A stretch of 64,000 bases of DNA from Frigoriflavimonas asaccharolytica (GTDB taxonomy: Bacteria; Bacteroidota; Bacteroidia; Flavobacteriales; Weeksellaceae), in the NCBI RefSeq assembly GCF_013294015.1, contig NZ_JABSNO010000001.1:1-64000 (forward strand), read 5' to 3'. Positions 1 through 64,000 of the stretch are shown here, one piece after another. Made by a program: the position numbers and the translations under genes. The notes below the pieces were generated by a model that did not search any database, had not been told where the DNA came from, and worked only from the letters and a program-made list of their open reading frames with translations. The stretch's first letter is position 1; the number at the start of each line of letters is the position of its first letter.

Positions 1-59
1 TAAATAAACCCAAAACTTCTACGCTTTCCCAATAAAACATCTCTGATTATTTGGGACTG

Positions 60-89
60 CAAAGATACATATATTTTCTATCCTACAAA
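60..89 (-). promoter_or_regulatory. Bacteroidota-type promoter, proximal copy
   Basis: On the minus strand TATCTTTG lies at 67-60 and TTTG at 89-86, 18 bases apart, close to the Bacteroidota consensus TTTG-N19-21-TAnnTTTG. GCAGTCCC follows directly. It reads toward position 1, so the transcribed gene is outside the window. Confidence 0.55.
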
Positions 90-158
90 ATGTTTCTGAA
101 AAAAATATTATAAAATATATCTACCCTCACGTATACTCCTACTCCCCTTTCGGGACTG

Positions 159-188
159 CAAATATAAAACGACTTTTTGGTTCTGCAA
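159..188 (-). promoter_or_regulatory. Bacteroidota-type promoter, distal copy
   Basis: On the minus strand TATATTTG lies at 166-159 with TTG at 188-186, 19 bases upstream. The initial transcribed bases GCAGTCCC are the same as in the copy about 100 bases downstream, which suggests a duplicated promoter for a strongly expressed unit to the left. Confidence 0.55.
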
Positions 189-312
189 CTTAAAATCTCA
201 TATAATTTAATATATTTTCAATACAATTATCAATCAACTAAAAAACAGTATGTTAACCTAAGTTGTAAACTAAACAAAATATTATAAAAATTGATCCATA
301 ATCGCACTATAA

Positions 313-1005
313 TTAATTAATCTTCTGAATTTCAAGCTCTTGCAAAATAATGGTCAAAAAATCTCCATATGATGAATCTACAGAAATTATGTCCCCAGTC
401 TTTAAATTTAACCCTCCAACTCCACTTTTATCACTTTTAACTTTCAGAGATGAGATTAAAAAATATTGTTTTTTTTGATTTTGATTGTAAGATAATTTAA
501 CCGTAGAGCCGAAAAGACCTCTAGTAGATAATGAATAAATTTCTCCAGGTAACATTTCTAACCTTAAAAAGCTATTTTCTTTTAATAGAATATTTTCATC
601 GTTCCATCTTATTTTTTGATCTTGTGCAGAAGACGCTATCAAAATGACTTCATTTTCTTGAGTGTGAAATAATGCTTTATCTAAATGATAAAGATTTAAC
701 TTATAATTTGACACATTTATTTTTGTGTCATTCTCATCTATTTTCAAGAAAGGCTGATATGCAAATGCATTTGCACCAACTTCTTTCGCTTTGGACAATA
801 TCTTTTTAAAAGTTTCTACATAATTACTAGAATACCCTTGAATTTCTATTTCTGCAAGAAATTTTGCGTCTTGATTTCCGTTGTCTATTTTATATAAAAA
901 TTGATCTGTATTCTTAAATGTACTTTCAATTTTATTAAAAACTACATTTTGTGCAGAAAAAAGATCAATAAAAAGGAAAAGAATAAATAGGATTCTGATT
1001 TTCAT
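313..1005 (-). CDS. Secreted hypothetical protein
   Basis: This 230-residue protein begins with a typical signal peptide (MKIRI, a hydrophobic run, then FSAQ at about residue 19), so it should be exported to the periplasm or outer membrane. I do not recognise the family. A central part around residues 60-85 contains KAKEVGANAFAYQPF, which resembles the 'treat related residues as a group' stretches of small YbjQ/DUF-type proteins, but not strongly enough to name one. The C-terminal third is beta-rich. The gene starts two bases after rfbD ends, so the two are probably cotranscribed with the thioesterase gene upstream. Confidence 0.75.
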   Translation of the reverse strand: MKIRILFILFLFIDLFSAQNVVFNKIESTFKNTDQFLYKIDNGNQDAKFLAEIEIQGYSSNYVETFKKILSKAKEVGANAFAYQPFLKIDENDTKINVSNYKLNLYHLDKALFHTQENEVILIASSAQDQKIRWNDENILLKENSFLRLEMLPGEIYSLSTRGLFGSTVKLSYNQNQKKQYFLISSLKVKSDKSGVGGLNLKTGDIISVDSSYGDFLTIILQELEIQKIN

Positions 1006-1007
1006 TT

Positions 1008-1871
1008 TTAGTTATTTAAATTTTCTAAACATTTTTCTAAGCTATTTTCCCAATGATGCAATTCTATACTATAATCTTTCTCAATTTTGCTTAAATCCAT
1101 CGTGCTTCTAACTGGCCTTTTTGCTGGCGTTGGATATTCCAAAGTTGAGATTTCATTAATCTTAATTTGAGAACCAGAAAATTCCGCGATTTTCTTCGCA
1201 AAACTACTCCAGTTTGTTTCTGGAAAATTTGAAAAATGGTACACTCCAAACTTTTTATTTTTGAATCGTATAATTTGCATAATGCATTCTGCCAAATCGT
1301 TTGCATTTGTAGGCTGACCAAATTGATCTGCAACCACATTCAATTCGGATTTGTCTTTAAATAAATGAAGCATGGTTTTTACAAAATTTTTGTTAAATTC
1401 TGAATACAACCAAGAAGTTCTTATTATAATAGATTGCGGATTATACTCTAAAACAAAATTTTCGCCTTGTAATTTGGATTTTCCGTAAATACCTTGGGGG
1501 TTTGTAAAATTATCTTCGTCATAAGAAATATTGGTTTCCCCATCAAATACATAATCCGTTGAGATATGAATTAATATAGCGCCGTTCGCTTTACATGCTT
1601 CTGCAATATTTTTTGGACCATCTGCATTTACTGCGTATGCTTTCTCTTCTTCTTTTTCCGCTAAATCTACTGCTGTATATGCTGCAGCGTTGATACAAAA
1701 CTGTGGTTTATTTTCATCCACAAAATTGAAAACTGCATCTCTATCTGTGATATCTACCGTTTGAGAATCTGCGAATATAAATTCGTAATCCCATTGATAA
1801 TCATCTGCCAATTTTTGGAAACAATGTCCCAATTGACCATTACCTCCAAATACTATAATTTTTTCTGACAT
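1008..1871 (-). CDS. rfbD: dTDP-4-dehydrorhamnose reductase
   Basis: This enzyme makes dTDP-L-rhamnose by NAD(P)H-dependent reduction of dTDP-4-dehydro-L-rhamnose, the last step of the pathway, in the cytoplasm. The 287-residue protein has the N-terminal nucleotide motif GGNGQLG at residues 9-15, the STDYVFDG segment near residues 104-111 and the catalytic Tyr129-x3-Lys133 of extended short-chain dehydrogenases. Length is normal for RmlD. The rfbA, rfbB and rfbC partners are not in the window. The gene lies between a thioesterase gene and a secreted-protein gene in the same orientation, so it appears detached from the exopolysaccharide genes at 7935-13552, though its product could feed them. 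Confidence 0.93.
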   Translation of the reverse strand: MSEKIIVFGGNGQLGHCFQKLADDYQWDYEFIFADSQTVDITDRDAVFNFVDENKPQFCINAAAYTAVDLAEKEEEKAYAVNADGPKNIAEACKANGAILIHISTDYVFDGETNISYDEDNFTNPQGIYGKSKLQGENFVLEYNPQSIIIRTSWLYSEFNKNFVKTMLHLFKDKSELNVVADQFGQPTNANDLAECIMQIIRFKNKKFGVYHFSNFPETNWSSFAKKIAEFSGSQIKINEISTLEYPTPAKRPVRSTMDLSKIEKDYSIELHHWENSLEKCLENLNN

Positions 1872-1880
1872 GAATTTAAT

Positions 1881-2375
1881 TTATTTGGTTTGAATAACGG
1901 ATTTATTTTGTCTACGCAGGAATTCTGATCTGGTTTTGAAATCTTTTTGATCCAAAGAAACAAGATATTTCTTAAAAAGTTCTTTTACGTCTTCTGGTTG
2001 AATCTCCGAAGCCCGGGTTTTCATGTTAAAATAGATCACATTGATCCACAAAACAGCATTGATTGTTTTCTCGTCTTCAGATTTCATTAGAATTTCTATT
2101 TTAGAAATTCTATCAGAAACTTCTATAGTTTTGCTGGTGATTACTACTTTTGCATTGTAGCGAACTTCTTTAAGATAAGCGATTTCGTTTTGAATGGTGA
2201 TCCAAGTGCAACCAGTTTTTCTAGAATATTCTTCATAGGTGAATCCATAAAAAGATTCTACATGATCTTCTCTTGCATTGAGCATGTATTCTATATATTT
2301 CACATTATTCAGATGACCGATAGGATCGCAATCACTGAATCTAATTTTAGCTGATGAAGCTATTTCTTTTTCCAT
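1881..2375 (-). CDS. Acyl-CoA thioesterase, 4HBT hotdog fold
   Basis: This is a 164-residue hotdog-fold thioesterase of the 4-hydroxybenzoyl-CoA thioesterase/YbgC/FadM type, expected to hydrolyse acyl-CoA thioesters. The active-site motif near the N terminus reads DCDPIGHLNN (residues 15-24), matching the family pattern DxxGHxNN, with the Asp catalytic. The rest has the usual single hotdog length plus a basic C-terminal tail. It follows the terminator of the OmpH operon closely, and a TATTTTTG element sits only a few bases before the ATG. The substrate cannot be read from sequence. Confidence 0.85.
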   Translation of the reverse strand: MEKEIASSAKIRFSDCDPIGHLNNVKYIEYMLNAREDHVESFYGFTYEEYSRKTGCTWITIQNEIAYLKEVRYNAKVVITSKTIEVSDRISKIEILMKSEDEKTINAVLWINVIYFNMKTRASEIQPEDVKELFKKYLVSLDQKDFKTRSEFLRRQNKSVIQTK

Positions 2376-2387
2376 AAGACAAAAATA

Positions 2388-2417
2388 AAAAAACCACCCC
2401 GATTTGGGATGGTTTGT
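2388..2417 (-). terminator. Intrinsic terminator after the OmpH operon
   Basis: The arms AAACCACCCC (2391-2400) and GGGATGGTTT (2406-2415) pair with one mismatch around a 5-base loop. On the minus strand the hairpin is followed by a run of T, fitting termination downstream of the OmpH gene that ends at 2439. Confidence 0.75.
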
Positions 2418-2438
2418 GGTTAAAAATTTAGTAAAATT

Positions 2439-2936
2439 TTAAAGACCTAGTTCTTTTTTCACAGCTGGTGTTGCATCTGGACCTGCTTTGTACACTAAAG
2501 ATGTACTATTTGCATCCATTACATATTCCCAATTATTTGCAAGTGCCGCTTTTTTCACTGCAGCATTAAATTTTGCTTCAATAGGTGCAAATGCAGCGTC
2601 TTGTTTCTCATACAATTCTTTTTGAGCAGCAGCTTCTAGTTTTTTCACTTCTTCAAACATTTTTTGAAGCTCGTCTTGTCTAGTTTTGTTAACTTCTGCA
2701 CTTTGTGCCGCAGATTCTTTTTGATATCTTTCATAGACAGCTTGTACAGCATCAGTTTTTTTCTTGATTTCTGCAGCTTTTGCAGTTTGAAAAGCTTCTA
2801 ACTGGGTATCAGCTTTCTTTTTTTCTGGCATTGCGTTCAAAATACCTGTAACGTCTAAAGTTGCAGTTTTTTGTGCTTTTAATCCCATAGATGCAAACAT
2901 AATAATGGCTGCAAATAGTACGCTTAATTTTTTCAT
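2439..2936 (-). CDS. OmpH/Skp-family periplasmic chaperone (second copy)
   Basis: This 165-residue protein has a signal peptide ending around residue 21 (MGLKAQ) and a long Lys/Glu/Ala-rich central helix (about residues 40-120) of the kind that forms the tentacles of Skp. The family holds unfolded outer-membrane proteins in the periplasm and hands them to BamA. It is the last gene of the operon, 46 bases after a second OmpH gene, and is followed by a terminator. Two adjacent OmpH paralogs downstream of bamA are common in Flavobacteriia. Confidence 0.9.
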   Translation of the reverse strand: MKKLSVLFAAIIMFASMGLKAQKTATLDVTGILNAMPEKKKADTQLEAFQTAKAAEIKKKTDAVQAVYERYQKESAAQSAEVNKTRQDELQKMFEEVKKLEAAAQKELYEKQDAAFAPIEAKFNAAVKKAALANNWEYVMDANSTSLVYKAGPDATPAVKKELGL

Positions 2937-2982
2937 AATAAATGTTGAATAATAATTGATTGTTGTTATATTTTAAATTGAA

Positions 2983-3540
2983 TTACTTTTTATTTCTTGC
3001 TTTTTTTGGATCAGCATCTGTACCTTTTAATAATAGATTGAGAACCTTTTCTGTATAATCAAATCTATTATTGAGGAATATTACACTAATGTTATTGCTT
3101 TTATCAAACATTATGCCCAAACCATTTTTTTCTGAAATTGTGGTAATAGCATTGAATATTTGATCTTGAAATGGTTGTGTAAGATTTTTCCTTAAAGTTT
3201 CTATTTCTCCATTGGTACCAAATCTTAAACTGATGGTTGTTTTTATATTTTTTTCTAGATCTGTAACTTCTTTTTCTCTCAACCTTAATTGATCTCCGAT
3301 TAAAAGAACTTTTTCATTTTCAAATGCGGATCTTTTTTTTTCGTAGTCTGACTGTAGGTTTTGTATATCTGTTTGCCAAGTAGCTACTTGCGCATTCAAT
3401 CTTGCTTCTGCCTCTTTATAGAGCGGCATTTTATCTAAAATATAGTCTGTATCTACTACTCCAACTTTTTGTGCATTGGCAAAAATAATTAATCCAAAAA
3501 AAGCGGTAAGTATTTTTATTTTAAATAATAGATTTTTCAT
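2983..3540 (-). CDS. OmpH/Skp-family periplasmic chaperone (first copy)
   Basis: This is a 185-residue OmpH/Skp-like protein with a signal peptide ending at about residue 23 (FANAQ), the family start KVGVVDTDYILDKMP, and a coiled-coil region from about residue 45 to 100 rich in Lys, Glu and Gln. It should act in the periplasm as a chaperone for beta-barrel precursors. It starts three bases after bamA ends, so translation is probably coupled. It differs from its downstream paralog in having a longer, more basic C terminus. Confidence 0.92.
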   Translation of the reverse strand: MKNLLFKIKILTAFFGLIIFANAQKVGVVDTDYILDKMPLYKEAEARLNAQVATWQTDIQNLQSDYEKKRSAFENEKVLLIGDQLRLREKEVTDLEKNIKTTISLRFGTNGEIETLRKNLTQPFQDQIFNAITTISEKNGLGIMFDKSNNISVIFLNNRFDYTEKVLNLLLKGTDADPKKARNKK

Positions 3541-3543
3541 GCT

Positions 3544-6099
3544 TTATAGAGATTGGTTAAGAAGGAAGTGTCTATTATTACCTGCAACTTCTGTGCTACT
3601 TGCATTTGCTTTATCAAATCCATAAGCAAAATCAAAACCAATCAGCCCAAATGCTCCCATATATACTCTGATACCAACTCCTATAGATCTTTTTAATTGA
3701 AAAGGATTGTAAGCAGAAAATTTATTCCAAACGTTTCCACCTTCTGCAAATGTAAGCGCATATATTTTTGCAGTTTGGTTTAGGGATATTGGATATCTTA
3801 ATTCCATTGCAAACCTATTGTAGATTGTACCACCACCTAATGGGGTAACGTCTTCTACAGTTCCATTTTGACCACCGTAAGAACTTGCATCATCATAACC
3901 TCTTAAAGGAATTAATTCTCTACCATCAAATCTACCTCCATTTATTGCGGTACCTCCTACATAAAATCTTTCAAATGGTGGTGCGCCCAGTTCGCTATTG
4001 TAACCATCCATGAAGCCCATCTCTGCAGTAGTTCTCAAAACTAATTTACCGAAAATTTCGTTAAAAGTCTCAGACTTAAATTTAACTTTGAAAAATTCTA
4101 GCGTTTTATATTTTTCTTCTGGGGATAATGCGGAGTAATCTTTTTTATTAAATAAAGAATACGGCGGAGTAAATTTAATAGAAGTTTCTATATTGGAACC
4201 TGATGTTGGGAAGATAGGATCTATACCTGCGGAGTTTCTACTTAAACCGATATTAAAATTAAAATTGGTTGCAGATCCATTATTAACCGCTGTGTCACCA
4301 AATTGGAACGGATAATTATCAAAGGTATATTTTTGAAATTGAACTCCCGTGTACAAAGAAAAATAATCATCTGGCCAAGATAGAAGTCTATTCAAACCTG
4401 CATTTGCAGAGAATATTTTCAACTTTTGATTTGGTGCATTTGTAACTGTATAATTAACATAAGATTGATTTACACCCACAGACAAAGCAGTTGGTCTTGT
4501 ACCAAACAACCAAGGCTCTGTGAAGGAAATTCCATAATTTTGGAAATTTTGCCCAGCTTGCGCTTGTATTGATAGTGTTTGTCCATCTCCTTGTGGTACA
4601 GGTTTGAAATCTTTAAATTTTAAGAAATTTTTCAAAGAAAAATTATTAAAAGTAAGACCAAGTGTTCCAATAAAAGAACTTCCACCATATCCTGCTTGCA
4701 GCTGAACTTGAGAAGATCCTTTTTCTACTAATTTCCAATGTACATCTACAGTATTATCTGCTTGATTTGGTTGTATATCTTGTCCAATTTGTTGAGGATC
4801 AAAAAATTGCATAGATCCCAAATCGTAGTACGTTCTTTTTATATTACTCTTGCTAAAAAGGTCGCCTGGTTTTGTACGCAGAGATCTTAATACAACATGA
4901 TCGTGCGTTGTAGTATTTCCACTCCAAGTAACCTTGTTCCACATGGCTTTTTCGCCTTCGTTTATTCTAATTTCTAAATCTATAGAATCTCCTTTCACAG
5001 ATTTTTCTACCGGCACAACATTGGAAAATAAATAACCACTGTTCATGTAAAGTGATTTAATGTCGGAATCGTCTTCTTTTCCACCATCTTCACCTACTTT
5101 TTTATTGAAACCAACAGCATCATAGATATCACCGCTTTTGTAGCCCAGCTTTTGTTCTAAATAATCTGTAGAAAATGCAGTATTACCCGTGAAAGAAATA
5201 TTTCCCACGTAGTATTGCTTTCCTTCGCTTAATTTTACGTTGATATCGAAGTTATTCTTTTCGTTTCTAACAACGGAATCATCAATAATTGTAGCATCTC
5301 TATATCCTAAAGAGTTGTAATAATTCAAAAGACTTTCTTTGTCTTCGATGTATTTTTCTTCTATAAATTTTGAGGGATTTAAAATACCACCAATGCTAAA
5401 TCTCTTTTGCTTGGTATTTTTAAAAGCTTTTTTTCTTAATTTTTTGTCAGAAATCTGCTCATTTCCATCAAAATCTATATGGTCAATTTTGATGCGCTTG
5501 CCTTTTTGGATATTGATTGTCCAATCTACAAGACCAGGATCTTTGGCATTTACTTTATCTTCTATGGTTATTTTTGCATCTGCAAAGCCTTTTTTCACAT
5601 ACTCTTTTGGTACATTTGTTTTAAGAGAAGATACTAGATTTTCTGTAATTTTTGTCCCTGGCTTTAAGCCATTGTCTTTTGCTAGTTTTTCGTTTTTAGA
5701 TTTTCCAATTCCTTTTCCGTCAAATTTTACTTCTCCTAATTCTTTTAGGTCTTCTAGTTTAAATTTTAAAACTACATTATCTCCTTCTACGCTTTCTACA
5801 TAAACTTCTACAACTGAGAACGAATTCGTTTCCCAAAGTTTTTTTATAGCATTGCTAATTTTCTGCCCAGGAATATCTACAACCTCGCCTTTGGAAAGAC
5901 CTGTAAATCTAAAGATTTGTGCAGGAGAATATTTTTTGACACCATCTACAACAATATCTTTCAAAACATAGGTTTTGTTTTGAATTTCTGCGTTCATAGC
6001 TGCATTTTCTGGCGCTTTGATAGTGTCTGTTGGTGTAACTTGACCATACAAATATGCTGATGAAACGAACATGATGATGGGGATGAATTTTAACTTCAT
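3544..6099 (-). CDS. bamA: Outer-membrane protein assembly factor BamA
   Basis: BamA is the central subunit of the machine that inserts beta-barrel proteins into the outer membrane. The 851-residue product has a signal peptide (to about residue 19), several POTRA repeats between about residues 45 and 460, and a C-terminal 16-strand Omp85 barrel. The barrel contains the conserved lid-loop region (FYVGGTAINGGRF and LRGYDD near residues 710-735). The size fits the family. One oddity is the C terminus: it ends in Gln-Ser-Leu, whereas most barrel proteins end in an aromatic residue. The operon context with uppS and two OmpH chaperones supports the call. Confidence 0.96.
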   Translation of the reverse strand: MKLKFIPIIMFVSSAYLYGQVTPTDTIKAPENAAMNAEIQNKTYVLKDIVVDGVKKYSPAQIFRFTGLSKGEVVDIPGQKISNAIKKLWETNSFSVVEVYVESVEGDNVVLKFKLEDLKELGEVKFDGKGIGKSKNEKLAKDNGLKPGTKITENLVSSLKTNVPKEYVKKGFADAKITIEDKVNAKDPGLVDWTINIQKGKRIKIDHIDFDGNEQISDKKLRKKAFKNTKQKRFSIGGILNPSKFIEEKYIEDKESLLNYYNSLGYRDATIIDDSVVRNEKNNFDINVKLSEGKQYYVGNISFTGNTAFSTDYLEQKLGYKSGDIYDAVGFNKKVGEDGGKEDDSDIKSLYMNSGYLFSNVVPVEKSVKGDSIDLEIRINEGEKAMWNKVTWSGNTTTHDHVVLRSLRTKPGDLFSKSNIKRTYYDLGSMQFFDPQQIGQDIQPNQADNTVDVHWKLVEKGSSQVQLQAGYGGSSFIGTLGLTFNNFSLKNFLKFKDFKPVPQGDGQTLSIQAQAGQNFQNYGISFTEPWLFGTRPTALSVGVNQSYVNYTVTNAPNQKLKIFSANAGLNRLLSWPDDYFSLYTGVQFQKYTFDNYPFQFGDTAVNNGSATNFNFNIGLSRNSAGIDPIFPTSGSNIETSIKFTPPYSLFNKKDYSALSPEEKYKTLEFFKVKFKSETFNEIFGKLVLRTTAEMGFMDGYNSELGAPPFERFYVGGTAINGGRFDGRELIPLRGYDDASSYGGQNGTVEDVTPLGGGTIYNRFAMELRYPISLNQTAKIYALTFAEGGNVWNKFSAYNPFQLKRSIGVGIRVYMGAFGLIGFDFAYGFDKANASSTEVAGNNRHFLLNQSL

Positions 6100-6117
6100 T
6101 GTATATTTTTACTAACT

Positions 6118-6873
6118 TTAAATTTTATCTTCTTCTATTTGCTCGCTTGTTTTGCCGTATCTTCTTTCTTTATTTTGATAATCGTAGATGCATTGAAAGA
6201 ATGTATCTTTATCAAAATCTGGCCAAAGCACATCTAAAAACTGCATTTCTGCATAGGCTATTTGCCACAATAGAAAATTACTTACTCTCACTTCTCCGCT
6301 GGTTCTTATCAAAAGATCTACTGGAGGAAAATCTTTTGTATAGAGATGATTTTCGAATACTTTTTCATTGATGTCTTCAATATTCAAGTTTCCGTCTTTT
6401 ACCTCTTGGCTTATCATTTTCACAGCGTTCAAGATTTCTCTTTGCGAGCCGTAGCTTAATGCTAATATTAAATTGCCTTTATCATTATCTTTGGTAAGAC
6501 TTTGTACATTTAGCAATTGTTCTTTCACTAAATCTGGCAATCTTTCTAAATCTCCTATTACATGTAAACGCAAACCTTTAGAAAAAATTTCTTCTGCTTC
6601 TTGTAATAATGTAACGGAGAGCAAATTCATTAAAGTATTTACCTCCTCATTTGGTCTGCTCCAGTTTTCTGAAGAGAACGTATATAATGTAAGATATGGA
6701 ATTTCTAGTTCATTGCAAGCGTTGATAGCGTTGCGAACTGCTGTAATGGCGTTTCTATGACCAAAAGTTCTGTCTTCTCCTCTATATTTAGCCCATCTTC
6801 CGTTACCATCCATGATGATGGCTACGTGTTTGGGCAAATTTTCAGGATGTATTTTATCTTTTATCAAGGGCAT
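6118..6873 (-). CDS. uppS: Undecaprenyl (isoprenyl) diphosphate synthase
   Basis: This is a cis-prenyltransferase that makes the C55 lipid carrier for peptidoglycan and polysaccharide synthesis by adding isopentenyl units to farnesyl diphosphate. The catalytic Asp lies in IIMDGNGRWAK (Asp22 in this numbering) and the conserved RTSGE/SNFLLWQ segment is in the C-terminal quarter. I place the start at the ATG at 6873 (251 residues) because the longer frame to 6930 would overlap the upstream gene, whose stop is one base away, and would add a non-homologous extension. It lies between the DUF6089 gene and bamA. Confidence 0.95.
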   Translation of the reverse strand: MPLIKDKIHPENLPKHVAIIMDGNGRWAKYRGEDRTFGHRNAITAVRNAINACNELEIPYLTLYTFSSENWSRPNEEVNTLMNLLSVTLLQEAEEIFSKGLRLHVIGDLERLPDLVKEQLLNVQSLTKDNDKGNLILALSYGSQREILNAVKMISQEVKDGNLNIEDINEKVFENHLYTKDFPPVDLLIRTSGEVRVSNFLLWQIAYAEMQFLDVLWPDFDKDTFFQCIYDYQNKERRYGKTSEQIEEDKI

Positions 6874-6874
6874 T

Positions 6875-7765
6875 TTATTCGCAATAGCAAGGAGGACGTC
6901 CGAATGAATAAGTGATACCAACTGTAACACTATTTACCCAATCTTTCACGTTTTTATCTCCTACTTGTCTGTTTTTTAGCAATTCTGCTTCTCTTTCTTT
7001 GGAAACGGCAAAATAAACTCCCGTTTGCAATAATGATGTAGTGGTAGATGGTGCCAAAATATCTGCATTGTAAGAAGAGCTGATATCTTTCTCTTTAATA
7101 TCACTATAATCTAATTGATCTGTAAACGTAGGCCTGAACATTAATTCTCCAGAAATTGCCCAGTTATGATTAAATTTATATTTCAAACCTGCACCAAATG
7201 GTATGTATGCATTTACTTTTTTACCTGAACTATATTCTACTGAGGTTACATAATCTAATTCGTTGACTGGAGATTGTGCAACTCCATTTACATCTCTTCG
7301 AAAATCATGCTTGAGCTGTGCTTGTGTAACATCGAACATCATTGCTCCTGCTCCTGCAAATATGTATGGGCTCAACATTCCTTTTTGCTCATTGTTCACT
7401 GGGAAGAAATAATATTCAAAAATAGCACTAGCTTCTAAAATATTATTTGTGCCAAATAATTTTCTGTTTCTACGGTATTCTTCTTTAGCATCTCTATCAT
7501 CAAATTGAATGTGGCTGTATCCCAAATCAAATCTTAATGTTTGGTAAGGATTAAAATTCATTCTATAGGTAATACCTGCATAAGCTGGCAGACCAAAATC
7601 TTGTATATTATCTGTGTTTGGTGACTGGAGTAGGTAACTAGTTTTACCGATATCTCCTACAAGATTGCTTGTACCAAACCGAATGCCCAATTCATGTCTT
7701 TGTGCTTGCAAACTTGCAACGCTACTTACGATTAGAAATAAGCTAAAAAATAATTTTTTACTCAT
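6875..7765 (-). CDS. Outer-membrane beta-barrel protein, DUF6089 type
   Basis: This 296-residue protein has a cleavable signal peptide (ending near residue 21, LQAQ) followed by alternating polar and hydrophobic strands typical of a small outer-membrane barrel, such as LGIRFGTSNLVGDIG and YIFAGAGAMMF. The C terminus is unusual for a barrel, SFGRPPCYCE, with two cysteines. It is the first gene of the operon with uppS, bamA and two OmpH genes, a setting I associate with DUF6089 in Flavobacteriia. The function is unknown; a role in envelope assembly is inferred only from the neighbours. Confidence 0.8.
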   Translation of the reverse strand: MSKKLFFSLFLIVSSVASLQAQRHELGIRFGTSNLVGDIGKTSYLLQSPNTDNIQDFGLPAYAGITYRMNFNPYQTLRFDLGYSHIQFDDRDAKEEYRRNRKLFGTNNILEASAIFEYYFFPVNNEQKGMLSPYIFAGAGAMMFDVTQAQLKHDFRRDVNGVAQSPVNELDYVTSVEYSSGKKVNAYIPFGAGLKYKFNHNWAISGELMFRPTFTDQLDYSDIKEKDISSSYNADILAPSTTTSLLQTGVYFAVSKEREAELLKNRQVGDKNVKDWVNSVTVGITYSFGRPPCYCE

Positions 7766-7803
7766 AGGACAATATAGTTGATGGTTATTATTTTTAATTG
7801 TTG

Positions 7804-7811
7804 CAAATATA
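7804..7811 (-). promoter_or_regulatory. -7 element before the DUF6089-BamA operon
   Basis: The minus strand reads TATATTTG here, about 40 bases before the ATG at 7765, in an AT-rich 169-base gap. No clear -33 TTTG is present, so only the -7 part is supported. Confidence 0.5.
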
Positions 7812-7934
7812 AAACAATTTTACATTACAGAAATTATTAATGATACGTTAAATTTAGACAAATAAAACATAATTTTTAATACGAAACGCTAATAAACTGC
7901 AAAATAGTATTAAAAATTAAATTTCCGAAGAATA

Positions 7935-10439
7935 TTACTTTCTATTAAATATCCTTTTTACAAGATTTTTTATTTTGATTAATGTTGGTTCTTCATAGTT
8001 TTTATCTTCATCAAAATAGCCGTAACCATAGCCGTAACCATAGCCATAACCGTAGCCATAACCGTAGCCATAGCCTTGTTTCACAGAGAAATCATTATAT
8101 ACAATACCAAGATTTTCTACCTCATCATTGTAATATTTTTCTGTAATCATCTTCAACATATATTTTTCTGTATATTCATGTCTAACTACATAAATATTGG
8201 CATCAGAATGCTTCATCAACTCAAAAGAATCTGCTACAAGACCAACTGGTGGGGAATCTATAATAATATAATCATAAGATTTTTTTAGTTCTTCTATTAA
8301 ACCAAAATTCTTTGCACTCATCAATAATTCTGATGGATTTGGTGGTATTGGTCCAGCTGTAGCTACATCTAAACCTTCGATTTTTGTTTTGTTTATAATT
8401 TCGTCTAAGGATACTTCCCCTGTTAGATAATTAGAAATACCGTATTTGTTATTAATATTAAAATCTCCAAATATTTTTGGTTTACGAAGATCCATCCCAA
8501 GCAATATGGTTTTTTTACCGCTTAAGCCCAAAACTGATGCAATATTGATGGAGATAAATGTTTTTCCTTCTCCACCAACGGAGGAAGTTACAAGAATCAC
8601 CTTGCTTTTGCCATCATCATTCGATAGAAAACGAAGATTGGCACGTATTCCACGGAAAGCTTCCGATATGGAAGATTGTGGAGTTTCTAGTACGGTAAGA
8701 TTATTTTCATGAGTACTGCTTCCTATCACGCCTAATAAAGGGATTTTGGTTGCAGAAACTAATTCTTTTATATTTCTGATTTTACTATCTAATGCTTCTG
8801 TGAATAATAAAATAAGAAGCGGAAGCAATAGAAAACCTCCAAAAATACTATATTTTGTACCTCCTATGTTTGGACCAATAGGACCTTGACCAAGATTTTT
8901 CGCTTCATCTATGATGGTAATATCAGATTTAGCACTTTGTATTCTTATGTCCGTTTCGTTTTGTTTGGTCATCAAAGTATTGTAGGCAGCTTGTATCATA
9001 TTGTAGCCACGCTCTGCGTCCAAATATTTCCTTTGCTTTTCTGGGTAGGTAGATAAATCTCCGTTTAGGCCTGCAATTTCGTTATTTATTCTTTGAATTT
9101 CCGTGTAGTAACCAGAATAATAATTTTTGATAGAACCGTTTGATCCTGTTCTTGCTTCATTTATCAATCTATTTATTTCCCTCATCGGTTCAGAATCTGG
9201 CGTGTAGATTGTTGCCATTTCTCTGCGTTTTAAATAAAGCGCTTTTAATTCAGAAACAGTAGCATCAAAGATTCCATCATTAATACCAGCTGCATTTGTG
9301 CTTATTAATTTGTCTAAATTTTGAGAAGCGAGTGTATTTTTTATTTGATTTAAAGAATTGATGCTTACCATCAATCCCGCTTTTTTAGCCTCTAATGTTT
9401 TTATTCTTTCTAAAGATCTGGTATCAAGATTTTCTATATCATATAGTTTTTCTGTCACCTTTAGATCATTCATATATCTTGCGCTGGAATCTAGTTTTTT
9501 CTTAATTCCTTCTATATTTTGTGTAAGATATATTTGGGTGTTTTTGTCTACCGTATTATTGTCTTTTAATCTTTTGGTTTTTAATTCTTCAATAGATGTA
9601 TTTAAAAAATTTACGGTACCATTTAGATTATAGCCAGATTTACTAATATTCATAATAGTTGCAATCTCTTTATCAAAATCTACCGTTAGAGTACCTATAA
9701 TTTGGTTTACGGAATCGTTGACAGATGAGAGTTTAATAATGATATTATCTAATTTTATCCCAGATTCTACGGTGTTTTTTACAAGTTTGAATTTTAAATT
9801 AGGAGATTCAAACCATTGTCCTATAGAGATTATCTTATTATTCGGGCGAGCAAAAGAGCCAATAGATTTAAATCCTTCAATTTGATAATTATATAAATTT
9901 GTAGACTGACCTTCTTCTGGAAGCACGACTTCATATTTGTCTCCACCTTTTGGTATAAGCGTGATGGCATAGTTTAATTGCTGTAAATGAGTTCTATCAA
10001 CCTCTAGAGATACTGGTGAATCACTTCTATCTAGGTAGGTTTGCTTTATCAAACCTTTTGTGGAATAATTTGTATACAGATTTAGTTGATTAACTAAAAA
10101 TTCATTGTGCGTTCTAGAAAGCAACATTTTTTTGAGGAACAAACCATCTTGATTTCCACTTTGTCCCCAAATAAAATTGATGGATTGGTTTGGCGTAAAG
10201 TAAGCAGCTGTATTGTTTGATATACTTAAAGAAAGGCTAGATTGATAGACTCTTTGCGCATAGTATTTTTCGTAAATATAAGAAATACCGTAAGCGAGAA
10301 TTGCCATCAAGGCAAACCAATACCAGTTTTTCAGGAGTCTTCTGATGAAGTGTTCTATATCGAAAAATGCAAAAGTTCCTATTTTCTCCTTTTGAGGCAA
10401 ACCTAGCGCTGTTGTTTTATGTTCTTTTCCTGGCAGCAT
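7935..10439 (-). CDS. Wzc-like polysaccharide co-polymerase and BY-kinase
   Basis: This 834-residue inner-membrane protein combines a Wzz-type chain-length domain (membrane segments near residues 40-58 and 530-550, with a long periplasmic coiled coil between) with a cytoplasmic bacterial tyrosine kinase. The kinase has Walker A (SSVGGEGKT, about residue 620), the A' motif (LLGMDLRKP) and Walker B (YIIIDSPP). It is followed by an extreme tyrosine tail, ten Gly-Tyr dipeptides in a row. Tail tyrosines of this family are autophosphorylated and control polymer export and length. It lies four bases after the wza-like gene and ends the exopolysaccharide operon. Confidence 0.92.
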   Translation of the reverse strand: MLPGKEHKTTALGLPQKEKIGTFAFFDIEHFIRRLLKNWYWFALMAILAYGISYIYEKYYAQRVYQSSLSLSISNNTAAYFTPNQSINFIWGQSGNQDGLFLKKMLLSRTHNEFLVNQLNLYTNYSTKGLIKQTYLDRSDSPVSLEVDRTHLQQLNYAITLIPKGGDKYEVVLPEEGQSTNLYNYQIEGFKSIGSFARPNNKIISIGQWFESPNLKFKLVKNTVESGIKLDNIIIKLSSVNDSVNQIIGTLTVDFDKEIATIMNISKSGYNLNGTVNFLNTSIEELKTKRLKDNNTVDKNTQIYLTQNIEGIKKKLDSSARYMNDLKVTEKLYDIENLDTRSLERIKTLEAKKAGLMVSINSLNQIKNTLASQNLDKLISTNAAGINDGIFDATVSELKALYLKRREMATIYTPDSEPMREINRLINEARTGSNGSIKNYYSGYYTEIQRINNEIAGLNGDLSTYPEKQRKYLDAERGYNMIQAAYNTLMTKQNETDIRIQSAKSDITIIDEAKNLGQGPIGPNIGGTKYSIFGGFLLLPLLILLFTEALDSKIRNIKELVSATKIPLLGVIGSSTHENNLTVLETPQSSISEAFRGIRANLRFLSNDDGKSKVILVTSSVGGEGKTFISINIASVLGLSGKKTILLGMDLRKPKIFGDFNINNKYGISNYLTGEVSLDEIINKTKIEGLDVATAGPIPPNPSELLMSAKNFGLIEELKKSYDYIIIDSPPVGLVADSFELMKHSDANIYVVRHEYTEKYMLKMITEKYYNDEVENLGIVYNDFSVKQGYGYGYGYGYGYGYGYGYGYFDEDKNYEEPTLIKIKNLVKRIFNRK
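8016..8075 (-). repeat. 6-bp coding repeat encoding (Gly-Tyr)10
   Basis: Twenty codons alternate Gly and Tyr in the tail of the Wzc-like kinase. At DNA level the units are six bases with mixed synonymous codons (GGC/GGT, TAT/TAC), partly in 12-base periods. The repeat number could change by replication slippage without breaking the frame. Confidence 0.9.
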
Positions 10440-10442
10440 ATT

Positions 10443-11270
10443 TTATAATCTAGATAAAATTAAATAAATTGAAAGCGCCGTAGTGATAGCAGAAACTGCG
10501 GTAGTAATAGATTGAATAGGTGTATTTCCAAATCCAAAGAAAGCTTTCGGGCTTGTGTTTAAAAATATCATGTCGCCATTTTGAATATAAAAATATGGAG
10601 AATTCATGATATCTTCTCTAGTGAGATCTAATTTCACGGTTTTTATACCTTCTGGTAATTTTCTTTTTATGGTAACAGATTTTCTATCAATAGTTCTATT
10701 TAAACCTCCGTTTTGTGCTATAGCTTCATACAAATTGAGCGTTTGTGTATGAGAAACTTTTTCTCCGGTAAGACCTGTGCTTTCTATATCTCCTAGAATA
10801 TAGTAGGTAATTCCATTAAGATTTAACCTTACTTCAGATTTTCCTTCTACAAAATTTTCATTCACTTTTCCTTGCAATACCGCAGCAATTTCTTCTAGTG
10901 TTTTACCTTCTGCTTTTAAATATCCTATGCCAAAAACATTAATATCTCCTTTAGAATCTACTTTTAAACCAGAAAAATACAAGGTTGCGTTTCCAGTTCC
11001 ACTTTCTCCGGAAACTACTGTCACACCTGCACTATTTGCATTCAAACTTGAATAAAATTGTGCAGCATCCCCTTTTGGAGTGGTTACAATATCTAATTTT
11101 AAAATATCATTTTTTGTAACTCTATATTCTTGGATGTTATATGGCACAAGACCTTCTTCGTTTATAACTAAACTCTCGCTTGGCTGTGCGTATTTTATTT
11201 CCTTAGTACTAATACAGGATGTAAAAGCTAAAGAAATAACAAGGAGGATTAATAATTTAATTTTTTTCAT
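10443..11270 (-). CDS. Wza-like polysaccharide export lipoprotein
   Basis: This is a polysaccharide biosynthesis/export (OPX) protein forming or contributing to the outer-membrane exit channel. With the ATG at 11270 it has 275 residues and a lipoprotein signal (MKKIKLL, then LAFTSC with the lipidated Cys near residue 19). The export domain follows (YRVTKNDILKLDI at about residues 50-62) and then a SLBB-like part (YILGDIESTGL). I prefer 11270 to the longer frame from 11291: a TATTTTTG promoter element at 11296-11289 puts transcription start after 11291, and the shorter form has a proper lipoprotein signal. Its partner is the adjacent Wzc-like kinase. Confidence 0.9.
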   Translation of the reverse strand: MKKIKLLILLVISLAFTSCISTKEIKYAQPSESLVINEEGLVPYNIQEYRVTKNDILKLDIVTTPKGDAAQFYSSLNANSAGVTVVSGESGTGNATLYFSGLKVDSKGDINVFGIGYLKAEGKTLEEIAAVLQGKVNENFVEGKSEVRLNLNGITYYILGDIESTGLTGEKVSHTQTLNLYEAIAQNGGLNRTIDRKSVTIKRKLPEGIKTVKLDLTREDIMNSPYFYIQNGDMIFLNTSPKAFFGFGNTPIQSITTAVSAITTALSIYLILSRL

Positions 11271-11288
11271 TTCGTGTTGTATAATTTG

Positions 11289-11296
11289 CAAAAATA
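11289..11296 (-). promoter_or_regulatory. -7 element before the wza-wzc pair
   Basis: TATTTTTG on the minus strand, about 19 bases before the ATG at 11270 and overlapping the end of the upstream gene. It suggests an internal promoter letting the export pair be transcribed apart from the two upstream genes. Confidence 0.45.
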
Positions 11297-11300
11297 ATAT

Positions 11301-12419
11301 TTAAATATTACTTTTCTTTAATTTTAAAATAATATCTGGTAAATAGCAACCAAAAAAGCCGATAGACATGACGATTACAAATAGTAAATTTATATTTAAA
11401 TGCCGAAGATAGTAGGCAATTGCCACTACAATTACATAGTAGCAAATAATATAGAATGAGCTTCTTCTATGGGTAAGGTCTAATTTTAATAACTTGTGAT
11501 GGATGTGATTTTTGTCTGGACTTAAAGGAGATTTTCTCTTCAAAATTCTAATTACAATCACGTTCAAAGTGTCTACTATTGGCAATATCAAAATTGCAAC
11601 AGCTATTACTGGTGCACTTTGCAAATGGTATTTAGGGATATTTGGATTTGCTTTGTCTACAAATAAATTGATAAAAATGATAGCTGTGAAAGCCAATAGA
11701 AAGCCTATCAACAATGACCCTGTATCTCCCATGAAAATTTTATTCATCCTATAATTTGACAAATTGTAGTACAAAAATGCCAAAACCGAAGCAATAATAA
11801 TCATGCAAAGCACTACCAAAGGATAACTGTATTCTCCTAATCTGAAATAACTTAATCCAAAAACGACGCTGCAAATAATGGCAAAACCACCTGAAAGTCC
11901 GTCGATCCCATCTATTAAATTAAACGCATTTATTAAAATTATAAAAATAATACTGCTTACCAAAACGCTCACAAAATAGGTGATTTCGTAGATGCCAAAA
12001 AGACCGAAGAAACTCGTAATCCTCACATCAGAACCCAAAACCATCAAAATAGTAACGATTATCTGCGCAAGTAATTTTTTGTATGCTCTCACCACAACTA
12101 TATCATCCATCACGCCGATGTATAATAAAATAACCAGTGATGCAAAGAGAAATTTATAAGAATCAAAAAGTTCGTATGCGAAAATTGGCGCGCAAAACCC
12201 AATAGAAGCAAAAATGGCAATTCCTCCCAAATTGGGAATTTTCCGCAGGTGAGAGCTTCTTATTCCTGGCTCATCCATTAAATTTTTCCTTCTAGAAATT
12301 TTGATAATTGCAGGAATTGAGTAAAAAGTAATGATGAAAGAAAATATAAAACTCAAAATTAGCTTCACCCAAAATAATGGTAAGCCAGTGTAGTTGATAA
12401 GTAAGTCTATATTATTCAT
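11301..12419 (-). CDS. WecA/MraY-type sugar-phosphate transferase
   Basis: This 372-residue polytopic membrane protein of the glycosyltransferase 4 family transfers a sugar-1-phosphate, probably GlcNAc-1-P, from UDP-sugar to undecaprenyl phosphate and so starts a polysaccharide repeat unit. Diagnostic motifs are NAFNLIDGIDGL (about residues 163-174), MGDTGSLLIGF (about 230) and the cytoplasmic HIHHKL loop (about 308). The start at ATG 12419 avoids overlap with the preceding stop; a TTG nine bases upstream is the alternative. MraY is less likely because the neighbours are exopolysaccharide genes and not cell-division genes. Confidence 0.88.
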   Translation of the reverse strand: MNNIDLLINYTGLPLFWVKLILSFIFSFIITFYSIPAIIKISRRKNLMDEPGIRSSHLRKIPNLGGIAIFASIGFCAPIFAYELFDSYKFLFASLVILLYIGVMDDIVVVRAYKKLLAQIIVTILMVLGSDVRITSFFGLFGIYEITYFVSVLVSSIIFIILINAFNLIDGIDGLSGGFAIICSVVFGLSYFRLGEYSYPLVVLCMIIIASVLAFLYYNLSNYRMNKIFMGDTGSLLIGFLLAFTAIIFINLFVDKANPNIPKYHLQSAPVIAVAILILPIVDTLNVIVIRILKRKSPLSPDKNHIHHKLLKLDLTHRRSSFYIICYYVIVVAIAYYLRHLNINLLFVIVMSIGFFGCYLPDIILKLKKSNI

Positions 12420-12421
12420 AT

Positions 12422-13552
12422 TTACCAAAGTTCATTTTGATATCTATCTATCGTAAAACTTCCCTTATGTCCATTTCCAGATCCGAAGTAGAAAAACATC
12501 ATCGTTAAATACGTCATAAAGCCTAAATACAAAAATTGCTTGCTTCTTGCTTCTACAGCATACACAAGATTGGGCAAACAAAACATGGTTACAAAAAACA
12601 TATAAGCACCAGGCAATCTTACCGCAAAAATCTCATTAGACCGGAAAATATAAAAGAGTGCTAAACCAAAAACTGCGATATTTCGCATGTATTCATAATA
12701 CCAAACTTTTTCGCAGCCTTGCTTATCATATCTAATTAATATCGCAATCCAAAAAAGCTTTACCACATCATTCAGTCCAGATTCTACAGCGTTTCCATAG
12801 TATTTATCATTCAAGTATCCTGTGTAGGCACTACTCAAATCATCGGGTGCAATATTTTCAAAAATACCACCACCTAATTTATAAATTTCTAATGGAGATG
12901 TAATGACCGCCAAAATTAATATCCAAAAAATTCTTGTACTATTTAAAGGGATTCTTACCAACCAATATACTGGTACAAAAACAATAGATGTCTTATGAAA
13001 TCCTAGTGCAAAATACATACACACCAAAAACAAAGGTAAATTTCTTTCTTTGATGAAACGAAAAGAAAATACACAAAATGCAATACCTAAACCTTGCCTC
13101 ATCTGTCCGCTATCTTCAAAAAACATAATGGGCATGAAATAAAACAACATTGCCAATGCAGGAAACGCAACATCTTTGTAGATGGAATTAAATTTTAAAG
13201 AAATGGTGATGGCTGCCATCGTGAATGTAACCATATAAAATGGCATCCCAAGATCAAAAATTATTTTATTGAGGAGTACAAATATCCACTCGATCTCTTC
13301 TGTATTGGGGCGAAATAAAGCTTTATCAAACACATCTCCATAATCTGTATAAAGAGAAAAGCCTGCAAAAAGCATCTTGTAAACAGGATAATCTGCACCT
13401 ACATTTATTCTAAAACCAACTGCAATTACAATCAAAATTCCTGCGATCCAAACAAAAATCTTCTGCTTTTTTTCTAGCTTAAATACTTCTTGATAACTCG
13501 CAAAAACGAGCAGAAGAAATATTGCAATAAAAATTGGATGTAAAATCGCCAT
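12422..13552 (-). CDS. EpsG-family exopolysaccharide polymerase
   Basis: This 376-residue membrane protein has about ten hydrophobic segments and EpsG-like features, including FRINVGADYPVYKMLF near residues 47-62 and DSGQMRQGLGIA near 147-158. EpsG proteins are Wzy-like polymerases that join lipid-linked repeat units. It is the first gene of a four-gene unit with a WecA-type transferase, Wza-like exporter and Wzc-like kinase. No Wzx flippase or additional glycosyltransferase is adjacent, so the set is incomplete on its own. Confidence 0.82.
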   Translation of the reverse strand: MAILHPIFIAIFLLLVFASYQEVFKLEKKQKIFVWIAGILIVIAVGFRINVGADYPVYKMLFAGFSLYTDYGDVFDKALFRPNTEEIEWIFVLLNKIIFDLGMPFYMVTFTMAAITISLKFNSIYKDVAFPALAMLFYFMPIMFFEDSGQMRQGLGIAFCVFSFRFIKERNLPLFLVCMYFALGFHKTSIVFVPVYWLVRIPLNSTRIFWILILAVITSPLEIYKLGGGIFENIAPDDLSSAYTGYLNDKYYGNAVESGLNDVVKLFWIAILIRYDKQGCEKVWYYEYMRNIAVFGLALFYIFRSNEIFAVRLPGAYMFFVTMFCLPNLVYAVEARSKQFLYLGFMTYLTMMFFYFGSGNGHKGSFTIDRYQNELW

Positions 13553-13635
13553 TTATAACTTATAATTTAAACCAATATTAAAATAATTTTCTTCCCGAAG
13601 GAATATTAACCTTAAAAAACCAGCTTTTTCAGCGG

Positions 13636-13665
13636 CAAAGATATTGATTATTTCTTCTTATCAAA
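13636..13665 (-). promoter_or_regulatory. Promoter of the exopolysaccharide operon
   Basis: TATCTTTG at 13643-13636 and TTTG at 13665-13662 on the minus strand are 18 bases apart. They sit in the 165-base gap before the EpsG-like gene, leaving a leader of about 75 bases. The leader contains an imperfect stem (CCGCTGAAAAAGCTGG) followed by six T, which might act as an early pause or attenuator; this is only a suggestion. Confidence 0.55.
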
Positions 13666-13717
13666 AAGTAAATATCTCTTTCCCTGCCTAAACTATCTAT
13701 GATGACGTCTTAGATTT

Positions 13718-16700
13718 TTATTCTTTGATGATTTTGATAGATACATCGTCATTATTAATGATAAAATGGTAAACACCTTTTGGTAGAAAAGAAACATCTA
13801 AAACAGAATCTATGAGTTTTCCACTTTTAATAAATCTTCCAGTTTGATCAAATATTTTGAAATCAAAGTTTTTAATACCACTTTTGGAGGCAATTTTTAA
13901 AATGTTCTTCGTAGGATTTGGGAATAGTGTAATATCTTCTTCTGGGCTTTCGATAGAATTTTTGATGGTTGCAATACCTAAAGTTCCACCTTGCGGCATA
14001 GCATCTGGATCGTATCTTCCTATTTCTTCTCCATCTGCATCGTATTGAATTTTTGCGCACCTGCAAGGTATTGCACCTTGTGGTATAATGCCCGTACCTG
14101 TTTTTAAATTTGAATTTGCTGCTGCAGAACCCGTAGAAATCTCCAAAGCAATTGCTCTACCATAATTTTGATCTCCCAAAGAAGCAGACCAAACCGCTGT
14201 ATTGTAGCCAATTAAGTCCATATTCGGATTGTTTCCCAGTGCTCTATATCCTGTCGCAGGAAAATTCCCGATATTATAATCAAATGTATTAAAAACCCAG
14301 CCATATCTCTTATTTTCGGAATTTCTCAAGATTTGAAACCCATTATATTTCAATGTATTGGTGCCACCGATATTATATTCAGTAGTTTGATTCAAACCAT
14401 ATCTAAGTACACTTACTCCTTGCAAAGTTTTATTTTCTCTAAATATATTGCCAAAATACCACGGTGAATTGCCATATTGTCCATCATCTATAAGTTCATT
14501 GGTGTTTCCTGTAAGGTAAGCAAAAGAAACATCTGGAATTCTCCAACCTTGCGGACAAGGATCAAACGGAGATTTCTTTTCACCATGTCCCCATCTTTCT
14601 TGGAAAGAATTGCTTTTGTTAGAAATCCAATCAATATTGTTTTGTAAATTCCCAGAAACAGTGGTGAAATTTGTATTATATAATAAATGCAGAGGATTTG
14701 CTACAGAATATTTTAATACTTTTCTTATTTGAATATATTTTGGATCTGTAGGTAGCACATTTGCATTAAGCCCATTTGTATAGGTATTGTAGGGAATACT
14801 ATAGGAAGCAGACTTATGTGTGCTGTAGGATAGCGAAGTTGCATACAGGGAATTCCCATTTGCATCTTTTCCACTTTCTAAAAAAACAACATAAGAGTCA
14901 TCTCCAACTCCACTTGTTGCTCCAGCAGGAATTACAGGATTGAAAAAAGCTGGAAGAGGATCTTTTCTTCCCCATTGATAAAACATACCCCCAGAATTTC
15001 TTATTTGCTGAATTTCTGCAGCATTTGGAGTAGTAGAAATACTAGGAAAACTTTGCAAAGCGCCCAAATTTCTATCCATAAAAACCGTAGACAATGGCGG
15101 CAAACCGCTTTTTGTAGGGTTTACTAAATTATTAGCACTGGTAAGAATATCCTCTGTTTTATAATTTGCAAGTGCGATTGGTGCAGTTTGCGGTGCCCAT
15201 AAATGCCAACTCCAAATTGTAGTACCCAATCCATCTATTAAAGAAACGACAGCATTTCCCTTAGGATTATTGTTCCCAAATTCTACATTAATAGTAGCAT
15301 TTTCATCTGTTCCTACAACGGATACTTTTTTTACTAAATTCTGATTGGTAGTCCACACCACTTTAGTTTGGAAAGGACCAGAAGGCAATTGATGATCTGA
15401 TAGATATTGATTAAAAATTGCGAAAGCCTTACTGATAGGTATTGCAAGATTTACTTGCGCATCTTCAATAATGTAAGAATTAGGATTGTAAAGCCCAGTT
15501 TTGTAATTTAATTGATTATTAGAAAAATATTCTGTTTCATAATTTGGCAAGCTGTTTTTGTTCGGGTCTTCTATGCATCTTACGGTTAATCCAAAAGTAT
15601 TTATGGCACTATTGTTTGTATGATCTATTCTGTAAAGTCCAAAATTTGGATCTACGTTTAACCTCGCAAAATCATTTATTAAGCCTAAATATCTTACTCC
15701 ATTTAATCCTAGAGTTGCACTCCAAGTATTTATTTCTGAAGCCACATCCAAAAAATTATTACTGGTGAAAGAATTAGAGCCATTATTTGCGATTATTCTT
15801 CCAGAAAGAGGCATTTTGCCCATATCTCTTCCATTCACATTCGTGAAATCCACTCCTAATGCTGGAAAAATTCTTATATCTGGAAAAAGATCGTTTGCCG
15901 TGCTGCTTCCATCAGGATTAAGTAAGGCATCCGTCAAATCATCATTATTTGTAGAATTCCTACCCCAAACAGAAAATTTACTTTGTGTAGAATTTGCACT
16001 TTTGTAAGACGGTACTCTAAAATTACACGGACAAGGATCAAAAGGAGATTTTATCTGATAGCCAGAAAATCCAAGTTGTCCAGGAAGTATTTGTGTTACA
16101 TTTCCTTTGTTATTATCTCCCCATAAATCGTAATATTTTGTATTGGCGTTTTCAAAAATGGAAGAAGAAAACCATGCGTCTAAACTTCCTTGCTGTATAT
16201 TACTTCTTTCTATCAAAGTGAGTGGATTGAGCACAGAAAAACGAATATTATCAAAAATAGCGGCACTCGGCCTTATTGCTTTAGGTATTTTTACACCCGG
16301 ATAGAATGCATTATCTACAATCCCAAATCGCTGCGTATATAATTCTTGATAAAGTCCATCTTTCGTAGTTAGACTAGGGAAAGGATCTTTTCTTCCCCAT
16401 TGGTAATATAATCCGTTGGATTTTGCCCAGCCATTTCCTACAAAATCATCACTTGTAGCGCCTAGATTTCTATCCATTATTTTAGGAATAAATGAAGTTG
16501 TATTATCTACCTTATAATCTAAGCCCGTTGTATTGGTTTCTGCTACGGTTGGTGTATCCGTCACCCAAACATGCCAACTCCAGTATACATCATCATTGGC
16601 GTTTCCATTTGTGCCAATATGGAATGCAATTACCGCATTTCCTTTTCCCTTTGCTTTGTCTATTTCTACTTTTATTTTAGCATCTTTTGGTGTAGCTCCT

Positions 16701-17005
16701 GGTACTATGACTACAGATTTAATTATACCAGAAACATCTTCCCAAAAAACTGAAGTAGATTGAACTCCTGCAAAAACCTGATTAACATCTCCCATATAAT
16801 TGCCATTTTCCCACATATCATAGGCTTTTTTCACAGGTATGTAAAGTCCGTCATTTTGCGGCAAGCTATTATCAAATATAAAACTATTTGGAGCTGCTAA
16901 TAATGTGGGATCCAGTATTGTAGGAGCTATTGCGTTGCTAGTAATGTTTTGCGAAAAGGAAAAATTTGAAAAGAAAAGTAAAATTAGTAAATATCTATAA
17001 TTCAT
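13718..17005 (-). CDS. T9SS-secreted surface protein with two large repeats
   Basis: This 1095-residue protein has an N-terminal signal peptide (to about residue 18) and a C-terminal T9SS type A sorting domain (from about residue 1025, containing LFPNPTKN and ending IIKE). It should be exported by SprA and anchored or released at the cell surface. The body consists of two related halves of about 480 residues. Each has a beta domain ending WSWHxW, then MDRNLGA, YQWGRKDP and SPFDPCP..RxP, which resembles the Fibrobacter succinogenes major paralogous domain. The ligand is unknown. It is separated by 165 bases from the exopolysaccharide operon and may or may not be related to it. Confidence 0.82.
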   Translation of the reverse strand: MNYRYLLILLFFSNFSFSQNITSNAIAPTILDPTLLAAPNSFIFDNSLPQNDGLYIPVKKAYDMWENGNYMGDVNQVFAGVQSTSVFWEDVSGIIKSVVIVPGATPKDAKIKVEIDKAKGKGNAVIAFHIGTNGNANDDVYWSWHVWVTDTPTVAETNTTGLDYKVDNTTSFIPKIMDRNLGATSDDFVGNGWAKSNGLYYQWGRKDPFPSLTTKDGLYQELYTQRFGIVDNAFYPGVKIPKAIRPSAAIFDNIRFSVLNPLTLIERSNIQQGSLDAWFSSSIFENANTKYYDLWGDNNKGNVTQILPGQLGFSGYQIKSPFDPCPCNFRVPSYKSANSTQSKFSVWGRNSTNNDDLTDALLNPDGSSTANDLFPDIRIFPALGVDFTNVNGRDMGKMPLSGRIIANNGSNSFTSNNFLDVASEINTWSATLGLNGVRYLGLINDFARLNVDPNFGLYRIDHTNNSAINTFGLTVRCIEDPNKNSLPNYETEYFSNNQLNYKTGLYNPNSYIIEDAQVNLAIPISKAFAIFNQYLSDHQLPSGPFQTKVVWTTNQNLVKKVSVVGTDENATINVEFGNNNPKGNAVVSLIDGLGTTIWSWHLWAPQTAPIALANYKTEDILTSANNLVNPTKSGLPPLSTVFMDRNLGALQSFPSISTTPNAAEIQQIRNSGGMFYQWGRKDPLPAFFNPVIPAGATSGVGDDSYVVFLESGKDANGNSLYATSLSYSTHKSASYSIPYNTYTNGLNANVLPTDPKYIQIRKVLKYSVANPLHLLYNTNFTTVSGNLQNNIDWISNKSNSFQERWGHGEKKSPFDPCPQGWRIPDVSFAYLTGNTNELIDDGQYGNSPWYFGNIFRENKTLQGVSVLRYGLNQTTEYNIGGTNTLKYNGFQILRNSENKRYGWVFNTFDYNIGNFPATGYRALGNNPNMDLIGYNTAVWSASLGDQNYGRAIALEISTGSAAANSNLKTGTGIIPQGAIPCRCAKIQYDADGEEIGRYDPDAMPQGGTLGIATIKNSIESPEEDITLFPNPTKNILKIASKSGIKNFDFKIFDQTGRFIKSGKLIDSVLDVSFLPKGVYHFIINNDDVSIKIIKE

Positions 17006-17047
17006 ATTAAGTTTGTTCTGACTTAAATATAATCAAAAATATTGGAA

Positions 17048-18037
17048 CTATTTAACCAATCTGAAAACAATTTGTTTATTTACATAAAAATACATTAAAT
17101 AGAAAATCTTTTTTTTTAAAGTTAGACTCAAAAAATAATTTTTACCAAAACGTTTGTATCTGAGAATATCGATTGTAGAAATTTTCCGATTATTTCTAAA
17201 TTTTTTCAATTCGGAAGACATTTTTAAAAAAGATTCTTCATCCCTCACGAAAGCTAAATATGCCAAAAAAGTATAAACTCCTTCTAAAATATGAAACCCT
17301 TTAAGTTCTCTTGTATAAATTTTGAAATCAGAATTTGAAAAAGATTTTTCCACGTTTTCTACCGCTTTCAAAATATCTAATCCTTTTTCTGTATGCGTTT
17401 TCGAAATAGAATCTGCTCTTTCTAAATATTGATAATGATAGTTTTGCGTCTGCACAATCGTTTTGCACCTCAACAATAATTGTGGAATTAGTTCTATATC
17501 TTCAAAATGCATCCCTTTTTGAAATCTTTTTCCCGCAAATAATTCTTTTTTAAATAGTTTGTTGCACGCAAAATAACTCATATCTGAAAAAACCGAAAAA
17601 TTGTTTTTCAAATCGATAACTTCTGGCATATTTGGAATTTGAGTGAGTTTTTGGATAATTTTTCCAACCTCATCTACTTTTTGAAGATTGCAAATTGCCA
17701 TTTCTGCCTTATTTTTTTTGGTGAGCTGGTACATTTCTTCAAACATTGTTTGGGAAATATAATCGTCTGAATCTACAAAACCAATATATTCTCCAACCGC
17801 TCTATCAATTCCAAAATTCCTAGCATCGCTCAAACCTCCGTTTTCTTTGGTAAAAGATTTTATTTTTAAAGGAAAATTGGATTGGAATTCATCAATTATT
17901 TTTTGAGAACAATCTGTACTTCCATCATTTATTACCAAAATTTCTAAATCTTGTAAAGTTTGACTTACCAATGAATTCAAACATTTTTCTAGATATTTTT
18001 CAACATTATAAACGGGAACAATTACAGAAACCATCAT
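17048..18037 (-). CDS. Family 2 glycosyltransferase
   Basis: This 329-residue GT-A fold glycosyltransferase has the N-terminal signature SVIVPVYNVEKYLEKCL, the nucleotide-binding NDGSTD (about residues 37-42) and the metal-binding FVDSDDY (about 90-96). It probably adds a sugar to a surface polysaccharide. The start codons ATGATG overlap the stop of the arginase-like gene by four bases, so expression is probably coupled. The acceptor and sugar cannot be read from sequence. Confidence 0.9.
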   Translation of the reverse strand: MMVSVIVPVYNVEKYLEKCLNSLVSQTLQDLEILVINDGSTDCSQKIIDEFQSNFPLKIKSFTKENGGLSDARNFGIDRAVGEYIGFVDSDDYISQTMFEEMYQLTKKNKAEMAICNLQKVDEVGKIIQKLTQIPNMPEVIDLKNNFSVFSDMSYFACNKLFKKELFAGKRFQKGMHFEDIELIPQLLLRCKTIVQTQNYHYQYLERADSISKTHTEKGLDILKAVENVEKSFSNSDFKIYTRELKGFHILEGVYTFLAYLAFVRDEESFLKMSSELKKFRNNRKISTIDILRYKRFGKNYFLSLTLKKKIFYLMYFYVNKQIVFRLVK

Positions 18038-19116
18038 AAATGCAAAGCTTTCTGCAATCTTGGGTTGATGTTTCCACTTTTTGCATTTTTATAGTCATTA
18101 AAACTGCAAGGAATGCAATTTTCTACATTTTCATCCTCTCCAAAATACCACAGATTGGAAAACGTGTCTTTTTGGAAGGTAAATTTTTCATCATCACTCA
18201 ACACATAGAAAAATTCCATTTTTTTCTCCTTCGGATGGGTTTTTTGTATCGTCAAACCTTCTAGAAAATACCAAATCATCTGTGCCAAAAGTTGATGATT
18301 CAGAACTGAACTGGTTTCTAAATTCAAATTAAAAATTCCCAGAGATTGCAGATTCTCACTTAAGCCAATTTCTTTCATGTAGGTGCAAACCTCTCTTCTA
18401 TTCAAGCCATTTACTTGCGGATTTAGAGAAAATGCTTCTCCAAAACTTTCTACCGCATCTGCATTTACGGTTGCCAAATGTGCCTTTCGGAAAAATGGTT
18501 CTACATCGTTAGAATCCTTAATCATTTCTGCCAAACGAACTATATCGAAATCGACTTCTTTGATGAGTTTAATTCCATGATCATCATTCAAATGTTTTTG
18601 ATATCCCAAATGCGAATAATGCTTGAGCGAAAAATTTTTGGAAGAAAATAATCTGGATAAATAATTTTTCTCACTCAAATCTCCTTCATTATCTGCAAGC
18701 TCAACTTTATTAGAAACTTGAGTATAATAGATGTTTTTTTGATGAAAATTTAAAGCTGAAAAAAGGGAAAAACCTAAATCAGAAGTTCCACCAATGATAA
18801 TAGGGATCGTCTTTTTGTAATGACAAGCAGATAGTACTTCTTGCAAAATGTAGTGCGTATCTTGGTAAGATTTTCCGCTAATTAGATTTCCAAAATCAAA
18901 AATAGGCAAATTAAAATCTGATGCAGAAAGTTGAAACAATTCCTTTCGAAAACCCTCAAAATCCACTTTTGCTTCACCTTTTTCCGCTCCCCGCAAATCT
19001 GAAACAAGCAAAATTGCGATTCCGTTTTCGGGTAAATCTTCTACAAGCAAATTGCCCAATTGCCATTTTTCAAAATGTTTTTTTTGCGGAAATAAGATGA
19101 AATCTTCGAAATTCAT
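18034..19116 (-). CDS. Arginase/formimidoylglutamase-fold protein, likely inactive
   Basis: This 360-residue protein has the overall layout of ureohydrolases, which use two Mn ions to hydrolyse guanidino groups. However, the metal ligands are mostly missing. The first motif GG(D/N)H reads GGTS (residues 109-112). The DxHxD region near 130-140 has no Asp-His-Asp. The SxDxDxxD motif reads TVNADAVE (216-223), keeping only Asp220. I infer a non-catalytic member, possibly structural or regulatory. Databases often label such flavobacterial proteins formimidoylglutamase. It lies between topA and a glycosyltransferase; no other histidine-degradation gene is nearby. Confidence 0.75.
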   Translation of the reverse strand: MNFEDFILFPQKKHFEKWQLGNLLVEDLPENGIAILLVSDLRGAEKGEAKVDFEGFRKELFQLSASDFNLPIFDFGNLISGKSYQDTHYILQEVLSACHYKKTIPIIIGGTSDLGFSLFSALNFHQKNIYYTQVSNKVELADNEGDLSEKNYLSRLFSSKNFSLKHYSHLGYQKHLNDDHGIKLIKEVDFDIVRLAEMIKDSNDVEPFFRKAHLATVNADAVESFGEAFSLNPQVNGLNRREVCTYMKEIGLSENLQSLGIFNLNLETSSVLNHQLLAQMIWYFLEGLTIQKTHPKEKKMEFFYVLSDDEKFTFQKDTFSNLWYFGEDENVENCIPCSFNDYKNAKSGNINPRLQKALHL

Positions 19117-19151
19117 TAATAATATTTTTTAAAAACTTCTGCAAATAAACG

Positions 19152-19183
19152 AAAAAAGGCACAGATTATAAACTGTGCCTTTT
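19152..19183 (-). terminator. Intrinsic terminator of topA
   Basis: Perfect arms AGGCACAG (19157-19164) and CTGTGCCT (19173-19180) around an 8-base loop. On the minus strand they are followed by six T. It separates topA from the arginase-like gene. Confidence 0.9.
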
Positions 19184-19202
19184 GATTGTAGTTAAATTTA
19201 TT

Positions 19203-21779
19203 TTACTTTTTCGCCGCCGGTTTTTTTGCAGGTGCTTTTTTCGCGGCTGGCTTTTTTGCCGCAACTGCTTTCTTTTTTGCTGGCGCCTTTTTCTTCACAA
19301 CTTTGAAGGCATTTTTATCTTGATCCGTGATCCAAGCTTTTACTTCATCTAGAGAAATTTCTAGCAAATCTTCTGGAGTATATTTTTCACCTTCCTTTGT
19401 TCTAGGGATTTTAAAAATTTTCTTGTTCAATTTTACCAGTGGTCCCCATCTCGCGTTTTCTATGGAAATTTTCTCGTCTTCCCATTGTTGAATGTATCTA
19501 TTGGCTTCTTTTTCCAATTTTGCATCTATCAATTCTGCAATATCATTCTGGCTTAAATTATCAAAATCATAGCGTTTTGGCACATTGATGAAAATTCCTT
19601 TAAATTTAATGAAAGGTCCAAATCTCCCTGTTCCTTTGGTTACACCTTCACCTTTATAAGAAGCTATTGGCGCGTCTGCTATTTGCTTTTCTTTTATTAT
19701 TTCTTGGGCTCTTTCATCATTCACAGCCAGTGGATTTTCACCTTTTGGGATGCTGATAAATTCTTCTCCCCATTTTACATAAGGTCCAAATCTTCCTAAA
19801 CCAACCAAAACTGGTTTTCCCTCATATTCTGTAAGATCAAATGGAATTTTGAAAAGTTCTAAAGCTTCCTCAAAAGTGATGGTCGCAATATTTTGATGCG
19901 CCATCAAACTTGCAAATTTTGGAGTTTCTTCATCGTCTTGCTCGCCGATTTGCACCATTGGTCCAAATCTTCCGATTCTTGCGATTAGCGTTTTGCCCGA
20001 TTTTGGATCTTTTCCTAAAATTCTTTCTCCATTTGCACGGTCTGCATTTTCTTGCACATCTTCAATTCTCGGATGAAAATCATTGTAGAAATTGTGCAAA
20101 GTATCTTTCCATTTTTCTTGTCCGTTTGCAATATCATCAAAATCTTGCTCCACTTTTGCTGTGAAACCATAATCTAGAACTTCTGCAAAATTTTCGGCTA
20201 GAAAATCATTTACAACTTCACCAATATCTGTAGGAACGAATTTATTTTTATCGCCACCAAATTTATCTATTAATGTTTCAGATTTTATTTCATTTTTTGC
20301 CAGCGTGATTTTTAGGATGTCTCTTTCCTGCGGATCTATTTCTCTCTTGTCTACGTATTCTCTATTTTGTATCGTTTGGATAGTTGGTGCGTAAGTAGAA
20401 GGTCTTCCGATGCCTAATTCCTCCAATTTTTTCACCAAACCTGCTTCTGTAAATCTTGCACTCGGCTTTGAAAATTTTTCTGTAGCCGTAATTTTTTTGT
20501 AGGATAAAATTTCTCCTACGCTTACTTTTGGCAACAATTTTTCGTTGTCTTCTGCATCGTCTTCATCATTTTTGAAAATACCATACGCTCTCAAAAATCC
20601 ATCAAAAACGATTACTTCTCCTTGCGCTTCAAAATGTTGTGGCAATTTTTCATTCCCGATTTCTATAACGGTTTTTTCTATTTTGGCATTTTCCATTTGG
20701 CTCGCCAATGTTCTCTTGTAAATTAATTGGTATAATTTATTCAATTGCGCATCCGGAACATTTTTTACACCAAAATCAGTTGGGCGAATTGCCTCGTGAG
20801 CTTCTTGTGCAGAAGAAGATTTTGTGGTATAATTTCTTGGTTTGCTGTATTCTTTGCCATATTCTTTTAAGATCTGAACTTCTGCACCATTGATGGCATC
20901 TTGAGAAAGATTCACAGAATCCGTTCTCATATAAGTAATGAAACCTTCTTCGTACAATCTTTGGGCTACTCTCATCGTTCCAGAAACGCCGTAACCTAAT
21001 CTATTACTGGCTTCTTGTTGTAAGGTTGATGTGGTGAAAGGTGCCGAAGCAGTTCTTGTACCAGGTTTTTTCTCAACATTTAAAACTTTAAAATCTACTT
21101 CCTGAGATTGTTTCAAGAAATTTTCTGCGTCGGCTCCATTGGGAAAATCTTTTTTCAGCTTAGCCGCAATATCCTGTTGCTCTTTATTGGTGAAAACTCC
21201 TTCTACTTTGAAGGTGCTTTTCGGCTCAAAATGTCTTATTTCTTTTTCTCTTTCTACTACCAATCTTACGGCAACAGATTGAACTCTACCTGCGGAAAGT
21301 CCTGGTTTTACTTTTTTCCAGAGAACTGGAGACATTTCAAAACCTACAATTCTATCTAAAATTCTTCTTGCTTGTTGCGCATTTACTAAATTTTGATCTA
21401 TTTTTCTTGGATTTTCTATCGCTTTTAGAATTGCATTTTTTGTAATTTCATGAAAAACAATACGCCTTGTATTTTCTTCTTTCAATTTCAATTCTTCTGC
21501 CAAATGCCAAGATATTGCCTCACCTTCACGATCCTCATCCGAAGCCAACCAAACGATTGTCGCTTTTTTTGCTGCGGCTTTTAGTTCTGTTACAATTTTC
21601 TTTTTGTCTACAGAAACTTCATAATCCGGTGTGAAAGTTTCCAAATCTATACCCATCCCTTTTTTAGGGAGATCGCGAATGTGTCCGAAACTAGATTTCA
21701 CCTCGTAATCACTACCCAAATATTTCTGAATGGTTTTTGCTTTTGCGGGTGATTCTACAATTACTAGGTTTTTTGACAT
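19203..21779 (-). CDS. topA: DNA topoisomerase I
   Basis: This type IA topoisomerase relaxes negatively supercoiled DNA. The 858-residue protein has an N-terminal Toprim domain (VIVESPAKAKTIQKYLG at residues 6-22, DEDREGEAI near 80) and the active-site Tyr in ITYMRTDS (about residue 282). After the core come four C-terminal repeats with GRFGP or WGP cores (FGPMVQIG, FGPYVKWG, FGPFIKFK, WGPLVKLN). These replace zinc fingers, and a Lys/Ala-rich tail (AKKKAVAAKKPAAKK type) probably binds DNA non-specifically. A TACTTTTG promoter core is just upstream and a terminator follows. Confidence 0.97.
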   Translation of the reverse strand: MSKNLVIVESPAKAKTIQKYLGSDYEVKSSFGHIRDLPKKGMGIDLETFTPDYEVSVDKKKIVTELKAAAKKATIVWLASDEDREGEAISWHLAEELKLKEENTRRIVFHEITKNAILKAIENPRKIDQNLVNAQQARRILDRIVGFEMSPVLWKKVKPGLSAGRVQSVAVRLVVEREKEIRHFEPKSTFKVEGVFTNKEQQDIAAKLKKDFPNGADAENFLKQSQEVDFKVLNVEKKPGTRTASAPFTTSTLQQEASNRLGYGVSGTMRVAQRLYEEGFITYMRTDSVNLSQDAINGAEVQILKEYGKEYSKPRNYTTKSSSAQEAHEAIRPTDFGVKNVPDAQLNKLYQLIYKRTLASQMENAKIEKTVIEIGNEKLPQHFEAQGEVIVFDGFLRAYGIFKNDEDDAEDNEKLLPKVSVGEILSYKKITATEKFSKPSARFTEAGLVKKLEELGIGRPSTYAPTIQTIQNREYVDKREIDPQERDILKITLAKNEIKSETLIDKFGGDKNKFVPTDIGEVVNDFLAENFAEVLDYGFTAKVEQDFDDIANGQEKWKDTLHNFYNDFHPRIEDVQENADRANGERILGKDPKSGKTLIARIGRFGPMVQIGEQDDEETPKFASLMAHQNIATITFEEALELFKIPFDLTEYEGKPVLVGLGRFGPYVKWGEEFISIPKGENPLAVNDERAQEIIKEKQIADAPIASYKGEGVTKGTGRFGPFIKFKGIFINVPKRYDFDNLSQNDIAELIDAKLEKEANRYIQQWEDEKISIENARWGPLVKLNKKIFKIPRTKEGEKYTPEDLLEISLDEVKAWITDQDKNAFKVVKKKAPAKKKAVAAKKPAAKKAPAKKPAAKK

Positions 21780-22173
21780 AAAAGAATTTTTGCAAAAGTA
21801 TATTATTTTTTTTTAGACCGAATTTATTTCCAATATAAAATTTCTATGATTTATATCTGCATTGCATAATATACCAAACAATTTGCTGCGCAAATTTAAT
21901 AAATGGTAAATTTTTGAAGCTTTTCTTGACTTTTATTAATTCCTTAAAATCAAATATTTTACTTAAAAAGTAAGCTTTCTTTTACGAAAAAATATTTAAT
22001 CTATTGATATTTAAAGAAACTCGACATTTGTAAAAACTGCTAGAATTATCTATAAATTAACGAAATTATATTCGGCGAAAAATTCATTATAGCTAATATA
22101 AAGAGTATATTTATTAATCTGCTTTAAATTTATTATATTCGCAACTTATTTTTAACTTAAGAAATTAGAATTG
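21780..22173. other. Divergent promoter region between topA and ileS
   Basis: This 394-base AT-rich gap has no credible gene. On the minus strand TACTTTTG at 21800-21793 serves topA. On the plus strand TATATTCG at 22134-22141 is a weak match for the ileS promoter. I looked for a tRNA-binding leader before ileS and saw none. Confidence 0.6.
21793..21800 (-). promoter_or_regulatory. -7 element of topA
   Basis: TACTTTTG on the minus strand, 13 bases before the topA ATG, matching TAnnTTTG. No good -33 partner was found. Confidence 0.5.
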
Positions 22174-25100
22174 ATGAGTCAATTTACCGAATATAAAGGC
22201 CTGAATCTTACTGAAATAGCGACAAGAATTTCCGATTTTTGGAAAGAAAACAACACTTTCGAAAAATCTGTAGAAATTCGCAATGGAAAACCAGAATACG
22301 TTTTTTATGAAGGTCCACCTTCTGCAAACGGAATGCCTGGAATTCACCACGTTATGGCAAGAGCTTTGAAAGATATTTTTTGCCGTTACCAAACACAAAA
22401 TGGAAAACAAGTTTTCCGAAAAGCAGGTTGGGATACACACGGATTGCCGATAGAATTGGGTGTAGAAAAAGAATTGGGCATCACAAAAGAAGACATCGGC
22501 AAAAAAATTTCTGTAGAAGAATATAACGATGCTTGCCGAAAAGCTGTGATGAAATACACAGACGTGTGGAATGATCTTACAGAAAAAATAGGCTATTGGG
22601 TAGATTTAAAAGATCCATACATTACCTATGAGCCAAAATACATGGAAACAGTTTGGTGGCTTCTGAAAGAATTATATAAAAAAGATCTCTTATATAAAGG
22701 TTACACCATTCAACCGTATTCTCCTGCTGCAGGAACTGGACTTTCTTCGCACGAATTAAATCAACCAGGAACTTATAGAGATGTATCTGATACAACGGTT
22801 GTTGCACAATTTAAATTAAAAAAAGCACCAAAAGACGCCAACGAAACTTGGAAAAAACTTTCTGCATTGGCTTTTGCAGATGCTAGTTTGGATACTGAAG
22901 AAATTGCAGGTGCTTCTTGTGGTGGCGCTTTGCATTGGGAAGAATTTGATCAAAACCAACCAAAAACAGATGTCTATTTTCTAGCTTGGACTACTACACC
23001 ATGGACTTTACCTTCTAATACTGCATTGGCAGTTGGTAGAGATATAGAATATGTTTTGGTGAAAACATTTAACCAATATACTTTTGAGCCAATAAATATA
23101 CTTTTGGCAAGAGTTCTCCTAGAGAAAAACTTTGGAAAGAAATATGCAGTCGGAACGGATGAAGATTTTGCAAAGTACACTTCAGAATCAAAAGTAATTC
23201 CCTATCAAATTCTATCTGAATTTACTGGAGCAGATTTAGCTGGAATAGAATACGAACAGTTAATACCTTGGTTTTTGCCAGCAGAAAATCCGGAAAATGC
23301 TTTTAGATTAATTATTGGTGATTTTGTAACCACAGAAGATGGAACTGGTATTGTGCATATTGCGCCAACATTTGGTGCAGATGATGCAAGAGTGGGAAAA
23401 GAAAATAATATCTCGCCACTTTTGGTGAAAGATAAAAATGACAGTTTGGTTCCTTTAGTTAATCTGCAAGGAAAATTCATCAAAGGAGAAAACGTACCAG
23501 AATTATTTGCTGATAAATTCATCAAAAATGAATATTACGAACAAGGAACGGCACCCGAAAAATCTTGGGATGTAGAACTTGCAATTCTGTTAAAAACTGA
23601 AAACAAAGCCTTTAAGGTAGAGAAATACGCTCACTCATATCCACATTGTTGGCGAACTGATAAGCCAGTTTTATATTATCCTATGGATTCTTGGTTTGTA
23701 AAAATGTCGTCTCTAAAAGACCGTTTGGTTGCCTTAAATGAAACCATCAATTGGAAACCAAAATCTACTGGAGAAGGTAGATTTGCAAATTGGCTCGCAA
23801 ACGTAAACGATTGGAATTTATCTCGTTCTAGATATTGGGGAATTCCTTTGCCAATTTGGCGTACAGAAGATTTGAAAGAAGAAATAATCATCGGATCTGT
23901 GGAAGAATTGATGAATGAAATTGAAAAATCTATTTCCGCAGGTTTCATGACTGCAAATCCATTTGCAGATTTTGAAATCGGAAATATGTCTGTAGAAAAT
24001 TACTTAAATATCGACTTACACAAAAATATTGTTGATAAAATCATATTATCATCCGCTTCTGGAAAACCGATGACTCGTGAAACAGATTTGATTGATGTAT
24101 GGTTTGATTCTGGCTCTATGCCTTATGCACAACTCCATTATCCTTTTGAAAACAAGGAAATGATCGATTCTAATAAAGCATTTCCAGCAGATTTTATTGC
24201 GGAAGGTGTAGATCAAACCCGTGGTTGGTTTTATACTTTGCATGCCATTGCAACGTCAGTTTTTGATTCCGTGGCCTACAAAAATGTAATGAGCAACGGT
24301 TTGGTTCTAGATAAAAATGGACAAAAAATGTCCAAACGTTTAGGAAATGCTGTAGATCCTTTCACCACTTTGGATAAATACGGACCAGATGCAACACGTT
24401 GGTACATGATTTCTAATGCAAACCCTTGGGAAAATCTAAAATTTGATCTAGAAGGAATTGATGAAGTTCGTAGAAAATTCTTCGGTACTTTATACAATAC
24501 CTACTCGTTTTTTGCATTATACGCTAATGTAGATGGATTTAATTATTCTGAAAAAGATGTAGAAAATCGTCCAGAAATAGACCGCTGGATTTTGGCAGAA
24601 CTCAATTTATTAATAAAAGAAGTTACCGCATATTACGAAGATTACGAACCTACGAAAGTTGCAAGAGCGATCAATACTTTTGTGAATGACAATCTGAGCA
24701 ACTGGTATGTAAGACTTTGCAGAAGACGTTTCTGGAAAGGCGATTATTCTGAGGATAAAATTTCTGCTTACCAAATCCTTTATACATGTTTGGAAACGGT
24801 AGCGAAAATTTCTGCACCAATTGCACCATTTTTCATGGATCAATTATACCAAGATTTGAATAAAATTTCTGGAAAGAATGAAGCAAATTCTGTTCATTTA
24901 ACGGATTTTCCTCTGGCTGATGAAAATTTAATTGATCTAAGTCTTGTAGAAAAAACGCACTTAGCGCAGCAAATTACATCTATGGTATTTTCTTTGAGAA
25001 AAAAGGAAAACATACGTGTGAGACAGCCATTGCAGAAAGTTTTGATTCCAGTAATGGACGCTAAAATACAAGCGCAAATAGAAGCAGTATCGGAATTGAT

Positions 25101-25683
25101 AAAACAAGAAGTAAATGTAAAAGAACTTCAATTAATCAATACAGAAGAAGCTTCACATTTGATTGTGAAACAAATAAAACCCAATTTCAAAAGTTTGGGC
25201 GCAAAATTAGGAAAAGACATGAAAATGGTGGCAAATGAAATCACTAATTTCTCTGCCGAAGATATTGCTAATTTAGAAAAAGAAGGTAAAAAAGAAATTC
25301 AAGGTTATGAAATTTCTCTGGAAGATGTAGAAATTTCTACTAAAGATATTCCAGGTTGGACGGTTGCGAGCGAAGGTAAAATGACGGTTGCATTGGATTT
25401 AACCTTAACGGATGAATTGAAGGCAGAAGGAATTGCGAGAGAATTTGTGAATCGCGTACAAAACATTAGAAAAGAAAAAGGTTTTGATCTTACGGACAGA
25501 ATCATCATTGAAATTGAAGAAAATTGTCCTTTTAAAACTGAAATTTTAGATAATAAAAATTATATTTCTGCAGAAGTATTGTCAAATGAAATAGAAATTG
25601 TAATTTCACTTGCAAAATTCCAAGATATAGAAATTGATGAGGAAACTTTCAAAATCAATGTCCAAAGGATTGGAGAGCAATAA
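22174..25683 (+). CDS. ileS: Isoleucyl-tRNA synthetase
   Basis: This class I synthetase charges tRNA-Ile. The 1169-residue enzyme carries the HIGH-equivalent GPPSANGMPGIHH (about residues 49-60), a large editing insertion, the KMSKR motif (about residue 717) and an anticodon-binding domain. The long C-terminal part lacks the zinc-finger cysteines of the Escherichia coli enzyme, as in the longer eukaryote-like IleRS type often found in Bacteroidota. The first ATG at 22174 is preferred to the TTG immediately before it. The type is of interest because such enzymes are often naturally tolerant of mupirocin; that is family knowledge and not shown here. Confidence 0.97.
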   Translation: MSQFTEYKGLNLTEIATRISDFWKENNTFEKSVEIRNGKPEYVFYEGPPSANGMPGIHHVMARALKDIFCRYQTQNGKQVFRKAGWDTHGLPIELGVEKELGITKEDIGKKISVEEYNDACRKAVMKYTDVWNDLTEKIGYWVDLKDPYITYEPKYMETVWWLLKELYKKDLLYKGYTIQPYSPAAGTGLSSHELNQPGTYRDVSDTTVVAQFKLKKAPKDANETWKKLSALAFADASLDTEEIAGASCGGALHWEEFDQNQPKTDVYFLAWTTTPWTLPSNTALAVGRDIEYVLVKTFNQYTFEPINILLARVLLEKNFGKKYAVGTDEDFAKYTSESKVIPYQILSEFTGADLAGIEYEQLIPWFLPAENPENAFRLIIGDFVTTEDGTGIVHIAPTFGADDARVGKENNISPLLVKDKNDSLVPLVNLQGKFIKGENVPELFADKFIKNEYYEQGTAPEKSWDVELAILLKTENKAFKVEKYAHSYPHCWRTDKPVLYYPMDSWFVKMSSLKDRLVALNETINWKPKSTGEGRFANWLANVNDWNLSRSRYWGIPLPIWRTEDLKEEIIIGSVEELMNEIEKSISAGFMTANPFADFEIGNMSVENYLNIDLHKNIVDKIILSSASGKPMTRETDLIDVWFDSGSMPYAQLHYPFENKEMIDSNKAFPADFIAEGVDQTRGWFYTLHAIATSVFDSVAYKNVMSNGLVLDKNGQKMSKRLGNAVDPFTTLDKYGPDATRWYMISNANPWENLKFDLEGIDEVRRKFFGTLYNTYSFFALYANVDGFNYSEKDVENRPEIDRWILAELNLLIKEVTAYYEDYEPTKVARAINTFVNDNLSNWYVRLCRRRFWKGDYSEDKISAYQILYTCLETVAKISAPIAPFFMDQLYQDLNKISGKNEANSVHLTDFPLADENLIDLSLVEKTHLAQQITSMVFSLRKKENIRVRQPLQKVLIPVMDAKIQAQIEAVSELIKQEVNVKELQLINTEEASHLIVKQIKPNFKSLGAKLGKDMKMVANEITNFSAEDIANLEKEGKKEIQGYEISLEDVEISTKDIPGWTVASEGKMTVALDLTLTDELKAEGIAREFVNRVQNIRKEKGFDLTDRIIIEIEENCPFKTEILDNKNYISAEVLSNEIEIVISLAKFQDIEIDEETFKINVQRIGEQ

Positions 25684-25747
25684 TTGATGCGATAATCGTA
25701 TTAATTATTAAAAAATAAATTTAAAAATAACTTCATACAATAAAGAT

Positions 25748-26128
25748 ATGAGCGAAGGAAGACAAAGATACAGCGATGCAGATTTGCAGGAATTTAAGGA
25801 ATTGGTGCAGGCAAAAATTGCAAAAGCAGAAAAAGACTTGGGATTGATCAACGAGAATTTTGTGAACAATAAAAATAACGGAACAGATGATACTTCCCCA
25901 ACTTTTAAAGCCTTTGAAGAAGGTGCAGAAACGTTGAGCAAAGAGCAAAATTCTATTTTGGCAGGAAGACAAGAAAAATTTGTGCGAGATTTAAAACATG
26001 CATTAATTCGAATTGAAAATAAAACCTACGGAATTTGTAGAGTTACGGGGAAATTGATTCCGAAAGACAGATTAAGAGCTGTTCCGCACGCTACTTTAAG
26101 TATCGAAGCGAAGAATATGCAACGATAG
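25748..26128 (+). CDS. DksA/TraR-like protein lacking most zinc cysteines
   Basis: This 126-residue protein has the DksA/TraR layout: an N-terminal coiled-coil region (about residues 10-90) and a C-terminal segment equivalent to the zinc finger. The canonical CxxC...CxxC is reduced to one cysteine: Cys97, Thr100, Ser118 and Ala121 occupy the four positions, while the surrounding framework (YGIC, KLIPKDRLRAVPHAT) is kept. DksA proteins bind the RNA polymerase secondary channel in the stringent response. A cysteine-poor form suggests a metal-independent fold. It follows ileS by 64 bases. Confidence 0.85.
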   Translation: MSEGRQRYSDADLQEFKELVQAKIAKAEKDLGLINENFVNNKNNGTDDTSPTFKAFEEGAETLSKEQNSILAGRQEKFVRDLKHALIRIENKTYGICRVTGKLIPKDRLRAVPHATLSIEAKNMQR

Positions 26129-26137
26129 AATTAGGAA

Positions 26138-26171
26138 TTAGGCTTTAGGCTTTAGGCTTTAGGCTTTAGGC
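26138..26171 (+). repeat. Tandem 7-bp repeat TTTAGGC
   Basis: Four perfect copies of TTTAGGC follow one six-base partial copy (TTAGGC), starting 10 bases after the stop of the DksA-like gene. The unit looks like a telomere motif by chance. There is no associated hairpin. Confidence 0.9.
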
Positions 26172-26184
26172 AAAATACGTTTTT

Positions 26185-26427
26185 ATGCAAACATTTTTTA
26201 TAATCTCGGCGTTTGCGGTTGTTTTAATCTATTTTTTTCGAAAAAACATCAAAGAAAAAATAGTTCCAAATAAGGAAAAACAATATACAATTGATGATCA
26301 ATTCAACTCTGATAAGCGAGATCGGGAAAAAGAAATAGACGAACTTTTATCTAAAATGGGTAAAAACGGTATAGAAGATTTAAGCAAAAAAGATAAAAAT
26401 AGATTGGAAGAACTTTCTAAAAAATAA
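26185..26427 (+). CDS. Small membrane-anchored protein, DUF6576-like
   Basis: This 80-residue protein has one N-terminal membrane segment (FFIISAFAVVLIYFF, residues 4-18) and a charged cytoplasmic tail. The tail ends in DELLSKMGKNGIEDLSKKDKNRLEELSKK, a helix-turn pattern like the C-terminal tails of flavobacterial rhomboid proteases (DUF6576). The function is unknown. It lies between the DksA-like gene and a small DUF2683-like gene and precedes lspA. Confidence 0.65.
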   Translation: MQTFFIISAFAVVLIYFFRKNIKEKIVPNKEKQYTIDDQFNSDKRDREKEIDELLSKMGKNGIEDLSKKDKNRLEELSKK

Positions 26428-26435
26428 AAAAAATT

Positions 26436-26615
26436 ATGGAATCATACGTAGTTCACCCAAAAAATGAGATGGAACTTAAAGCCTTGAAAGGCACTTTGCG
26501 AGATATGGGTATTAAATTCGAAAGGTACAACCCTGCTTACACGCAGAAAAACCCTATAAAAGAGCAAAAAGTTCAGGAAAAAAAAGACGCTAAATTCTTT
26601 AAGCCAAAGAAGTAA
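26436..26615 (+). CDS. Small DUF2683-like protein
   Basis: This 59-residue ORF starts with ATG nine bases after the previous stop. It encodes SYVVHPKNEMELKALKG near the N terminus, then a Lys-rich tail ending FFKPKK. The N-terminal pattern (beta strand, PKNExELKALK, helix) resembles the short DUF2683 proteins of Bacteroidota, some of which sit next to toxin genes. No toxin partner is next to it here. A strong terminator follows 30 bases later, supporting a real transcript end. Confidence 0.6.
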   Translation: MESYVVHPKNEMELKALKGTLRDMGIKFERYNPAYTQKNPIKEQKVQEKKDAKFFKPKK

Positions 26616-26644
26616 AAGTTTCTGCTTTTTAAAAATACAAAACC

Positions 26645-26679
26645 AAAACTTCGTTTTAATCTTAAAAAACGAAGTTTTT
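26645..26679 (+). terminator. Intrinsic terminator after the DUF2683-like gene
   Basis: Arms AAAACTTCGTTTT (26645-26657) and AAAACGAAGTTTT (26666-26678) form a perfect 13-pair stem with its own T-run. It insulates lspA, which starts 17 bases later. Confidence 0.85.
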
Positions 26680-26695
26680 CATTAAAATAAAAATC

Positions 26696-27343
26696 TTGAA
26701 AAAAATAGCATTTATTACCATTTTGATCTTAATTATAGATCAAGCTTCCAAAATTTACATCAAAACCAATTTCCAGTTAGACGATTCTATTCCTATTCTA
26801 CAACAAAGTTGGGCAAGGTTGACTTTTGTAGAAAACCCAGGAATGGCGTATGGTTTGCAATTTGGCGGCTTAATTGGTAAATATTTCCTCGTGATTGTAA
26901 GAATTTTTCTGATTGCGGGCATGGTTTACCTTTTTAGAAAATGGTTGAAAGAAGGAATTCACAGCAATTATTTATTTATCCCAATGGCAATGATTTTTGC
27001 CGGAGCTATAGGAAATTTAATAGATGGTATGTTCTACGGGATGATATTCGATAGCGGCACACACTACGAAACCGAAGTTGGAAGATGGATACAATACGGA
27101 GGAGTTTCAAAATTAGTTCCTTTCGGAGACGGCTATTCCCATTTCATGAAAGGTTGCGTGGTAGACATGTTTCATTTTCCGTTGGTAGATTGGTGGGCAC
27201 CAGATAATTGGCCAATAATAGGCGGAAAACACATTGAGTTTTTTAAATATATTTTCAATGTAGCAGATTCTGCAATTACTGTTGGTGGATTGTTACTTTT
27301 CATTTTCAGAAAGCGTGCATTTCCTAATGGATTTCAATTGTAA
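26696..27343 (+). CDS. lspA: Lipoprotein signal peptidase (signal peptidase II)
   Basis: This inner-membrane aspartyl protease removes the signal peptide from prolipoproteins after lipidation. The 215-residue protein has four hydrophobic segments and the family motifs: IIDQASK (13-19), NPGMAYG (47-53), GNLID (106-110), VVDMFHF with catalytic Asp157, and FNVAD with catalytic Asp191. A longer loop around residues 118-150 fits Bacteroidota LspA. The start codon is TTG; no in-frame ATG precedes the conserved part, and MKKIAFIT-type N termini are normal here. Confidence 0.95.
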   Translation: MKKIAFITILILIIDQASKIYIKTNFQLDDSIPILQQSWARLTFVENPGMAYGLQFGGLIGKYFLVIVRIFLIAGMVYLFRKWLKEGIHSNYLFIPMAMIFAGAIGNLIDGMFYGMIFDSGTHYETEVGRWIQYGGVSKLVPFGDGYSHFMKGCVVDMFHFPLVDWWAPDNWPIIGGKHIEFFKYIFNVADSAITVGGLLLFIFRKRAFPNGFQL

Positions 27344-27379
27344 TTTATTTTAAAAATTATATTATATTTACAATCTAAT

Positions 27380-27419
27380 ATGATAACCAAAACAAAAATA
27401 CTATTCTACCCTCATTTCT
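27380..27419 (+). pseudogene. 5' fragment of an IS-interrupted DUF2085 gene
   Basis: Between lspA and the insertion sequence an ATG opens 13 codons (MITKTKILFYPHF) that run into the IS. In frame with the fragment beyond the IS, they supply the N terminus of a DUF2085 membrane protein of about 127-128 residues. A TATATTTAC sequence 13 bases upstream may be its promoter. See the 3' fragment at 28612. Confidence 0.7.
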
Positions 27420-27451
27420 TTAGACCACAATTAGTTGTTTCTTAATTGTTT

Positions 27452-28276
27452 TTATGCTGCTAATTTATACTTTTCAAATGGCTTTTTAAGTTCGATTCCT
27501 TGGTGACTTCTGTTGTGATATCTCAATAACCATTTTTGTATTCCCAGATAAAGCTCTAATCCATCTTTCGCAGGATTTAAAAATATATGCTGATACTTTA
27601 ATGTTCTCCAAAACCGCTCAATGAAGATATTGTCTAAACATCTGCCTTTCCCGTCCATCGATATTTTTATATCTTCTTTTTTCAAATATTCTACATAACT
27701 CTTGCAAGAAAATTGAGTGCCCTGGTCGGAGTTTAATATTTCTGGCTTTCCATGAATTTTTATTGCTTCCTGAACCACTTTTAATGATTCCGAAGCATCC
27801 AAAGAATTGCTAATGCCCCAACCTACAATATATCTGCTGTACACGTCTATCACTGCTGTCATGTACATAAATCCATTTTTCATAGGAATGTAGGTAATGT
27901 CTATTTGCCACACCTGATTGGGTTTATGAATTTCTAAATTCCTCAATAAATACGGATAAATATATCTATTCTCCCCTTTTTGTGTGAGCATCCTTCGAGG
28001 ATAGATCGGCATGATAGACGCCTTTCGCATCAACCGACGAACTCTTTCGTAGCTCATGTTTATTTCTTTTTCTTTCAGCATACACTTCATCGTAATCACT
28101 CCCGCAGTAGGTTCCTGCATGATATGCTGATCCATAAGTTTCATAGCTTCCAGGTTTTCAGGATTTTCACCTTTAGCACAGTAATAAAAACTAGACCTGT
28201 TGATCTCTAAAAGTTCACACTGTTCCCGAATACTTATTTCAGAATCTTGTTCAATTAAAACTCTAAAATCTATCAT
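27452..28276 (-). CDS. IS3-family transposase OrfB (DDE integrase)
   Basis: This 274-residue protein has an N-terminal HTH_21-like part (PTAGVITMKCML around residues 52-63, RVRRLMRKASI) followed by an integrase core of the rve type. The triad is visible as Asp in WQIDITYIP, Asp in LNSDQGTQF and Glu in NIFIERFWRTLK. It catalyses strand transfer. Its ATG overlaps the OrfA stop by four bases (ATGA), so it may be made by translational coupling in place of the -1 frameshift seen in many IS3 elements. Confidence 0.93.
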   Translation of the reverse strand: MIDFRVLIEQDSEISIREQCELLEINRSSFYYCAKGENPENLEAMKLMDQHIMQEPTAGVITMKCMLKEKEINMSYERVRRLMRKASIMPIYPRRMLTQKGENRYIYPYLLRNLEIHKPNQVWQIDITYIPMKNGFMYMTAVIDVYSRYIVGWGISNSLDASESLKVVQEAIKIHGKPEILNSDQGTQFSCKSYVEYLKKEDIKISMDGKGRCLDNIFIERFWRTLKYQHIFLNPAKDGLELYLGIQKWLLRYHNRSHQGIELKKPFEKYKLAA

Positions 28277-28560
28277 AGACCGAAGCGTTTTAAGTTTTTT
28301 TTTAAGAATTCTTTCTCCATCTCCAGCTTACCAATTTTTGCATAAAGCTCTGAAACATCTGTCTCCGGAATCTCTTTTTGCACTTTTTCTTCAAATATCA
28401 ATGCAGAATTTTGTAAAAACTCTTGTTTCCAGATAGAGATCTGGTTGGGGTGCAATTCAAACTTCAATGCCAATTGCTGCAGTGTTTCTCTTTCTTTTAA
28501 AGCTTCGATTACTACCTTGGCTTTAAAACTACCATCAAATTTTCTTCTCGTTTTTCTCAT
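28273..28560 (-). CDS. IS3-family transposase OrfA (HTH protein)
   Basis: This 95-residue protein has an N-terminal helix-turn-helix (FDGSFKAKVVIEALKE, LALKFELHPNQISIWK) and a C-terminal leucine-zipper-like helix (LYAKIGKLEMEKEFLKK). It is the DNA-binding partner that recognises the terminal inverted repeats. It lies 50 bases from the right end of the element, the usual arrangement. Confidence 0.92.
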   Translation of the reverse strand: MRKTRRKFDGSFKAKVVIEALKERETLQQLALKFELHPNQISIWKQEFLQNSALIFEEKVQKEIPETDVSELYAKIGKLEMEKEFLKKNLKRFGL

Positions 28561-28611
28561 GTTTTTTCCGACTATTTAAAGTTAATAATTTCAACTTAAA
28601 TAGTGGTCCAA

Positions 28612-28958
28612 TTTTTCAAGGGTATTATATACATCTTACAGCATGCCATAGAAAGCCAGAGCGTTCTTTCTTCTGGAAAGGCAAACAATTTCCCGTTTGC
28701 GCAAGATGTACAGGGATTCACTTCGGCTACTTCGCTTTTCCAATATTTCTATTTGGGTTTTATTCCATCAACATTTGGGTTACACTCGCAATGATGAGCA
28801 TCACATACATAGACGGCATAATACAAGCATTTTTTAATCTAGAAAGCAATAACATCAGACGCGTAATTACAGGTGTAATATCTGGAGTAGGTTCAATGTC
28901 ATTAGTATCAATAACAGGAATAGCAATAGGAAAACTCATTTTACAATATATAAACTAA
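28612..28958 (+). pseudogene. 3' fragment of an IS-interrupted DUF2085 gene
   Basis: Immediately after the IS the plus strand encodes about 113 residues ending at TAA 28956-28958. They include CHRKPERSFFWKG, then FPVCARCTG and three hydrophobic segments. CHxxPERSFxW and CARCTG are the hallmark of the DUF2085 membrane-protein family. Joining this to the 13 codons at 27380 after removing 1192 or 1195 bases (the IS without or with a 3-bp duplication) gives one continuous frame of 128 or 127 residues. The gene appears broken by the insertion. The family's function is unknown; the conserved cysteines suggest metal or redox chemistry. Confidence 0.8.
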
Positions 28959-28977
28959 CAACAAATAAACTAAAATT

Positions 28978-29226
28978 ATGAACGATTTGAATCAAAACCA
29001 AAATGTAAACCAGCCACAAGACAATGAGGATTTGGAAACAATAATGAAAGTATTATCTTTCTGTATTCCTTTAGCTGGAGCAATTCTTTGGTACATCAAC
29101 AAAGACAAAGCACCAAAAAAATCTAAAGCAGCATGTCATATGGCACTTTACGGTCTTGCTTTAGGCGTTGTATTGCAAATACTAGCAACAGTAATGGGAA
29201 TTGGCGCTGCAAGCTTAAGTAATTAA
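28978..29226 (+). CDS. Small two-segment membrane protein
   Basis: This 82-residue protein has an acidic, Asn/Gln-rich N terminus and two membrane segments (about residues 25-40 and 55-75) joined by a basic loop, DKAPKKSKAACH. The layout resembles DUF4870-type small membrane proteins, which is a tentative comparison. It starts 19 bases after the interrupted DUF2085 gene in the same direction and is followed by a terminator, so the two were probably cotranscribed before the insertion. Confidence 0.7.
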   Translation: MNDLNQNQNVNQPQDNEDLETIMKVLSFCIPLAGAILWYINKDKAPKKSKAACHMALYGLALGVVLQILATVMGIGAASLSN

Positions 29227-29245
29227 TTAAAAAGAAATTTATAAT

Positions 29246-29274
29246 AAGCATCCAGTTTTGGGTGCTTTTTTTTT
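29246..29274 (+). terminator. Intrinsic terminator
   Basis: AAGCATCC (29246-29253) pairs with GGGTGCTT (29260-29267) with one G-T pair, followed by eight more T. It ends the transcript of the small membrane-protein gene. Confidence 0.8.
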
Positions 29275-29403
29275 GCAAAACATTTAAGTAGTTTAAATGT
29301 GTAATAATTACTATTTTTGGGCAACAATTGGAACTTAACCAATGCAATTATTATCAATAGCAGACATTAGACTTCGCCGAAAAGCAAAAAATTAATTTTT
29401 ATG

Positions 29404-29482
29404 GCAGCTTTTCCGCCCTCCGTTCCCGCTTTTTTGTTCGTCGTTCCTCCTCACAAAAAGAGCTTCACTCAGGTCGGGCTGC
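29404..29482. repeat. Long imperfect palindrome in an intergenic region
   Basis: Three nested arm pairs are visible: GCAGC (29404) with GCTGC (29478), CCCG (29425) with CGGG (29475), and GCTTTTTTGT (29428) with ACAAAAAGAGC (29453). The segment is clearly richer in G+C than its surroundings and ends 26 bases before the DUF218 gene. It has the look of a repetitive extragenic palindrome; copy number elsewhere cannot be seen from this window. Confidence 0.65.
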
Positions 29483-29507
29483 AAAGCATCGCACACAACA
29501 AAAATTT

Positions 29508-30149
29508 ATGAAAGTTTTAAAAAAATTATTTTACACAAGTATCATTTTCATTATTATTTCTATTCTCGCAATCTTGTGGTGCAATTATACCATAGAAAGC
29601 AATACAGAAACCTTTCTAACTTCATCTATATCAAAAGTTCCCGCAGAAAAAGCAGGATTACTTTTGGGCACAAGCAAAAATTTGGCAAACGGAACCATCA
29701 ATCCTTATTTTAAATACAGAATAGAGGCAGCCGCAGAATTATTTCTCGCAGGCAAAATTCAAAACATCATTGTAAGCGGAGACAATTCCGTAAAACACTA
29801 CAACGAAACCGAAGATATGAAGTTCGCTCTCATAGAAAAAGGCGTTCCCGAAAATAAAATTTTCGAAGATTTTGCTGGATTTCGCACCTTAGATTCTGTC
29901 GTAAGAGCGAAAGAAATTTTCGGACAAAACAGTTTAATCATCATTTCTCAAAAATTCCATAATGAAAGAGCCATCTACCTTGCGCAAAAAAACGGAATGA
30001 ATGCTTTTGGCTACAATGCAAAAGATGTGAATAGCCAATTTGGTTTCACTACCAATGTTCGCGAAAAACTGGCAAGAGTAAAGGTTTTTGTAGATTTAAT
30101 TTTCGGTGTAGAACCAAAATTTGGTGGAGAGAAAATTATTATTCCTTAA
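29508..30149 (+). CDS. DUF218/SanA-like membrane-anchored protein
   Basis: This 213-residue protein has an N-terminal membrane anchor (about residues 8-27) and a periplasmic DUF218 domain. Its characteristic segments are AGLLLGTSK (about 48-56), IIVSGDN (about 86-92), EDFAGFRTLDSVVRAKE and IISQKFHNERAIYLA. This is the SanA/YdcF/ElyC family, linked in Escherichia coli to envelope barrier function and lipid-carrier metabolism at the division site. The exact role here is unknown. It stands alone between a palindromic element and trpS. Confidence 0.85.
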   Translation: MKVLKKLFYTSIIFIIISILAILWCNYTIESNTETFLTSSISKVPAEKAGLLLGTSKNLANGTINPYFKYRIEAAAELFLAGKIQNIIVSGDNSVKHYNETEDMKFALIEKGVPENKIFEDFAGFRTLDSVVRAKEIFGQNSLIIISQKFHNERAIYLAQKNGMNAFGYNAKDVNSQFGFTTNVREKLARVKVFVDLIFGVEPKFGGEKIIIP

Positions 30150-30215
30150 ATTTGTCAAATTAATAAGTTTGATTTTAAAATCATACAACAATATTCACTT
30201 ATCAATCATATCAAA

Positions 30216-31184
30216 ATGCCCAGAATACTCACCGGAATACAATCTACAGGAACACCACATTTAGGAAATTTGCTTGGCGCTATTTTGCCAGCAATAGAAT
30301 TATCTAAAAAACCCGAAAACGAATCTTTCCTTTTTATTGCCAATCTGCATACATTAACCCAAATAAAAGATGCAGAACTAGCCAAACAAAACACTTACGA
30401 AACTGCAGCTATTTGGTTGGCTTGTGGTTTAGATACAGAAAAAACATTTTTCTACAGACAAAGTGACATTCCAGAAGTTGCAGAACTTTCTTGGTATTTA
30501 TCCTGCTTTTATCCTTACCAAAGATTAACCCTTGCTCATGGTTTCAAAGACAAAGCAGATCGTTTGGACGATGTAAATGTGGGACTTTTTACCTATCCAG
30601 TTTTGATGGCCGCAGATATTTTGTTGTATGATGCAGAAGTAGTTCCCGTTGGGAAAGACCAATTGCAACATCTAGAAATGGCGAGAGATATGGGAGCGAG
30701 ATTTAATAACCAAATGGGAGAAATTTTCGTGCTTCCCCAAGCAGAATTACAAGAAAACACGAAATACGTTCCTGGAACGGATGGACAAAAAATGAGCAAA
30801 TCTCGCGGAAACCTTATCAATATTTTCTTACCAGAAAAGCAATTGAAAAAGCAAGTAATGTCTATAGAAACAGATTCTAAATCTTTGGAAGAAGCAAAAG
30901 ATCCGGAAACAGACAAAGTTTTTGCCATCTATAAATTAATCGCTTCCGCAGAAGAAACCGAAACACTGAAAGAAAAATATCTTGCTGGAAATTTTGGATA
31001 TGGACATGCGAAAAATGAACTTTTACAATTAATTCTTACAAAGTTTTCTAAAGAAAGAGAATTGTTTGATTATTACATGAATAACCTACCAGAATTAGAA
31101 GAAAAACTACAAGAAGGCGCAGAAAAAACTAAACTCGTTGCAATGGAAACTTTGAAAAGAGTTCGCGCAAGTTTGGGAGTATAA
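30216..31184 (+). CDS. trpS: Tryptophanyl-tRNA synthetase
   Basis: This class Ic synthetase charges tRNA-Trp in the cytoplasm. The 322-residue protein has the HIGH-equivalent STGTPHLGN (residues 10-18), a Rossmann core, the VGKDQLQHLE segment (about 146-155) and the KMSKS motif (about 194). The length is typical. It is preceded by a 66-base gap with no obvious regulatory structure. Downstream is an intergenic inverted repeat. Confidence 0.97.
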   Translation: MPRILTGIQSTGTPHLGNLLGAILPAIELSKKPENESFLFIANLHTLTQIKDAELAKQNTYETAAIWLACGLDTEKTFFYRQSDIPEVAELSWYLSCFYPYQRLTLAHGFKDKADRLDDVNVGLFTYPVLMAADILLYDAEVVPVGKDQLQHLEMARDMGARFNNQMGEIFVLPQAELQENTKYVPGTDGQKMSKSRGNLINIFLPEKQLKKQVMSIETDSKSLEEAKDPETDKVFAIYKLIASAEETETLKEKYLAGNFGYGHAKNELLQLILTKFSKERELFDYYMNNLPELEEKLQEGAEKTKLVAMETLKRVRASLGV

Positions 31185-31209
31185 TTATAAAATTTATTCA
31201 TTACCACTT

Positions 31210-31326
31210 AACCATTAAGTTCAAAGAAAATTTCAAGCTTTATTACTTACAATCAAGGGATTTTTTAGCTTAAATTTTCATTTTTTTGGAAATCATCAAT
31301 TTCCTCACCAACTGAACTTAATGGTT
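31210..31326. repeat. Intergenic element bounded by 14-bp inverted repeats
   Basis: AACCATTAAGTTCA (31210-31223) and TGAACTTAATGGTT (31313-31326) are perfect reverse complements, 89 bases apart. Shorter complementary stretches lie inside. It fills the gap between the convergent trpS and HAD-phosphatase genes and contains no ORF. It could be a small non-autonomous element or a bidirectional transcript end. Confidence 0.7.
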
Positions 31327-31378
31327 GCAAAATGAATATGGAAAATATTGAAATTTAGATTTTATTTCCGAATTTCCT

Positions 31379-32077
31379 TTACAAAAACATCTCAATTTCC
31401 ACCAACTTCTCTACTCTTTTTATTTCTGTAAGCGCAGGTTGATCATTAAAAACATCAAAGAAAATAACGTCTAAACCAAAGTTTTTAGCGCCCAAAACAT
31501 CTGCAATCCAATCGTCGCCTATCAAAATAGATTCCTCTTTCGTTGCATTTGCAATTTGTAAAGCATGCTCGAAAATTTTTGGATTGGGTTTTCGTATGTT
31601 TAAAGAATCTGCAGAAGTTACGGTTTCAAAATAATTTTTCATGCCAGAACCTTCTATTTTTCTGTAGCTCACTTCTTCAAAACCATTGGTAATGATGTGC
31701 AGTTTGTATTCTTTCGCCGTCAGATAATCCAAAATTTCTAGAGATCCATCCACCAATTCATTAAATTCTACAATATCATCTAAAAACTGATTTTCAAAAT
31801 TTTGAGATAATTCAAAATCATCAATACCAAATTTTAAAAAAGTATCGTAAAATCGATGTTTTCTTAAGTAGGCCTTATCAATCTTTTCATCTCGCATCTT
31901 TGCCCACATTTCTTCATTGATAATGTCATATTGGACATGAAATTCTTCAAAACCCAGTTGGTATTTATTTGCACAATCGTACTTTGCAAATAGTTTTATC
32001 AGCGTTAATTTTGCATTTTTTCTGTGATCCCAAAGTGTATTATCAAGATCAAAAAAAATGTGTTTTATATTTTGCAT
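31379..32077 (-). CDS. HAD-family hydrolase, YjjG-like nucleotidase
   Basis: This 232-residue haloacid dehalogenase phosphatase has motif I DLDNTLWD (residues 10-17, nucleophile and acid Asp), motif II IITNGF (about 119), a Lys before IRKPNPKIFEHA, and motif IV GDDWIAD (about 187). The sequence fits the YjjG/TIGR02254 type, which dephosphorylates pyrimidine nucleoside monophosphates including non-canonical ones. I start at ATG 32077; the longer frame from 32122 runs through a probable promoter (AATATTTG at 32111-32104). Confidence 0.85.
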   Translation of the reverse strand: MQNIKHIFFDLDNTLWDHRKNAKLTLIKLFAKYDCANKYQLGFEEFHVQYDIINEEMWAKMRDEKIDKAYLRKHRFYDTFLKFGIDDFELSQNFENQFLDDIVEFNELVDGSLEILDYLTAKEYKLHIITNGFEEVSYRKIEGSGMKNYFETVTSADSLNIRKPNPKIFEHALQIANATKEESILIGDDWIADVLGAKNFGLDVIFFDVFNDQPALTEIKRVEKLVEIEMFL

Positions 32078-32144
32078 GAGTTGTATATAATAAAAAAGAC
32101 TGCAAATATTTGCAATCTTCAATTGGTTGGTAAATTTAAGAAAT

Positions 32145-32279
32145 TTAATTTTTAGAAATCAAAAAAGTCTTCTTTTTGTTTCCCAAAACCGATAGATTTT
32201 TAGAAAATGCAAGAATAAATTGGATGGTTTCTTTTGTTGGTAGTAAAGCATTGCTACCAAATAAGTCGATTTTTTTCAT
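32145..32279 (-). CDS. Small basic ORF downstream of the sigma factor
   Basis: A 44-codon ORF starts with ATG at 32279 and ends at TAA 32147-32145. It begins MKKIDLFGSNALLPTKET, continues IQFILAFSKNLSVL and has a Lys-rich end. Composition looks coding rather than random. It lies 43 bases after the sigma-factor gene in the same orientation and could be cotranscribed with it. I do not recognise a family. A short non-coding stretch remains possible. Confidence 0.45.
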   Translation of the reverse strand: MKKIDLFGSNALLPTKETIQFILAFSKNLSVLGNKKKTFLISKN

Positions 32280-32322
32280 ACGCTCTTTTATTTCTAATAG
32301 AAACGCAAAGATTATATTTATA

Positions 32323-32925
32323 TTATCTTGTTAGTATAATATTATTCTCATCTTTTATTTTTCTTAAATTAATCAAAGCATATCTCACTCTTCCCAAAGT
32401 CGTATTGATACTGCATTCTGTATGGTCTGCAATTTCCTTAAAGCTCATATTATCAAAAAATCTCAACTTAATTACTTCCTGCTGCTTTTCTGGCAATTGT
32501 ACCAAGAGTTTTGCCAAATCCGAGTTTATTTGATGGGTGATTAAAGATTCTTCTATGTTTTCAGAAGTTTCTTGAATCATATCTAGAATAGAAAATTCTT
32601 CGTTGGAATAGGTAGTTTCAGAAATATTTCTGTTTTTTGCCTTCAGTCTATAATGATCTATCACAAGATTGTGCGCAATTCTCTTTGCCCAAAGGATAAA
32701 TTTCCCTTCTTCGTTGTACTTTCCTTTTTTCAAGGTGACAATAATTTTCATAAAAGCATCTTGAAAAATATCATTTGCAAGATCTTTATTTAAAATTTTA
32801 TAAAAAATATAAGTAAAAATTTCCCTTTGATGACGGTTAATCAAAATTTCCAAGGCATTTTCGTCGCCGTTTTGGTAAAGATTTACCAATTTACTGTCAG
32901 TATATTCGTTCATATTGTGCTTCAT
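32323..32925 (-). CDS. RNA polymerase sigma factor, ECF type
   Basis: This 200-residue sigma-70 family protein contains region 2 (ANDIFQDAFMKI, then WAKRIAHNLVIDHYR, about residues 52-95) and region 4 with its helix-turn-helix (LPEKQQEVIKLRFF, FKEIADHTECSINTTLGRVRYAL, about 142-185). There is no region 1 or 3, so it is ECF-like, and would direct RNA polymerase to a specific promoter set. No anti-sigma gene is adjacent. An alternative start at the Met four codons in would give MNEYTD, equally plausible. Confidence 0.9.
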   Translation of the reverse strand: MKHNMNEYTDSKLVNLYQNGDENALEILINRHQREIFTYIFYKILNKDLANDIFQDAFMKIIVTLKKGKYNEEGKFILWAKRIAHNLVIDHYRLKAKNRNISETTYSNEEFSILDMIQETSENIEESLITHQINSDLAKLLVQLPEKQQEVIKLRFFDNMSFKEIADHTECSINTTLGRVRYALINLRKIKDENNIILTR

Positions 32926-33211
32926 TTATCATTAATAAAGATGAGAAATCCCTTTGCAAAAGCAAAAACCCAGTATCGATATTATTATTTACGTAAAAGA
33001 AGTAGATATGTTTCTATATTTTGAAAAATTTATGTGATAAATATATAAAATATAATTTAAAAGTTGAAAAATATTATTGAATTATTAAAAATAATCAGAT
33101 TCTACAAATAGCAAATACTGCAATTTCGGCTGTGAAAAGAGCATTAGAAACATTTAATCACGGAAAATTTAATTTACATTATAAATAATTTTATGATTAA
33201 ATTTGCTACTT
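32926..33211. other. Gap before the HipA-like gene, possible gene remnant
   Basis: No complete gene is supported. Between 33074 and 33188 a stop-to-stop frame reads like protein (ILQIANTAISAVKRALETF) but has no start codon, so it may be a degraded gene end or chance. The rest is AT-rich and holds the sigma-factor upstream region. Confidence 0.4.
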
Positions 33212-33991
33212 ATGGAGCAATTATTTCTACGTACAATCACAGTGATGCGTTATATATTGCCTTTGCGAGAAGGCGGTTCTCTTCCTGCACTTGCAGAAGC
33301 AGACGATGATTTCAAATATGTTTTAAAATTTCGTGGTGCAGGACATGGCGTGAAGATGCTAATTTCGGAATTATTGGGCGGAATGATCGCCAAGAAACTC
33401 GGCTTGCCAATACCAGAATTGGTTTTTGCTCATCTGGATGTAGATTTTGGCAGAATGGAAGCCGATGAAGAAATACAAGACTTGCTCAAATTCTCTGAAG
33501 GTTTGAATCTCGGGATGAGTTTTCTTTCTGGCGCTTTAGCCTATGACTCTTCGGTGAAAGTTGATCCTTTGTTGGCATCAAAAATTGTTTGGTTGGATGC
33601 ATTTATTACCAATATAGATCGCACTTTTAAGAACACCAACCTTCTGATGTGGCACAAAGAATTGTGGGTGATAGATAATGGCGCATCTTTTTACTTTCAT
33701 CATTCTTGGCAAAATTTTGAAACGGCTGCGAAAACACCATTTAAATATATAAAAGACCATGTTTTGCTTCCACAAGCAAGCCATCTGCAAGAGGCAAATA
33801 CATTTGCACACGGAATTTTAAATGATGAATTTTTCCGAAAATTGGTCAATTTAATTCCCGAAGATTGGTTGCAATGGAACGATGCCGACGAAAATTCCGC
33901 AGAAATACGGGAAATCTACTTTCAATTTTTGAAAACAAGGTTAAAAAATTCAGCAATATTTTTAAAAGAAGCCGAAAATGCAAGAGGATAA
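33212..33991 (+). CDS. HipA-like kinase-domain protein
   Basis: This 259-residue protein belongs to the stand-alone HipA-like family (HipA_2). Visible features are the N-terminal nucleotide-binding part (VLKFRGAGHGVKMLISELLGGMIAKKLG), the catalytic-loop-like LDAFITNIDRTFKNTNLLMW and the metal-binding-like VIDNGASFYF. I chose ATG 33212 because the frame upstream begins only with TTG and adds no conserved residues. Its 3' end overlaps the DUF3037 gene by 14 bases, a fixed pairing in many bacteria. Unlike HipA of Escherichia coli there is no HipB-like antitoxin. Confidence 0.85.
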   Translation: MEQLFLRTITVMRYILPLREGGSLPALAEADDDFKYVLKFRGAGHGVKMLISELLGGMIAKKLGLPIPELVFAHLDVDFGRMEADEEIQDLLKFSEGLNLGMSFLSGALAYDSSVKVDPLLASKIVWLDAFITNIDRTFKNTNLLMWHKELWVIDNGASFYFHHSWQNFETAAKTPFKYIKDHVLLPQASHLQEANTFAHGILNDEFFRKLVNLIPEDWLQWNDADENSAEIREIYFQFLKTRLKNSAIFLKEAENARG

Positions 33992-34361
33992 ACTATATGA
34001 ATACGCCGTGATTCGTTTTGTACCAAGTGTAGAGCGAGAAGAATTTTTTAATATTGGCTTGGTTTTATTTTCTAAAAAAGAAAGATTTATTCGCATTGCA
34101 TTCAATATTTGCGAGAAAAAATTTGCGTTGATGCAAAACAAAATCGGCTTTGCTGAAATTAAAAATAATGCAGAAAACTTTGAAAATGTAGCCAATGGAA
34201 ACAAAAACGCTGGCGAAATAGCAAAACTAGAAATTCCAGAAAGATTCCGTTGGTTGACGGCAGTTCGCAGTTCTGTAATCCAAACTTCGCGACCACACCC
34301 TGGAAAAACGAAGGATTTGGATAAGACTTTCGAGCGGTTGTTTGGGGAATTGGTGGGGTAA
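33978..34361 (+). CDS. DUF3037 family protein
   Basis: This 127-residue protein matches the DUF3037 pattern at its N terminus, YEYAVIRFVPSVEREEFFNIGLVLFS, and ends with the conserved RTSRPHPGKTKD-like stretch. The start lies inside the end of the HipA-like gene, so the two are translationally coupled and probably work together. The function of the pair is not established; a toxin-antitoxin-like role is inference. Confidence 0.88.
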   Translation: MQEDKLYEYAVIRFVPSVEREEFFNIGLVLFSKKERFIRIAFNICEKKFALMQNKIGFAEIKNNAENFENVANGNKNAGEIAKLEIPERFRWLTAVRSSVIQTSRPHPGKTKDLDKTFERLFGELVG

Positions 34362-34421
34362 TAAATATTTTGTAAATTTATATCGATTAACCATAGAAAG
34401 AGATCATTTAAAAATAAAATT

Positions 34422-34724
34422 ATGGAAACTACCTCATCTTCATTTCACAATACTATAATTAACAAAATATTATTAATTTCAAGCATTTTGGTGTGCCTAT
34501 TTTGGATTTTAAGCAGAACAATTGATGTCTATAATTATGCAATTGTGGGTGCTATCTATGAAATGCTTTGGCTTCCATGTATCGTTTCTCTTATCATTAT
34601 ACCTTTGGTATCTCTTATATTTTTAATAAAGGATAAATTCAATTTGCGTTCACTTAATTTATTTTCTTTAATCGTAATGACGTTGACACTATTAATAATA
34701 TATAACGTTATCAATATTATTTAA
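34422..34724 (+). CDS. Small three-segment membrane protein
   Basis: This 100-residue protein has three hydrophobic segments at about residues 13-30, 42-68 and 77-98 and almost no soluble part. It starts with ATG 61 bases after the DUF3037 gene in the same direction. I do not recognise the family. It is the last plus-strand gene before a 436-base gene-free stretch. Confidence 0.65.
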   Translation: METTSSSFHNTIINKILLISSILVCLFWILSRTIDVYNYAIVGAIYEMLWLPCIVSLIIIPLVSLIFLIKDKFNLRSLNLFSLIVMTLTLLIIYNVINII

Positions 34725-35160
34725 TTATATCACAGATTTCATAGTCGCGACATTAGAATACACAAAACACGCTGAATTTCAATAAAAATAATAAACTCTA
34801 TACCTCTTGCGTAGCAATTACCAAATACCTGCGCTGAAAACTCGCAATTCCTGCGTAAGAATTTACAAACTCCTACGCAGAAGTTTATTGAAATCTGCGC
34901 AGGCTTGAATAAGTTTAGAAACAGCATAAAATTATTAGGTGATTTTATGATTGTAATTTTTGCGAAGAACCAGGTAATCAATTCATAGAAAATCAATTTT
35001 CGAAAGGATTGCGTAGTTCTTCGCAATGACTGATAAAGCTGCAGAGATTAAAAAAAGTAGGATGCTTGCACTAGAAGTGAAAAATTTGTTCGCAAAAGAC
35101 TTTCGCAAATTATTATCCTTAGGAATTTAGTTAATTGTTTGAAATTTAATATCGAAGAAA
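34725..35160. other. Gene-free stretch with degenerate repeats
   Basis: No convincing gene is present; the longest frame here has biased composition and no family features. The stretch carries several variants of TGCGTA...CCTGCGC. Two 30-base copies (34807-34836 and 34851-34880) match at about 20 of 30 positions, 44 bases apart from start to start. CTGCGCAGG and the palindromic TTGCGTAGTTCTTCGCAA follow. It resembles a decayed repetitive element. Confidence 0.5.
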
Positions 35161-35994
35161 TCATTTCACAGGATAGTGAATCACTTTATCAATCTCGATA
35201 GGATTATTTTCTCTACGAACATTTTCCTGATCTTGCTTTTCAAGACTTTTTAATTGGTCTTTGCTCGTGATTTTTATATTATTGTAAGAATAACTGCTGT
35301 TCGGATTGTCATCAAATTCTAACCTAAATTCTTTAAAAGGATCATTATAATCTTCCAATTTCTTCTTTTGAAAGGTTTTAAAATTAACTTCCAATGGTTT
35401 TTCTCCTCCATAATTTTCTATAAAACCTTTGGTGTCAAAAGTTTCTGCGAAGGTTTTAGATTCTACCATAGAATAAATATATTGGCCTTTTGAATCTTGA
35501 ATTTCAAATATTAAACCGGGTAAACCTCGGAATTTATAGGGTCCTTCGTTGTAGGGAATATCTTTGCAAAACCATGCCGTCCAAAATCTCCCGCCGAAAT
35601 TTGTGGTAGCTTTTTGCAGTTGGTATTTATCAATTGTTTTGGTTTCGTTGGTGAGTTTCCATTTCATTGGATCATCAGATTTATAGGCAAAAACCTCTTC
35701 CAACATTTCGTAATTTCTATTTTTAAAAGTATTGCGTTCTCTGGTTACAATATTTTGAAAACCCCACGTTTGATAGCCAAAATTATCATTCGCTTTGTTG
35801 ATGGAATCCATTCTTAAAAGATCATACTCATAAAATTTCACCTCTTCCGGATTGATATCCAAAACCATATTGATTTTTTCGTAATTTGCGGACGTAGAAT
35901 CTAATTTAAACTGTAATTCATACACAAAACGCTGGGTTTGAGCGGAAGAAAGGAAGCCGAAAAGCAAGAAAATGAAGAAATTTATTTTTAGCAT
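35161..35994 (-). CDS. GLPGLI family protein
   Basis: This 277-residue secreted protein has a signal peptide (MLKINFFIFLLFGF, cleavage near SSAQ) and the defining GLPGLIFEIQD motif near residue 160. This is the TIGR01200 family, common in Bacteroidota and of unknown function, likely periplasmic or outer-membrane associated. I prefer ATG 35994 to the upstream start at 36018, which would overlap the preceding gene and lengthen the signal unnaturally. A porin-like gene lies immediately upstream. Confidence 0.88.
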   Translation of the reverse strand: MLKINFFIFLLFGFLSSAQTQRFVYELQFKLDSTSANYEKINMVLDINPEEVKFYEYDLLRMDSINKANDNFGYQTWGFQNIVTRERNTFKNRNYEMLEEVFAYKSDDPMKWKLTNETKTIDKYQLQKATTNFGGRFWTAWFCKDIPYNEGPYKFRGLPGLIFEIQDSKGQYIYSMVESKTFAETFDTKGFIENYGGEKPLEVNFKTFQKKKLEDYNDPFKEFRLEFDDNPNSSYSYNNIKITSKDQLKSLEKQDQENVRRENNPIEIDKVIHYPVK

Positions 35995-36017
35995 AAGTAA
36001 ATTGATAATTAATTGCA

Positions 36018-36497
36018 CTAATCCGCTATTACAACCGTGGGCATATTCAACGTAAAATTCAAATTAAAACCTTTTAATTCTTTACCATTTATGCCACTTT
36101 TATCAAAAGAAAAAGCGTAACCTGCTGATAAATCTACTATTCCAAAAATGCTGATGCCGGCTTTTGGTGCAATGTATTTATTTGTGATTTCTGCTCCTGC
36201 CAACAAATAATAAGAATGTTTGATATCTACATTTCTTTGCGTATTTACCAAAATATCTCCTTGTACTTTCGGCAAAGCAGCAAATTTTCCATTGACGACT
36301 CCAAACAATCCGGAAGCTCCCAATCTAAAAATAAAATCGTCGTTTTTTAGGAATAAAAGTTTACCACCAACTTCTGCAAAACTAGAATTTTGGTATTCGT
36401 ATCCCGCAGTTATCAAAGTGTGTGTGGTCAATTGAGCTTTTGTGCCGATGCTTGCAAAAAAGAATAATATAAATAAAGGAAAGTATTTTAAGTTCAT
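36018..36497 (-). CDS. Putative small outer-membrane beta-barrel protein
   Basis: This 159-residue protein has a signal peptide (to about residue 21, TKAQ) and alternating-residue strands such as HTLITAGYEYQ, FIFRLGASGLFGVV and SYYLLAGAEIT. It ends in a short non-aromatic tail (VVIAD). It is probably a small outer-membrane barrel or barrel-like periplasmic protein. I do not recognise a specific family. It is followed by the GLPGLI gene in the same orientation. Confidence 0.65.
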   Translation of the reverse strand: MNLKYFPLFILFFFASIGTKAQLTTHTLITAGYEYQNSSFAEVGGKLLFLKNDDFIFRLGASGLFGVVNGKFAALPKVQGDILVNTQRNVDIKHSYYLLAGAEITNKYIAPKAGISIFGIVDLSAGYAFSFDKSGINGKELKGFNLNFTLNMPTVVIAD

Positions 36498-36532
36498 TTT
36501 TATAAAATTTTGAGTGTAAAGATAAAATTTAT

Positions 36533-36683
36533 TTCACGCAAAGTCGCAAAGTTTTTACGCAAAGAGCTCAAAGAAATTTTAAGCAATGCAGCAAAGAGAA
36601 AATTAAAATCCAATGTTTAAAAAAATGCACGCAAAAATAAATTTTTGCGTGCATTGTGTAAAATCTTTGCGACTTTATGTGAA
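36533..36683. repeat. Intergenic element bounded by 19-bp inverted repeats
   Basis: TTCACGCAAAGTCGCAAAG (36533-36551) and CTTTGCGACTTTATGTGAA (36665-36683) are reverse complements with two mismatches. The 151-base element encloses GCAAAG-type half-repeats and the metK terminator hairpin. It lies in the gap between metK and the barrel-protein gene. Confidence 0.7.
36619..36655 (-). terminator. Intrinsic terminator of metK
   Basis: AATGCACGCAAAAAT (36624-36638) and ATTTTTGCGTGCATT (36641-36655) form a perfect 15-pair stem with a two-base centre, followed on the minus strand by a T-run. It lies 44 bases after the metK stop. Confidence 0.85.
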
Positions 36684-36698
36684 TTATTTGCTTGAGAT

Positions 36699-37979
36699 CT
36701 ACAAATCAAACGCTTTTTTCACATCTTCTACTCTATCTAATTTTTCCCACGTGAAAAACTCTAAATCTTTCAAAGTCAATTCATTGTTTTTCCCTTTGTT
36801 GAAGGTTTTATCTGCAGTCACATAATCTCTTCCCATGTGTCCGTAAGATGCAGTTTCTTGATAGATTGGGTTTCTCAATTTTAGATTTTGCTCTATTGCA
36901 AATGGACGAAGATCAAATAATTCCATCACTTTCGTAGCAATTTCGCCATCGCTTAATCCTGTTTTGGAAGTTCCATAGGTATTCACGAACAAACCACATG
37001 GTTTTGCAACACCAATTGCATAAGAAACTTGCACCAAAACTTCGCTTGCAACTCCTGCCGCAACTAGGTTTTTCGCAATATGTCTTGTTGCGTAAGCAGC
37101 AGATCTATCTACTTTTGATGGATCTTTTCCAGAGAATGCGCCACCACCATGTGCTCCTTTTCCACCGTAAGTATCTACGATTATTTTTCTACCCGTCAAA
37201 CCTGTATCTCCGTGAGGACCACCGATTACAAAAATTCCTGTTGGGTTGATGTGGAATTGAATTTGATCGTTAAACAATCTTTGGATTTCTTCTTTTTGTT
37301 GTGCTTTAACTCTTGGAATTAGAATTTCCACGATATCTTTTCTAATTTTCGCAAGCATTGCTTCTTCACTTCCAAAATCGTCGTGCTGTGTAGAAACCAC
37401 GATAGAATCTATTCTTACAGGTTTATGATCGTCAGAATACTCAATTGTAACTTGAGATTTTGCATCTGGACGAAGATATTTGATGGCATCATTATCTCTT
37501 CTCAAAATTGCCAATTCTTTCAAAATGGTATGCGCAAGATCTAAAGCCAAAGGCATATAATTTTCGGTTTCGTTGGTTGCATAACCAAACATCATCCCCT
37601 GATCTCCTGCACCTTGTGCATTTGCTTTTGCTTCAAAAGATTCATCTTCCGTTTTTCTATCAACACCTTGGTTGATATTTGGAGATTGCTCATGAATTGC
37701 AGATATTACACCGCAAGAATCTCCATTAAACATGTATTCTCCTTTGGTGTAGCCAATTTTATTGATGACGTCTCTTGCAATTTGCTGTACATCTAGATAA
37801 GCTTCAGATTTTACTTCCCCAGCAAGAACAACTTGTCCTGTGGTAACTAAAGTTTCGCAAGCAACTTTTGAATTCTTATCATACGCTAAAAAGTTATCAA
37901 TTAAAGCGTCTGAAATTTGATCTGCTATTTTGTCTGGATGTCCTTCTGAAACAGATTCTGATGTGAATAAATAAGACAT
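36699..37979 (-). CDS. metK: S-adenosylmethionine synthetase
   Basis: This enzyme makes S-adenosylmethionine from methionine and ATP. The 426-residue product begins [17 protein letters not shown], the family's N-terminal ATP-binding segment. It also has [12 protein letters not shown] (about residues 118-129), [12 protein letters not shown] (about 258) and [16 protein letters not shown] (about 279). I use ATG 37979; the longer frame upstream runs into the leader RNA. The leader carries a probable SAM-II riboswitch, so the product most likely represses its own synthesis. An inverted-repeat element and terminator follow the gene. Confidence 0.97.
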
Positions 37980-38022
37980 ATTTCTATTGTTTTTTATTAT
38001 TAAATATAATGGGAAAACGGGC

Positions 38023-38033
38023 ACTGATTGCAA
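38023..38033 (-). promoter_or_regulatory. Anti-aptamer segment in the metK leader
   Basis: On the minus strand this segment reads TTGCAATCAGT. It is the exact reverse complement of ACTGATTGCAA inside the upstream aptamer (38087-38077). Pairing of the two would dissolve the aptamer core, giving a simple on/off switch 44 bases before the metK ATG. Confidence 0.6.
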
Positions 38034-38054
38034 TAGAAACGGAAAGATAAATTT

Positions 38055-38104
38055 GTTTTAGCTTTTTTTCAAGAGGTTGCAATCAGTTCAAATTATTCCT
38101 CGGG
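38055..38104 (-). promoter_or_regulatory. Probable SAM-II riboswitch upstream of metK
   Basis: The minus-strand leader reads CCGAGG, then AATAATTTGAACTGATTGCAA, split here as AATAATTTGAAC and TGATTGCAA. These are followed by CCTC, TTGAAAAAA and AGCTAAAAC. This order matches the SAM-II (metA motif) aptamer: a short P1 stem (GAGG with CCTC), the conserved loop ATTT..AAC.G.ATTGCAA, and the 3' pseudoknot strand GCTAAAA. Transcription should begin only a few bases before it. Its position in front of metK fits SAM sensing. The call rests on manual motif comparison only. Confidence 0.72.
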
Positions 38105-38117
38105 TAATTATCGTTGG

Positions 38118-38149
38118 CAAATTTAAGCACATTATTTTACACTGACAAA
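38118..38149 (-). promoter_or_regulatory. Promoter of metK
   Basis: TAAATTTG at 38125-38118 and TTTG at 38149-38146 on the minus strand are 20 bases apart, a near-perfect Bacteroidota housekeeping promoter. The predicted transcription start, around 38111, lies just before the riboswitch aptamer. Confidence 0.75.
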
Positions 38150-38168
38150 CAAATTTTTGTCATAAAGA

Positions 38169-39116
38169 TTATTGTGGTTTTATGTTCACAAAATCTTCGG
38201 TTGCCTGGTAAAAATTCAATTTTTGTTTCATAGATTCTTGAATGTGCGTCTTCAATTCATCTATGATTTTTTGTTTGTATGTTGGCTTGTAATATATAAG
38301 ACTTATTTCTCTGTAAGGATGAGGTTTTCTAAAACGAGAAATTTTATTTTTTTGTTCTTTATTCAGTTGTTCTATTGCTAATTCTGGTAAAATACTGATA
38401 CCACCAACTTCATCTACCATATGAATAATAGTATTCATATTTGAAGCTAGAAAATCTAAATTTTTTGGTTTCAAAGAATTTTCTTTTAATTGACAAATAT
38501 TTTCAAATTGCGTTTTCAAACAATTGCCTTCTTCCAAAAGCCAAACTTTATCTGTATTGATATCTTCTGGACTTACAAAAGAATCTTTGTCTTCATTGAT
38601 TCCTGAAGAATACAACATCAACTCTTCGTTGAAAATAAAATCTGTATAAAATTCATTTGCAGATTCATAAGGTGTAGCAATAATTCCTGCGTCTAATTCT
38701 CCAGATTTTAAAGCTTTGATAATGCTATCAGTCGTCATTTCTTTCACTGCCATCTCTATTTCTTGGTTCTCGCCTAGAAATTTGAAGATTTCATTAGGCA
38801 AAATATACGTAGAAACCGTAGGAATAATGCCGATATTTATTTTCCCACCAATGATATTGTTGAGTAGATTTGCTTTATTCCGAAGTTCATTTACTTCATT
38901 GGTGATGGTTTTTGCGTGTTCTACAATCTGAATACCAATATCTGTAGTTCTGATTGGATGCGTGGTTCTATCAAAAATTTTCAAATCTAGCTCGTCTTCC
39001 AATTTTTGAATCATTGCGCTTAATGTTGGTTGCGTGATGAAACAGGATTGCGCGGCTTTGCCAAAATGCTTGTGGCGATCTACGGCGATTAAATATTCTA
39101 GTTGTTGAAGGTTCAT
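38169..39116 (-). CDS. oxyR: Peroxide-sensing LysR regulator OxyR
   Basis: This is a LysR-type transcription factor of 315 residues. It has an N-terminal winged helix-turn-helix (MNLQQLEYLIAVDRHKHFGKAA, split around residue 20; QPTLSAMIQKLE) and a periplasmic-binding-protein-like sensor domain. With the ATG at 39116 the two cysteines in EEGNC and ENICQL fall at exactly 199 and 208, the positions of the peroxide-sensing pair in Escherichia coli OxyR. This supports both the start and the function. It activates antioxidant genes after disulphide formation. Its 3' end is close to the metK promoter. Confidence 0.93.
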   Translation of the reverse strand: MNLQQLEYLIAVDRHKHFGKAAQSCFITQPTLSAMIQKLEDELDLKIFDRTTHPIRTTDIGIQIVEHAKTITNEVNELRNKANLLNNIIGGKINIGIIPTVSTYILPNEIFKFLGENQEIEMAVKEMTTDSIIKALKSGELDAGIIATPYESANEFYTDFIFNEELMLYSSGINEDKDSFVSPEDINTDKVWLLEEGNCLKTQFENICQLKENSLKPKNLDFLASNMNTIIHMVDEVGGISILPELAIEQLNKEQKNKISRFRKPHPYREISLIYYKPTYKQKIIDELKTHIQESMKQKLNFYQATEDFVNIKPQ

Positions 39117-39292
39117 GTTATTTGTGCTATCTATTACAAATGTACAAATTAATTCGTATTTCAAATAACTGGCAGACTGCGGATTTAGATGGAGAATAAA
39201 CGAATTGCCAATATTATTTATAAATAATATTGCTTAATACTTGGATTAATTCAAATATTTTAAATAAATGATCTCAATCAAGCTATTGAATT

Positions 39293-39637
39293 GTGAACCC
39301 TAATCAAGAATATTTTTTAAATAATGATGAACCTTGCAAAAATATGTTAGTATTTTTAAGGGATAAGATTTTGAATTCTGACGAAAAAATCACAGAAACG
39401 TTGAGTTTTGGATTGCCATTTTTTAAATACAAAAAGAAAATGCTTTGTTATTTTCATTTTCATAAAAAATACAAAGAATTTTACATTAGTTTTAATAAAG
39501 GAGTATCACTAGATTTTCCAGAATTATTACAGGAAGATAGAAAACTATTTAGAATTCTATTGCTAAATGAAGCTGTAGATTTACCGATGGATTTGATATT
39601 CACCATCCTTGAAGCAGTAAAAAAAGAGTTGAATTAA
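39293..39637 (+). CDS. DUF1801-family protein
   Basis: This 114-residue protein matches the DUF1801/YdhG-like fold: ETLSFGLPFFKYKKKMLCYFHFHKK followed by FYISFNKGV. Family members are small soluble proteins sometimes compared with frataxin, with no firm function. The start is GTG at 39293; the N-terminal MNPNQEYFLN fits relatives, and the next in-frame ATG would remove about 17 residues. It ends one base before the convergent DUF389 gene stop. Confidence 0.78.
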   Translation: MNPNQEYFLNNDEPCKNMLVFLRDKILNSDEKITETLSFGLPFFKYKKKMLCYFHFHKKYKEFYISFNKGVSLDFPELLQEDRKLFRILLLNEAVDLPMDLIFTILEAVKKELN

Positions 39638-39638
39638 A

Positions 39639-40964
39639 TTAATTTTTGTAGATAATTACTTTTGCAGAATCATTTTCTGTACGCAATCTCAAATAATTTT
39701 TCAATTTTTCTTTGTCATCACTTTTCATTTCATCTTCAGTTTTCACAAAAATTATTTTTTGCTTCGCACTTGTTGAATCTGTATTGACCACCACGTAGCT
39801 GATCGAAAATTCTGAAATATTTGGGTTTTGAGATTTTAATTCTTTGAAAACTTGAGCAGATAACTTTTGCGATTTCGTAATGCTGTCTTGGAAAGCTACT
39901 ACTTTTGCAAAATTGTCTGTAGACACGCTTGGCTGTTCGTTGGTAGTTAACTTTGCTTTATCTGAATTATTACTATTGGGCAAGGCAAAATTAAAACCTT
40001 GTTTTACGATTAACTTTACATTTTCCAAATGATAAATACTAGATTGCTTTTTTAGTAATTCTAAATCTTTTTTCTCCAACTTTTGACCGCCATACGTTAA
40101 AGTGATGACGCTTTCTTCAAAATTAACATCTTTTTGAAGCAGAAAATTATTAGGAAATATAGCTTCATTGGCTATAAAAGATTTCGCATTGGTTTCGAAA
40201 GTGTTCTTTTTTATCATTACATACCCAAAGTAAATACTTGGAATTAAGGTAAGACCAACTAAAACCCACATGATCACTTGAGATTTTTTTTCTAATTTTT
40301 CATCTTTCATAAAATTGTAAGAAGAAAAGTTGAGAACTTTCACTACAAGAAAAGTAGAAAGCGCAATATATACGGTATTAATTAAAAATAAATAAGTTGC
40401 GCCGAAAAAATAAGAATATTGCCCTGTTGCCAAACCATAACCTGCTGTGCAAAGTGGTGGCATCAAAGCTGTAGCAATTGCAACACCAGGTATTACGTTG
40501 CCTTTCAGTTTGCTTCCGTTGGCTAGCATTCCTGCTGCACCACCAAAAAAAGCAATAAAAACATCATAAATATTTGGAGAAGTTCTCGCCAAAATTTCTG
40601 AATGTGCCTCGCTTAATGGCGAAATTAGAAAATAAATAGTAGATGTAGCTAAACCTACAAAAAATGCGAAAGCATAATTTTTTAAAGATAATTTGAGCAA
40701 AGCTGGATGATTAACGCCGACTGCAAAACCAACACCAATGATTGGTCCCATCAAAGGAGATATAAGCATCGCACCGATAATAACTGCAGTAGAATTGATA
40801 TTCAAGCCAAGACTCGCGATGAAAATTGCAAAAATTAAAATCCAAAGATTGGTACCTTTGAAGGGTACACTTGCTTTGATACTATCCAAAACTTCCTCAA
40901 AATTTTCTTTCTGTGAGAAAAGATTGAAAACGCTGTCTAGTTTTTTTACAAATCTTTCCATCAT
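39639..40964 (-). CDS. DUF389 family membrane protein
   Basis: This 441-residue protein has an N-terminal DUF389 membrane domain with about six segments (residues 40-260). Its diagnostic stretches are INSTAVIIGAMLISPLMGPIIG, split by its Gly-Ala-Met, and ATALMPPLCTAGYGLA. A soluble C-terminal half follows, with beta-alpha features (KQKIIFVKTED) and two repeats of a periplasmic-like domain. The function is unknown. Its start overlaps the psd stop by four bases, so it belongs to the cdsA-psd transcript. Confidence 0.85.
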   Translation of the reverse strand: MMERFVKKLDSVFNLFSQKENFEEVLDSIKASVPFKGTNLWILIFAIFIASLGLNINSTAVIIGAMLISPLMGPIIGVGFAVGVNHPALLKLSLKNYAFAFFVGLATSTIYFLISPLSEAHSEILARTSPNIYDVFIAFFGGAAGMLANGSKLKGNVIPGVAIATALMPPLCTAGYGLATGQYSYFFGATYLFLINTVYIALSTFLVVKVLNFSSYNFMKDEKLEKKSQVIMWVLVGLTLIPSIYFGYVMIKKNTFETNAKSFIANEAIFPNNFLLQKDVNFEESVITLTYGGQKLEKKDLELLKKQSSIYHLENVKLIVKQGFNFALPNSNNSDKAKLTTNEQPSVSTDNFAKVVAFQDSITKSQKLSAQVFKELKSQNPNISEFSISYVVVNTDSTSAKQKIIFVKTEDEMKSDDKEKLKNYLRLRTENDSAKVIIYKN

Positions 40965-41614
40965 GCTTTCATTTTGGCAATCACATCTATTCCACCTTTT
41001 GTTTTATCGCCAATTTTGCAGATAATTTCTGTATCCAATGGTAGAAAAACATCCATTCTAGACCCGAATTTAATAAAGCCAAATTCATGTCCAGCTTTTG
41101 CCACATCGCCTTCATTGCAGTAGAAAACAATTCTTCTGGCAACATAACCAGCTATCTGACGAAACAAAATTTTATGATTGGTAGCACTTTCTACAGCAAT
41201 ACTCGTTCTTTCGTTTTCTGTGGAAGATTTTTCATGCCAAGCAACCAAATATTTTCCAGGGTGGTATTTTTTGTAAATAACTTTACCAGAAACAGGAAAT
41301 CTACAGATGTGCACATTTAAAGGAGACATAAATATAGAAACTTGAATGCATTTTTCTTTCAAAAATTCATCTTCTTCAACTTCTTTTATCATCACTACTT
41401 TACCATCCACTGGAGCAATTACGTTTTCTACATGATCCAAAATATCTCTAGTTGGCACACGAAAAAACCAGAATACCAAACCATAAATAATTAATATTGG
41501 AATTAAAATCAATAACGCCCACATTTCTAAAAAATAAACTGAAAGCGCCGCAATAATTACAAATAAAACGCTGGCAACGATTATAGTTCCTGTAGATTCT
41601 TTGTGTAATTTCAT
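40961..41614 (-). CDS. psd: Phosphatidylserine decarboxylase, short form
   Basis: This enzyme converts phosphatidylserine to phosphatidylethanolamine at the inner membrane. The 217-residue proenzyme has two N-terminal membrane segments (about 12-50) and conserved APVDGKV (about 68) and FMSPLNVHICR (about 94). The self-cleavage site FGSRMDVFLP (about 184) splits Gly-Ser to form the pyruvoyl cofactor. The length matches the short Psd type of Bacteroidota. It lies directly after cdsA, so two consecutive phospholipid steps are encoded together. Confidence 0.95.
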   Translation of the reverse strand: MKLHKESTGTIIVASVLFVIIAALSVYFLEMWALLILIPILIIYGLVFWFFRVPTRDILDHVENVIAPVDGKVVMIKEVEEDEFLKEKCIQVSIFMSPLNVHICRFPVSGKVIYKKYHPGKYLVAWHEKSSTENERTSIAVESATNHKILFRQIAGYVARRIVFYCNEGDVAKAGHEFGFIKFGSRMDVFLPLDTEIICKIGDKTKGGIDVIAKMKA

Positions 41615-41622
41615 AATTTTGA

Positions 41623-42495
41623 TTAAATAAATTTATCTAAAATAAAATATAAATAAACGGCGGGAACGCAGATGATAAAACTATCCAATCTATCTAATAC
41701 TCCACCGTGTCCTGGGATGATGTTTCCGCTATCCTTCACGCCAAAACTTCTTTTCAATTGGCTTTCTACCAAATCTCCAAGTGGCGCAAATATAGAAACT
41801 AAAAAGCCAACCACCATCCAATTTCCGCGCATACTTGGATTGTACATCTCTATGAAATAACCCAAAATAACCGTACAAATTATGCCTCCTGCAAGACCTT
41901 CCCAAGTTTTCTTCGGAGAAATTTTGGGTGCCATTTTGTGCTTTCCAAAAAGCCTACCGCAAATATAAGCGAAAGTATCACTGCTCCAAATTAATACAAA
42001 TAAGAAAAAAACTTCTAGAGAAAAAGTGTGTTCTATTCTAGAATATTTGGGCAAACCGAGTGCAAAACCAAACGGAAGCGCAATATAAATAACTGTAAAT
42101 ATTAGCTTTCCGCTATCTGCATATAATTCACTCGTGAATTTAAACAGTGTTACCACTGCGATCACTATTAAAGATAATGCAAGAATTTCTGTAAGTCTGT
42201 AATTAAAATAGAAATCGTGGTTGAAATATCTTTTTGTGTAGATGTAAAAAACAAAGCCTATTAAAGGAAATACAACCCATTTTTCGTAACCTATCCCAAA
42301 TTTCATTATAGAAAAGCATTCTTTTGCACCCATAAATGCTAAAAAAACAATCAATCCAAAGTAAAGATATTGTTGCTGAACAAGATTGGGAGATATTCTA
42401 TTGATGGTTTCCGCACCAATTGGATGGGTGCAAAATAGTATCACAAATACATAAACGAGACCGGAAATGCTTCTTAAAAGGAGGTTTTTGTCCAA
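41623..42495 (-). CDS. cdsA: Phosphatidate cytidylyltransferase (CDP-diglyceride synthase)
   Basis: This integral membrane enzyme makes CDP-diacylglycerol from phosphatidate and CTP. The 290-residue protein has about eight membrane segments. It has the C-terminal family signature KRSFGVKDSGNIIPGHGG followed by LDRLDS, which binds CTP and Mg, and the KKTWEGLAGG segment near residue 200. It is followed eight bases later by psd and preceded by a LUD-domain gene in the same orientation. Confidence 0.96.
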   Translation of the reverse strand: MDKNLLLRSISGLVYVFVILFCTHPIGAETINRISPNLVQQQYLYFGLIVFLAFMGAKECFSIMKFGIGYEKWVVFPLIGFVFYIYTKRYFNHDFYFNYRLTEILALSLIVIAVVTLFKFTSELYADSGKLIFTVIYIALPFGFALGLPKYSRIEHTFSLEVFFLFVLIWSSDTFAYICGRLFGKHKMAPKISPKKTWEGLAGGIICTVILGYFIEMYNPSMRGNWMVVGFLVSIFAPLGDLVESQLKRSFGVKDSGNIIPGHGGVLDRLDSFIICVPAVYLYFILDKFI

Positions 42496-42521
42496 GATAT
42501 TATATTAATAATTTAAAGAAA

Positions 42522-43103
42522 TTAATCTTCGATAAGCAGAAGAAAAAGTTTTGTAGCGTTTCCACTACTGCTGTCTAGCTTATTTTGGCTACCACTAATG
42601 GACGTAAGATTTTTAAAATTTCCATTACGTTTAATTTTTGCCATTGCTTCGTTCAAATTAGTTGCAATTTGCGAAAGATTTGCCATGATGATTACTTTCT
42701 CCGGCAATCTAGAGGAGTGGAAATGTTTTATATTGTTATGCGATAGCATTATCCTGCCATCATAAGCAATCAAATATTCGCAGGTAATAAATGCAACATC
42801 ATGAAATAATTCTAGATTTTCATCATAAGATACATTGATAACATCTAGGAATTTTTGTAAATCCGGATCACAGCAAAATGCACTAGATATTCCTTCGATC
42901 TTTACAATTTTATTTAATGTTTGCAATGCTTCACTTTCATCTGCACAATAATTAAATATACCGCCAGAATGTGTGAACAATTGGGCAAACTTGTAGTCTA
43001 GATCAGCATTTTTCAGCGAATCTCCCAACTTCTCCAAACTCTGAAGATGACTGTCTTCAGATTGGTTCATTAACTTGTTTACAAATTTTTTAAAAATGCT
43101 CAA
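42522..43103 (-). CDS. LUD-domain protein (LutC-like)
   Basis: This 193-residue protein resembles the LUD domain of lactate-utilisation proteins LutB/LutC in its central part (FCCDPDLQKFL, VAFITCEYLIAYDGRIMLS, KVIIMAN), but lacks the iron-sulphur domain of LutB. No LutA or LutB gene is nearby; in Flavobacteriia this gene sits regularly between ftsH and cdsA, so a lactate role is doubtful. The start is TTG at 43103, supported by a TATTTTTG promoter element at 43128-43121. Confidence 0.72.
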   Translation of the reverse strand: MSIFKKFVNKLMNQSEDSHLQSLEKLGDSLKNADLDYKFAQLFTHSGGIFNYCADESEALQTLNKIVKIEGISSAFCCDPDLQKFLDVINVSYDENLELFHDVAFITCEYLIAYDGRIMLSHNNIKHFHSSRLPEKVIIMANLSQIATNLNEAMAKIKRNGNFKNLTSISGSQNKLDSSSGNATKLFLLLIED

Positions 43104-43120
43104 TTATTTTGTATATTTTA

Positions 43121-43128
43121 CAAAAATA
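43121..43128 (-). promoter_or_regulatory. -7 element before the LUD-cdsA-psd genes
   Basis: TATTTTTG on the minus strand, about 18 bases before the TTG start of the LUD-domain gene and after the ftsH terminator. It indicates a separate transcript for the LUD-cdsA-psd-DUF389 set. Confidence 0.5.
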
Positions 43129-43162
43129 GAAAATTAATACTACAAATAAATTTTTATAGCAC

Positions 43163-43206
43163 AAAAAAACCGACCAATTGATAAAACTTTATCTATTGGT
43201 CGGTTT
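43163..43206 (-). terminator. Intrinsic terminator of ftsH
   Basis: Perfect arms AAACCGACCAAT (43167-43178) and ATTGGTCGGTTT (43195-43206), followed on the minus strand by a run of T. It lies 13 bases after the ftsH stop. Confidence 0.92.
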
Positions 43207-43218
43207 CTATTTTATTAT

Positions 43219-45195
43219 TTAAAGTTGTGTTGCAGAGTCTGGCGCTTGTACAACCTCTTCTACCACTGCGTTTGTTGCATTACTAACAGGTTTTTCTGTT
43301 AATTCTGGATCCCAAGCTCTTTTTCCAAAAATATCTTCAAGATCTTCTCGGAAGATTACTTCTTTTTCTAACAGTTTTCCTGCCAAAGCATCTAGCTTGT
43401 CTCTATTTTCGTGCAAAATATGCAAAGCTCTTTGATATTGACCTTCTACAATTTTAGAAATTTCCTGATCTATCATTTTCGCCGTTTCTTCGGAATACGG
43501 TTTGTTAAAACTATATTCTGATTGGCCAGAACTATCATAATAAGATATATTACCTACTTTTTCATTCAAACCATAGATTGTAACCATCGCTTGCGCTTGT
43601 TTTGTTACTCTTTCTAAATCTGATAGTGCACCTGTAGAAACGTTGCCAAACATGGTTTGTTCTGCAGCTCTACCACCAAGAAGGGCGCAAAGTTCGTCGT
43701 ACATTTGGTCTGTAGTCGTCAATTGTCTTTCTTCTGGCAAATACCATGCAGCTCCCAAAGATCTACCTCTTGGTACGATCGTAACTTTCAAAAGTGGTGC
43801 AGCATGCTCTACCAACCAAGAAATTGCAGCATGACCTGCTTCATGATAGGCAACTCTTTTCTTTTCAGAAGGTTTTATGGCTCTATTTTTCTTTTCTAAT
43901 CCACCTATTATTCTATCTACAGCATCCAAGAAATCTTGTTTCATTACAGATTCGTGGCTGTTTCTCGCTGCAATTAAGGCTGCTTCGTTGCACAAATTTG
44001 CAATATCTGCTCCACTGAAACCAGGTGTTTGCTTCGCAAGAAATTCTCTATCTATATTTTCTTCCAATTTTATTTTTGAAAGATGCACATCAAAGATGGC
44101 TCTTCTTTCATGCAATTCTGGTAAATCTACGTGTATGGAACGATCAAATCTTCCGGCTCTCATCAAAGCTTTATCTAGGATATCTGCTCTGTTTGTAGCT
44201 GCCATTATGATTACATTTACATCTGTACCAAAACCGTCCATTTCTGTAAGTAATTGGTTAAGAGTATTTTCTCTCTCATCATTTCCACCTTGCATTCCGC
44301 CTTTTCCTCTTGCTCTACCTATTGCATCTATCTCATCAATGAAAATAATTGCAGGAGATTTCGCCTTTGCTTGCGCAAATAAATCTCGTACTCTACTTGC
44401 ACCAACACCTACAAACATCTCTACAAAGTCTGAACCAGAAAGTGAAAAGAATGGTACTTTTGCTTCACCTGCTACAGCTTTTGCTAGCAAAGTTTTCCCC
44501 GTTCCTGGAGGACCTACTAAAAGTACACCTTTAGGAATTTTACCACCTAATTTTGTGTATTTTTCAGAATTCTTCAAGAAATCTACAACCTCTTGTACTT
44601 CTTCTTTTGCTCCTTCTAAACCTGCAACGTCTTTAAAGGTAACGTTCATCTTATCTTTCTCGTCAAAAAGTTTGGCTTTAGATTTTCCAATGGAAAATAT
44701 TTGTCCACCAGGACCTCCACCAGATCCCATTTTTCTAAACAAAAAGAAATAAATAACGGAAAGTATTACCAATCCTATCAATATTTGAATTAAGATAGAC
44801 TCAAAAACATTTGTTGCATTCCCCACATCAACTGTTGCTGTAATTTTTGGGTTTTTCGCTTTTTCAATATCAATTTTTTGAAGAAAAAGTTGCAATTCAC
44901 CATATTTCATGGTATAATCTGCCTTTGGACCAGAATCTATAGAAGAAAAGGGATTGCTATTTTCCTTTTCGGTGGTTTTTGCTACAGCTTTTGCAGATTG
45001 ATTTAAAAATACATCTGCAGAGAAGTTATCTCTATAAACCATCACATCTTCAATTTTCTCTTGTGCTAATAATGCGAAAAATTTATCTTCGCTAATTTCT
45101 TTTTTTTGAGATGACATGAAAATATTTGATACGAAAAAAAGTATCAAACAAATTATGATAACTGGAAAAAACCAGTTGAATCCTTTATTATTCAT
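43219..45195 (-). CDS. ftsH: ATP-dependent zinc metalloprotease FtsH
   Basis: FtsH degrades membrane and short-lived cytoplasmic proteins. The 658-residue protein has an N-terminal membrane segment, a periplasmic domain and a second membrane segment (about 135-155). The AAA+ module follows, with Walker A GPPGTGKT (about 229), Walker B IIFIDEIDAIG and the second region of homology, then the M41 peptidase with HEAGHA (about 452). The Ser/Thr/Val-rich C-terminal tail is unremarkable. It is transcribed with rsfS, whose stop is 21 bases upstream, and ends at a strong terminator. Confidence 0.97.
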   Translation of the reverse strand: MNNKGFNWFFPVIIICLILFFVSNIFMSSQKKEISEDKFFALLAQEKIEDVMVYRDNFSADVFLNQSAKAVAKTTEKENSNPFSSIDSGPKADYTMKYGELQLFLQKIDIEKAKNPKITATVDVGNATNVFESILIQILIGLVILSVIYFFLFRKMGSGGGPGGQIFSIGKSKAKLFDEKDKMNVTFKDVAGLEGAKEEVQEVVDFLKNSEKYTKLGGKIPKGVLLVGPPGTGKTLLAKAVAGEAKVPFFSLSGSDFVEMFVGVGASRVRDLFAQAKAKSPAIIFIDEIDAIGRARGKGGMQGGNDERENTLNQLLTEMDGFGTDVNVIIMAATNRADILDKALMRAGRFDRSIHVDLPELHERRAIFDVHLSKIKLEENIDREFLAKQTPGFSGADIANLCNEAALIAARNSHESVMKQDFLDAVDRIIGGLEKKNRAIKPSEKKRVAYHEAGHAAISWLVEHAAPLLKVTIVPRGRSLGAAWYLPEERQLTTTDQMYDELCALLGGRAAEQTMFGNVSTGALSDLERVTKQAQAMVTIYGLNEKVGNISYYDSSGQSEYSFNKPYSEETAKMIDQEISKIVEGQYQRALHILHENRDKLDALAGKLLEKEVIFREDLEDIFGKRAWDPELTEKPVSNATNAVVEEVVQAPDSATQL

Positions 45196-45216
45196 TTAAT
45201 TTTTTTAAAAAAATTG

Positions 45217-45582
45217 TTATTGATTTTCTATAACCGTAATTTTTGCATCTCCCCAAAGTTCTTCTAGATCATAAAATGATCTTACGTCTCTTTGAAAAAT
45301 GTGTAATACTACAGAAATATAATCTACCAAAATCCATACGGCATTTTCTGTACCTTCCACATGCCATGGTCTTTCACCAAGTTCATTTCTCACCTTTTTT
45401 TCTACGCTACCAGAGATTGCATTTACTTGGGTATTAGAGTTACCAGTACAAATGATGAAGGTTTCTGCTACGGAGTTTTCTATTTCAGAAAGGTCGAAAA
45501 TCATGATGTCTTCTCCTTTTACATCTTGTATAGAAGATACTATTTGATCTATTAAAACTTGTTTATCTACGTTGTTGTTCAT
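45217..45582 (-). CDS. rsfS: Ribosome silencing factor RsfS
   Basis: This 121-residue protein of the Iojap/RsfS family binds ribosomal protein uL14 and blocks subunit joining under starvation. Conserved segments include FIICTGNSNTQVNAIS (about 37-52), PWHVEGTENAVWILVDY (about 73-89) and VVLHIFQRDVRSFYDLE (about 91-107). It is the first gene of the rsfS-ftsH unit, with TAAATTTG at 45609-45602 as the likely promoter core. Confidence 0.96.
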   Translation of the reverse strand: MNNNVDKQVLIDQIVSSIQDVKGEDIMIFDLSEIENSVAETFIICTGNSNTQVNAISGSVEKKVRNELGERPWHVEGTENAVWILVDYISVVLHIFQRDVRSFYDLEELWGDAKITVIENQ

Positions 45583-45601
45583 TAATTTTAAATATAATAT
45601 G

Positions 45602-45609
45602 CAAATTTA
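45602..45609 (-). promoter_or_regulatory. -7 element of rsfS-ftsH
   Basis: TAAATTTG on the minus strand, about 20 bases before the rsfS ATG, in the gap shared with the divergent birA gene. A -33 partner is not obvious. Confidence 0.5.
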
Positions 45610-45661
45610 TTCTTTTTTCTTTACTTTCACGGGACTATAAAACTTAAATCATATACCAATT

Positions 45662-46378
45662 TTGAAGAATCTCACTTATTTACAAGAAAGCTTCTCTACG
45701 AATGACGATATTTTGCTTCTTTTGAAAAAAGATAAGCAAAAAATAATTGCTGCCTATACTTTTGATCAAAAAAAAGGACGCGGACAATATGGAAATTCTT
45801 GGGAAAGTAAAAAGAACTTAAATATTGCATTTTCAATTGCGGTACCTTCGAATTTTATAAATATTCCAGATTCGTTATTCAATTTTTATACCGCTCTTCA
45901 ATTGCGAGATTTTATAGCCACTTTGACAAAGGATACGGTTATGATAAAATGGCCGAACGATCTTATATTGAACAAAAAAAAAATTGCAGGGATTTTAATC
46001 GAGAAAATCATTCATCAATCTGAAAATTATTTTATCATCGGTTTTGGCTTGAATGTGCTGCAAAAAGATTTTGATTCTTTTCCAAATGCAAGTTCTTTGA
46101 TAAAAGAAACGGCTATTCACTATGATTTGCATAGCCTTTCTGAAAATCTATTTGATTATTTGCTAGAAAATATCGTTTCTAATATTGAGGGAAAACCTCT
46201 GCTTCAACAATATGAAAGTCATCTGTTTCGAAAAAATGCCATAAGCGTTTTTGAAATTAATGAAATGCGACAAAATGGCATTATAAAATCTGTAGATGCT
46301 CAAGGATTTCTAGAAATTGATCTAGAAATGGATGGTCTGAAAAAATTTAATAACAAGGAAATAAAATTGCTTTACTGA
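45662..46378 (+). CDS. birA: Biotin--[acetyl-CoA-carboxylase] ligase
   Basis: This enzyme attaches biotin to carboxylase subunits via biotinyl-AMP. The 238-residue protein has the ligase core only: KKGRGQYGNSWES (about residues 37-49, the GRGRRG-type loop), IKWPNDL (about 98-104) and KIAGILIEKI (about 108-117). There is no N-terminal DNA-binding domain, so it is not a repressor as in Escherichia coli. The start codon is TTG at 45662. It is divergent from rsfS and its end overlaps the convergent permease gene by seven bases. Confidence 0.93.
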   Translation: MKNLTYLQESFSTNDDILLLLKKDKQKIIAAYTFDQKKGRGQYGNSWESKKNLNIAFSIAVPSNFINIPDSLFNFYTALQLRDFIATLTKDTVMIKWPNDLILNKKKIAGILIEKIIHQSENYFIIGFGLNVLQKDFDSFPNASSLIKETAIHYDLHSLSENLFDYLLENIVSNIEGKPLLQQYESHLFRKNAISVFEINEMRQNGIIKSVDAQGFLEIDLEMDGLKKFNNKEIKLLY

Positions 46379-47466
46379 TTAGCTCTTTTAAAATATAAAA
46401 TAGCCGCAAGTGGACCAAAAACCAAATTTGGCAACCACATCGCAAGTAATGGCGGCAAAGTTTGATTTTCTGAAACTACTTTTAAGGCTTCAAAAGAAAA
46501 TACGAATACAAACGCCAACGATATTCCTATGGCGAGATTTGCACCTAAACCTCCACGTCTTTTTTGAGAAGATAAAGATAGCGCCAAAAACGTGAGAATA
46601 ACAATTGATACTGGCATTGCAGTACGTTGATGAAGATCATTTAAATAAATATTGAGGTGCGAGTTCCCCTTTTCTTTTTCTCTTTTGATAAAATAAATTA
46701 ACTCTGGAGTTATCTTATTTTGGCCAAGAAGTTCACTTGGAAATAATTCTTCTGGCGGTAGACCAAAACTTTTATTAAGCGTTACTCCATTTTTTAGAAT
46801 TTCCGTATCATCTTTTAAGATCGTTTTTTCGTAGAAATTATTAAAAATAAAGGTTTTCTTTTTCGCATCCCAAGAAATTTCTGTGGCATTTAGAAGATAA
46901 ATCAGGCGTTTATTTTTATCATATTTTTGATAGCTAAAGCCTGAACCTCGTCTTTCTTTTTTATTATAACTGGATATAAAAATATATTCTAGCGGAGAAA
47001 GCTGCGCAGAAACGCTACTGCTACCAAGAATTTTCTCTCTATTTCCGGCATTGTAGGTATAAGGTTCAAATTCATTTTTTTGGATATTTGCCCAAGGCAA
47101 AACATAATGATTGACGCCCAAAGAAACAATCGCGATAAATAAAGAGGCGAAAAAATAAGGTTTTGCAAACCGATGAAAACTTGCACCACTACTAATTATT
47201 GATACAATTTCTGTATTATTTGCCATCCTAGAAGTGAAATATATAACAGATATAAATACCAGAATAGACATGAATGTCATGATTAAATAAATAATCCAAA
47301 AAGGATAATAGGCATAAAGCGCATAAAGAACCGTGAAACCATTTTCTTTTATTCTGGGAGCTTTCGCTTGCACATCTATTACCAATACTACTAAAGTGAG
47401 CAGCAAAAGCATAAATAAAAAAGTGCCGAAATACTTTTTGATAATATATTTATCCAGAATTTTCAT
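46372..47466 (-). CDS. LptF/LptG-family lipopolysaccharide permease
   Basis: This 364-residue inner-membrane protein of the YjgP/YjgQ (LptF/LptG) family has three N-terminal membrane segments (about 13-120), a periplasmic jellyroll-like domain and three C-terminal segments (about 275-360). Such permeases work with LptB to lift lipopolysaccharide out of the inner membrane. The N terminus MKILDKYIIKKYFGTF is typical. It is the last gene of the mannosyltransferase-DUF4296-tgt unit; LptG is more likely than LptF but sequence alone cannot settle it. Confidence 0.88.
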   Translation of the reverse strand: MKILDKYIIKKYFGTFLFMLLLLTLVVLVIDVQAKAPRIKENGFTVLYALYAYYPFWIIYLIMTFMSILVFISVIYFTSRMANNTEIVSIISSGASFHRFAKPYFFASLFIAIVSLGVNHYVLPWANIQKNEFEPYTYNAGNREKILGSSSVSAQLSPLEYIFISSYNKKERRGSGFSYQKYDKNKRLIYLLNATEISWDAKKKTFIFNNFYEKTILKDDTEILKNGVTLNKSFGLPPEELFPSELLGQNKITPELIYFIKREKEKGNSHLNIYLNDLHQRTAMPVSIVILTFLALSLSSQKRRGGLGANLAIGISLAFVFVFSFEALKVVSENQTLPPLLAMWLPNLVFGPLAAILYFKRANQ

Positions 47467-47516
47467 AGAAAAATTTACGAGTTTAGTTTTTATTTAAAAG
47501 TATCAGAATCAAATAT

Positions 47517-48650
47517 TTACAAACGTTGTTTTAGAATTGGAACGATAGATTTTTTCCATTCATAAAAATCCCCTTTCAATATATGCTCTCTAGCAACTTT
47601 TACCAAATCTAGATAAAATGCAAGATTGTGAATGGATGCAATTTGCTTGCCTAGATATTCTCTAGAAATAAAAAGATGGCGAACATAAGCTTTAGAATAT
47701 TCTGCATCTACATAGCTCGTCCCAAACTCATCCAACGGTGAAAAATCTTGTTTCCATTTTTCGTTTTTCATGTTCATCACTCCATTCCACGTGAAGAGCA
47801 TTCCATTTCTGGCATTTCTCGTAGGCATCACACAATCTAGCATATCTATACCCAAACCTATTGTTTCCAAAATATTCCAAGGTGTTCCTACTCCCATTAA
47901 ATACCTCGGTTTATCTTTAGGTAGAAAATCCGTAACCTCATCGGTAATTCTATACATTTCATCTTCTGGTTCTCCTACAGAAAGACCACCGATTGCATTG
48001 CCTACACAATTGGACTCTGCGATAACTTCTGCAGAAATTTTTCTTAAATCTGAATAACAAGAACCTTGTACAATTGGGAAAAGATGTTGTTTGTAACCAT
48101 ACAATTCTTCATTTTCGTTGCACCAAGTGATGCATCTTTTTAGCCATCTGTGCGTAAGATTCATAGATTTTTTTGCCAATCTATAATCGCAAGGATAAGG
48201 TGTACACTCATCAAAAGCCATGAAAATATCTGCCCCAATCTGACGTTGAATTTCCATAGATTTTTCTGGCGAGAACATGTGAAAACTACCATCTATATGA
48301 GATTTAAACTTCACGCCTTCTTCAGACATTTTTCTGGTTTTGGCTAAAGAAAATACTTGATAGCCACCAGAATCTGTGAGTATTGGCAAATCCCAATTCA
48401 TAAATTTGTGCAGACCACCAGCATTTTGCATCACTTCCATCCCAGGTCTTAGATAGAGATGATAAGTATTTCCAAGTATTATTTGGGCTTTTATATCATC
48501 TTTCAGCTCATGTTGATGCACAGTTTTTACGGAAGCTACAGTTCCTACAGGCATAAATATTGGAGTTTCTATTCTCCCGTGGTCTGTATATAAATGGCCT
48601 GCTCTAGCTTTTCCTTCGCTGACTTTTTCTATTTCAAAAAATTGCTGCAT
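47517..48650 (-). CDS. tgt: Queuine tRNA-ribosyltransferase
   Basis: This enzyme exchanges guanine 34 in certain tRNAs for the queuosine precursor. The 377-residue TIM-barrel protein has DSGGYQVFS (about residues 93-101, catalytic Asp), FDECTPYP (about 146), GGLSVGE (about 220) and the nucleophilic Asp in MLDCVMPTRNARNG (about 265). The zinc ligands CxCxxC expected before YSRAYLRHL are absent here; the segment reads LDEFGTSYVDAEYSKAYVRHL, split at Val. This may be a lineage variant. It is followed by the Lpt permease gene. Confidence 0.94.
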   Translation of the reverse strand: MQQFFEIEKVSEGKARAGHLYTDHGRIETPIFMPVGTVASVKTVHQHELKDDIKAQIILGNTYHLYLRPGMEVMQNAGGLHKFMNWDLPILTDSGGYQVFSLAKTRKMSEEGVKFKSHIDGSFHMFSPEKSMEIQRQIGADIFMAFDECTPYPCDYRLAKKSMNLTHRWLKRCITWCNENEELYGYKQHLFPIVQGSCYSDLRKISAEVIAESNCVGNAIGGLSVGEPEDEMYRITDEVTDFLPKDKPRYLMGVGTPWNILETIGLGIDMLDCVMPTRNARNGMLFTWNGVMNMKNEKWKQDFSPLDEFGTSYVDAEYSKAYVRHLFISREYLGKQIASIHNLAFYLDLVKVAREHILKGDFYEWKKSIVPILKQRL

Positions 48651-48655
48651 ATTTT

Positions 48656-49024
48656 TTATTCAGTAGTTGTGGGAAGTGGAGTGTTTTCTTTCATTTTTTT
48701 ATTAATGAAGTTTTCCGCTTCTGGATTTTTTTCTTTTAAAATATTCTGAGATTTTACCGTAATAGCCGACATTTCTTTTTTCACTACATAATATTTGTAA
48801 CTACTCATAAAATTGTCTGCTTTCACATTGTGCTTTTTTAAGATAAATCTAGTTCCTATTTCTACATTAGACGTCGGATTTAGGTAGGTAGAGTAATCAT
48901 TCAATGCCATATCTGCCATTATTTCTGCCATCTTGTTTTCAGACAATAGGTTTTCTGGCTTGTCGATGTAATTTTCACAAGAAAAAGCTAGCATTAAAAT
49001 TATTAATAAAAAGAATTTCTTCAT
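48656..49024 (-). CDS. DUF4296 lipoprotein
   Basis: This 122-residue protein has a lipoprotein signal (MKKFFLLIILMLAFSC, lipidated Cys16) and the DUF4296 pattern: PENLLSENKMAEIMADMALND, then YYVVKKEMSAITVK. It is probably anchored in the periplasmic face of a membrane. The function is unknown. Its start overlaps the mannosyltransferase stop by four bases, a fixed neighbourhood in Flavobacteriia. Confidence 0.85.
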   Translation of the reverse strand: MKKFFLLIILMLAFSCENYIDKPENLLSENKMAEIMADMALNDYSTYLNPTSNVEIGTRFILKKHNVKADNFMSSYKYYVVKKEMSAITVKSQNILKEKNPEAENFINKKMKENTPLPTTTE

Positions 49025-49737
49025 AATCTATTGATAAAAGATTTCCAACGCAAATTTAATACTCCAAAAATAGCTTCACCTATTATTCCGCCATGCATTT
49101 TGCTCACGCCTTTTTCTCTATTGGTGAAAATAATAGGTACTTCTACTATTTTAAAACCTTTTTTGAAAGCACGATACTTCATTTCAACTTGAAAACCGTA
49201 TCCTTTAAGTTTTACTCTTTCCAAGCCTATTTCTTCCAAAACTTGTTTATTAAAACAAACAAAACCTGCGGTTGTATCACTAATATTCACTCCTAAAATG
49301 AAGCGCACATATTTTGATGCGAAATAAGAAAGTAAAACTCTTCCCATTGGCCAATTCACAACATTTACACCTCTAGAATATCTAGAACCAATACTTATGT
49401 CTGCATTTTTACATGCTTCTACTAGCTTGGGCAAATCTTGCGGGTTGTGAGAAAAATCTGCATCCATTTCTATTATTCGATCGTATCCATTTTGCAATGC
49501 CCATTGGAAACCATGCAAATAAGCTTTGCCCAAACCATCTTTTATTTTCCGAATACTCAAATGCAAATAGTGTGGATATTCGGCTTGCATTCTTTTCACA
49601 ATTTCTGAAGTTCCATCAGGCGAACTATCGTCTACAACAAGAATGTGGTAACCTTCTTCCAGTTGAAAAACAGCAGAAATAATCATTTCTATGTTCTCTT
49701 TTTCGTTGTAGGTTGGTATGATTACTAGATTTTTCAT
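49021..49737 (-). CDS. Polyprenol-phosphate mannosyltransferase-like enzyme
   Basis: This 238-residue GT2 enzyme resembles dolichol/polyprenol monophosphomannose synthase. It has IIPTYNEKENI (residues 6-16), VVDDSSPDGT (about 35-44), MDADFSHNPQDLP (about 91-103) and SRYSRGVNVVNWP (about 118). It transfers a sugar from a nucleotide donor to polyprenyl phosphate. Bacteroidota use such lipid-linked sugars for protein O-glycosylation and glycolipids; the sugar is not certain. It starts the four-gene unit leading to tgt and the Lpt permease, with a TATCTTTG promoter core just upstream. Confidence 0.92.
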   Translation of the reverse strand: MKNLVIIPTYNEKENIEMIISAVFQLEEGYHILVVDDSSPDGTSEIVKRMQAEYPHYLHLSIRKIKDGLGKAYLHGFQWALQNGYDRIIEMDADFSHNPQDLPKLVEACKNADISIGSRYSRGVNVVNWPMGRVLLSYFASKYVRFILGVNISDTTAGFVCFNKQVLEEIGLERVKLKGYGFQVEMKYRAFKKGFKIVEVPIIFTNREKGVSKMHGGIIGEAIFGVLNLRWKSFINRL

Positions 49738-49747
49738 TTATAATTTG

Positions 49748-49755
49748 CAAAGATA
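49748..49755 (-). promoter_or_regulatory. -7 element of the mannosyltransferase-tgt unit
   Basis: TATCTTTG on the minus strand, 10 bases before the ATG at 49737. Transcription would start almost at the start codon. Confidence 0.5.
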
Positions 49756-49796
49756 GTTTATTTGTTGATTGCTCTATAAATCTTTAAAATATTCTT

Positions 49797-49804
49797 TACT
49801 TTTG
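49797..49804 (+). promoter_or_regulatory. -7 element of the DUF4271-hemD pair
   Basis: TACTTTTG on the plus strand, 15 bases before the TTG start of the DUF4271 gene. It supports that unusual start, since the next in-frame ATG lies about 100 bases further on. Confidence 0.5.
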
Positions 49805-49819
49805 CAAAAAAAATAAATA

Positions 49820-50515
49820 TTGCTTCCCGCTCTACTTTTCATTAATGACATCAGGCTAACCGAAAACAAAGATTGGATTGTTTTTGTACTTCTCGGCTGC
49901 ACAGTTCTGTATTTATTTTTAATGAATACTTTGCAAAGAGATGCCAATTTGAAATCTTATTTACTGCAAGAATATTCAGAAACTAATAATGTTTTTCAAA
50001 GTTGGATGGTTGTAGGTATTATCAATACTTTTTTACTTTCTACATTAATATCACAGTACATTCCTGTAGTCCCGAAATTCATCAGCAATCTACAAATTTT
50101 TGGATTAGAATTAAATAAATTTGGGTTCACTTTGCTCTCAATTTCTATCTTTTATTTATTTAAATCTGCAATTTCGTATCTATTTTTTCAAAGTTTGGGT
50201 GCAGGTAGAAAGTGGAAATTATTTTGCTTTTCTGCTACGAAATTTTATTTCTTGGTTACGCTATTGTTGGTAGTTTTAAATTTTGCACACTACCTATTTG
50301 GGTTAAATTACAAAGGAAATTTCTATAAAATCAATTCTGAAGAATCATTTCCAATCTATGTATTGATAGGTTTTATAATCTTGCTTTTCAAGAACATCTA
50401 CTATTTATTTCACAAAAGCAATATTTTAGGCCTCCCATGGTATTATAAAATTTTGTATATTTGCACCCTTCAAATTGCACCTGTTTTGGCTCTTTGGAAA
50501 CTACTATTTATATAA
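49820..50515 (+). CDS. DUF4271 membrane protein
   Basis: This 231-residue protein has six or seven hydrophobic segments and the loop pattern LGAGRKWKLFCFSATKFYFL of DUF4271. The start is TTG at 49820, chosen because a promoter core lies just upstream and later ATGs would cut into the first membrane segment region. It sits 12 bases before hemD, a conserved pairing in Flavobacteriia. Function unknown. Confidence 0.82.
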   Translation: MLPALLFINDIRLTENKDWIVFVLLGCTVLYLFLMNTLQRDANLKSYLLQEYSETNNVFQSWMVVGIINTFLLSTLISQYIPVVPKFISNLQIFGLELNKFGFTLLSISIFYLFKSAISYLFFQSLGAGRKWKLFCFSATKFYFLVTLLLVVLNFAHYLFGLNYKGNFYKINSEESFPIYVLIGFIILLFKNIYYLFHKSNILGLPWYYKILYICTLQIAPVLALWKLLFI

Positions 50516-50527
50516 GCACAAATTTCT

Positions 50528-51268
50528 ATGAAAATAAAGTCAATTTTAGTTTCTCAACCGGCACCTAATGAATCTTCTCCCTATTTGGAGATGGCAAGAA
50601 AGGAAAAAATAAAAATAGATTTCCGCCCTTTTATTCATGTAGAAGCTGTTGACGGTAAAGAATTGAGAACACAGAAAATAGATCTTTCTCATTTTTCTGG
50701 CATCATTTTTACCAGCAGAAATGCAGTAGATCATTATTTTAGATTAGCAGAAGAGATGCGATTCTCTGTACCAGATTCAATGCGGTACATCTGCCAATCG
50801 GAAGCTATTGCCAATTATTTGCAGAAACACATCATCTACAGAAAAAGAAAAATAAGTTTCGGAGATAAGCTATTTTCTGATCTTTTACCATTATTCAAGA
50901 AATATCCAACGGAAAAATACCTTTTACCATCTTCGGAAGTCATTAGTTCAGACATTATAGAAACTATGGCAAAATCTGAAGTAGAATGGCAAAGAGCTGT
51001 AATGTACAGAACGGTATCTTCTAATATATCTGATATCGCTATTGCAGATTACAATATGTTGGTTTTTTTCTCGCCAAATGGTATTAAATCCGTGCAAGAA
51101 AACTTTGTTGATTTCAAACAGAATGATATAAAAATTGCAGTTTTTGGGAACACCACACAAAAAGCAGCAGAAGAAGCTGGATTTCGTATAGATATTATGG
51201 CGCCAAGTAAAGAAACACCTTCTATGACGATGGCTATAGAGAAATACATCCGGAATTTAAATAAATAA
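50528..51268 (+). CDS. hemD: Uroporphyrinogen-III synthase
   Basis: This enzyme cyclises hydroxymethylbilane to uroporphyrinogen III in haem synthesis. The 246-residue protein has the two-domain HemD layout with weakly conserved signatures: ILVSQP (5-10), SGIIFTSRNAVDHYF (about 57-71), YLLPSSEVISSDI (about 135), VFFSPNGIKSV (about 178) and AVFGNTTQKAAEEAG (about 205). Family members share little identity, so the call rests on these stretches and the DUF4271 neighbour. A terminator follows. Confidence 0.9.
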   Translation: MKIKSILVSQPAPNESSPYLEMARKEKIKIDFRPFIHVEAVDGKELRTQKIDLSHFSGIIFTSRNAVDHYFRLAEEMRFSVPDSMRYICQSEAIANYLQKHIIYRKRKISFGDKLFSDLLPLFKKYPTEKYLLPSSEVISSDIIETMAKSEVEWQRAVMYRTVSSNISDIAIADYNMLVFFSPNGIKSVQENFVDFKQNDIKIAVFGNTTQKAAEEAGFRIDIMAPSKETPSMTMAIEKYIRNLNK

Positions 51269-51287
51269 AATTCCAAAAATTTATAAC

Positions 51288-51326
51288 AAAACCGTCTTTT
51301 CTATAGTTGAAAAGATGGTTTTTTTA
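51288..51326 (+). terminator. Intrinsic terminator after hemD
   Basis: AAAACCGTCTTTT (51288-51300) pairs with AAAAGATGGTTTT (51310-51322) with one G-T pair, followed by T. It lies 19 bases after the hemD stop. Confidence 0.85.
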
Positions 51327-51348
51327 GTTTAAATGAAAATTATAATTA

Positions 51349-53397
51349 ATGAACGCTCCAATTGCAAATAAAATAGATAAAACATTAACCGTACACAACG
51401 ATACAAGAGTAGATCCTTATTTCTGGATGAATGAAAAAGAAAATCCCGAAGTAATATCTCATCTAGAAGCCGAAAATAAATTTTGCGATTTCATGTTGGA
51501 AGATACAGAAGATCTGCAAAATATGCTCTATGAAGAAATGAAAGGGCGTTACAAAAAAGACGATGAATCTCTACCTTATTTTTTTAATGAATATTGGTAT
51601 ATCGTGCGGTATGAAAAGGGGAAAGAATACCCTATTTTTTGTAGAAAACACCTCTCTTTAGAAGCAGAAGAAGAAATAATGCTGAACGTAAACGTACTTG
51701 CAGAAGGTCAGGAATTTCTAGAAATAGGAAGTGTTTCTGTATCTCCAAACAACGAATTACTATCTTTCTCAACAGACTTAGTTAGCAGAAGAATTTATTC
51801 AATATTTTTCAAAAATTTGAAAACTGGCGAGCTTTTTCAAGACGTTATTTCAAATACGACAGGCAAAACAGTGTGGGCAAATGACAATATGCACATATTT
51901 TATATAAGAAAAGACATTAATCTTCGAGCATTTCAAGTTTACAGACATCAATTAGGAACAAACTCTGATCTAGATATTTTGGTTTTTCATGAAGATGATG
52001 ATACTTTTGATGTAGACATTTCTAAAAGCAAATCTCAAGATTTTATTTTTATTTCTAGCTCTACTACCAATACAGATGAGCACAGATTTATACCATCAAA
52101 CAATGTTTTTGCAGATTGGAAAATAATTCAACCCAGAACCGAAGATTTAGAATATGCCGTAGAACATTTTGAAGATGAATTCTATATCATTAATAATACA
52201 GACGATGCTTTTAATTTTAAAATTTCCACCACGAAAGTGATAAATTGCAGCGTAGAAAATTGGGTAGATTTAATTCCACATAGAGAAGATGTTTTGATTG
52301 AAGGATTTGAAATTTTTAAAAATTTTCTAGTTGTAGAAGAGCGAAAAGAAGGACTTCTGCAGATAAACATCATTAACAATCTAGATAGAACATCGCATTA
52401 TTTAAATTTCTCAGAGCCAACTTATAGCGCATTTATTGGTGTAAATTTAGAATTCAACACAGAAATTTTGCGTTTTGGCTACACTTCATTGGTACAACCA
52501 AGTTCTACTTTCGAATATAATATGAAGGACAAATCTTCTGAATTATTAAAAGAACAACCCGTTTTAGGAGGAAAATTCGCGAGAGAAAACTACATAAGCG
52601 AAAGAATATGGGCAAAATCCAGAGATGGAAATTCGGAAATTCCTATTTCTTTGGTTTATCACAAAAACACGAAAAAATCTGCAGAAACACCGTTATTAAT
52701 ATATGGTTACGGAAGCTACGGACATACGATAGATGCTAGCTTTTCTAATGTAAGATTGTCGCTTTTGGATCGTGGCTTCATATATGCAATTGCGCACATT
52801 CGCGGTGGAGAATATTTGGGCAGACATTGGTATGAAGAAGGCAGAATGCTGGAAAAGAAAAACACCTTTTACGATTTTATAGATGCTTCTCTGTTTTTAA
52901 TTGATGAAAATTACACGTCAAAACCTCATCTTTACGCGATGGGAGGAAGTGCAGGTGGACTTTTGATGGGTGGAATTGTAAATATGGCACCAGATTTATA
53001 CAATGGAATTGTAGCACAAGTTCCCTTCGTAGATGTAGTTTCTACAATGTTGGATGATACAATTCCTTTAACAACGGGAGAATACGACGAATGGGGAAAC
53101 CCGAATGATGAAGAATATTATCATTATATAAAATCTTATTCGCCGTATGATAATGTGGAAGCAAAAAATTATCCAAATATGTTGATCACCACAGGTTTTC
53201 ATGATTCTCAAGTGCAATATTGGGAACCTGCAAAATGGACCGCAAAATTGCGAGAATTAAAAACAGACAATAATTTACTATTATTCAAAACAGACATGAC
53301 ATCCGGACATGGCGGTGCTTCCGGAAGATTTGAAAGTTTGAAAGAAGACGCTTTGGAGTTTGCGTTTTTGTTTAAATTGGAGAATATCACTAAATAA
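51349..53397 (+). CDS. S9 prolyl oligopeptidase family protein (oligopeptidase B-like)
   Basis: This 682-residue serine peptidase has an N-terminal beta-propeller (about 70-400) gating the active site and a C-terminal alpha/beta-hydrolase domain. The triad is visible: Ser534 in GGSAGG, Asp619 in GFHDSQV and His654 in SGHGGASG. The N-terminal DPYFWMNEKENPEV matches oligopeptidase B (protease II), which cuts short peptides after Arg or Lys. There is no signal peptide, so it is probably cytoplasmic. It stands alone after the hemD terminator. Confidence 0.93.
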   Translation: MNAPIANKIDKTLTVHNDTRVDPYFWMNEKENPEVISHLEAENKFCDFMLEDTEDLQNMLYEEMKGRYKKDDESLPYFFNEYWYIVRYEKGKEYPIFCRKHLSLEAEEEIMLNVNVLAEGQEFLEIGSVSVSPNNELLSFSTDLVSRRIYSIFFKNLKTGELFQDVISNTTGKTVWANDNMHIFYIRKDINLRAFQVYRHQLGTNSDLDILVFHEDDDTFDVDISKSKSQDFIFISSSTTNTDEHRFIPSNNVFADWKIIQPRTEDLEYAVEHFEDEFYIINNTDDAFNFKISTTKVINCSVENWVDLIPHREDVLIEGFEIFKNFLVVEERKEGLLQINIINNLDRTSHYLNFSEPTYSAFIGVNLEFNTEILRFGYTSLVQPSSTFEYNMKDKSSELLKEQPVLGGKFARENYISERIWAKSRDGNSEIPISLVYHKNTKKSAETPLLIYGYGSYGHTIDASFSNVRLSLLDRGFIYAIAHIRGGEYLGRHWYEEGRMLEKKNTFYDFIDASLFLIDENYTSKPHLYAMGGSAGGLLMGGIVNMAPDLYNGIVAQVPFVDVVSTMLDDTIPLTTGEYDEWGNPNDEEYYHYIKSYSPYDNVEAKNYPNMLITTGFHDSQVQYWEPAKWTAKLRELKTDNNLLLFKTDMTSGHGGASGRFESLKEDALEFAFLFKLENITK

Positions 53398-53413
53398 TAT
53401 CTAATAAAATTTT

Positions 53414-53559
53414 AACCACAAATTGAAAATTCTACGAAGTCAAAATAAACAAAAGTAGAAGAAAATTTAATTCAGTTTAAAGATAAAATAACATTTTCAA
53501 ATTTTATTTTCTTTTTAAGAAGAGCTACTTAAACCCTTACCTTTGTTCCTTTTGTGGTT
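53414..53559. repeat. Intergenic element bounded by 9-bp inverted repeats
   Basis: AACCACAAA (53414-53422) and TTTGTGGTT (53551-53559) are perfect reverse complements enclosing 128 bases without a gene. It has the same build and similar length (146 bases) as the elements at 31210-31326 and 36533-36683. Confidence 0.55.
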
Positions 53560-53618
53560 GGAAAAAATACATGATTTTCAAAATCATTTAATAATAATCA
53601 TTTATCAATAATAAATAT

Positions 53619-53987
53619 ATGAAAGACGCAGAACTTTGGAAATTAATAGGAGAATTTTTTGTAGAAAGATTTGATACCGAAAAAAATCCCAATATAGACA
53701 CTATTTTATTTCTAATTGGGTTACAAGAATTAGGAAGTGGAAAACAGAAATATACAAAAGACGACAAACTGAACATTCTACACATCGCAGTTTGCAGACT
53801 TTTGCAACCATTTGGATATTTTTCTTTTTCGCATTATGATGATGAAGGTTATCCGCATTTTAAAGTAGAAGAAGAAATGCCAGAATTAAAACCCAATGAG
53901 CAGCAAATCTTAATGCAGAAAGCCATTATCCAATATTTTGTAGACGAAAAAATGTTTTCCAATGAAGTTTTGGAGGCTTTAGAATGA
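53619..53987 (+). CDS. Conserved hypothetical protein
   Basis: This 122-residue soluble protein is acidic and helical, with segments DTILFLIGLQELGSG, ILHIAVCRLLQPFGYFSF and MQKAIIQYFVDE. I do not recognise a named family, but the density of well-formed codons, the normal ATG and the terminator directly after the stop support a real gene. It precedes the histidine kinase gene but is cut off from it by the terminator. Confidence 0.7.
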   Translation: MKDAELWKLIGEFFVERFDTEKNPNIDTILFLIGLQELGSGKQKYTKDDKLNILHIAVCRLLQPFGYFSFSHYDDEGYPHFKVEEEMPELKPNEQQILMQKAIIQYFVDEKMFSNEVLEALE

Positions 53988-54018
53988 TAAATTTTAGTTA
54001 AACTTATTGATTTTAGTT

Positions 54019-54052
54019 AAAGATGCACAATTTTTTGGTGCATCTTTTGTTT
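54019..54052 (+). terminator. Intrinsic terminator
   Basis: AAAGATGCAC (54019-54028) and GTGCATCTTT (54038-54047) form a perfect 10-pair stem followed by TGTTTTT. It ends the transcript of the conserved hypothetical gene. Confidence 0.88.
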
Positions 54053-54101
54053 TTATATTCTTAAAATGACTAATTTTAACAATTCAAATATATTTCCTTA
54101 A

Positions 54102-55646
54102 ATGAATAATAGATTTATTCCTGTCATTTCCGTTTTTATGACGATTTCTCTAATCGTTTTCGTTGCACTTCAATTCTATTGGTTGAAGGGATATTACGGT
54201 GCATTAGAACAAGATTTTAATAATAATGTGCACAAGGCTCTAGAAAATACTGCTAAAAAAGTAGGTATTATAGAAGTTGAAAAATACTACGCAAAATACG
54301 GAGGTTTTGACAAAGATTTTATCAATAATAAAGAAAAGACTTCATCTACAATGATGCAAACTGTTGTAGATTCTGGTATAAAAAGACAAATATCTGCCTA
54401 TAAAAGCATTGTAGATCAAAAAGATATTCCAGTTTCTAAAAAAGGTGATAGTTTGAAATTGACAAAAATTTTCACAGATGAAGCGCTTTTTAATATTAAA
54501 AGAAACAAAGAAACACCAGAACCATTAACGGCAGAAATTAGCAATGATATAGAAAGTGGTGAATTTCAAACGCGAGAGTTTGCGAACTTCTTATCTTCTT
54601 CTTTGTCTGCAGAAGAACGTGTAGATTCAAAAGTATTGGACTCTATCTTGCAAAAGGAACTAAAATTAGCTGGTATAGAAACGAGGTTTGGATTTGGGGT
54701 TTTCGGAAAAGACAATAAGAAAACTAAGGTCTCCAATAAATTATTTCGGGAAGAAAGCGATAATGAAAAATATTCTTACCCTCTTTTTGTAGACAATAAA
54801 GACAAAACCTTATATACTTTGGCGCTCGTTTTTCCACGTAAAGACACTTCTTTAGCAAAAACAAATTTACCAATGTTGCTAGGAACTTTTATGTCTTTGC
54901 TCACGATTTTGGGAATTTATATTATCTCCATCAATTATATGATGCGCCAGAAAAAAATTGCAGAAGTGAAAACGGATTTCATCAATAATATGTCGCATGA
55001 ATTTAAAACTCCACTCGCCACAATTTCTGTAGCTACAGATTCTCTTGCGAATGATAAAATTGCGACCAACCCAGAGAAAGTGAAATACTATTCTGGCCTC
55101 ATCAAACAAGAAAATTTACGCATGAAAAAGCAGGTAGAAAACGTGCTAAACATGTCTAAACTAGAGAGGAATGAGGTAAAATTATTTTTAAAAGAAGCCA
55201 ACGTACGAGATTTAATAAAAGAAGTTTGTGCCTCTTTTAGTTTAATTTTATCGCAAAGAAATGGTTCTTTAGTTCAAGAATTTAATGCGGAGAAGTACAA
55301 ATTCAAAATTGATGAATTTCATATTTCAAATTTACTGATCAACCTTTTGGATAATGCCAACAAATATTCGCCAGAATCGCCAGAAATTGTAATTTCTACA
55401 AAAAACGAAGGGAATTGGTATGTAATTTCTGTGGAAGACAAGGGAATGGGAATGGAACTTGAAAATAAAACCAGAATTTTCGAGAAGTTTTTCCGAGAAG
55501 AAACGGGGAATATCCACAATGCGAAAGGACAAGGATTGGGATTATCTTACGTAAAAAAAATAACAGAACTCCATAAAGGACAAATTTTTGTAGAATCTGA
55601 AAAAGGAAAAGGAAGTAAATTTATTGTAAAATTACCAATGTCTTAA
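54102..55646 (+). CDS. Sensor histidine kinase
   Basis: This 514-residue membrane kinase has two membrane segments (about 10-28 and 255-277) enclosing a periplasmic sensor region of about 225 residues. HisKA follows with phospho-acceptor His299 in NNMSHEFKTPLA, then HATPase with the N box NLLINLLDNANKYS, VEDKGMGM and GQGLGLSYVKK. There is no clear HAMP domain of full length. The response-regulator gene follows 96 bases later, forming a two-component pair. The stimulus is unknown; no family ligand pocket is recognisable. Confidence 0.94.
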   Translation: MNNRFIPVISVFMTISLIVFVALQFYWLKGYYGALEQDFNNNVHKALENTAKKVGIIEVEKYYAKYGGFDKDFINNKEKTSSTMMQTVVDSGIKRQISAYKSIVDQKDIPVSKKGDSLKLTKIFTDEALFNIKRNKETPEPLTAEISNDIESGEFQTREFANFLSSSLSAEERVDSKVLDSILQKELKLAGIETRFGFGVFGKDNKKTKVSNKLFREESDNEKYSYPLFVDNKDKTLYTLALVFPRKDTSLAKTNLPMLLGTFMSLLTILGIYIISINYMMRQKKIAEVKTDFINNMSHEFKTPLATISVATDSLANDKIATNPEKVKYYSGLIKQENLRMKKQVENVLNMSKLERNEVKLFLKEANVRDLIKEVCASFSLILSQRNGSLVQEFNAEKYKFKIDEFHISNLLINLLDNANKYSPESPEIVISTKNEGNWYVISVEDKGMGMELENKTRIFEKFFREETGNIHNAKGQGLGLSYVKKITELHKGQIFVESEKGKGSKFIVKLPMS

Positions 55647-55742
55647 AATATAAATGATGAATGATTATCAAGAAGCGATAAATTGAGCGCTAAATTTAAT
55701 CTATCATCTATAATCAATTATTAAATTATTAAAATAAAAAAC

Positions 55743-56429
55743 ATGAGCAATAGAATATTATTAGTAGAAGACGATCAAAGTTTTGGTGCGGTTTTAAAGG
55801 ATTATTTAAGCATTAATAACTTTGAAGTTACGCTTGCTACAGATGGAGAACAAGGTTTGAAAGAATTTACAGAAAACGATTTCGATATTTGTATTTTTGA
55901 TGTAATGATGCCAAAAAAAGACGGATTTTCTCTAGCAGAAGATGTGAAAAAAATTGACAAGAATGCGCCAATTATTTTCTTAACTGCAAGAAATATGCGC
56001 GAAGATATTTTGAAAGGTTATCAGCTTGGAGCAGATGATTACATCACCAAACCATTTGATACAGAGTTACTTTTATACAAAATAAAAGCAATTCTTCAGC
56101 GAAGCACAACTATTGAAGATGATGAGCAAGAGCAATTTAAAATGAGCAATATTTATTTTGATTCTATGCTTCGTCAATTGAAAGTACATGATGAAAATTA
56201 CAAACTTTCCCCAAAAGAAAACGAATTATTGAAATTGCTTTGTCAGCATAGAAATGATTTTATGCCAAGAGATTTAGCTTTAAGAAAAATCTGGAAAAAA
56301 GAAAACTATTTTACCGCAAGAAGTATGGATGTTTACATCGCAAAATTGCGTAAATATTTGAAAGAAGACGAAGGTTTAGAAATTATCAATGTTCACGGGG
56401 AAGGGTTTAGATTGTTGGTGAAAAACTAA
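55743..56429 (+). CDS. OmpR/PhoB-type response regulator
   Basis: This 228-residue transcription factor has a receiver domain with acidic pocket Glu9-Asp10-Asp11, phospho-acceptor Asp53 (CIFDVMMPKKDG) and Lys103 (YITKPF). A winged-helix DNA-binding domain (about 130-226, ending FRLLVKN) follows. It partners the histidine kinase just upstream. Target genes are not visible, though the next three genes point the same way. Confidence 0.95.
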   Translation: MSNRILLVEDDQSFGAVLKDYLSINNFEVTLATDGEQGLKEFTENDFDICIFDVMMPKKDGFSLAEDVKKIDKNAPIIFLTARNMREDILKGYQLGADDYITKPFDTELLLYKIKAILQRSTTIEDDEQEQFKMSNIYFDSMLRQLKVHDENYKLSPKENELLKLLCQHRNDFMPRDLALRKIWKKENYFTARSMDVYIAKLRKYLKEDEGLEIINVHGEGFRLLVKN

Positions 56430-56497
56430 TTTTTTTTAAAAACTAACGCATAAGTTTCGTGCAAAACGATAAATTTTATATTTCGTAAATTCGCAAA

Positions 56498-56962
56498 ATG
56501 ATCAATCAATTTAAAATATTTTCAGCGGCAGTTATATCTATTTTGGCAGTTTCTTGCTCACAGAACAAGGAAATTAAACCTACATATATAGAAGAAGCTT
56601 CAGCAAATACGCAAGAAGTTGCGCCCAACTCCCCATCGATAGTTGCAACTAATCCAGAAGCAGTTGTGAATGGTGGACAAGTAAGCGCACCCGTTGCTGC
56701 AGCAAATCCTCAACCACAAAAAGTGGCACCAGGAATGAATCCCGCACACGGCGAACCAGGACATAGATGTGATATTTCTGTAGGAGCACCTCTAAATTCT
56801 CCCGTTGCAACACCTGCTGCTGCACCACAAGTAATGCCACAAACTGTAAATCCTACACCACAATCTGCACCCGTTGCAAACCCAATGAATTTGGCTGTAA
56901 ATCCTGCTCATGGTGAAGCTGGACATAGTTGTGCAATTGCAGTTGGAGCTCCATTCAAATAA
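56498..56962 (+). CDS. Lipoprotein with two HGExGHxC motifs
   Basis: This 154-residue protein has a lipoprotein signal ending in VSC (Cys20) followed by a flexible Pro/Ala/Val-rich chain. It carries two copies of the motif NPAHGEPGHRCDISVGAP / NPAHGEAGHSCAIAVGAP, around residues 84-101 and at the C terminus. Each motif has two His and one Cys. Metal binding is a reasonable inference, given the Cys-rich protein and HMA-containing receptor that follow. It belongs to no family I can name. Confidence 0.75.
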   Translation: MINQFKIFSAAVISILAVSCSQNKEIKPTYIEEASANTQEVAPNSPSIVATNPEAVVNGGQVSAPVAAANPQPQKVAPGMNPAHGEPGHRCDISVGAPLNSPVATPAAAPQVMPQTVNPTPQSAPVANPMNLAVNPAHGEAGHSCAIAVGAPFK

Positions 56963-56965
56963 AAA

Positions 56966-57331
56966 ATGCATCAATTTTTTAAAATATCAACATTAATACT
57001 ATTTTTAGGAATTTTTTTAATTCCTAAAAATTTTAATGCTGCTCCTATTTTAAAAAATTCTTGTTGTTCACAAATGTCTCTAGAAAGTTGTGGCGGAGAA
57101 TCTGGTAAAAAAGAAGATCCTTGCCATTCCAAAGACAAAAAAGAAAGTAGCAAAGATTGTCAAGATTGTCATTCTTGCGCATCTGTTGGTTTCTTTGCAG
57201 ATCTGCAAAAAGATAATTTCTTAGAAGAAAATATTTTAATTAAAAATTCTTCTCAAAAAATCTCATTTTATATCACGCCAGAATTTTCAGATTTCGCTTC
57301 GAAGATTTGGCAACCGCCCAAAATAATTTAA
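56966..57331 (+). CDS. Small Cys-rich secreted protein
   Basis: This 121-residue protein has a signal peptide (to about residue 25, FNAAP) and a compact segment with seven cysteines and two histidines: NSCCSQ, ESCGG, DPCHS and KDCQDCHSC. It ends IWQPPKII. The CC...PP layout recalls the small secreted HYC_CC_PP proteins that sit next to copper or HMA-TonB genes in Bacteroidota; this is tentative, as the HYC motif is not present. It begins three bases after the lipoprotein gene, so the two are cotranscribed. Confidence 0.7.
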   Translation: MHQFFKISTLILFLGIFLIPKNFNAAPILKNSCCSQMSLESCGGESGKKEDPCHSKDKKESSKDCQDCHSCASVGFFADLQKDNFLEENILIKNSSQKISFYITPEFSDFASKIWQPPKII

Positions 57332-57424
57332 TTATCATTTTCGATTATTGTTTATTTTTCTACGCTATTTTTAGTTTGTAGAAAATGAATTATTTAGACA
57401 AAATTTTAAATTAAATTATTAATA

Positions 57425-60400
57425 ATGAATATATTACAAAAAAGTATTCTTCTCTTTTCTCTGTGCTTTACCTATTTACTTTTCGCCCAAAAAACAACTT
57501 CTGAAACTGCAATGGTGAAAGGAAATTGCGGAATGTGCAAAGCTAGAATAGAAACTGCAGCAAAAGATGCTGGTGCGAAAATGGCAAATTGGAGCGCAGA
57601 AACTCAAAAACTCAAGATGGAATTTGATCCATCCAAAACTTCCGAATCCAAAATTTTACAAAAAATAGCCGAAGTTGGTCATGATAATGAGCTTTATAAA
57701 GCAGAAACAGATACCTATTCCAAACTTCCTGGTTGTTGCTTGTACGATAGAGAAAATGCAACAGAAGAATCATCTAACATAGAAAACTCCAACGAATTTT
57801 CTGTGAAAGGACATTGCGGAATGTGCAAAAGTAGAATAGAGACGACGGCAAAAAAAGCAGGTGCAACATCTGCAACTTGGGATTTAGAATACCAAAAACT
57901 AACCATGGATTTTGATGCTTCCAAGGTATCTGCAAATGAAATTTTACAAAAAATTGCCGATGCAGGTCATGATAATGAAATGTACAAAGCAAAAGATTCA
58001 ACTTACGATGCGCTGCCAGATTGCTGTCTGTATGATCGGGATTCTGAATTTCCCAAAAATGGTAAAAAAGTAGAAATTGAAAATGGACACGTGAAAAGTA
58101 TTGCGATCAAAAACTCCAACGAATTTTCTGTGAAAGGACATTGCGGAATGTGCAAAAGTAGAATAGAGACGACGGCAAAAAAAGCAGGTGCAACATCTGC
58201 AACTTGGGATTTAGAATACCAAAAACTAACCATGGATTTTGATGCTTCGAAGGTATCTGCAAATGAAATTTTACAAAAAATTGCCGATGCCGGTCATGAT
58301 AATGAAATGTACAAAGCAAAAGATTCAACATACGATGCGCTACCAGATTGCTGTTTGTATGATCGGGATTCTGCATTTCCCAAAGATGGTGAAAAAGTAG
58401 AAATTGAAAATGGACACGTGAAAAGTGCCACTGAAAAAAAAGAAACAACCGAGGAACTTACAGAAGAGAAAAAAATTCAACAAGAAAAAAATATAGAAGG
58501 AGTTACTATTTTGGGCTCAAAAGATCCAACTGCTCTGAGCAAAAAGAATGCAAGCTTAACCTACAATATTTCTGGAAAAGAATTACTAAAAGCAGCATGC
58601 TGCAACCTTTCTGAAAGTTTTGAAACCAATGCAACCGTAGATGTTTCTTACAGCAATGCCGTTACGGGAACAAAACAATTGAGAATGCTTGGTCTAGACC
58701 AAAAATACACCGCATTGACGAAAGAACTATTACCAGAAATTCGTGGTTTGGCAACAGTTTATGGTCTCAATTTTATACCTGGAAGATGGATTGGAGGAAT
58801 ACAATTAACAAAAGGTGGAAGTACTGTAGTAAACGGATACGAAAGTATTACGGGACAAATAAACACAGAATTGGTGAAATTCAACGAAAAACCAGAAACC
58901 AATTTGAATATATTCGGGGATATGAACGGACGTGGAGAAATAAATTTAACACATACATCTGCTCTTACAGAAAAATGGAATCAAAGTATATTGCTCCACG
59001 GAAACGCTACCGTTGCAGAGCAAGATTATAACGACGATGGTTTTCTAGATCAACCAACAGGAAGCCAGATCAATGCAGCTTATCTTTTAAATTATAATGA
59101 TTTAGAAAATAGCGGATTTGGTTCTCATTTCGGTATCAATTTTTTGAAAGATGAAAGAAATGCTGGACAAACTGCCTTCAACAAACAATTAGATCAAAGC
59201 GAGCAAACAGCTTATGGAGTTGGAATAGATATTTCTAGATTTCAAGTGTGGAATAAAACGGGTTATGTTTTCAAGGGAAAACCTTATCAAAGCATAGGAT
59301 TATTAAACCAATACACTTACCATCAACAAGATAGCTTTTTCGGCTTGAGAGATTATTTTGGAAAGCAAAACACCTTTTATTCTAATTTAATTTTTGAAAG
59401 CATCATTGGAAATACAAATAATAAATATAAAATTGGAGCTAGTTTTTTATATGATACATTTGATGAAGATTACATTGCCCAAAATTATAAAAGAACAGAG
59501 ACTGTACCAGGCGTTTTTGCAGAATATACTTTGACTGGCGAAAAATACACTTTGGTAGCTGGAGCAAGAGTAGATTTTCACAATTTGGCGGGCACACAAT
59601 TTTCTCCAAGGTTGAATTTTAAATACGATATTGCACCGAAAACAATTTTGAGATTATCTGCAGGACGAGGATTTCGAACGGCGAATATATTTGCAGAAAG
59701 TCAAAACTATATGGCATCCAACAGAACTTTTTCAGTTTTAAATGGAACAGGAAACATCTATGGTTTGGAACCAGAAATAGCGTGGAATTATGGAGCAAGC
59801 TTACAACAAGAATTTAAATTGTTTGATAGAAAATCTACCATTGTTGCAGATTTTTTTCGCACAGATTTTAAAAATCAAGTTCTTGCAGATTTAGATGTTT
59901 CTCCACAAAGTTTAGTTTTTTATAATTTAACGGGAAATTCTTTTGCGAATAGTTTGCAAACGCAATGGGATTTTACTCCCTTCAAAAATTTTGATGTTCG
60001 TGTGGCATACAAATATTATCAAGTAGAAGCAAACTACATTTCTGGGCAAAGAGAAGTTCCTTTTATCTCTAAAAATAGAGGTTTTGCCAACTTCGCTTAT
60101 TCCACAGACAAGAATGAAAAGCAAGGAAATTGGACTTTTGACACGACCTTAAATTTAATTGGCGAACAGCGTTTACCAGATTTAAGCAATAATCCTGCAC
60201 CATTTCAATTAGCGAAATATTCGCCATCTTATTTTACGATGAATGCACAGATTGCAAGAAATTTTAATGATAAAATTCGTTTGTACATTGGTGCAGAAAA
60301 CTTGACGAGCTACATGCAAGACAATCCAATAATTGATGCGCAAAATCCTTTCAGCAATTATTTTGATGGTGGAATGGTATACGCTCCAATCATGCCAACC

Positions 60401-60433
60401 AATGCTTATGTTGGTTTGGATGTGAAGTTTTAA
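57425..60433 (+). CDS. TonB-dependent receptor with three N-terminal HMA domains
   Basis: This 1002-residue outer-membrane receptor starts with a signal peptide (to about residue 22). Three heavy-metal-associated domains follow, with CxxC pairs at Cys35/38, Cys131/134 and Cys240/243. Each is followed by a CC motif in LPGCCLYDR or LPDCCLYDR. A linker of Glu/Lys leads to the plug (CCNLSESFETN, GTKQLRMLGL, about residues 395-430) and a C-terminal 22-strand barrel. The second and third HMA units are a recent duplication. HMA domains bind Cu, Zn or similar ions, so a metal or metallophore receptor is inferred. It follows the Cys-rich gene by 93 bases. Confidence 0.92.
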   Translation: MNILQKSILLFSLCFTYLLFAQKTTSETAMVKGNCGMCKARIETAAKDAGAKMANWSAETQKLKMEFDPSKTSESKILQKIAEVGHDNELYKAETDTYSKLPGCCLYDRENATEESSNIENSNEFSVKGHCGMCKSRIETTAKKAGATSATWDLEYQKLTMDFDASKVSANEILQKIADAGHDNEMYKAKDSTYDALPDCCLYDRDSEFPKNGKKVEIENGHVKSIAIKNSNEFSVKGHCGMCKSRIETTAKKAGATSATWDLEYQKLTMDFDASKVSANEILQKIADAGHDNEMYKAKDSTYDALPDCCLYDRDSAFPKDGEKVEIENGHVKSATEKKETTEELTEEKKIQQEKNIEGVTILGSKDPTALSKKNASLTYNISGKELLKAACCNLSESFETNATVDVSYSNAVTGTKQLRMLGLDQKYTALTKELLPEIRGLATVYGLNFIPGRWIGGIQLTKGGSTVVNGYESITGQINTELVKFNEKPETNLNIFGDMNGRGEINLTHTSALTEKWNQSILLHGNATVAEQDYNDDGFLDQPTGSQINAAYLLNYNDLENSGFGSHFGINFLKDERNAGQTAFNKQLDQSEQTAYGVGIDISRFQVWNKTGYVFKGKPYQSIGLLNQYTYHQQDSFFGLRDYFGKQNTFYSNLIFESIIGNTNNKYKIGASFLYDTFDEDYIAQNYKRTETVPGVFAEYTLTGEKYTLVAGARVDFHNLAGTQFSPRLNFKYDIAPKTILRLSAGRGFRTANIFAESQNYMASNRTFSVLNGTGNIYGLEPEIAWNYGASLQQEFKLFDRKSTIVADFFRTDFKNQVLADLDVSPQSLVFYNLTGNSFANSLQTQWDFTPFKNFDVRVAYKYYQVEANYISGQREVPFISKNRGFANFAYSTDKNEKQGNWTFDTTLNLIGEQRLPDLSNNPAPFQLAKYSPSYFTMNAQIARNFNDKIRLYIGAENLTSYMQDNPIIDAQNPFSNYFDGGMVYAPIMPTNAYVGLDVKF
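57783..58436 (+). repeat. 327-bp tandem duplication of an HMA module
   Basis: Two in-frame units of 327 bases (109 codons), roughly 57783-58109 and 58110-58436, are nearly identical. Differences are scattered single bases, such as TCC against TCG, GCA against GCC and GAA against GCA. Each encodes an HMA domain plus its CC linker. The first HMA domain upstream is much more diverged. Confidence 0.92.
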
Positions 60434-60452
60434 AATAAATAATTTCAATATT

Positions 60453-60487
60453 AAAAAAGTCACGAATACCTATTTCGTGACTTTTTT
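60453..60487. terminator. Bidirectional terminator
   Basis: AAAAAAGTCACGAA (60453-60466) and TTCGTGACTTTTTT (60474-60487) form a perfect 14-pair stem. It serves the receptor gene on the plus strand and the CPXCG gene on the minus strand. Confidence 0.9.
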
Positions 60488-60492
60488 ATTTC

Positions 60493-60675
60493 CTATTGCT
60501 CAATATCTATCGCATCAAAACCCACCAATTCTTGTTCTTCAAATACGACATGAAGTTCTATAGGATTGCAACAAACTTCGCAATCTTCTATGTAAGTTTG
60601 CTCGGTTACTGATGAATCTACCAACGCAGAAATTTCTTCCCAACAATACGGACAAGTGTAAAAATGTTCGAGCAT
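60493..60675 (-). CDS. CPXCG motif-containing small zinc-ribbon protein
   Basis: This 60-residue protein has two cysteine pairs, CPYCWEEI near the N terminus and CEVCCNP near residue 33, then an acidic C terminus. This is the CPXCG (PF14255-like) family of tiny putative zinc-binding proteins, with no known function. It is a single gene convergent with the receptor gene. Confidence 0.85.
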   Translation of the reverse strand: MLEHFYTCPYCWEEISALVDSSVTEQTYIEDCEVCCNPIELHVVFEEQELVGFDAIDIEQ

Positions 60676-60804
60676 AATTTAAATATTATTTTTAAAAAAT
60701 AAAATTAATAATTTATTTTAGATTTTAGGTGTGTGATTTTTTAATTATAAAAAGAAAGATTTTTATATAAACAAAATTTATTAACTTTATGCAAAACATA
60801 CGAT

Positions 60805-62340
60805 ATGAAAAATTTAACACTCTTTGCTTTGATGATGGCAGGATTTTTTTCTGCTCAGCAAAATTTATTGCTCAACCCAATAAATGAAAACAGTCTTTCT
60901 GTCACAGAAAAACTAAGTACAACAATGGCGAAATCTTACCATTCGACCTCCTATTATTCGGAGAACATTGCGAATATAAACCAAGATTTCAACATCAAAT
61001 TGCCCAACGGAAATACTATATCGGCAGTTTTTCAAAAGAAGTATCAATACAGCAATCAAAGTAATTCTGCAGTTTATAAAATCGTGGGCGATGCAAATGC
61101 AGAATTGGTATTTTCTGAGTACAACAAAGTAATTACAGGAATGTATTCAGGCTCTAATGGAGATAAAATAATTTTTATGCAAACTGCACCTTCTATTTTG
61201 GCAGTTTCTTTAGTTAATGAGCAAACATTAATTGATCAAGACGATCCAAATGATACTGTACTTGCACCAGAAAACATCATTGGAAATAAAAATATTTTAG
61301 CAAATCCAGATGTTTGTGGATTATCTCCAGTTTGCGGAAATTCTACGGTAGATGTAATGGTGCTTTATACCGGAAATACAAAAACAATATATGGTGGCGT
61401 TTCCCAAAGCAACTCTTTTGTTGCAACAGCAATCACCAATTTTAATAATTCTCTGCAAAACGGTGGTGCAGGAAATGTAACAATCAATCTTGTCTACACA
61501 GGTGAAATTTCTTACGTAGAATCTGGAAGCATCAATACAGATTTATCTAGATTAGCAACTTCTGGAGACGGATTTTTGGATGATGCACAAACCTTGAGAG
61601 CAACTTATGGAGCAGATTTAGTAAGTTTAATTACTGCTTCTCCTACAAATACTTGTGGTTTGGGATATGTAAATACAAATTCTTCAAATTATAACAGCAA
61701 TTCCGCTTATACGGTTACCATTTCTGGCTGTGTAGTATCCAATTATTCCCTCGCTCATGAAATGGGACATAATATGGGCATGAATCATGATTGGTATGTG
61801 AGCACGAGCACCAATCCTTGTAGCCACCACAAAGGATATACGAATAGAACGGCCATCACTGGGGGAACTTCTAGTGCAACATCTACAAGATGGAGAACAA
61901 TAATGGCGTACAACAACGAATGCAGTGCAAATGGAATAAGCTGCACAAGGAGAAATCTCTGGAGCAATCCTGGTGTAAATTATAACTCGGAACCTACAGG
62001 AATTGCAATCGGTCAACCTCAACCTTCTTATGAAATCTATGGTTTTTTAAGAGTTGCGTGTGTAGTTTCGCAATTTGCAACAGCAACTGTATTGGCCACA
62101 AAAGAAAATTTTGTAGAGGATTTCAATATTTATCCTAATCCGGTGAAAGATATTTTGTTTGTGAATGTACCAGGAAATAAGGAATTTAATTTCACCATTA
62201 TTTCTGCAGATGGTAGAACTATAGCAAAAACTAAGAGCAAATCTATTTCTGTGAAAGGATATGCTACAGGAGTTTACTATCTAGTAATTTATAATAAAGA
62301 AAACCAATTGATAGGTACCAAAAAATTTGTTGTTGAATAA
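60805..62340 (+). CDS. T9SS-secreted reprolysin-like zinc metalloprotease
   Basis: This 511-residue protein has a signal peptide (to about residue 18), a propeptide-like region and a metzincin domain with HEMGHNMGMNH (residues 318-328), the extended zinc motif HExxHxxGxxH. It also has a Cys-rich CSHHKGY segment and a C-terminal T9SS type A sorting domain (from about residue 438, IYPNPVKDILFV, ending VVE). It is probably a cell-surface or secreted protease. It stands alone between two terminators. Confidence 0.93.
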   Translation: MKNLTLFALMMAGFFSAQQNLLLNPINENSLSVTEKLSTTMAKSYHSTSYYSENIANINQDFNIKLPNGNTISAVFQKKYQYSNQSNSAVYKIVGDANAELVFSEYNKVITGMYSGSNGDKIIFMQTAPSILAVSLVNEQTLIDQDDPNDTVLAPENIIGNKNILANPDVCGLSPVCGNSTVDVMVLYTGNTKTIYGGVSQSNSFVATAITNFNNSLQNGGAGNVTINLVYTGEISYVESGSINTDLSRLATSGDGFLDDAQTLRATYGADLVSLITASPTNTCGLGYVNTNSSNYNSNSAYTVTISGCVVSNYSLAHEMGHNMGMNHDWYVSTSTNPCSHHKGYTNRTAITGGTSSATSTRWRTIMAYNNECSANGISCTRRNLWSNPGVNYNSEPTGIAIGQPQPSYEIYGFLRVACVVSQFATATVLATKENFVEDFNIYPNPVKDILFVNVPGNKEFNFTIISADGRTIAKTKSKSISVKGYATGVYYLVIYNKENQLIGTKKFVVE

Positions 62341-62362
62341 ATGTGGTCAAAAAAGGTAAAAG

Positions 62363-62396
62363 AAAAATGCTCCGAGTATATCTTGGAGCATTTTTT
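62363..62396. terminator. Bidirectional terminator
   Basis: AAAATGCTCC (about 62364-62373) and GGAGCATTTT (about 62385-62394) form a stem with A- and T-runs on either side. It separates the convergent metalloprotease and msrB genes. Confidence 0.85.
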
Positions 62397-62410
62397 AGTA
62401 TTGAATTAGC

Positions 62411-62866
62411 TTAATCTTTAGATTCTGTATCTGCTACAAATTCTAAACTCACAGAATTCATGCAATATCTTTTTCCCGTTGGTTTTGGTCCATCATCAAA
62501 TACGTGACCGAGATGGGAATCGCATCTTTTGCAAAGCACTTCTACTCTTTCCCAGCCAAAAGCAGTATCTCTTTCATATTTTGTACCTTCTGCATCTGCT
62601 TCAAAAAAACTTGGCCAACCGCAACTTGAAGAGAATTTTGCATCCGATCGGAATAAGTGATTGCCACAAACAGCGCAATAATACTCTCCCAAATCATCAA
62701 AATTATTATAAACACCAGTGTGTGGCCTTTCAGTTCCCGCTTCTCTTGCTACATTATACAATTCTGAATTCAAGATTGTTTTCCATTCTGTATTGGGAAT
62801 ATCTAATTTTGTTTTATCTGTTTTAGAATAATAAGGATTTTCTTTTAAAAATTGATTATTTGCCAT
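62411..62866 (-). CDS. msrB: Peptide-methionine (R)-S-oxide reductase
   Basis: This enzyme repairs methionine-R-sulfoxide in proteins. The 151-residue protein has the zinc ligands CAVCGNHLF and CKRCDSHLGHVF, the family segment SSCGWPSF and the catalytic Cys in RYCMNSVSL (about 135). There is no signal peptide. It is divergent from the DUF445 gene, and a well-formed promoter lies upstream. Confidence 0.96.
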   Translation of the reverse strand: MANNQFLKENPYYSKTDKTKLDIPNTEWKTILNSELYNVAREAGTERPHTGVYNNFDDLGEYYCAVCGNHLFRSDAKFSSSCGWPSFFEADAEGTKYERDTAFGWERVEVLCKRCDSHLGHVFDDGPKPTGKRYCMNSVSLEFVADTESKD

Positions 62867-62899
62867 TATACATTATTTTAAATGAATTAATTATAAAAA

Positions 62900-62930
62900 C
62901 AAATGTACATACTTTGGTAACAAATTCAAA
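62900..62930 (-). promoter_or_regulatory. Promoter of msrB
   Basis: TACATTTG at 62907-62900 and TTTG at 62930-62927 on the minus strand, 19 bases apart, matching the Bacteroidota consensus. The -7 element lies 34 bases before the msrB ATG. Confidence 0.65.
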
Positions 62931-62933
62931 TAC

Positions 62934-62941
62934 TATTTTTG
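62934..62941 (+). promoter_or_regulatory. -7 element of the DUF445 gene
   Basis: TATTTTTG on the plus strand, 12 bases before the ATG at 62954. A TTTG at 62913-62916 lies 17 bases upstream, a little close for a -33 element. Confidence 0.45.
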
Positions 62942-62953
62942 TAAATTTAACGC

Positions 62954-64000
62954 ATGAACGATGATCAAAAAAGAAAAGAATTGCGCAAATTCAAAACATT
63001 TGCCACTGCACTTTTTCTATTCATGACTTTACTATTTGTAGCTACCACTATTTTTCAAAAAAAATTTGATAATCATTGGCTTGGTTACATTCGCGCATTT
63101 TCCGAAGCGGCAATGGTTGGTGCTTTGGCAGATTGGTTTGCAGTTACAGCCCTTTTTCATCATCCTTTGGGTTTGAAAATTCCGCACACGAATTTAATAG
63201 AAAAAAGCAAGGCAAAAATTGGGGATAATTTAGGAGATTTTGTAGTGAGCAATTTTCTTTCCCCAAAGAACATCAAGCCCTATATTTTAAAATTAAAAAT
63301 TTCTCATCTAGCAGGAGATTGGCTTTCCAAGGAACGAAACCAAGAATTATTGATAACCCAAATCACCTCCATATTTCTAGATATTTTGCAAAAACTGGAA
63401 GATAAAACGGTCGTGAATTTCATTAAATCTAAAGCCGAAGAAATGACGAAAGATTTTAAAGTAAACAAGCTTTTGGGCAGCGGGATGGATTATATTTTAG
63501 AGAAAGACGATCATCAAAGATTAATTACAAAATTTTCTACGCTCATCAAAAATTATATTTTGGCCAACCAAGAATTGGTGAAAAGCAGGGTGAAAAAAGA
63601 AAGTTTTACACTTATTCCAAAATTTGTAGATGATGCTGTAGCTACAAAAATCACAAGTGGACTTTCCAATTATTTTGAAGAAATAGAACAAGATGAAAAC
63701 CATTCACTTCGGGCGGAAATAACCCAAAAACTCTTTGAATTTTCCAAAGAATTACAAGAAAATGAAAAATGGGAAGCTGAATTGCAAACCGTAAAAAACA
63801 ATTTTTTGAACGAGGACAAATTGCAAGAATATGCAAAAAATATTTGGACTTCCATTAAAAAGACCCTTCAAAATGAGCTTCAAAATGATGCCTCAACTTT
63901 GAAAATTTATGTGAAAAAGAATATCGAAACTTTAGCTCAAAATTTACAATCCGATCTTCAACTACAAAATAAAATAGACCAATGGATTCGCGTGACTGCG
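62954..64000 (+). CDS. DUF445 family membrane protein (partial, runs off the end)
   Basis: The frame is open from ATG 62954 to the last base (349 codons), so the C terminus is outside the window. The N-terminal part has membrane segments (about 16-32) and the DUF445 signature FSEAAMVGALADWFAVTALFHHP, broken here after Ala, then KIPHTNLIEKSKAKIGDNLG. A long helical, charged region follows. The family is widespread and of unknown function, probably envelope-associated. Confidence 0.88.
   Translation, partial: MNDDQKRKELRKFKTFATALFLFMTLLFVATTIFQKKFDNHWLGYIRAFSEAAMVGALADWFAVTALFHHPLGLKIPHTNLIEKSKAKIGDNLGDFVVSNFLSPKNIKPYILKLKISHLAGDWLSKERNQELLITQITSIFLDILQKLEDKTVVNFIKSKAEEMTKDFKVNKLLGSGMDYILEKDDHQRLITKFSTLIKNYILANQELVKSRVKKESFTLIPKFVDDAVATKITSGLSNYFEEIEQDENHSLRAEITQKLFEFSKELQENEKWEAELQTVKNNFLNEDKLQEYAKNIWTSIKKTLQNELQNDASTLKIYVKKNIETLAQNLQSDLQLQNKIDQWIRVTA

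Follow-up and report, generated by a model that had tools for sequence, protein, structure and literature searches.

A SAM-II long-loop riboswitch before metK of Frigoriflavimonas asaccharolytica and a candidate switch for a start without a Shine-Dalgarno sequence

How might a riboswitch shut off translation where there is no Shine-Dalgarno sequence to hide? Most mRNAs of Bacteroidota lack such sequences, and gene control by riboswitches in this phylum is little described in the searchable literature. We analysed a stretch of 64,000 nucleotides from Frigoriflavimonas asaccharolytica (the window; coordinates count from its first letter), in which the metK leader suggests a specific answer, open to test at single-base level: the A-rich region ahead of the start codon may be paired. 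A first-pass annotation had read this leader as a SAM-II-like aptamer followed by a strand complementary to it, which together would form a switch simpler than the usual occlusion of the ribosome site.

The metK leader and its aptamer

The metK gene, encoding methionine adenosyltransferase, occupies 36699-37979 on the minus strand (ATG at 37979; TIGR01034, 506.2 bits, cut-off 309.4). Its leader is bounded upstream by a LysR-type ORF ending at 38169. This ORF (38169-39164, minus), directly upstream of metK and on the same strand, has OxyR as its best NCBIfam model, with 201.4 bits, under the cut-off of 329; the second ORF downstream of metK (35161-36018, minus) encodes a GLPGLI family protein (TIGR01200, 154.2 bits, cut-off 50). 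A -7 box, TAAATTTG (38118-38125, minus), matches the flavobacterial consensus TAnnTTTG, and the TTG of a -33 box (38146-38148, minus) was read from the sequence 20 bases before it; a TTGTCA at 38148 (minus) was also listed by the consensus scan that looked for terminators. The promoter was recognized by eye at this spacing of 20, and a pattern with 19-base spacing misses it. Because the sigma-A consensus TAnnTTTG is reported at -12 to -5 (PMC9723704), we placed the predicted transcription start near 38113. The aptamer follows from 38107, so that the proximity of aptamer and flavobacterial promoter proposed in the first-pass annotation is borne out.

The annotation had also listed SAM-II core elements in order before metK and had suggested a covariance search. 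The minus strand contains every one of these elements, and cmscan at gathering thresholds assigned 38048-38107 (minus) to the SAM-II long-loop aptamer RF01726 with 56.7 bits, above the gathering score of 44, over model positions 1-60 of 60. This was the sole Rfam match in the whole window. Alignment with RF01726 and with 67 relatives showed the hallmarks of the family, that is P1, with its 5' strand GAGG (38098-38101, minus) and 3' strand CCTC (38073-38076, minus), and the conserved core ATTTG..GATTGCAACC..GCTAAA, whose 3' strand is GCTAAAA at 38056-38062 (minus). The gene downstream, a SAM synthetase by TIGR01034, fits the metK context of the family. The aptamer itself is not novel in kind but a further member of an established family. 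One element deviates: P2a, a CUG/CAG pairing beside GCTAAA that we read from the alignment and not from a structure of the RF01726 family, is paired in 92.5% of cells among the 67 relatives, and the window has CUG/CAA instead (38084-38086 and 38053-38055), leaving two of three pairs.

RF01726 was found in 202 of 296 genomes and 71 of 91 genera of the order, and in 308 of 320 genomes and 29 of 33 genera of the family, with the window's genus represented by itself only. We fetched 231 stretches for RF01726, from 131 of the 202 order genomes with a match (mostly the top of the list) and from 100 further genomes of the family, and 229 of them showed a metK start motif, the exceptions being L205, at a contig end, and L252, with no metK motif. 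Seven loci (L039, L043, L058, L060, L062, L072 and L074) have a far longer linker joining GCAACCTC to GCTAAA, which is presumably what the name of the family refers to as the long loop; six of them, all but L060, retain a downstream TTTAG strand.

Other SAM riboswitches occur nearby or in the same role. The window's own genome also has an S-box (SAM-I) riboswitch, RF00162 with 81.1 bits, at G000:C25:51124-51229 on the minus strand, which corresponds to L314 2325-2430. An ORF 62 bases downstream of it looks like the N-terminal portion of a methionine synthase of the MetH type. With RF00162 preceding this MetH-type ORF and RF01726 preceding metK, one genome employs SAM-I and SAM-II for neighbouring steps. 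A 2007 survey reported no species with both classes (PMC2258182). In three loci of family f11 (L015, L027 and L029), the two lie back to back on opposite strands, 66 bases apart, where SAM-II serves metK and SAM-I faces away, in L027 before a MetH-like ORF; three of four f11 genomes tested carried RF00162. L040 and L057, in turn, are metK leaders with a SAM-I/IV (RF01725) in the place of SAM-II. Different aptamer classes serve metK in related bacteria.

A strand complementary to the aptamer core

Downstream of the aptamer, the strand TTGCAATCAGT (38023-38033, minus) is complementary in 11 of 11 positions to ACTGATTGCAA (38087-38077, minus), an aptamer core segment that is mostly invariant in the 67 relatives, and ends 43 bases ahead of the metK ATG. 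The exact 11-base match described in the first-pass annotation was thereby confirmed; when the downstream stretch was shuffled with its dinucleotides preserved, 122 of 20,000 shuffles contained an aptamer complement of at least 11 bases. We considered whether the CAGT of this strand might substitute for the degraded CAA in P2a, and rejected the idea because the strand is not adjacent to GCTAAA. The CAG of P2a is also missing in Planobacterium (L032) and in a Chryseobacterium MAG (L033). Predicted anti-aptamer duplexes amount to -24.1 kcal/mol in L033, -21.3 in the window and -15.1, a weak value, in Planobacterium; with L033 stronger and Planobacterium weak, the loss of P2a shows no simple trade-off with anti-aptamer strength.

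For comparison, 311 loci were gathered, yielding 277 parsed metK leaders with an aptamer. Among the 34 left out, 27 are metK leaders without RF01726 by cmscan, two of them with RF01725, and were used as a control, L088 and L205 are short at a contig end, L052, L175 and L252 carry RF01726 yet fail the letter pattern (L252 is also without a metK motif), and L189 and L207 fail the letter pattern. The L239 leader is identical to that of L032. Related genomes share ancestry, and the pairing and covariation counts below are not tree-aware. A run based on the length of the exact complement gave p <= 0.05 in 44 and p <= 0.01 in 20 of 179 parsed leaders, with one locus (L055) misparsed; being blind to G-U pairs and mismatches, it was replaced by duplex energies. 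Two of the 277 leaders were too short for that test (n = 275). In 174 of the 275 leaders (p <= 0.05), 101 of them also at p <= 0.01, the aptamer/downstream duplex had a better energy than duplexes with shuffled downstream stretches. Support at p <= 0.05 was spread over families f1 (101/141), f11 (23/27), f7 (15/24), f3 (11/15) and f8 (6/6), as well as five of eight leaders from six other families. By the same test and threshold, the strand was not evident in f15 (0/6) and in most of the named set (13/48), which holds more distant Bacteroidota.

What is retained is complementarity, not the letters of the strand: the exact 11-mer is not conserved across relatives, and the attacked aptamer segment shifts by clade. 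In f1, few leaders have a strand against the TTTG+2 element, and the targets are GATTGC and GCTAAA. In f11, the target is GATTTGGC, with a complement of its TTTGGC in 24 of 27 leaders, and in some other groups it is GATTTGAC. Leaders that do carry a strand against the TTTG+2 element have letters there that follow those of the aptamer in 31 of 35 cases (GC-GC 26, AC-AC 5, mismatched 4). These sequences suggest that the platform's target inside the aptamer moved between families while complementarity was kept.

To look within the family, we used an alignment, A1, of the 67 distinct sequences among 73 leaders that carry TTTAGT or belong to the window, out of 142 family leaders. CTAAAA/TTTTAG pairs in 99.5% of cells in these 67 leaders, which were selected for carrying that strand; the window is without the TTTTAG strand of the other rows. 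The G of GATTGC lies opposite U in 36 leaders and C in 22, and is unpaired in 9. RNAalifold, which is incapable of displaying mutually exclusive folds, returned essentially the GCTAAAA/TTTTAGT helix alone. The first-pass annotation had proposed to look in relatives for conservation and for covariation in both aptamer and anti-strand. The first part held, with a conserved aptamer and complementarity in the 174 leaders; as to the second, the anti-aptamer helix showed no covariation above shuffles within A1. This absence is expected where one side of a helix is fixed by ligand binding.

A helix over the metK start

Side-by-side reading of the family leaders brought out a second complementarity. 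The U-rich stretch TTTCTATTG (38031-38039, minus) is complementary in nine of nine positions to CAATAGAAA (37981-37989, minus), which forms the A-rich initiation region (positions -2 to -10) and is separated from the ATG by a single base. The first-pass annotation did not report this complementarity, and its range leaves out the pre-ATG strand. The TTG at 38033-38031 is common to TTTCTATTG and the anti-aptamer strand, and because both helices need it, they are mutually exclusive. An exact match of at least nine bases to the pre-ATG strand arose in 222 of 20,000 shuffles; the 11-base and 9-base matches arose jointly in 3 of 20,000.

Folding predictions agreed with two alternative states. The minimum-free-energy fold of the leader is the anti-aptamer hairpin (-19.7 kcal/mol, z -2.19). 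In the ligand-free ensemble, the anti-aptamer helix had a probability of 0.98 and the start-covering helix of 0.00, with positions -12 to +3 open at 0.61-0.73. To mimic SAM binding, we barred the aptamer stretch from pairing, which changed these values to 0.00 and 0.85-0.90, respectively, and lowered the openness to 0.22-0.26. The two exclusive folds proposed in the first-pass annotation are thus supported as predicted folds. Across 276 leaders (one of the 277 was too short), the mean loss of openness was 0.129 versus 0.034 in shuffled sequences, with 90 of 276 at p <= 0.08. Over 140 bases, the anti-aptamer fold (-19.7 kcal/mol) is favoured over the start-covering fold (-7.5 kcal/mol) by about 12 kcal/mol, with the aptamer's own energy uncounted. 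In this model, the gap implies that SAM would have to win during transcription, and the decision is probably kinetic.

Taken by itself, the window gives modest values for the start-covering helix (p 0.025 by duplex energy, 0.040 in a fixed-stretch energy test), which by duplex energy reached p <= 0.05 in 57 of 275 leaders. It is strong, with means of -8.2 to -13.3 kcal/mol, in genus groups g3, g4, g92, g105, g113 and g96. Counterpart helices are TTTCTTTTG/CAAAAGAAA in g3, g105 and g96, TTCCTTTT/AAAAGGAA in g4 and g113, and TGTGTGTTTT/AAAACACACA in g9. We compared native pairing with cross-genus swaps in 31 groups (29 genera and two named loci, with at most 12 leaders per group; the Planobacterium group, L032, duplicates a g111 leader). 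Native pairing beat the swaps on both sides (<= 0.05) in g1 (the window), g3, g4, g92 and g102, five of the 31 groups; at <= 0.10, it did so on one side or both in 12. In g2, the largest genus, pairing was slightly above swaps (fractions 0.21 and 0.19), and the swap test did not reveal the helix in g98, g108, g114, g6, g112, g94, g101, g104, Planobacterium and others. A strict strand test found runs of at least seven in 54 of 88 leaders, compared with 25% for cross-genus swaps.

In the fixed-stretch test, p <= 0.05 was reached by 48 of 142 aptamer leaders of the family and by 15 of 135 other aptamer leaders, which is near background. None of the 27 control metK leaders without RF01726 reached this threshold, and neither did the window's ORFs beyond 2 of 38, one of which is metK itself. 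Because controls and outside-family leaders stay near background, we consider the helix a trait of part of the window's family.

This restricted distribution would suit a switch that consists of the anti-aptamer strand alone, with a bulky leader hairpin, present or absent, as its output and a start that is not occluded. The strand is indeed the commoner of the two features (174 versus 57 of 275 leaders at p <= 0.05), and a recognizable start-covering helix is missing in many groups of the swap test. We nevertheless regard this reading as unlikely, since it leaves aside the strong helices in the six groups named above, the advantage of native pairing over swaps on both sides in g1, g3, g4, g92 and g102, and the paired changes described next; moreover, it is not evident what a hairpin that stops 43 bases short of the ATG would do by itself.

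Paired changes were assessed in A1, which had been chosen on the anti-core strand and not on the start-covering helix, and which omits 69 leaders; these include g9, where the helix is strong, and the greater part of g2, g98 and g108, where it is weak. The A1 structure, P1 and P2a included, scored 0.140 for covariation; shuffles gave 0.090, with none of 500 attaining the native score, and sliding gave 0.062-0.096. Eight pairs showed changes on both sides, a count reached by 10 of 500 shuffles, and helix cells in the original registration were paired at 67% and 80%. However, the pre-ATG strand of g4 was off by a few columns in A1, producing part of these both-sided changes, and we therefore repeated the count with that strand registered by consensus likeness. 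In the 67 re-registered leaders, 85.6% of cells were paired, against a mean of 80.1% and a maximum of 82.9% in 2,000 whole-strand shuffles; when each genus contributed a single row (16 groups), an average of 3.8% of shuffles paired at least as well as the native strands. Perfect pairing at all nine positions occurred in five of the 16 groups (g1 1/1, g3 21/33, g4 11/16, g105 1/1, g96 1/1).

Re-registration lowered the number of start-covering pairs with both-sided changes from seven to five of nine. The telling ones, on which the argument for paired change would rest, are at position 3, where T-A becomes C-G in g4 (16 leaders), g113 and one g3 leader, and at position 6, where T-A becomes A-T in the window and one g3 leader. 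Taken at the level of sequence, covariation lends the start-covering helix modest backing.

A transcriptional output, in which the freed pyrimidine-rich strand would be loaded by Rho or a terminator would form in the SAM-bound state, has a precedent in proteobacterial SAM-II RNAs, which often precede predicted terminators (PMC2258182, PMC1273637), and the downstream strand is C/U-rich and G-poor. We consider it very unlikely, though, given that base pairing immediately before the ATG points to translation and that a simple consensus scan of 37900-38300 returned no intrinsic terminator, so that a terminator between aptamer and metK was rejected; a mixed transcriptional and translational output is possible. 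Finally, that both complementarities simply reflect sequences rich in A and in U, with a working aptamer and neither downstream helix of any consequence, is highly improbable: same-composition shuffles and swaps do pair fairly well (80.1% of cells for strand shuffles) and the single-leader value for the start is modest, but the joint occurrence of both exact matches in 3 of 20,000 shuffles, the cross-genus swaps and paired changes, and anti-strand letters that track the aptamer in 31 of 35 cases are left unexplained by composition.

The proposed switch and its place among known systems

We propose that a SAM-II long-loop riboswitch probably shuts off metK translation at high SAM by occluding a start that has no Shine-Dalgarno sequence; the anti-aptamer strand would act as antisequestor. 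At low SAM, TTGCAATCAGT would invade the aptamer core while emerging from the polymerase, so that TTTCTATTG would be buried in the anti-aptamer hairpin and the A-rich region before the ATG, acting as the ribosome-binding site in this group, would be free for translation of metK. If SAM binds during transcription, the aptamer core would be held and the downstream strand would stay unpaired, allowing TTTCTATTG to pair with CAATAGAAA and to close positions -2 to -10, including A-3 and A-6. Translation in F. johnsoniae is reported to be favoured by adenines at -3, -6, -12 and -13 and by low structure near the start (PMC6847099). We infer SAM binding, this order of events and the translational output; the OFF logic in particular follows from predicted ligand-state folds that cover the start region and from a helix that hides A-3 and A-6. 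Occlusion of the initiation region is the best-supported output because a strand overlapping the anti-aptamer strand pairs with nine pre-ATG bases and shows paired changes in related genera, which speaks against the earlier suggestion of a simpler switch replacing such occlusion.

A broader reading is more tentative and may prove too general: Flavobacteriales might share a platform without a Shine-Dalgarno sequence, in which a U-rich strand picks either the aptamer's A-rich linker together with its core or a Kozak-like A-rich region before the ATG, and in which clades rewire the target (GATTGC, GATTTGGC or GCTAAA) and keep the logic. If this were true, the regulated object would be an A-rich initiation region instead of a Shine-Dalgarno sequence, and the aptamer would bear a decoy for it.

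Compared with known systems, the window shares with RF01726, listed as SAM-II long loops of Bacteroidetes and marine sequences (PMC2864571, Weinberg et al. 2010), its sequence, whole-model structure, phylum and metK context (229 of 231 fetched relatives); it differs in a weakened P2a, and main-text passages of PMC2864571 give no expression platform for RF01726, deferring to Additional File 1. In the openly licensed literature, as far as its accessible text goes, we found no description of a SAM-II expression platform in Bacteroidota, and the SAM-II long-loop RNAs, present in about two-thirds of the sampled genomes of the order, would here gain an explicit one. With the alphaproteobacterial SAM-II aptamer RF00521, the window has in common the aptamer class, the presumed OFF logic and a promoter immediately upstream (PMC1273637, PMC9373788). 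In RF00521, however, the pseudoknot contains the Shine-Dalgarno bases or else a terminator is located downstream (PMC1273637, PMC9373788), and proteobacterial SAM-II RNAs are described as working, or predicted to work, by these two routes (PMC9373788, PMC1273637, PMC2258182), whereas the window would cover an A-rich stretch about 60 bases past the aptamer end. The closest parallel in logic is the general antisequestor/sequestor scheme of riboswitches, with mutually exclusive helices and a ligand that frees the sequestor (PMC2258182). In contrast to that scheme, the window would sequester an A-rich initiation region without a Shine-Dalgarno sequence, and its antisequestor would attack the ligand-binding core of SAM-II and not an outer P1 helix. 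The new part is the expression platform, a variant of the known antisequestor scheme, joined to an aptamer that was already known.
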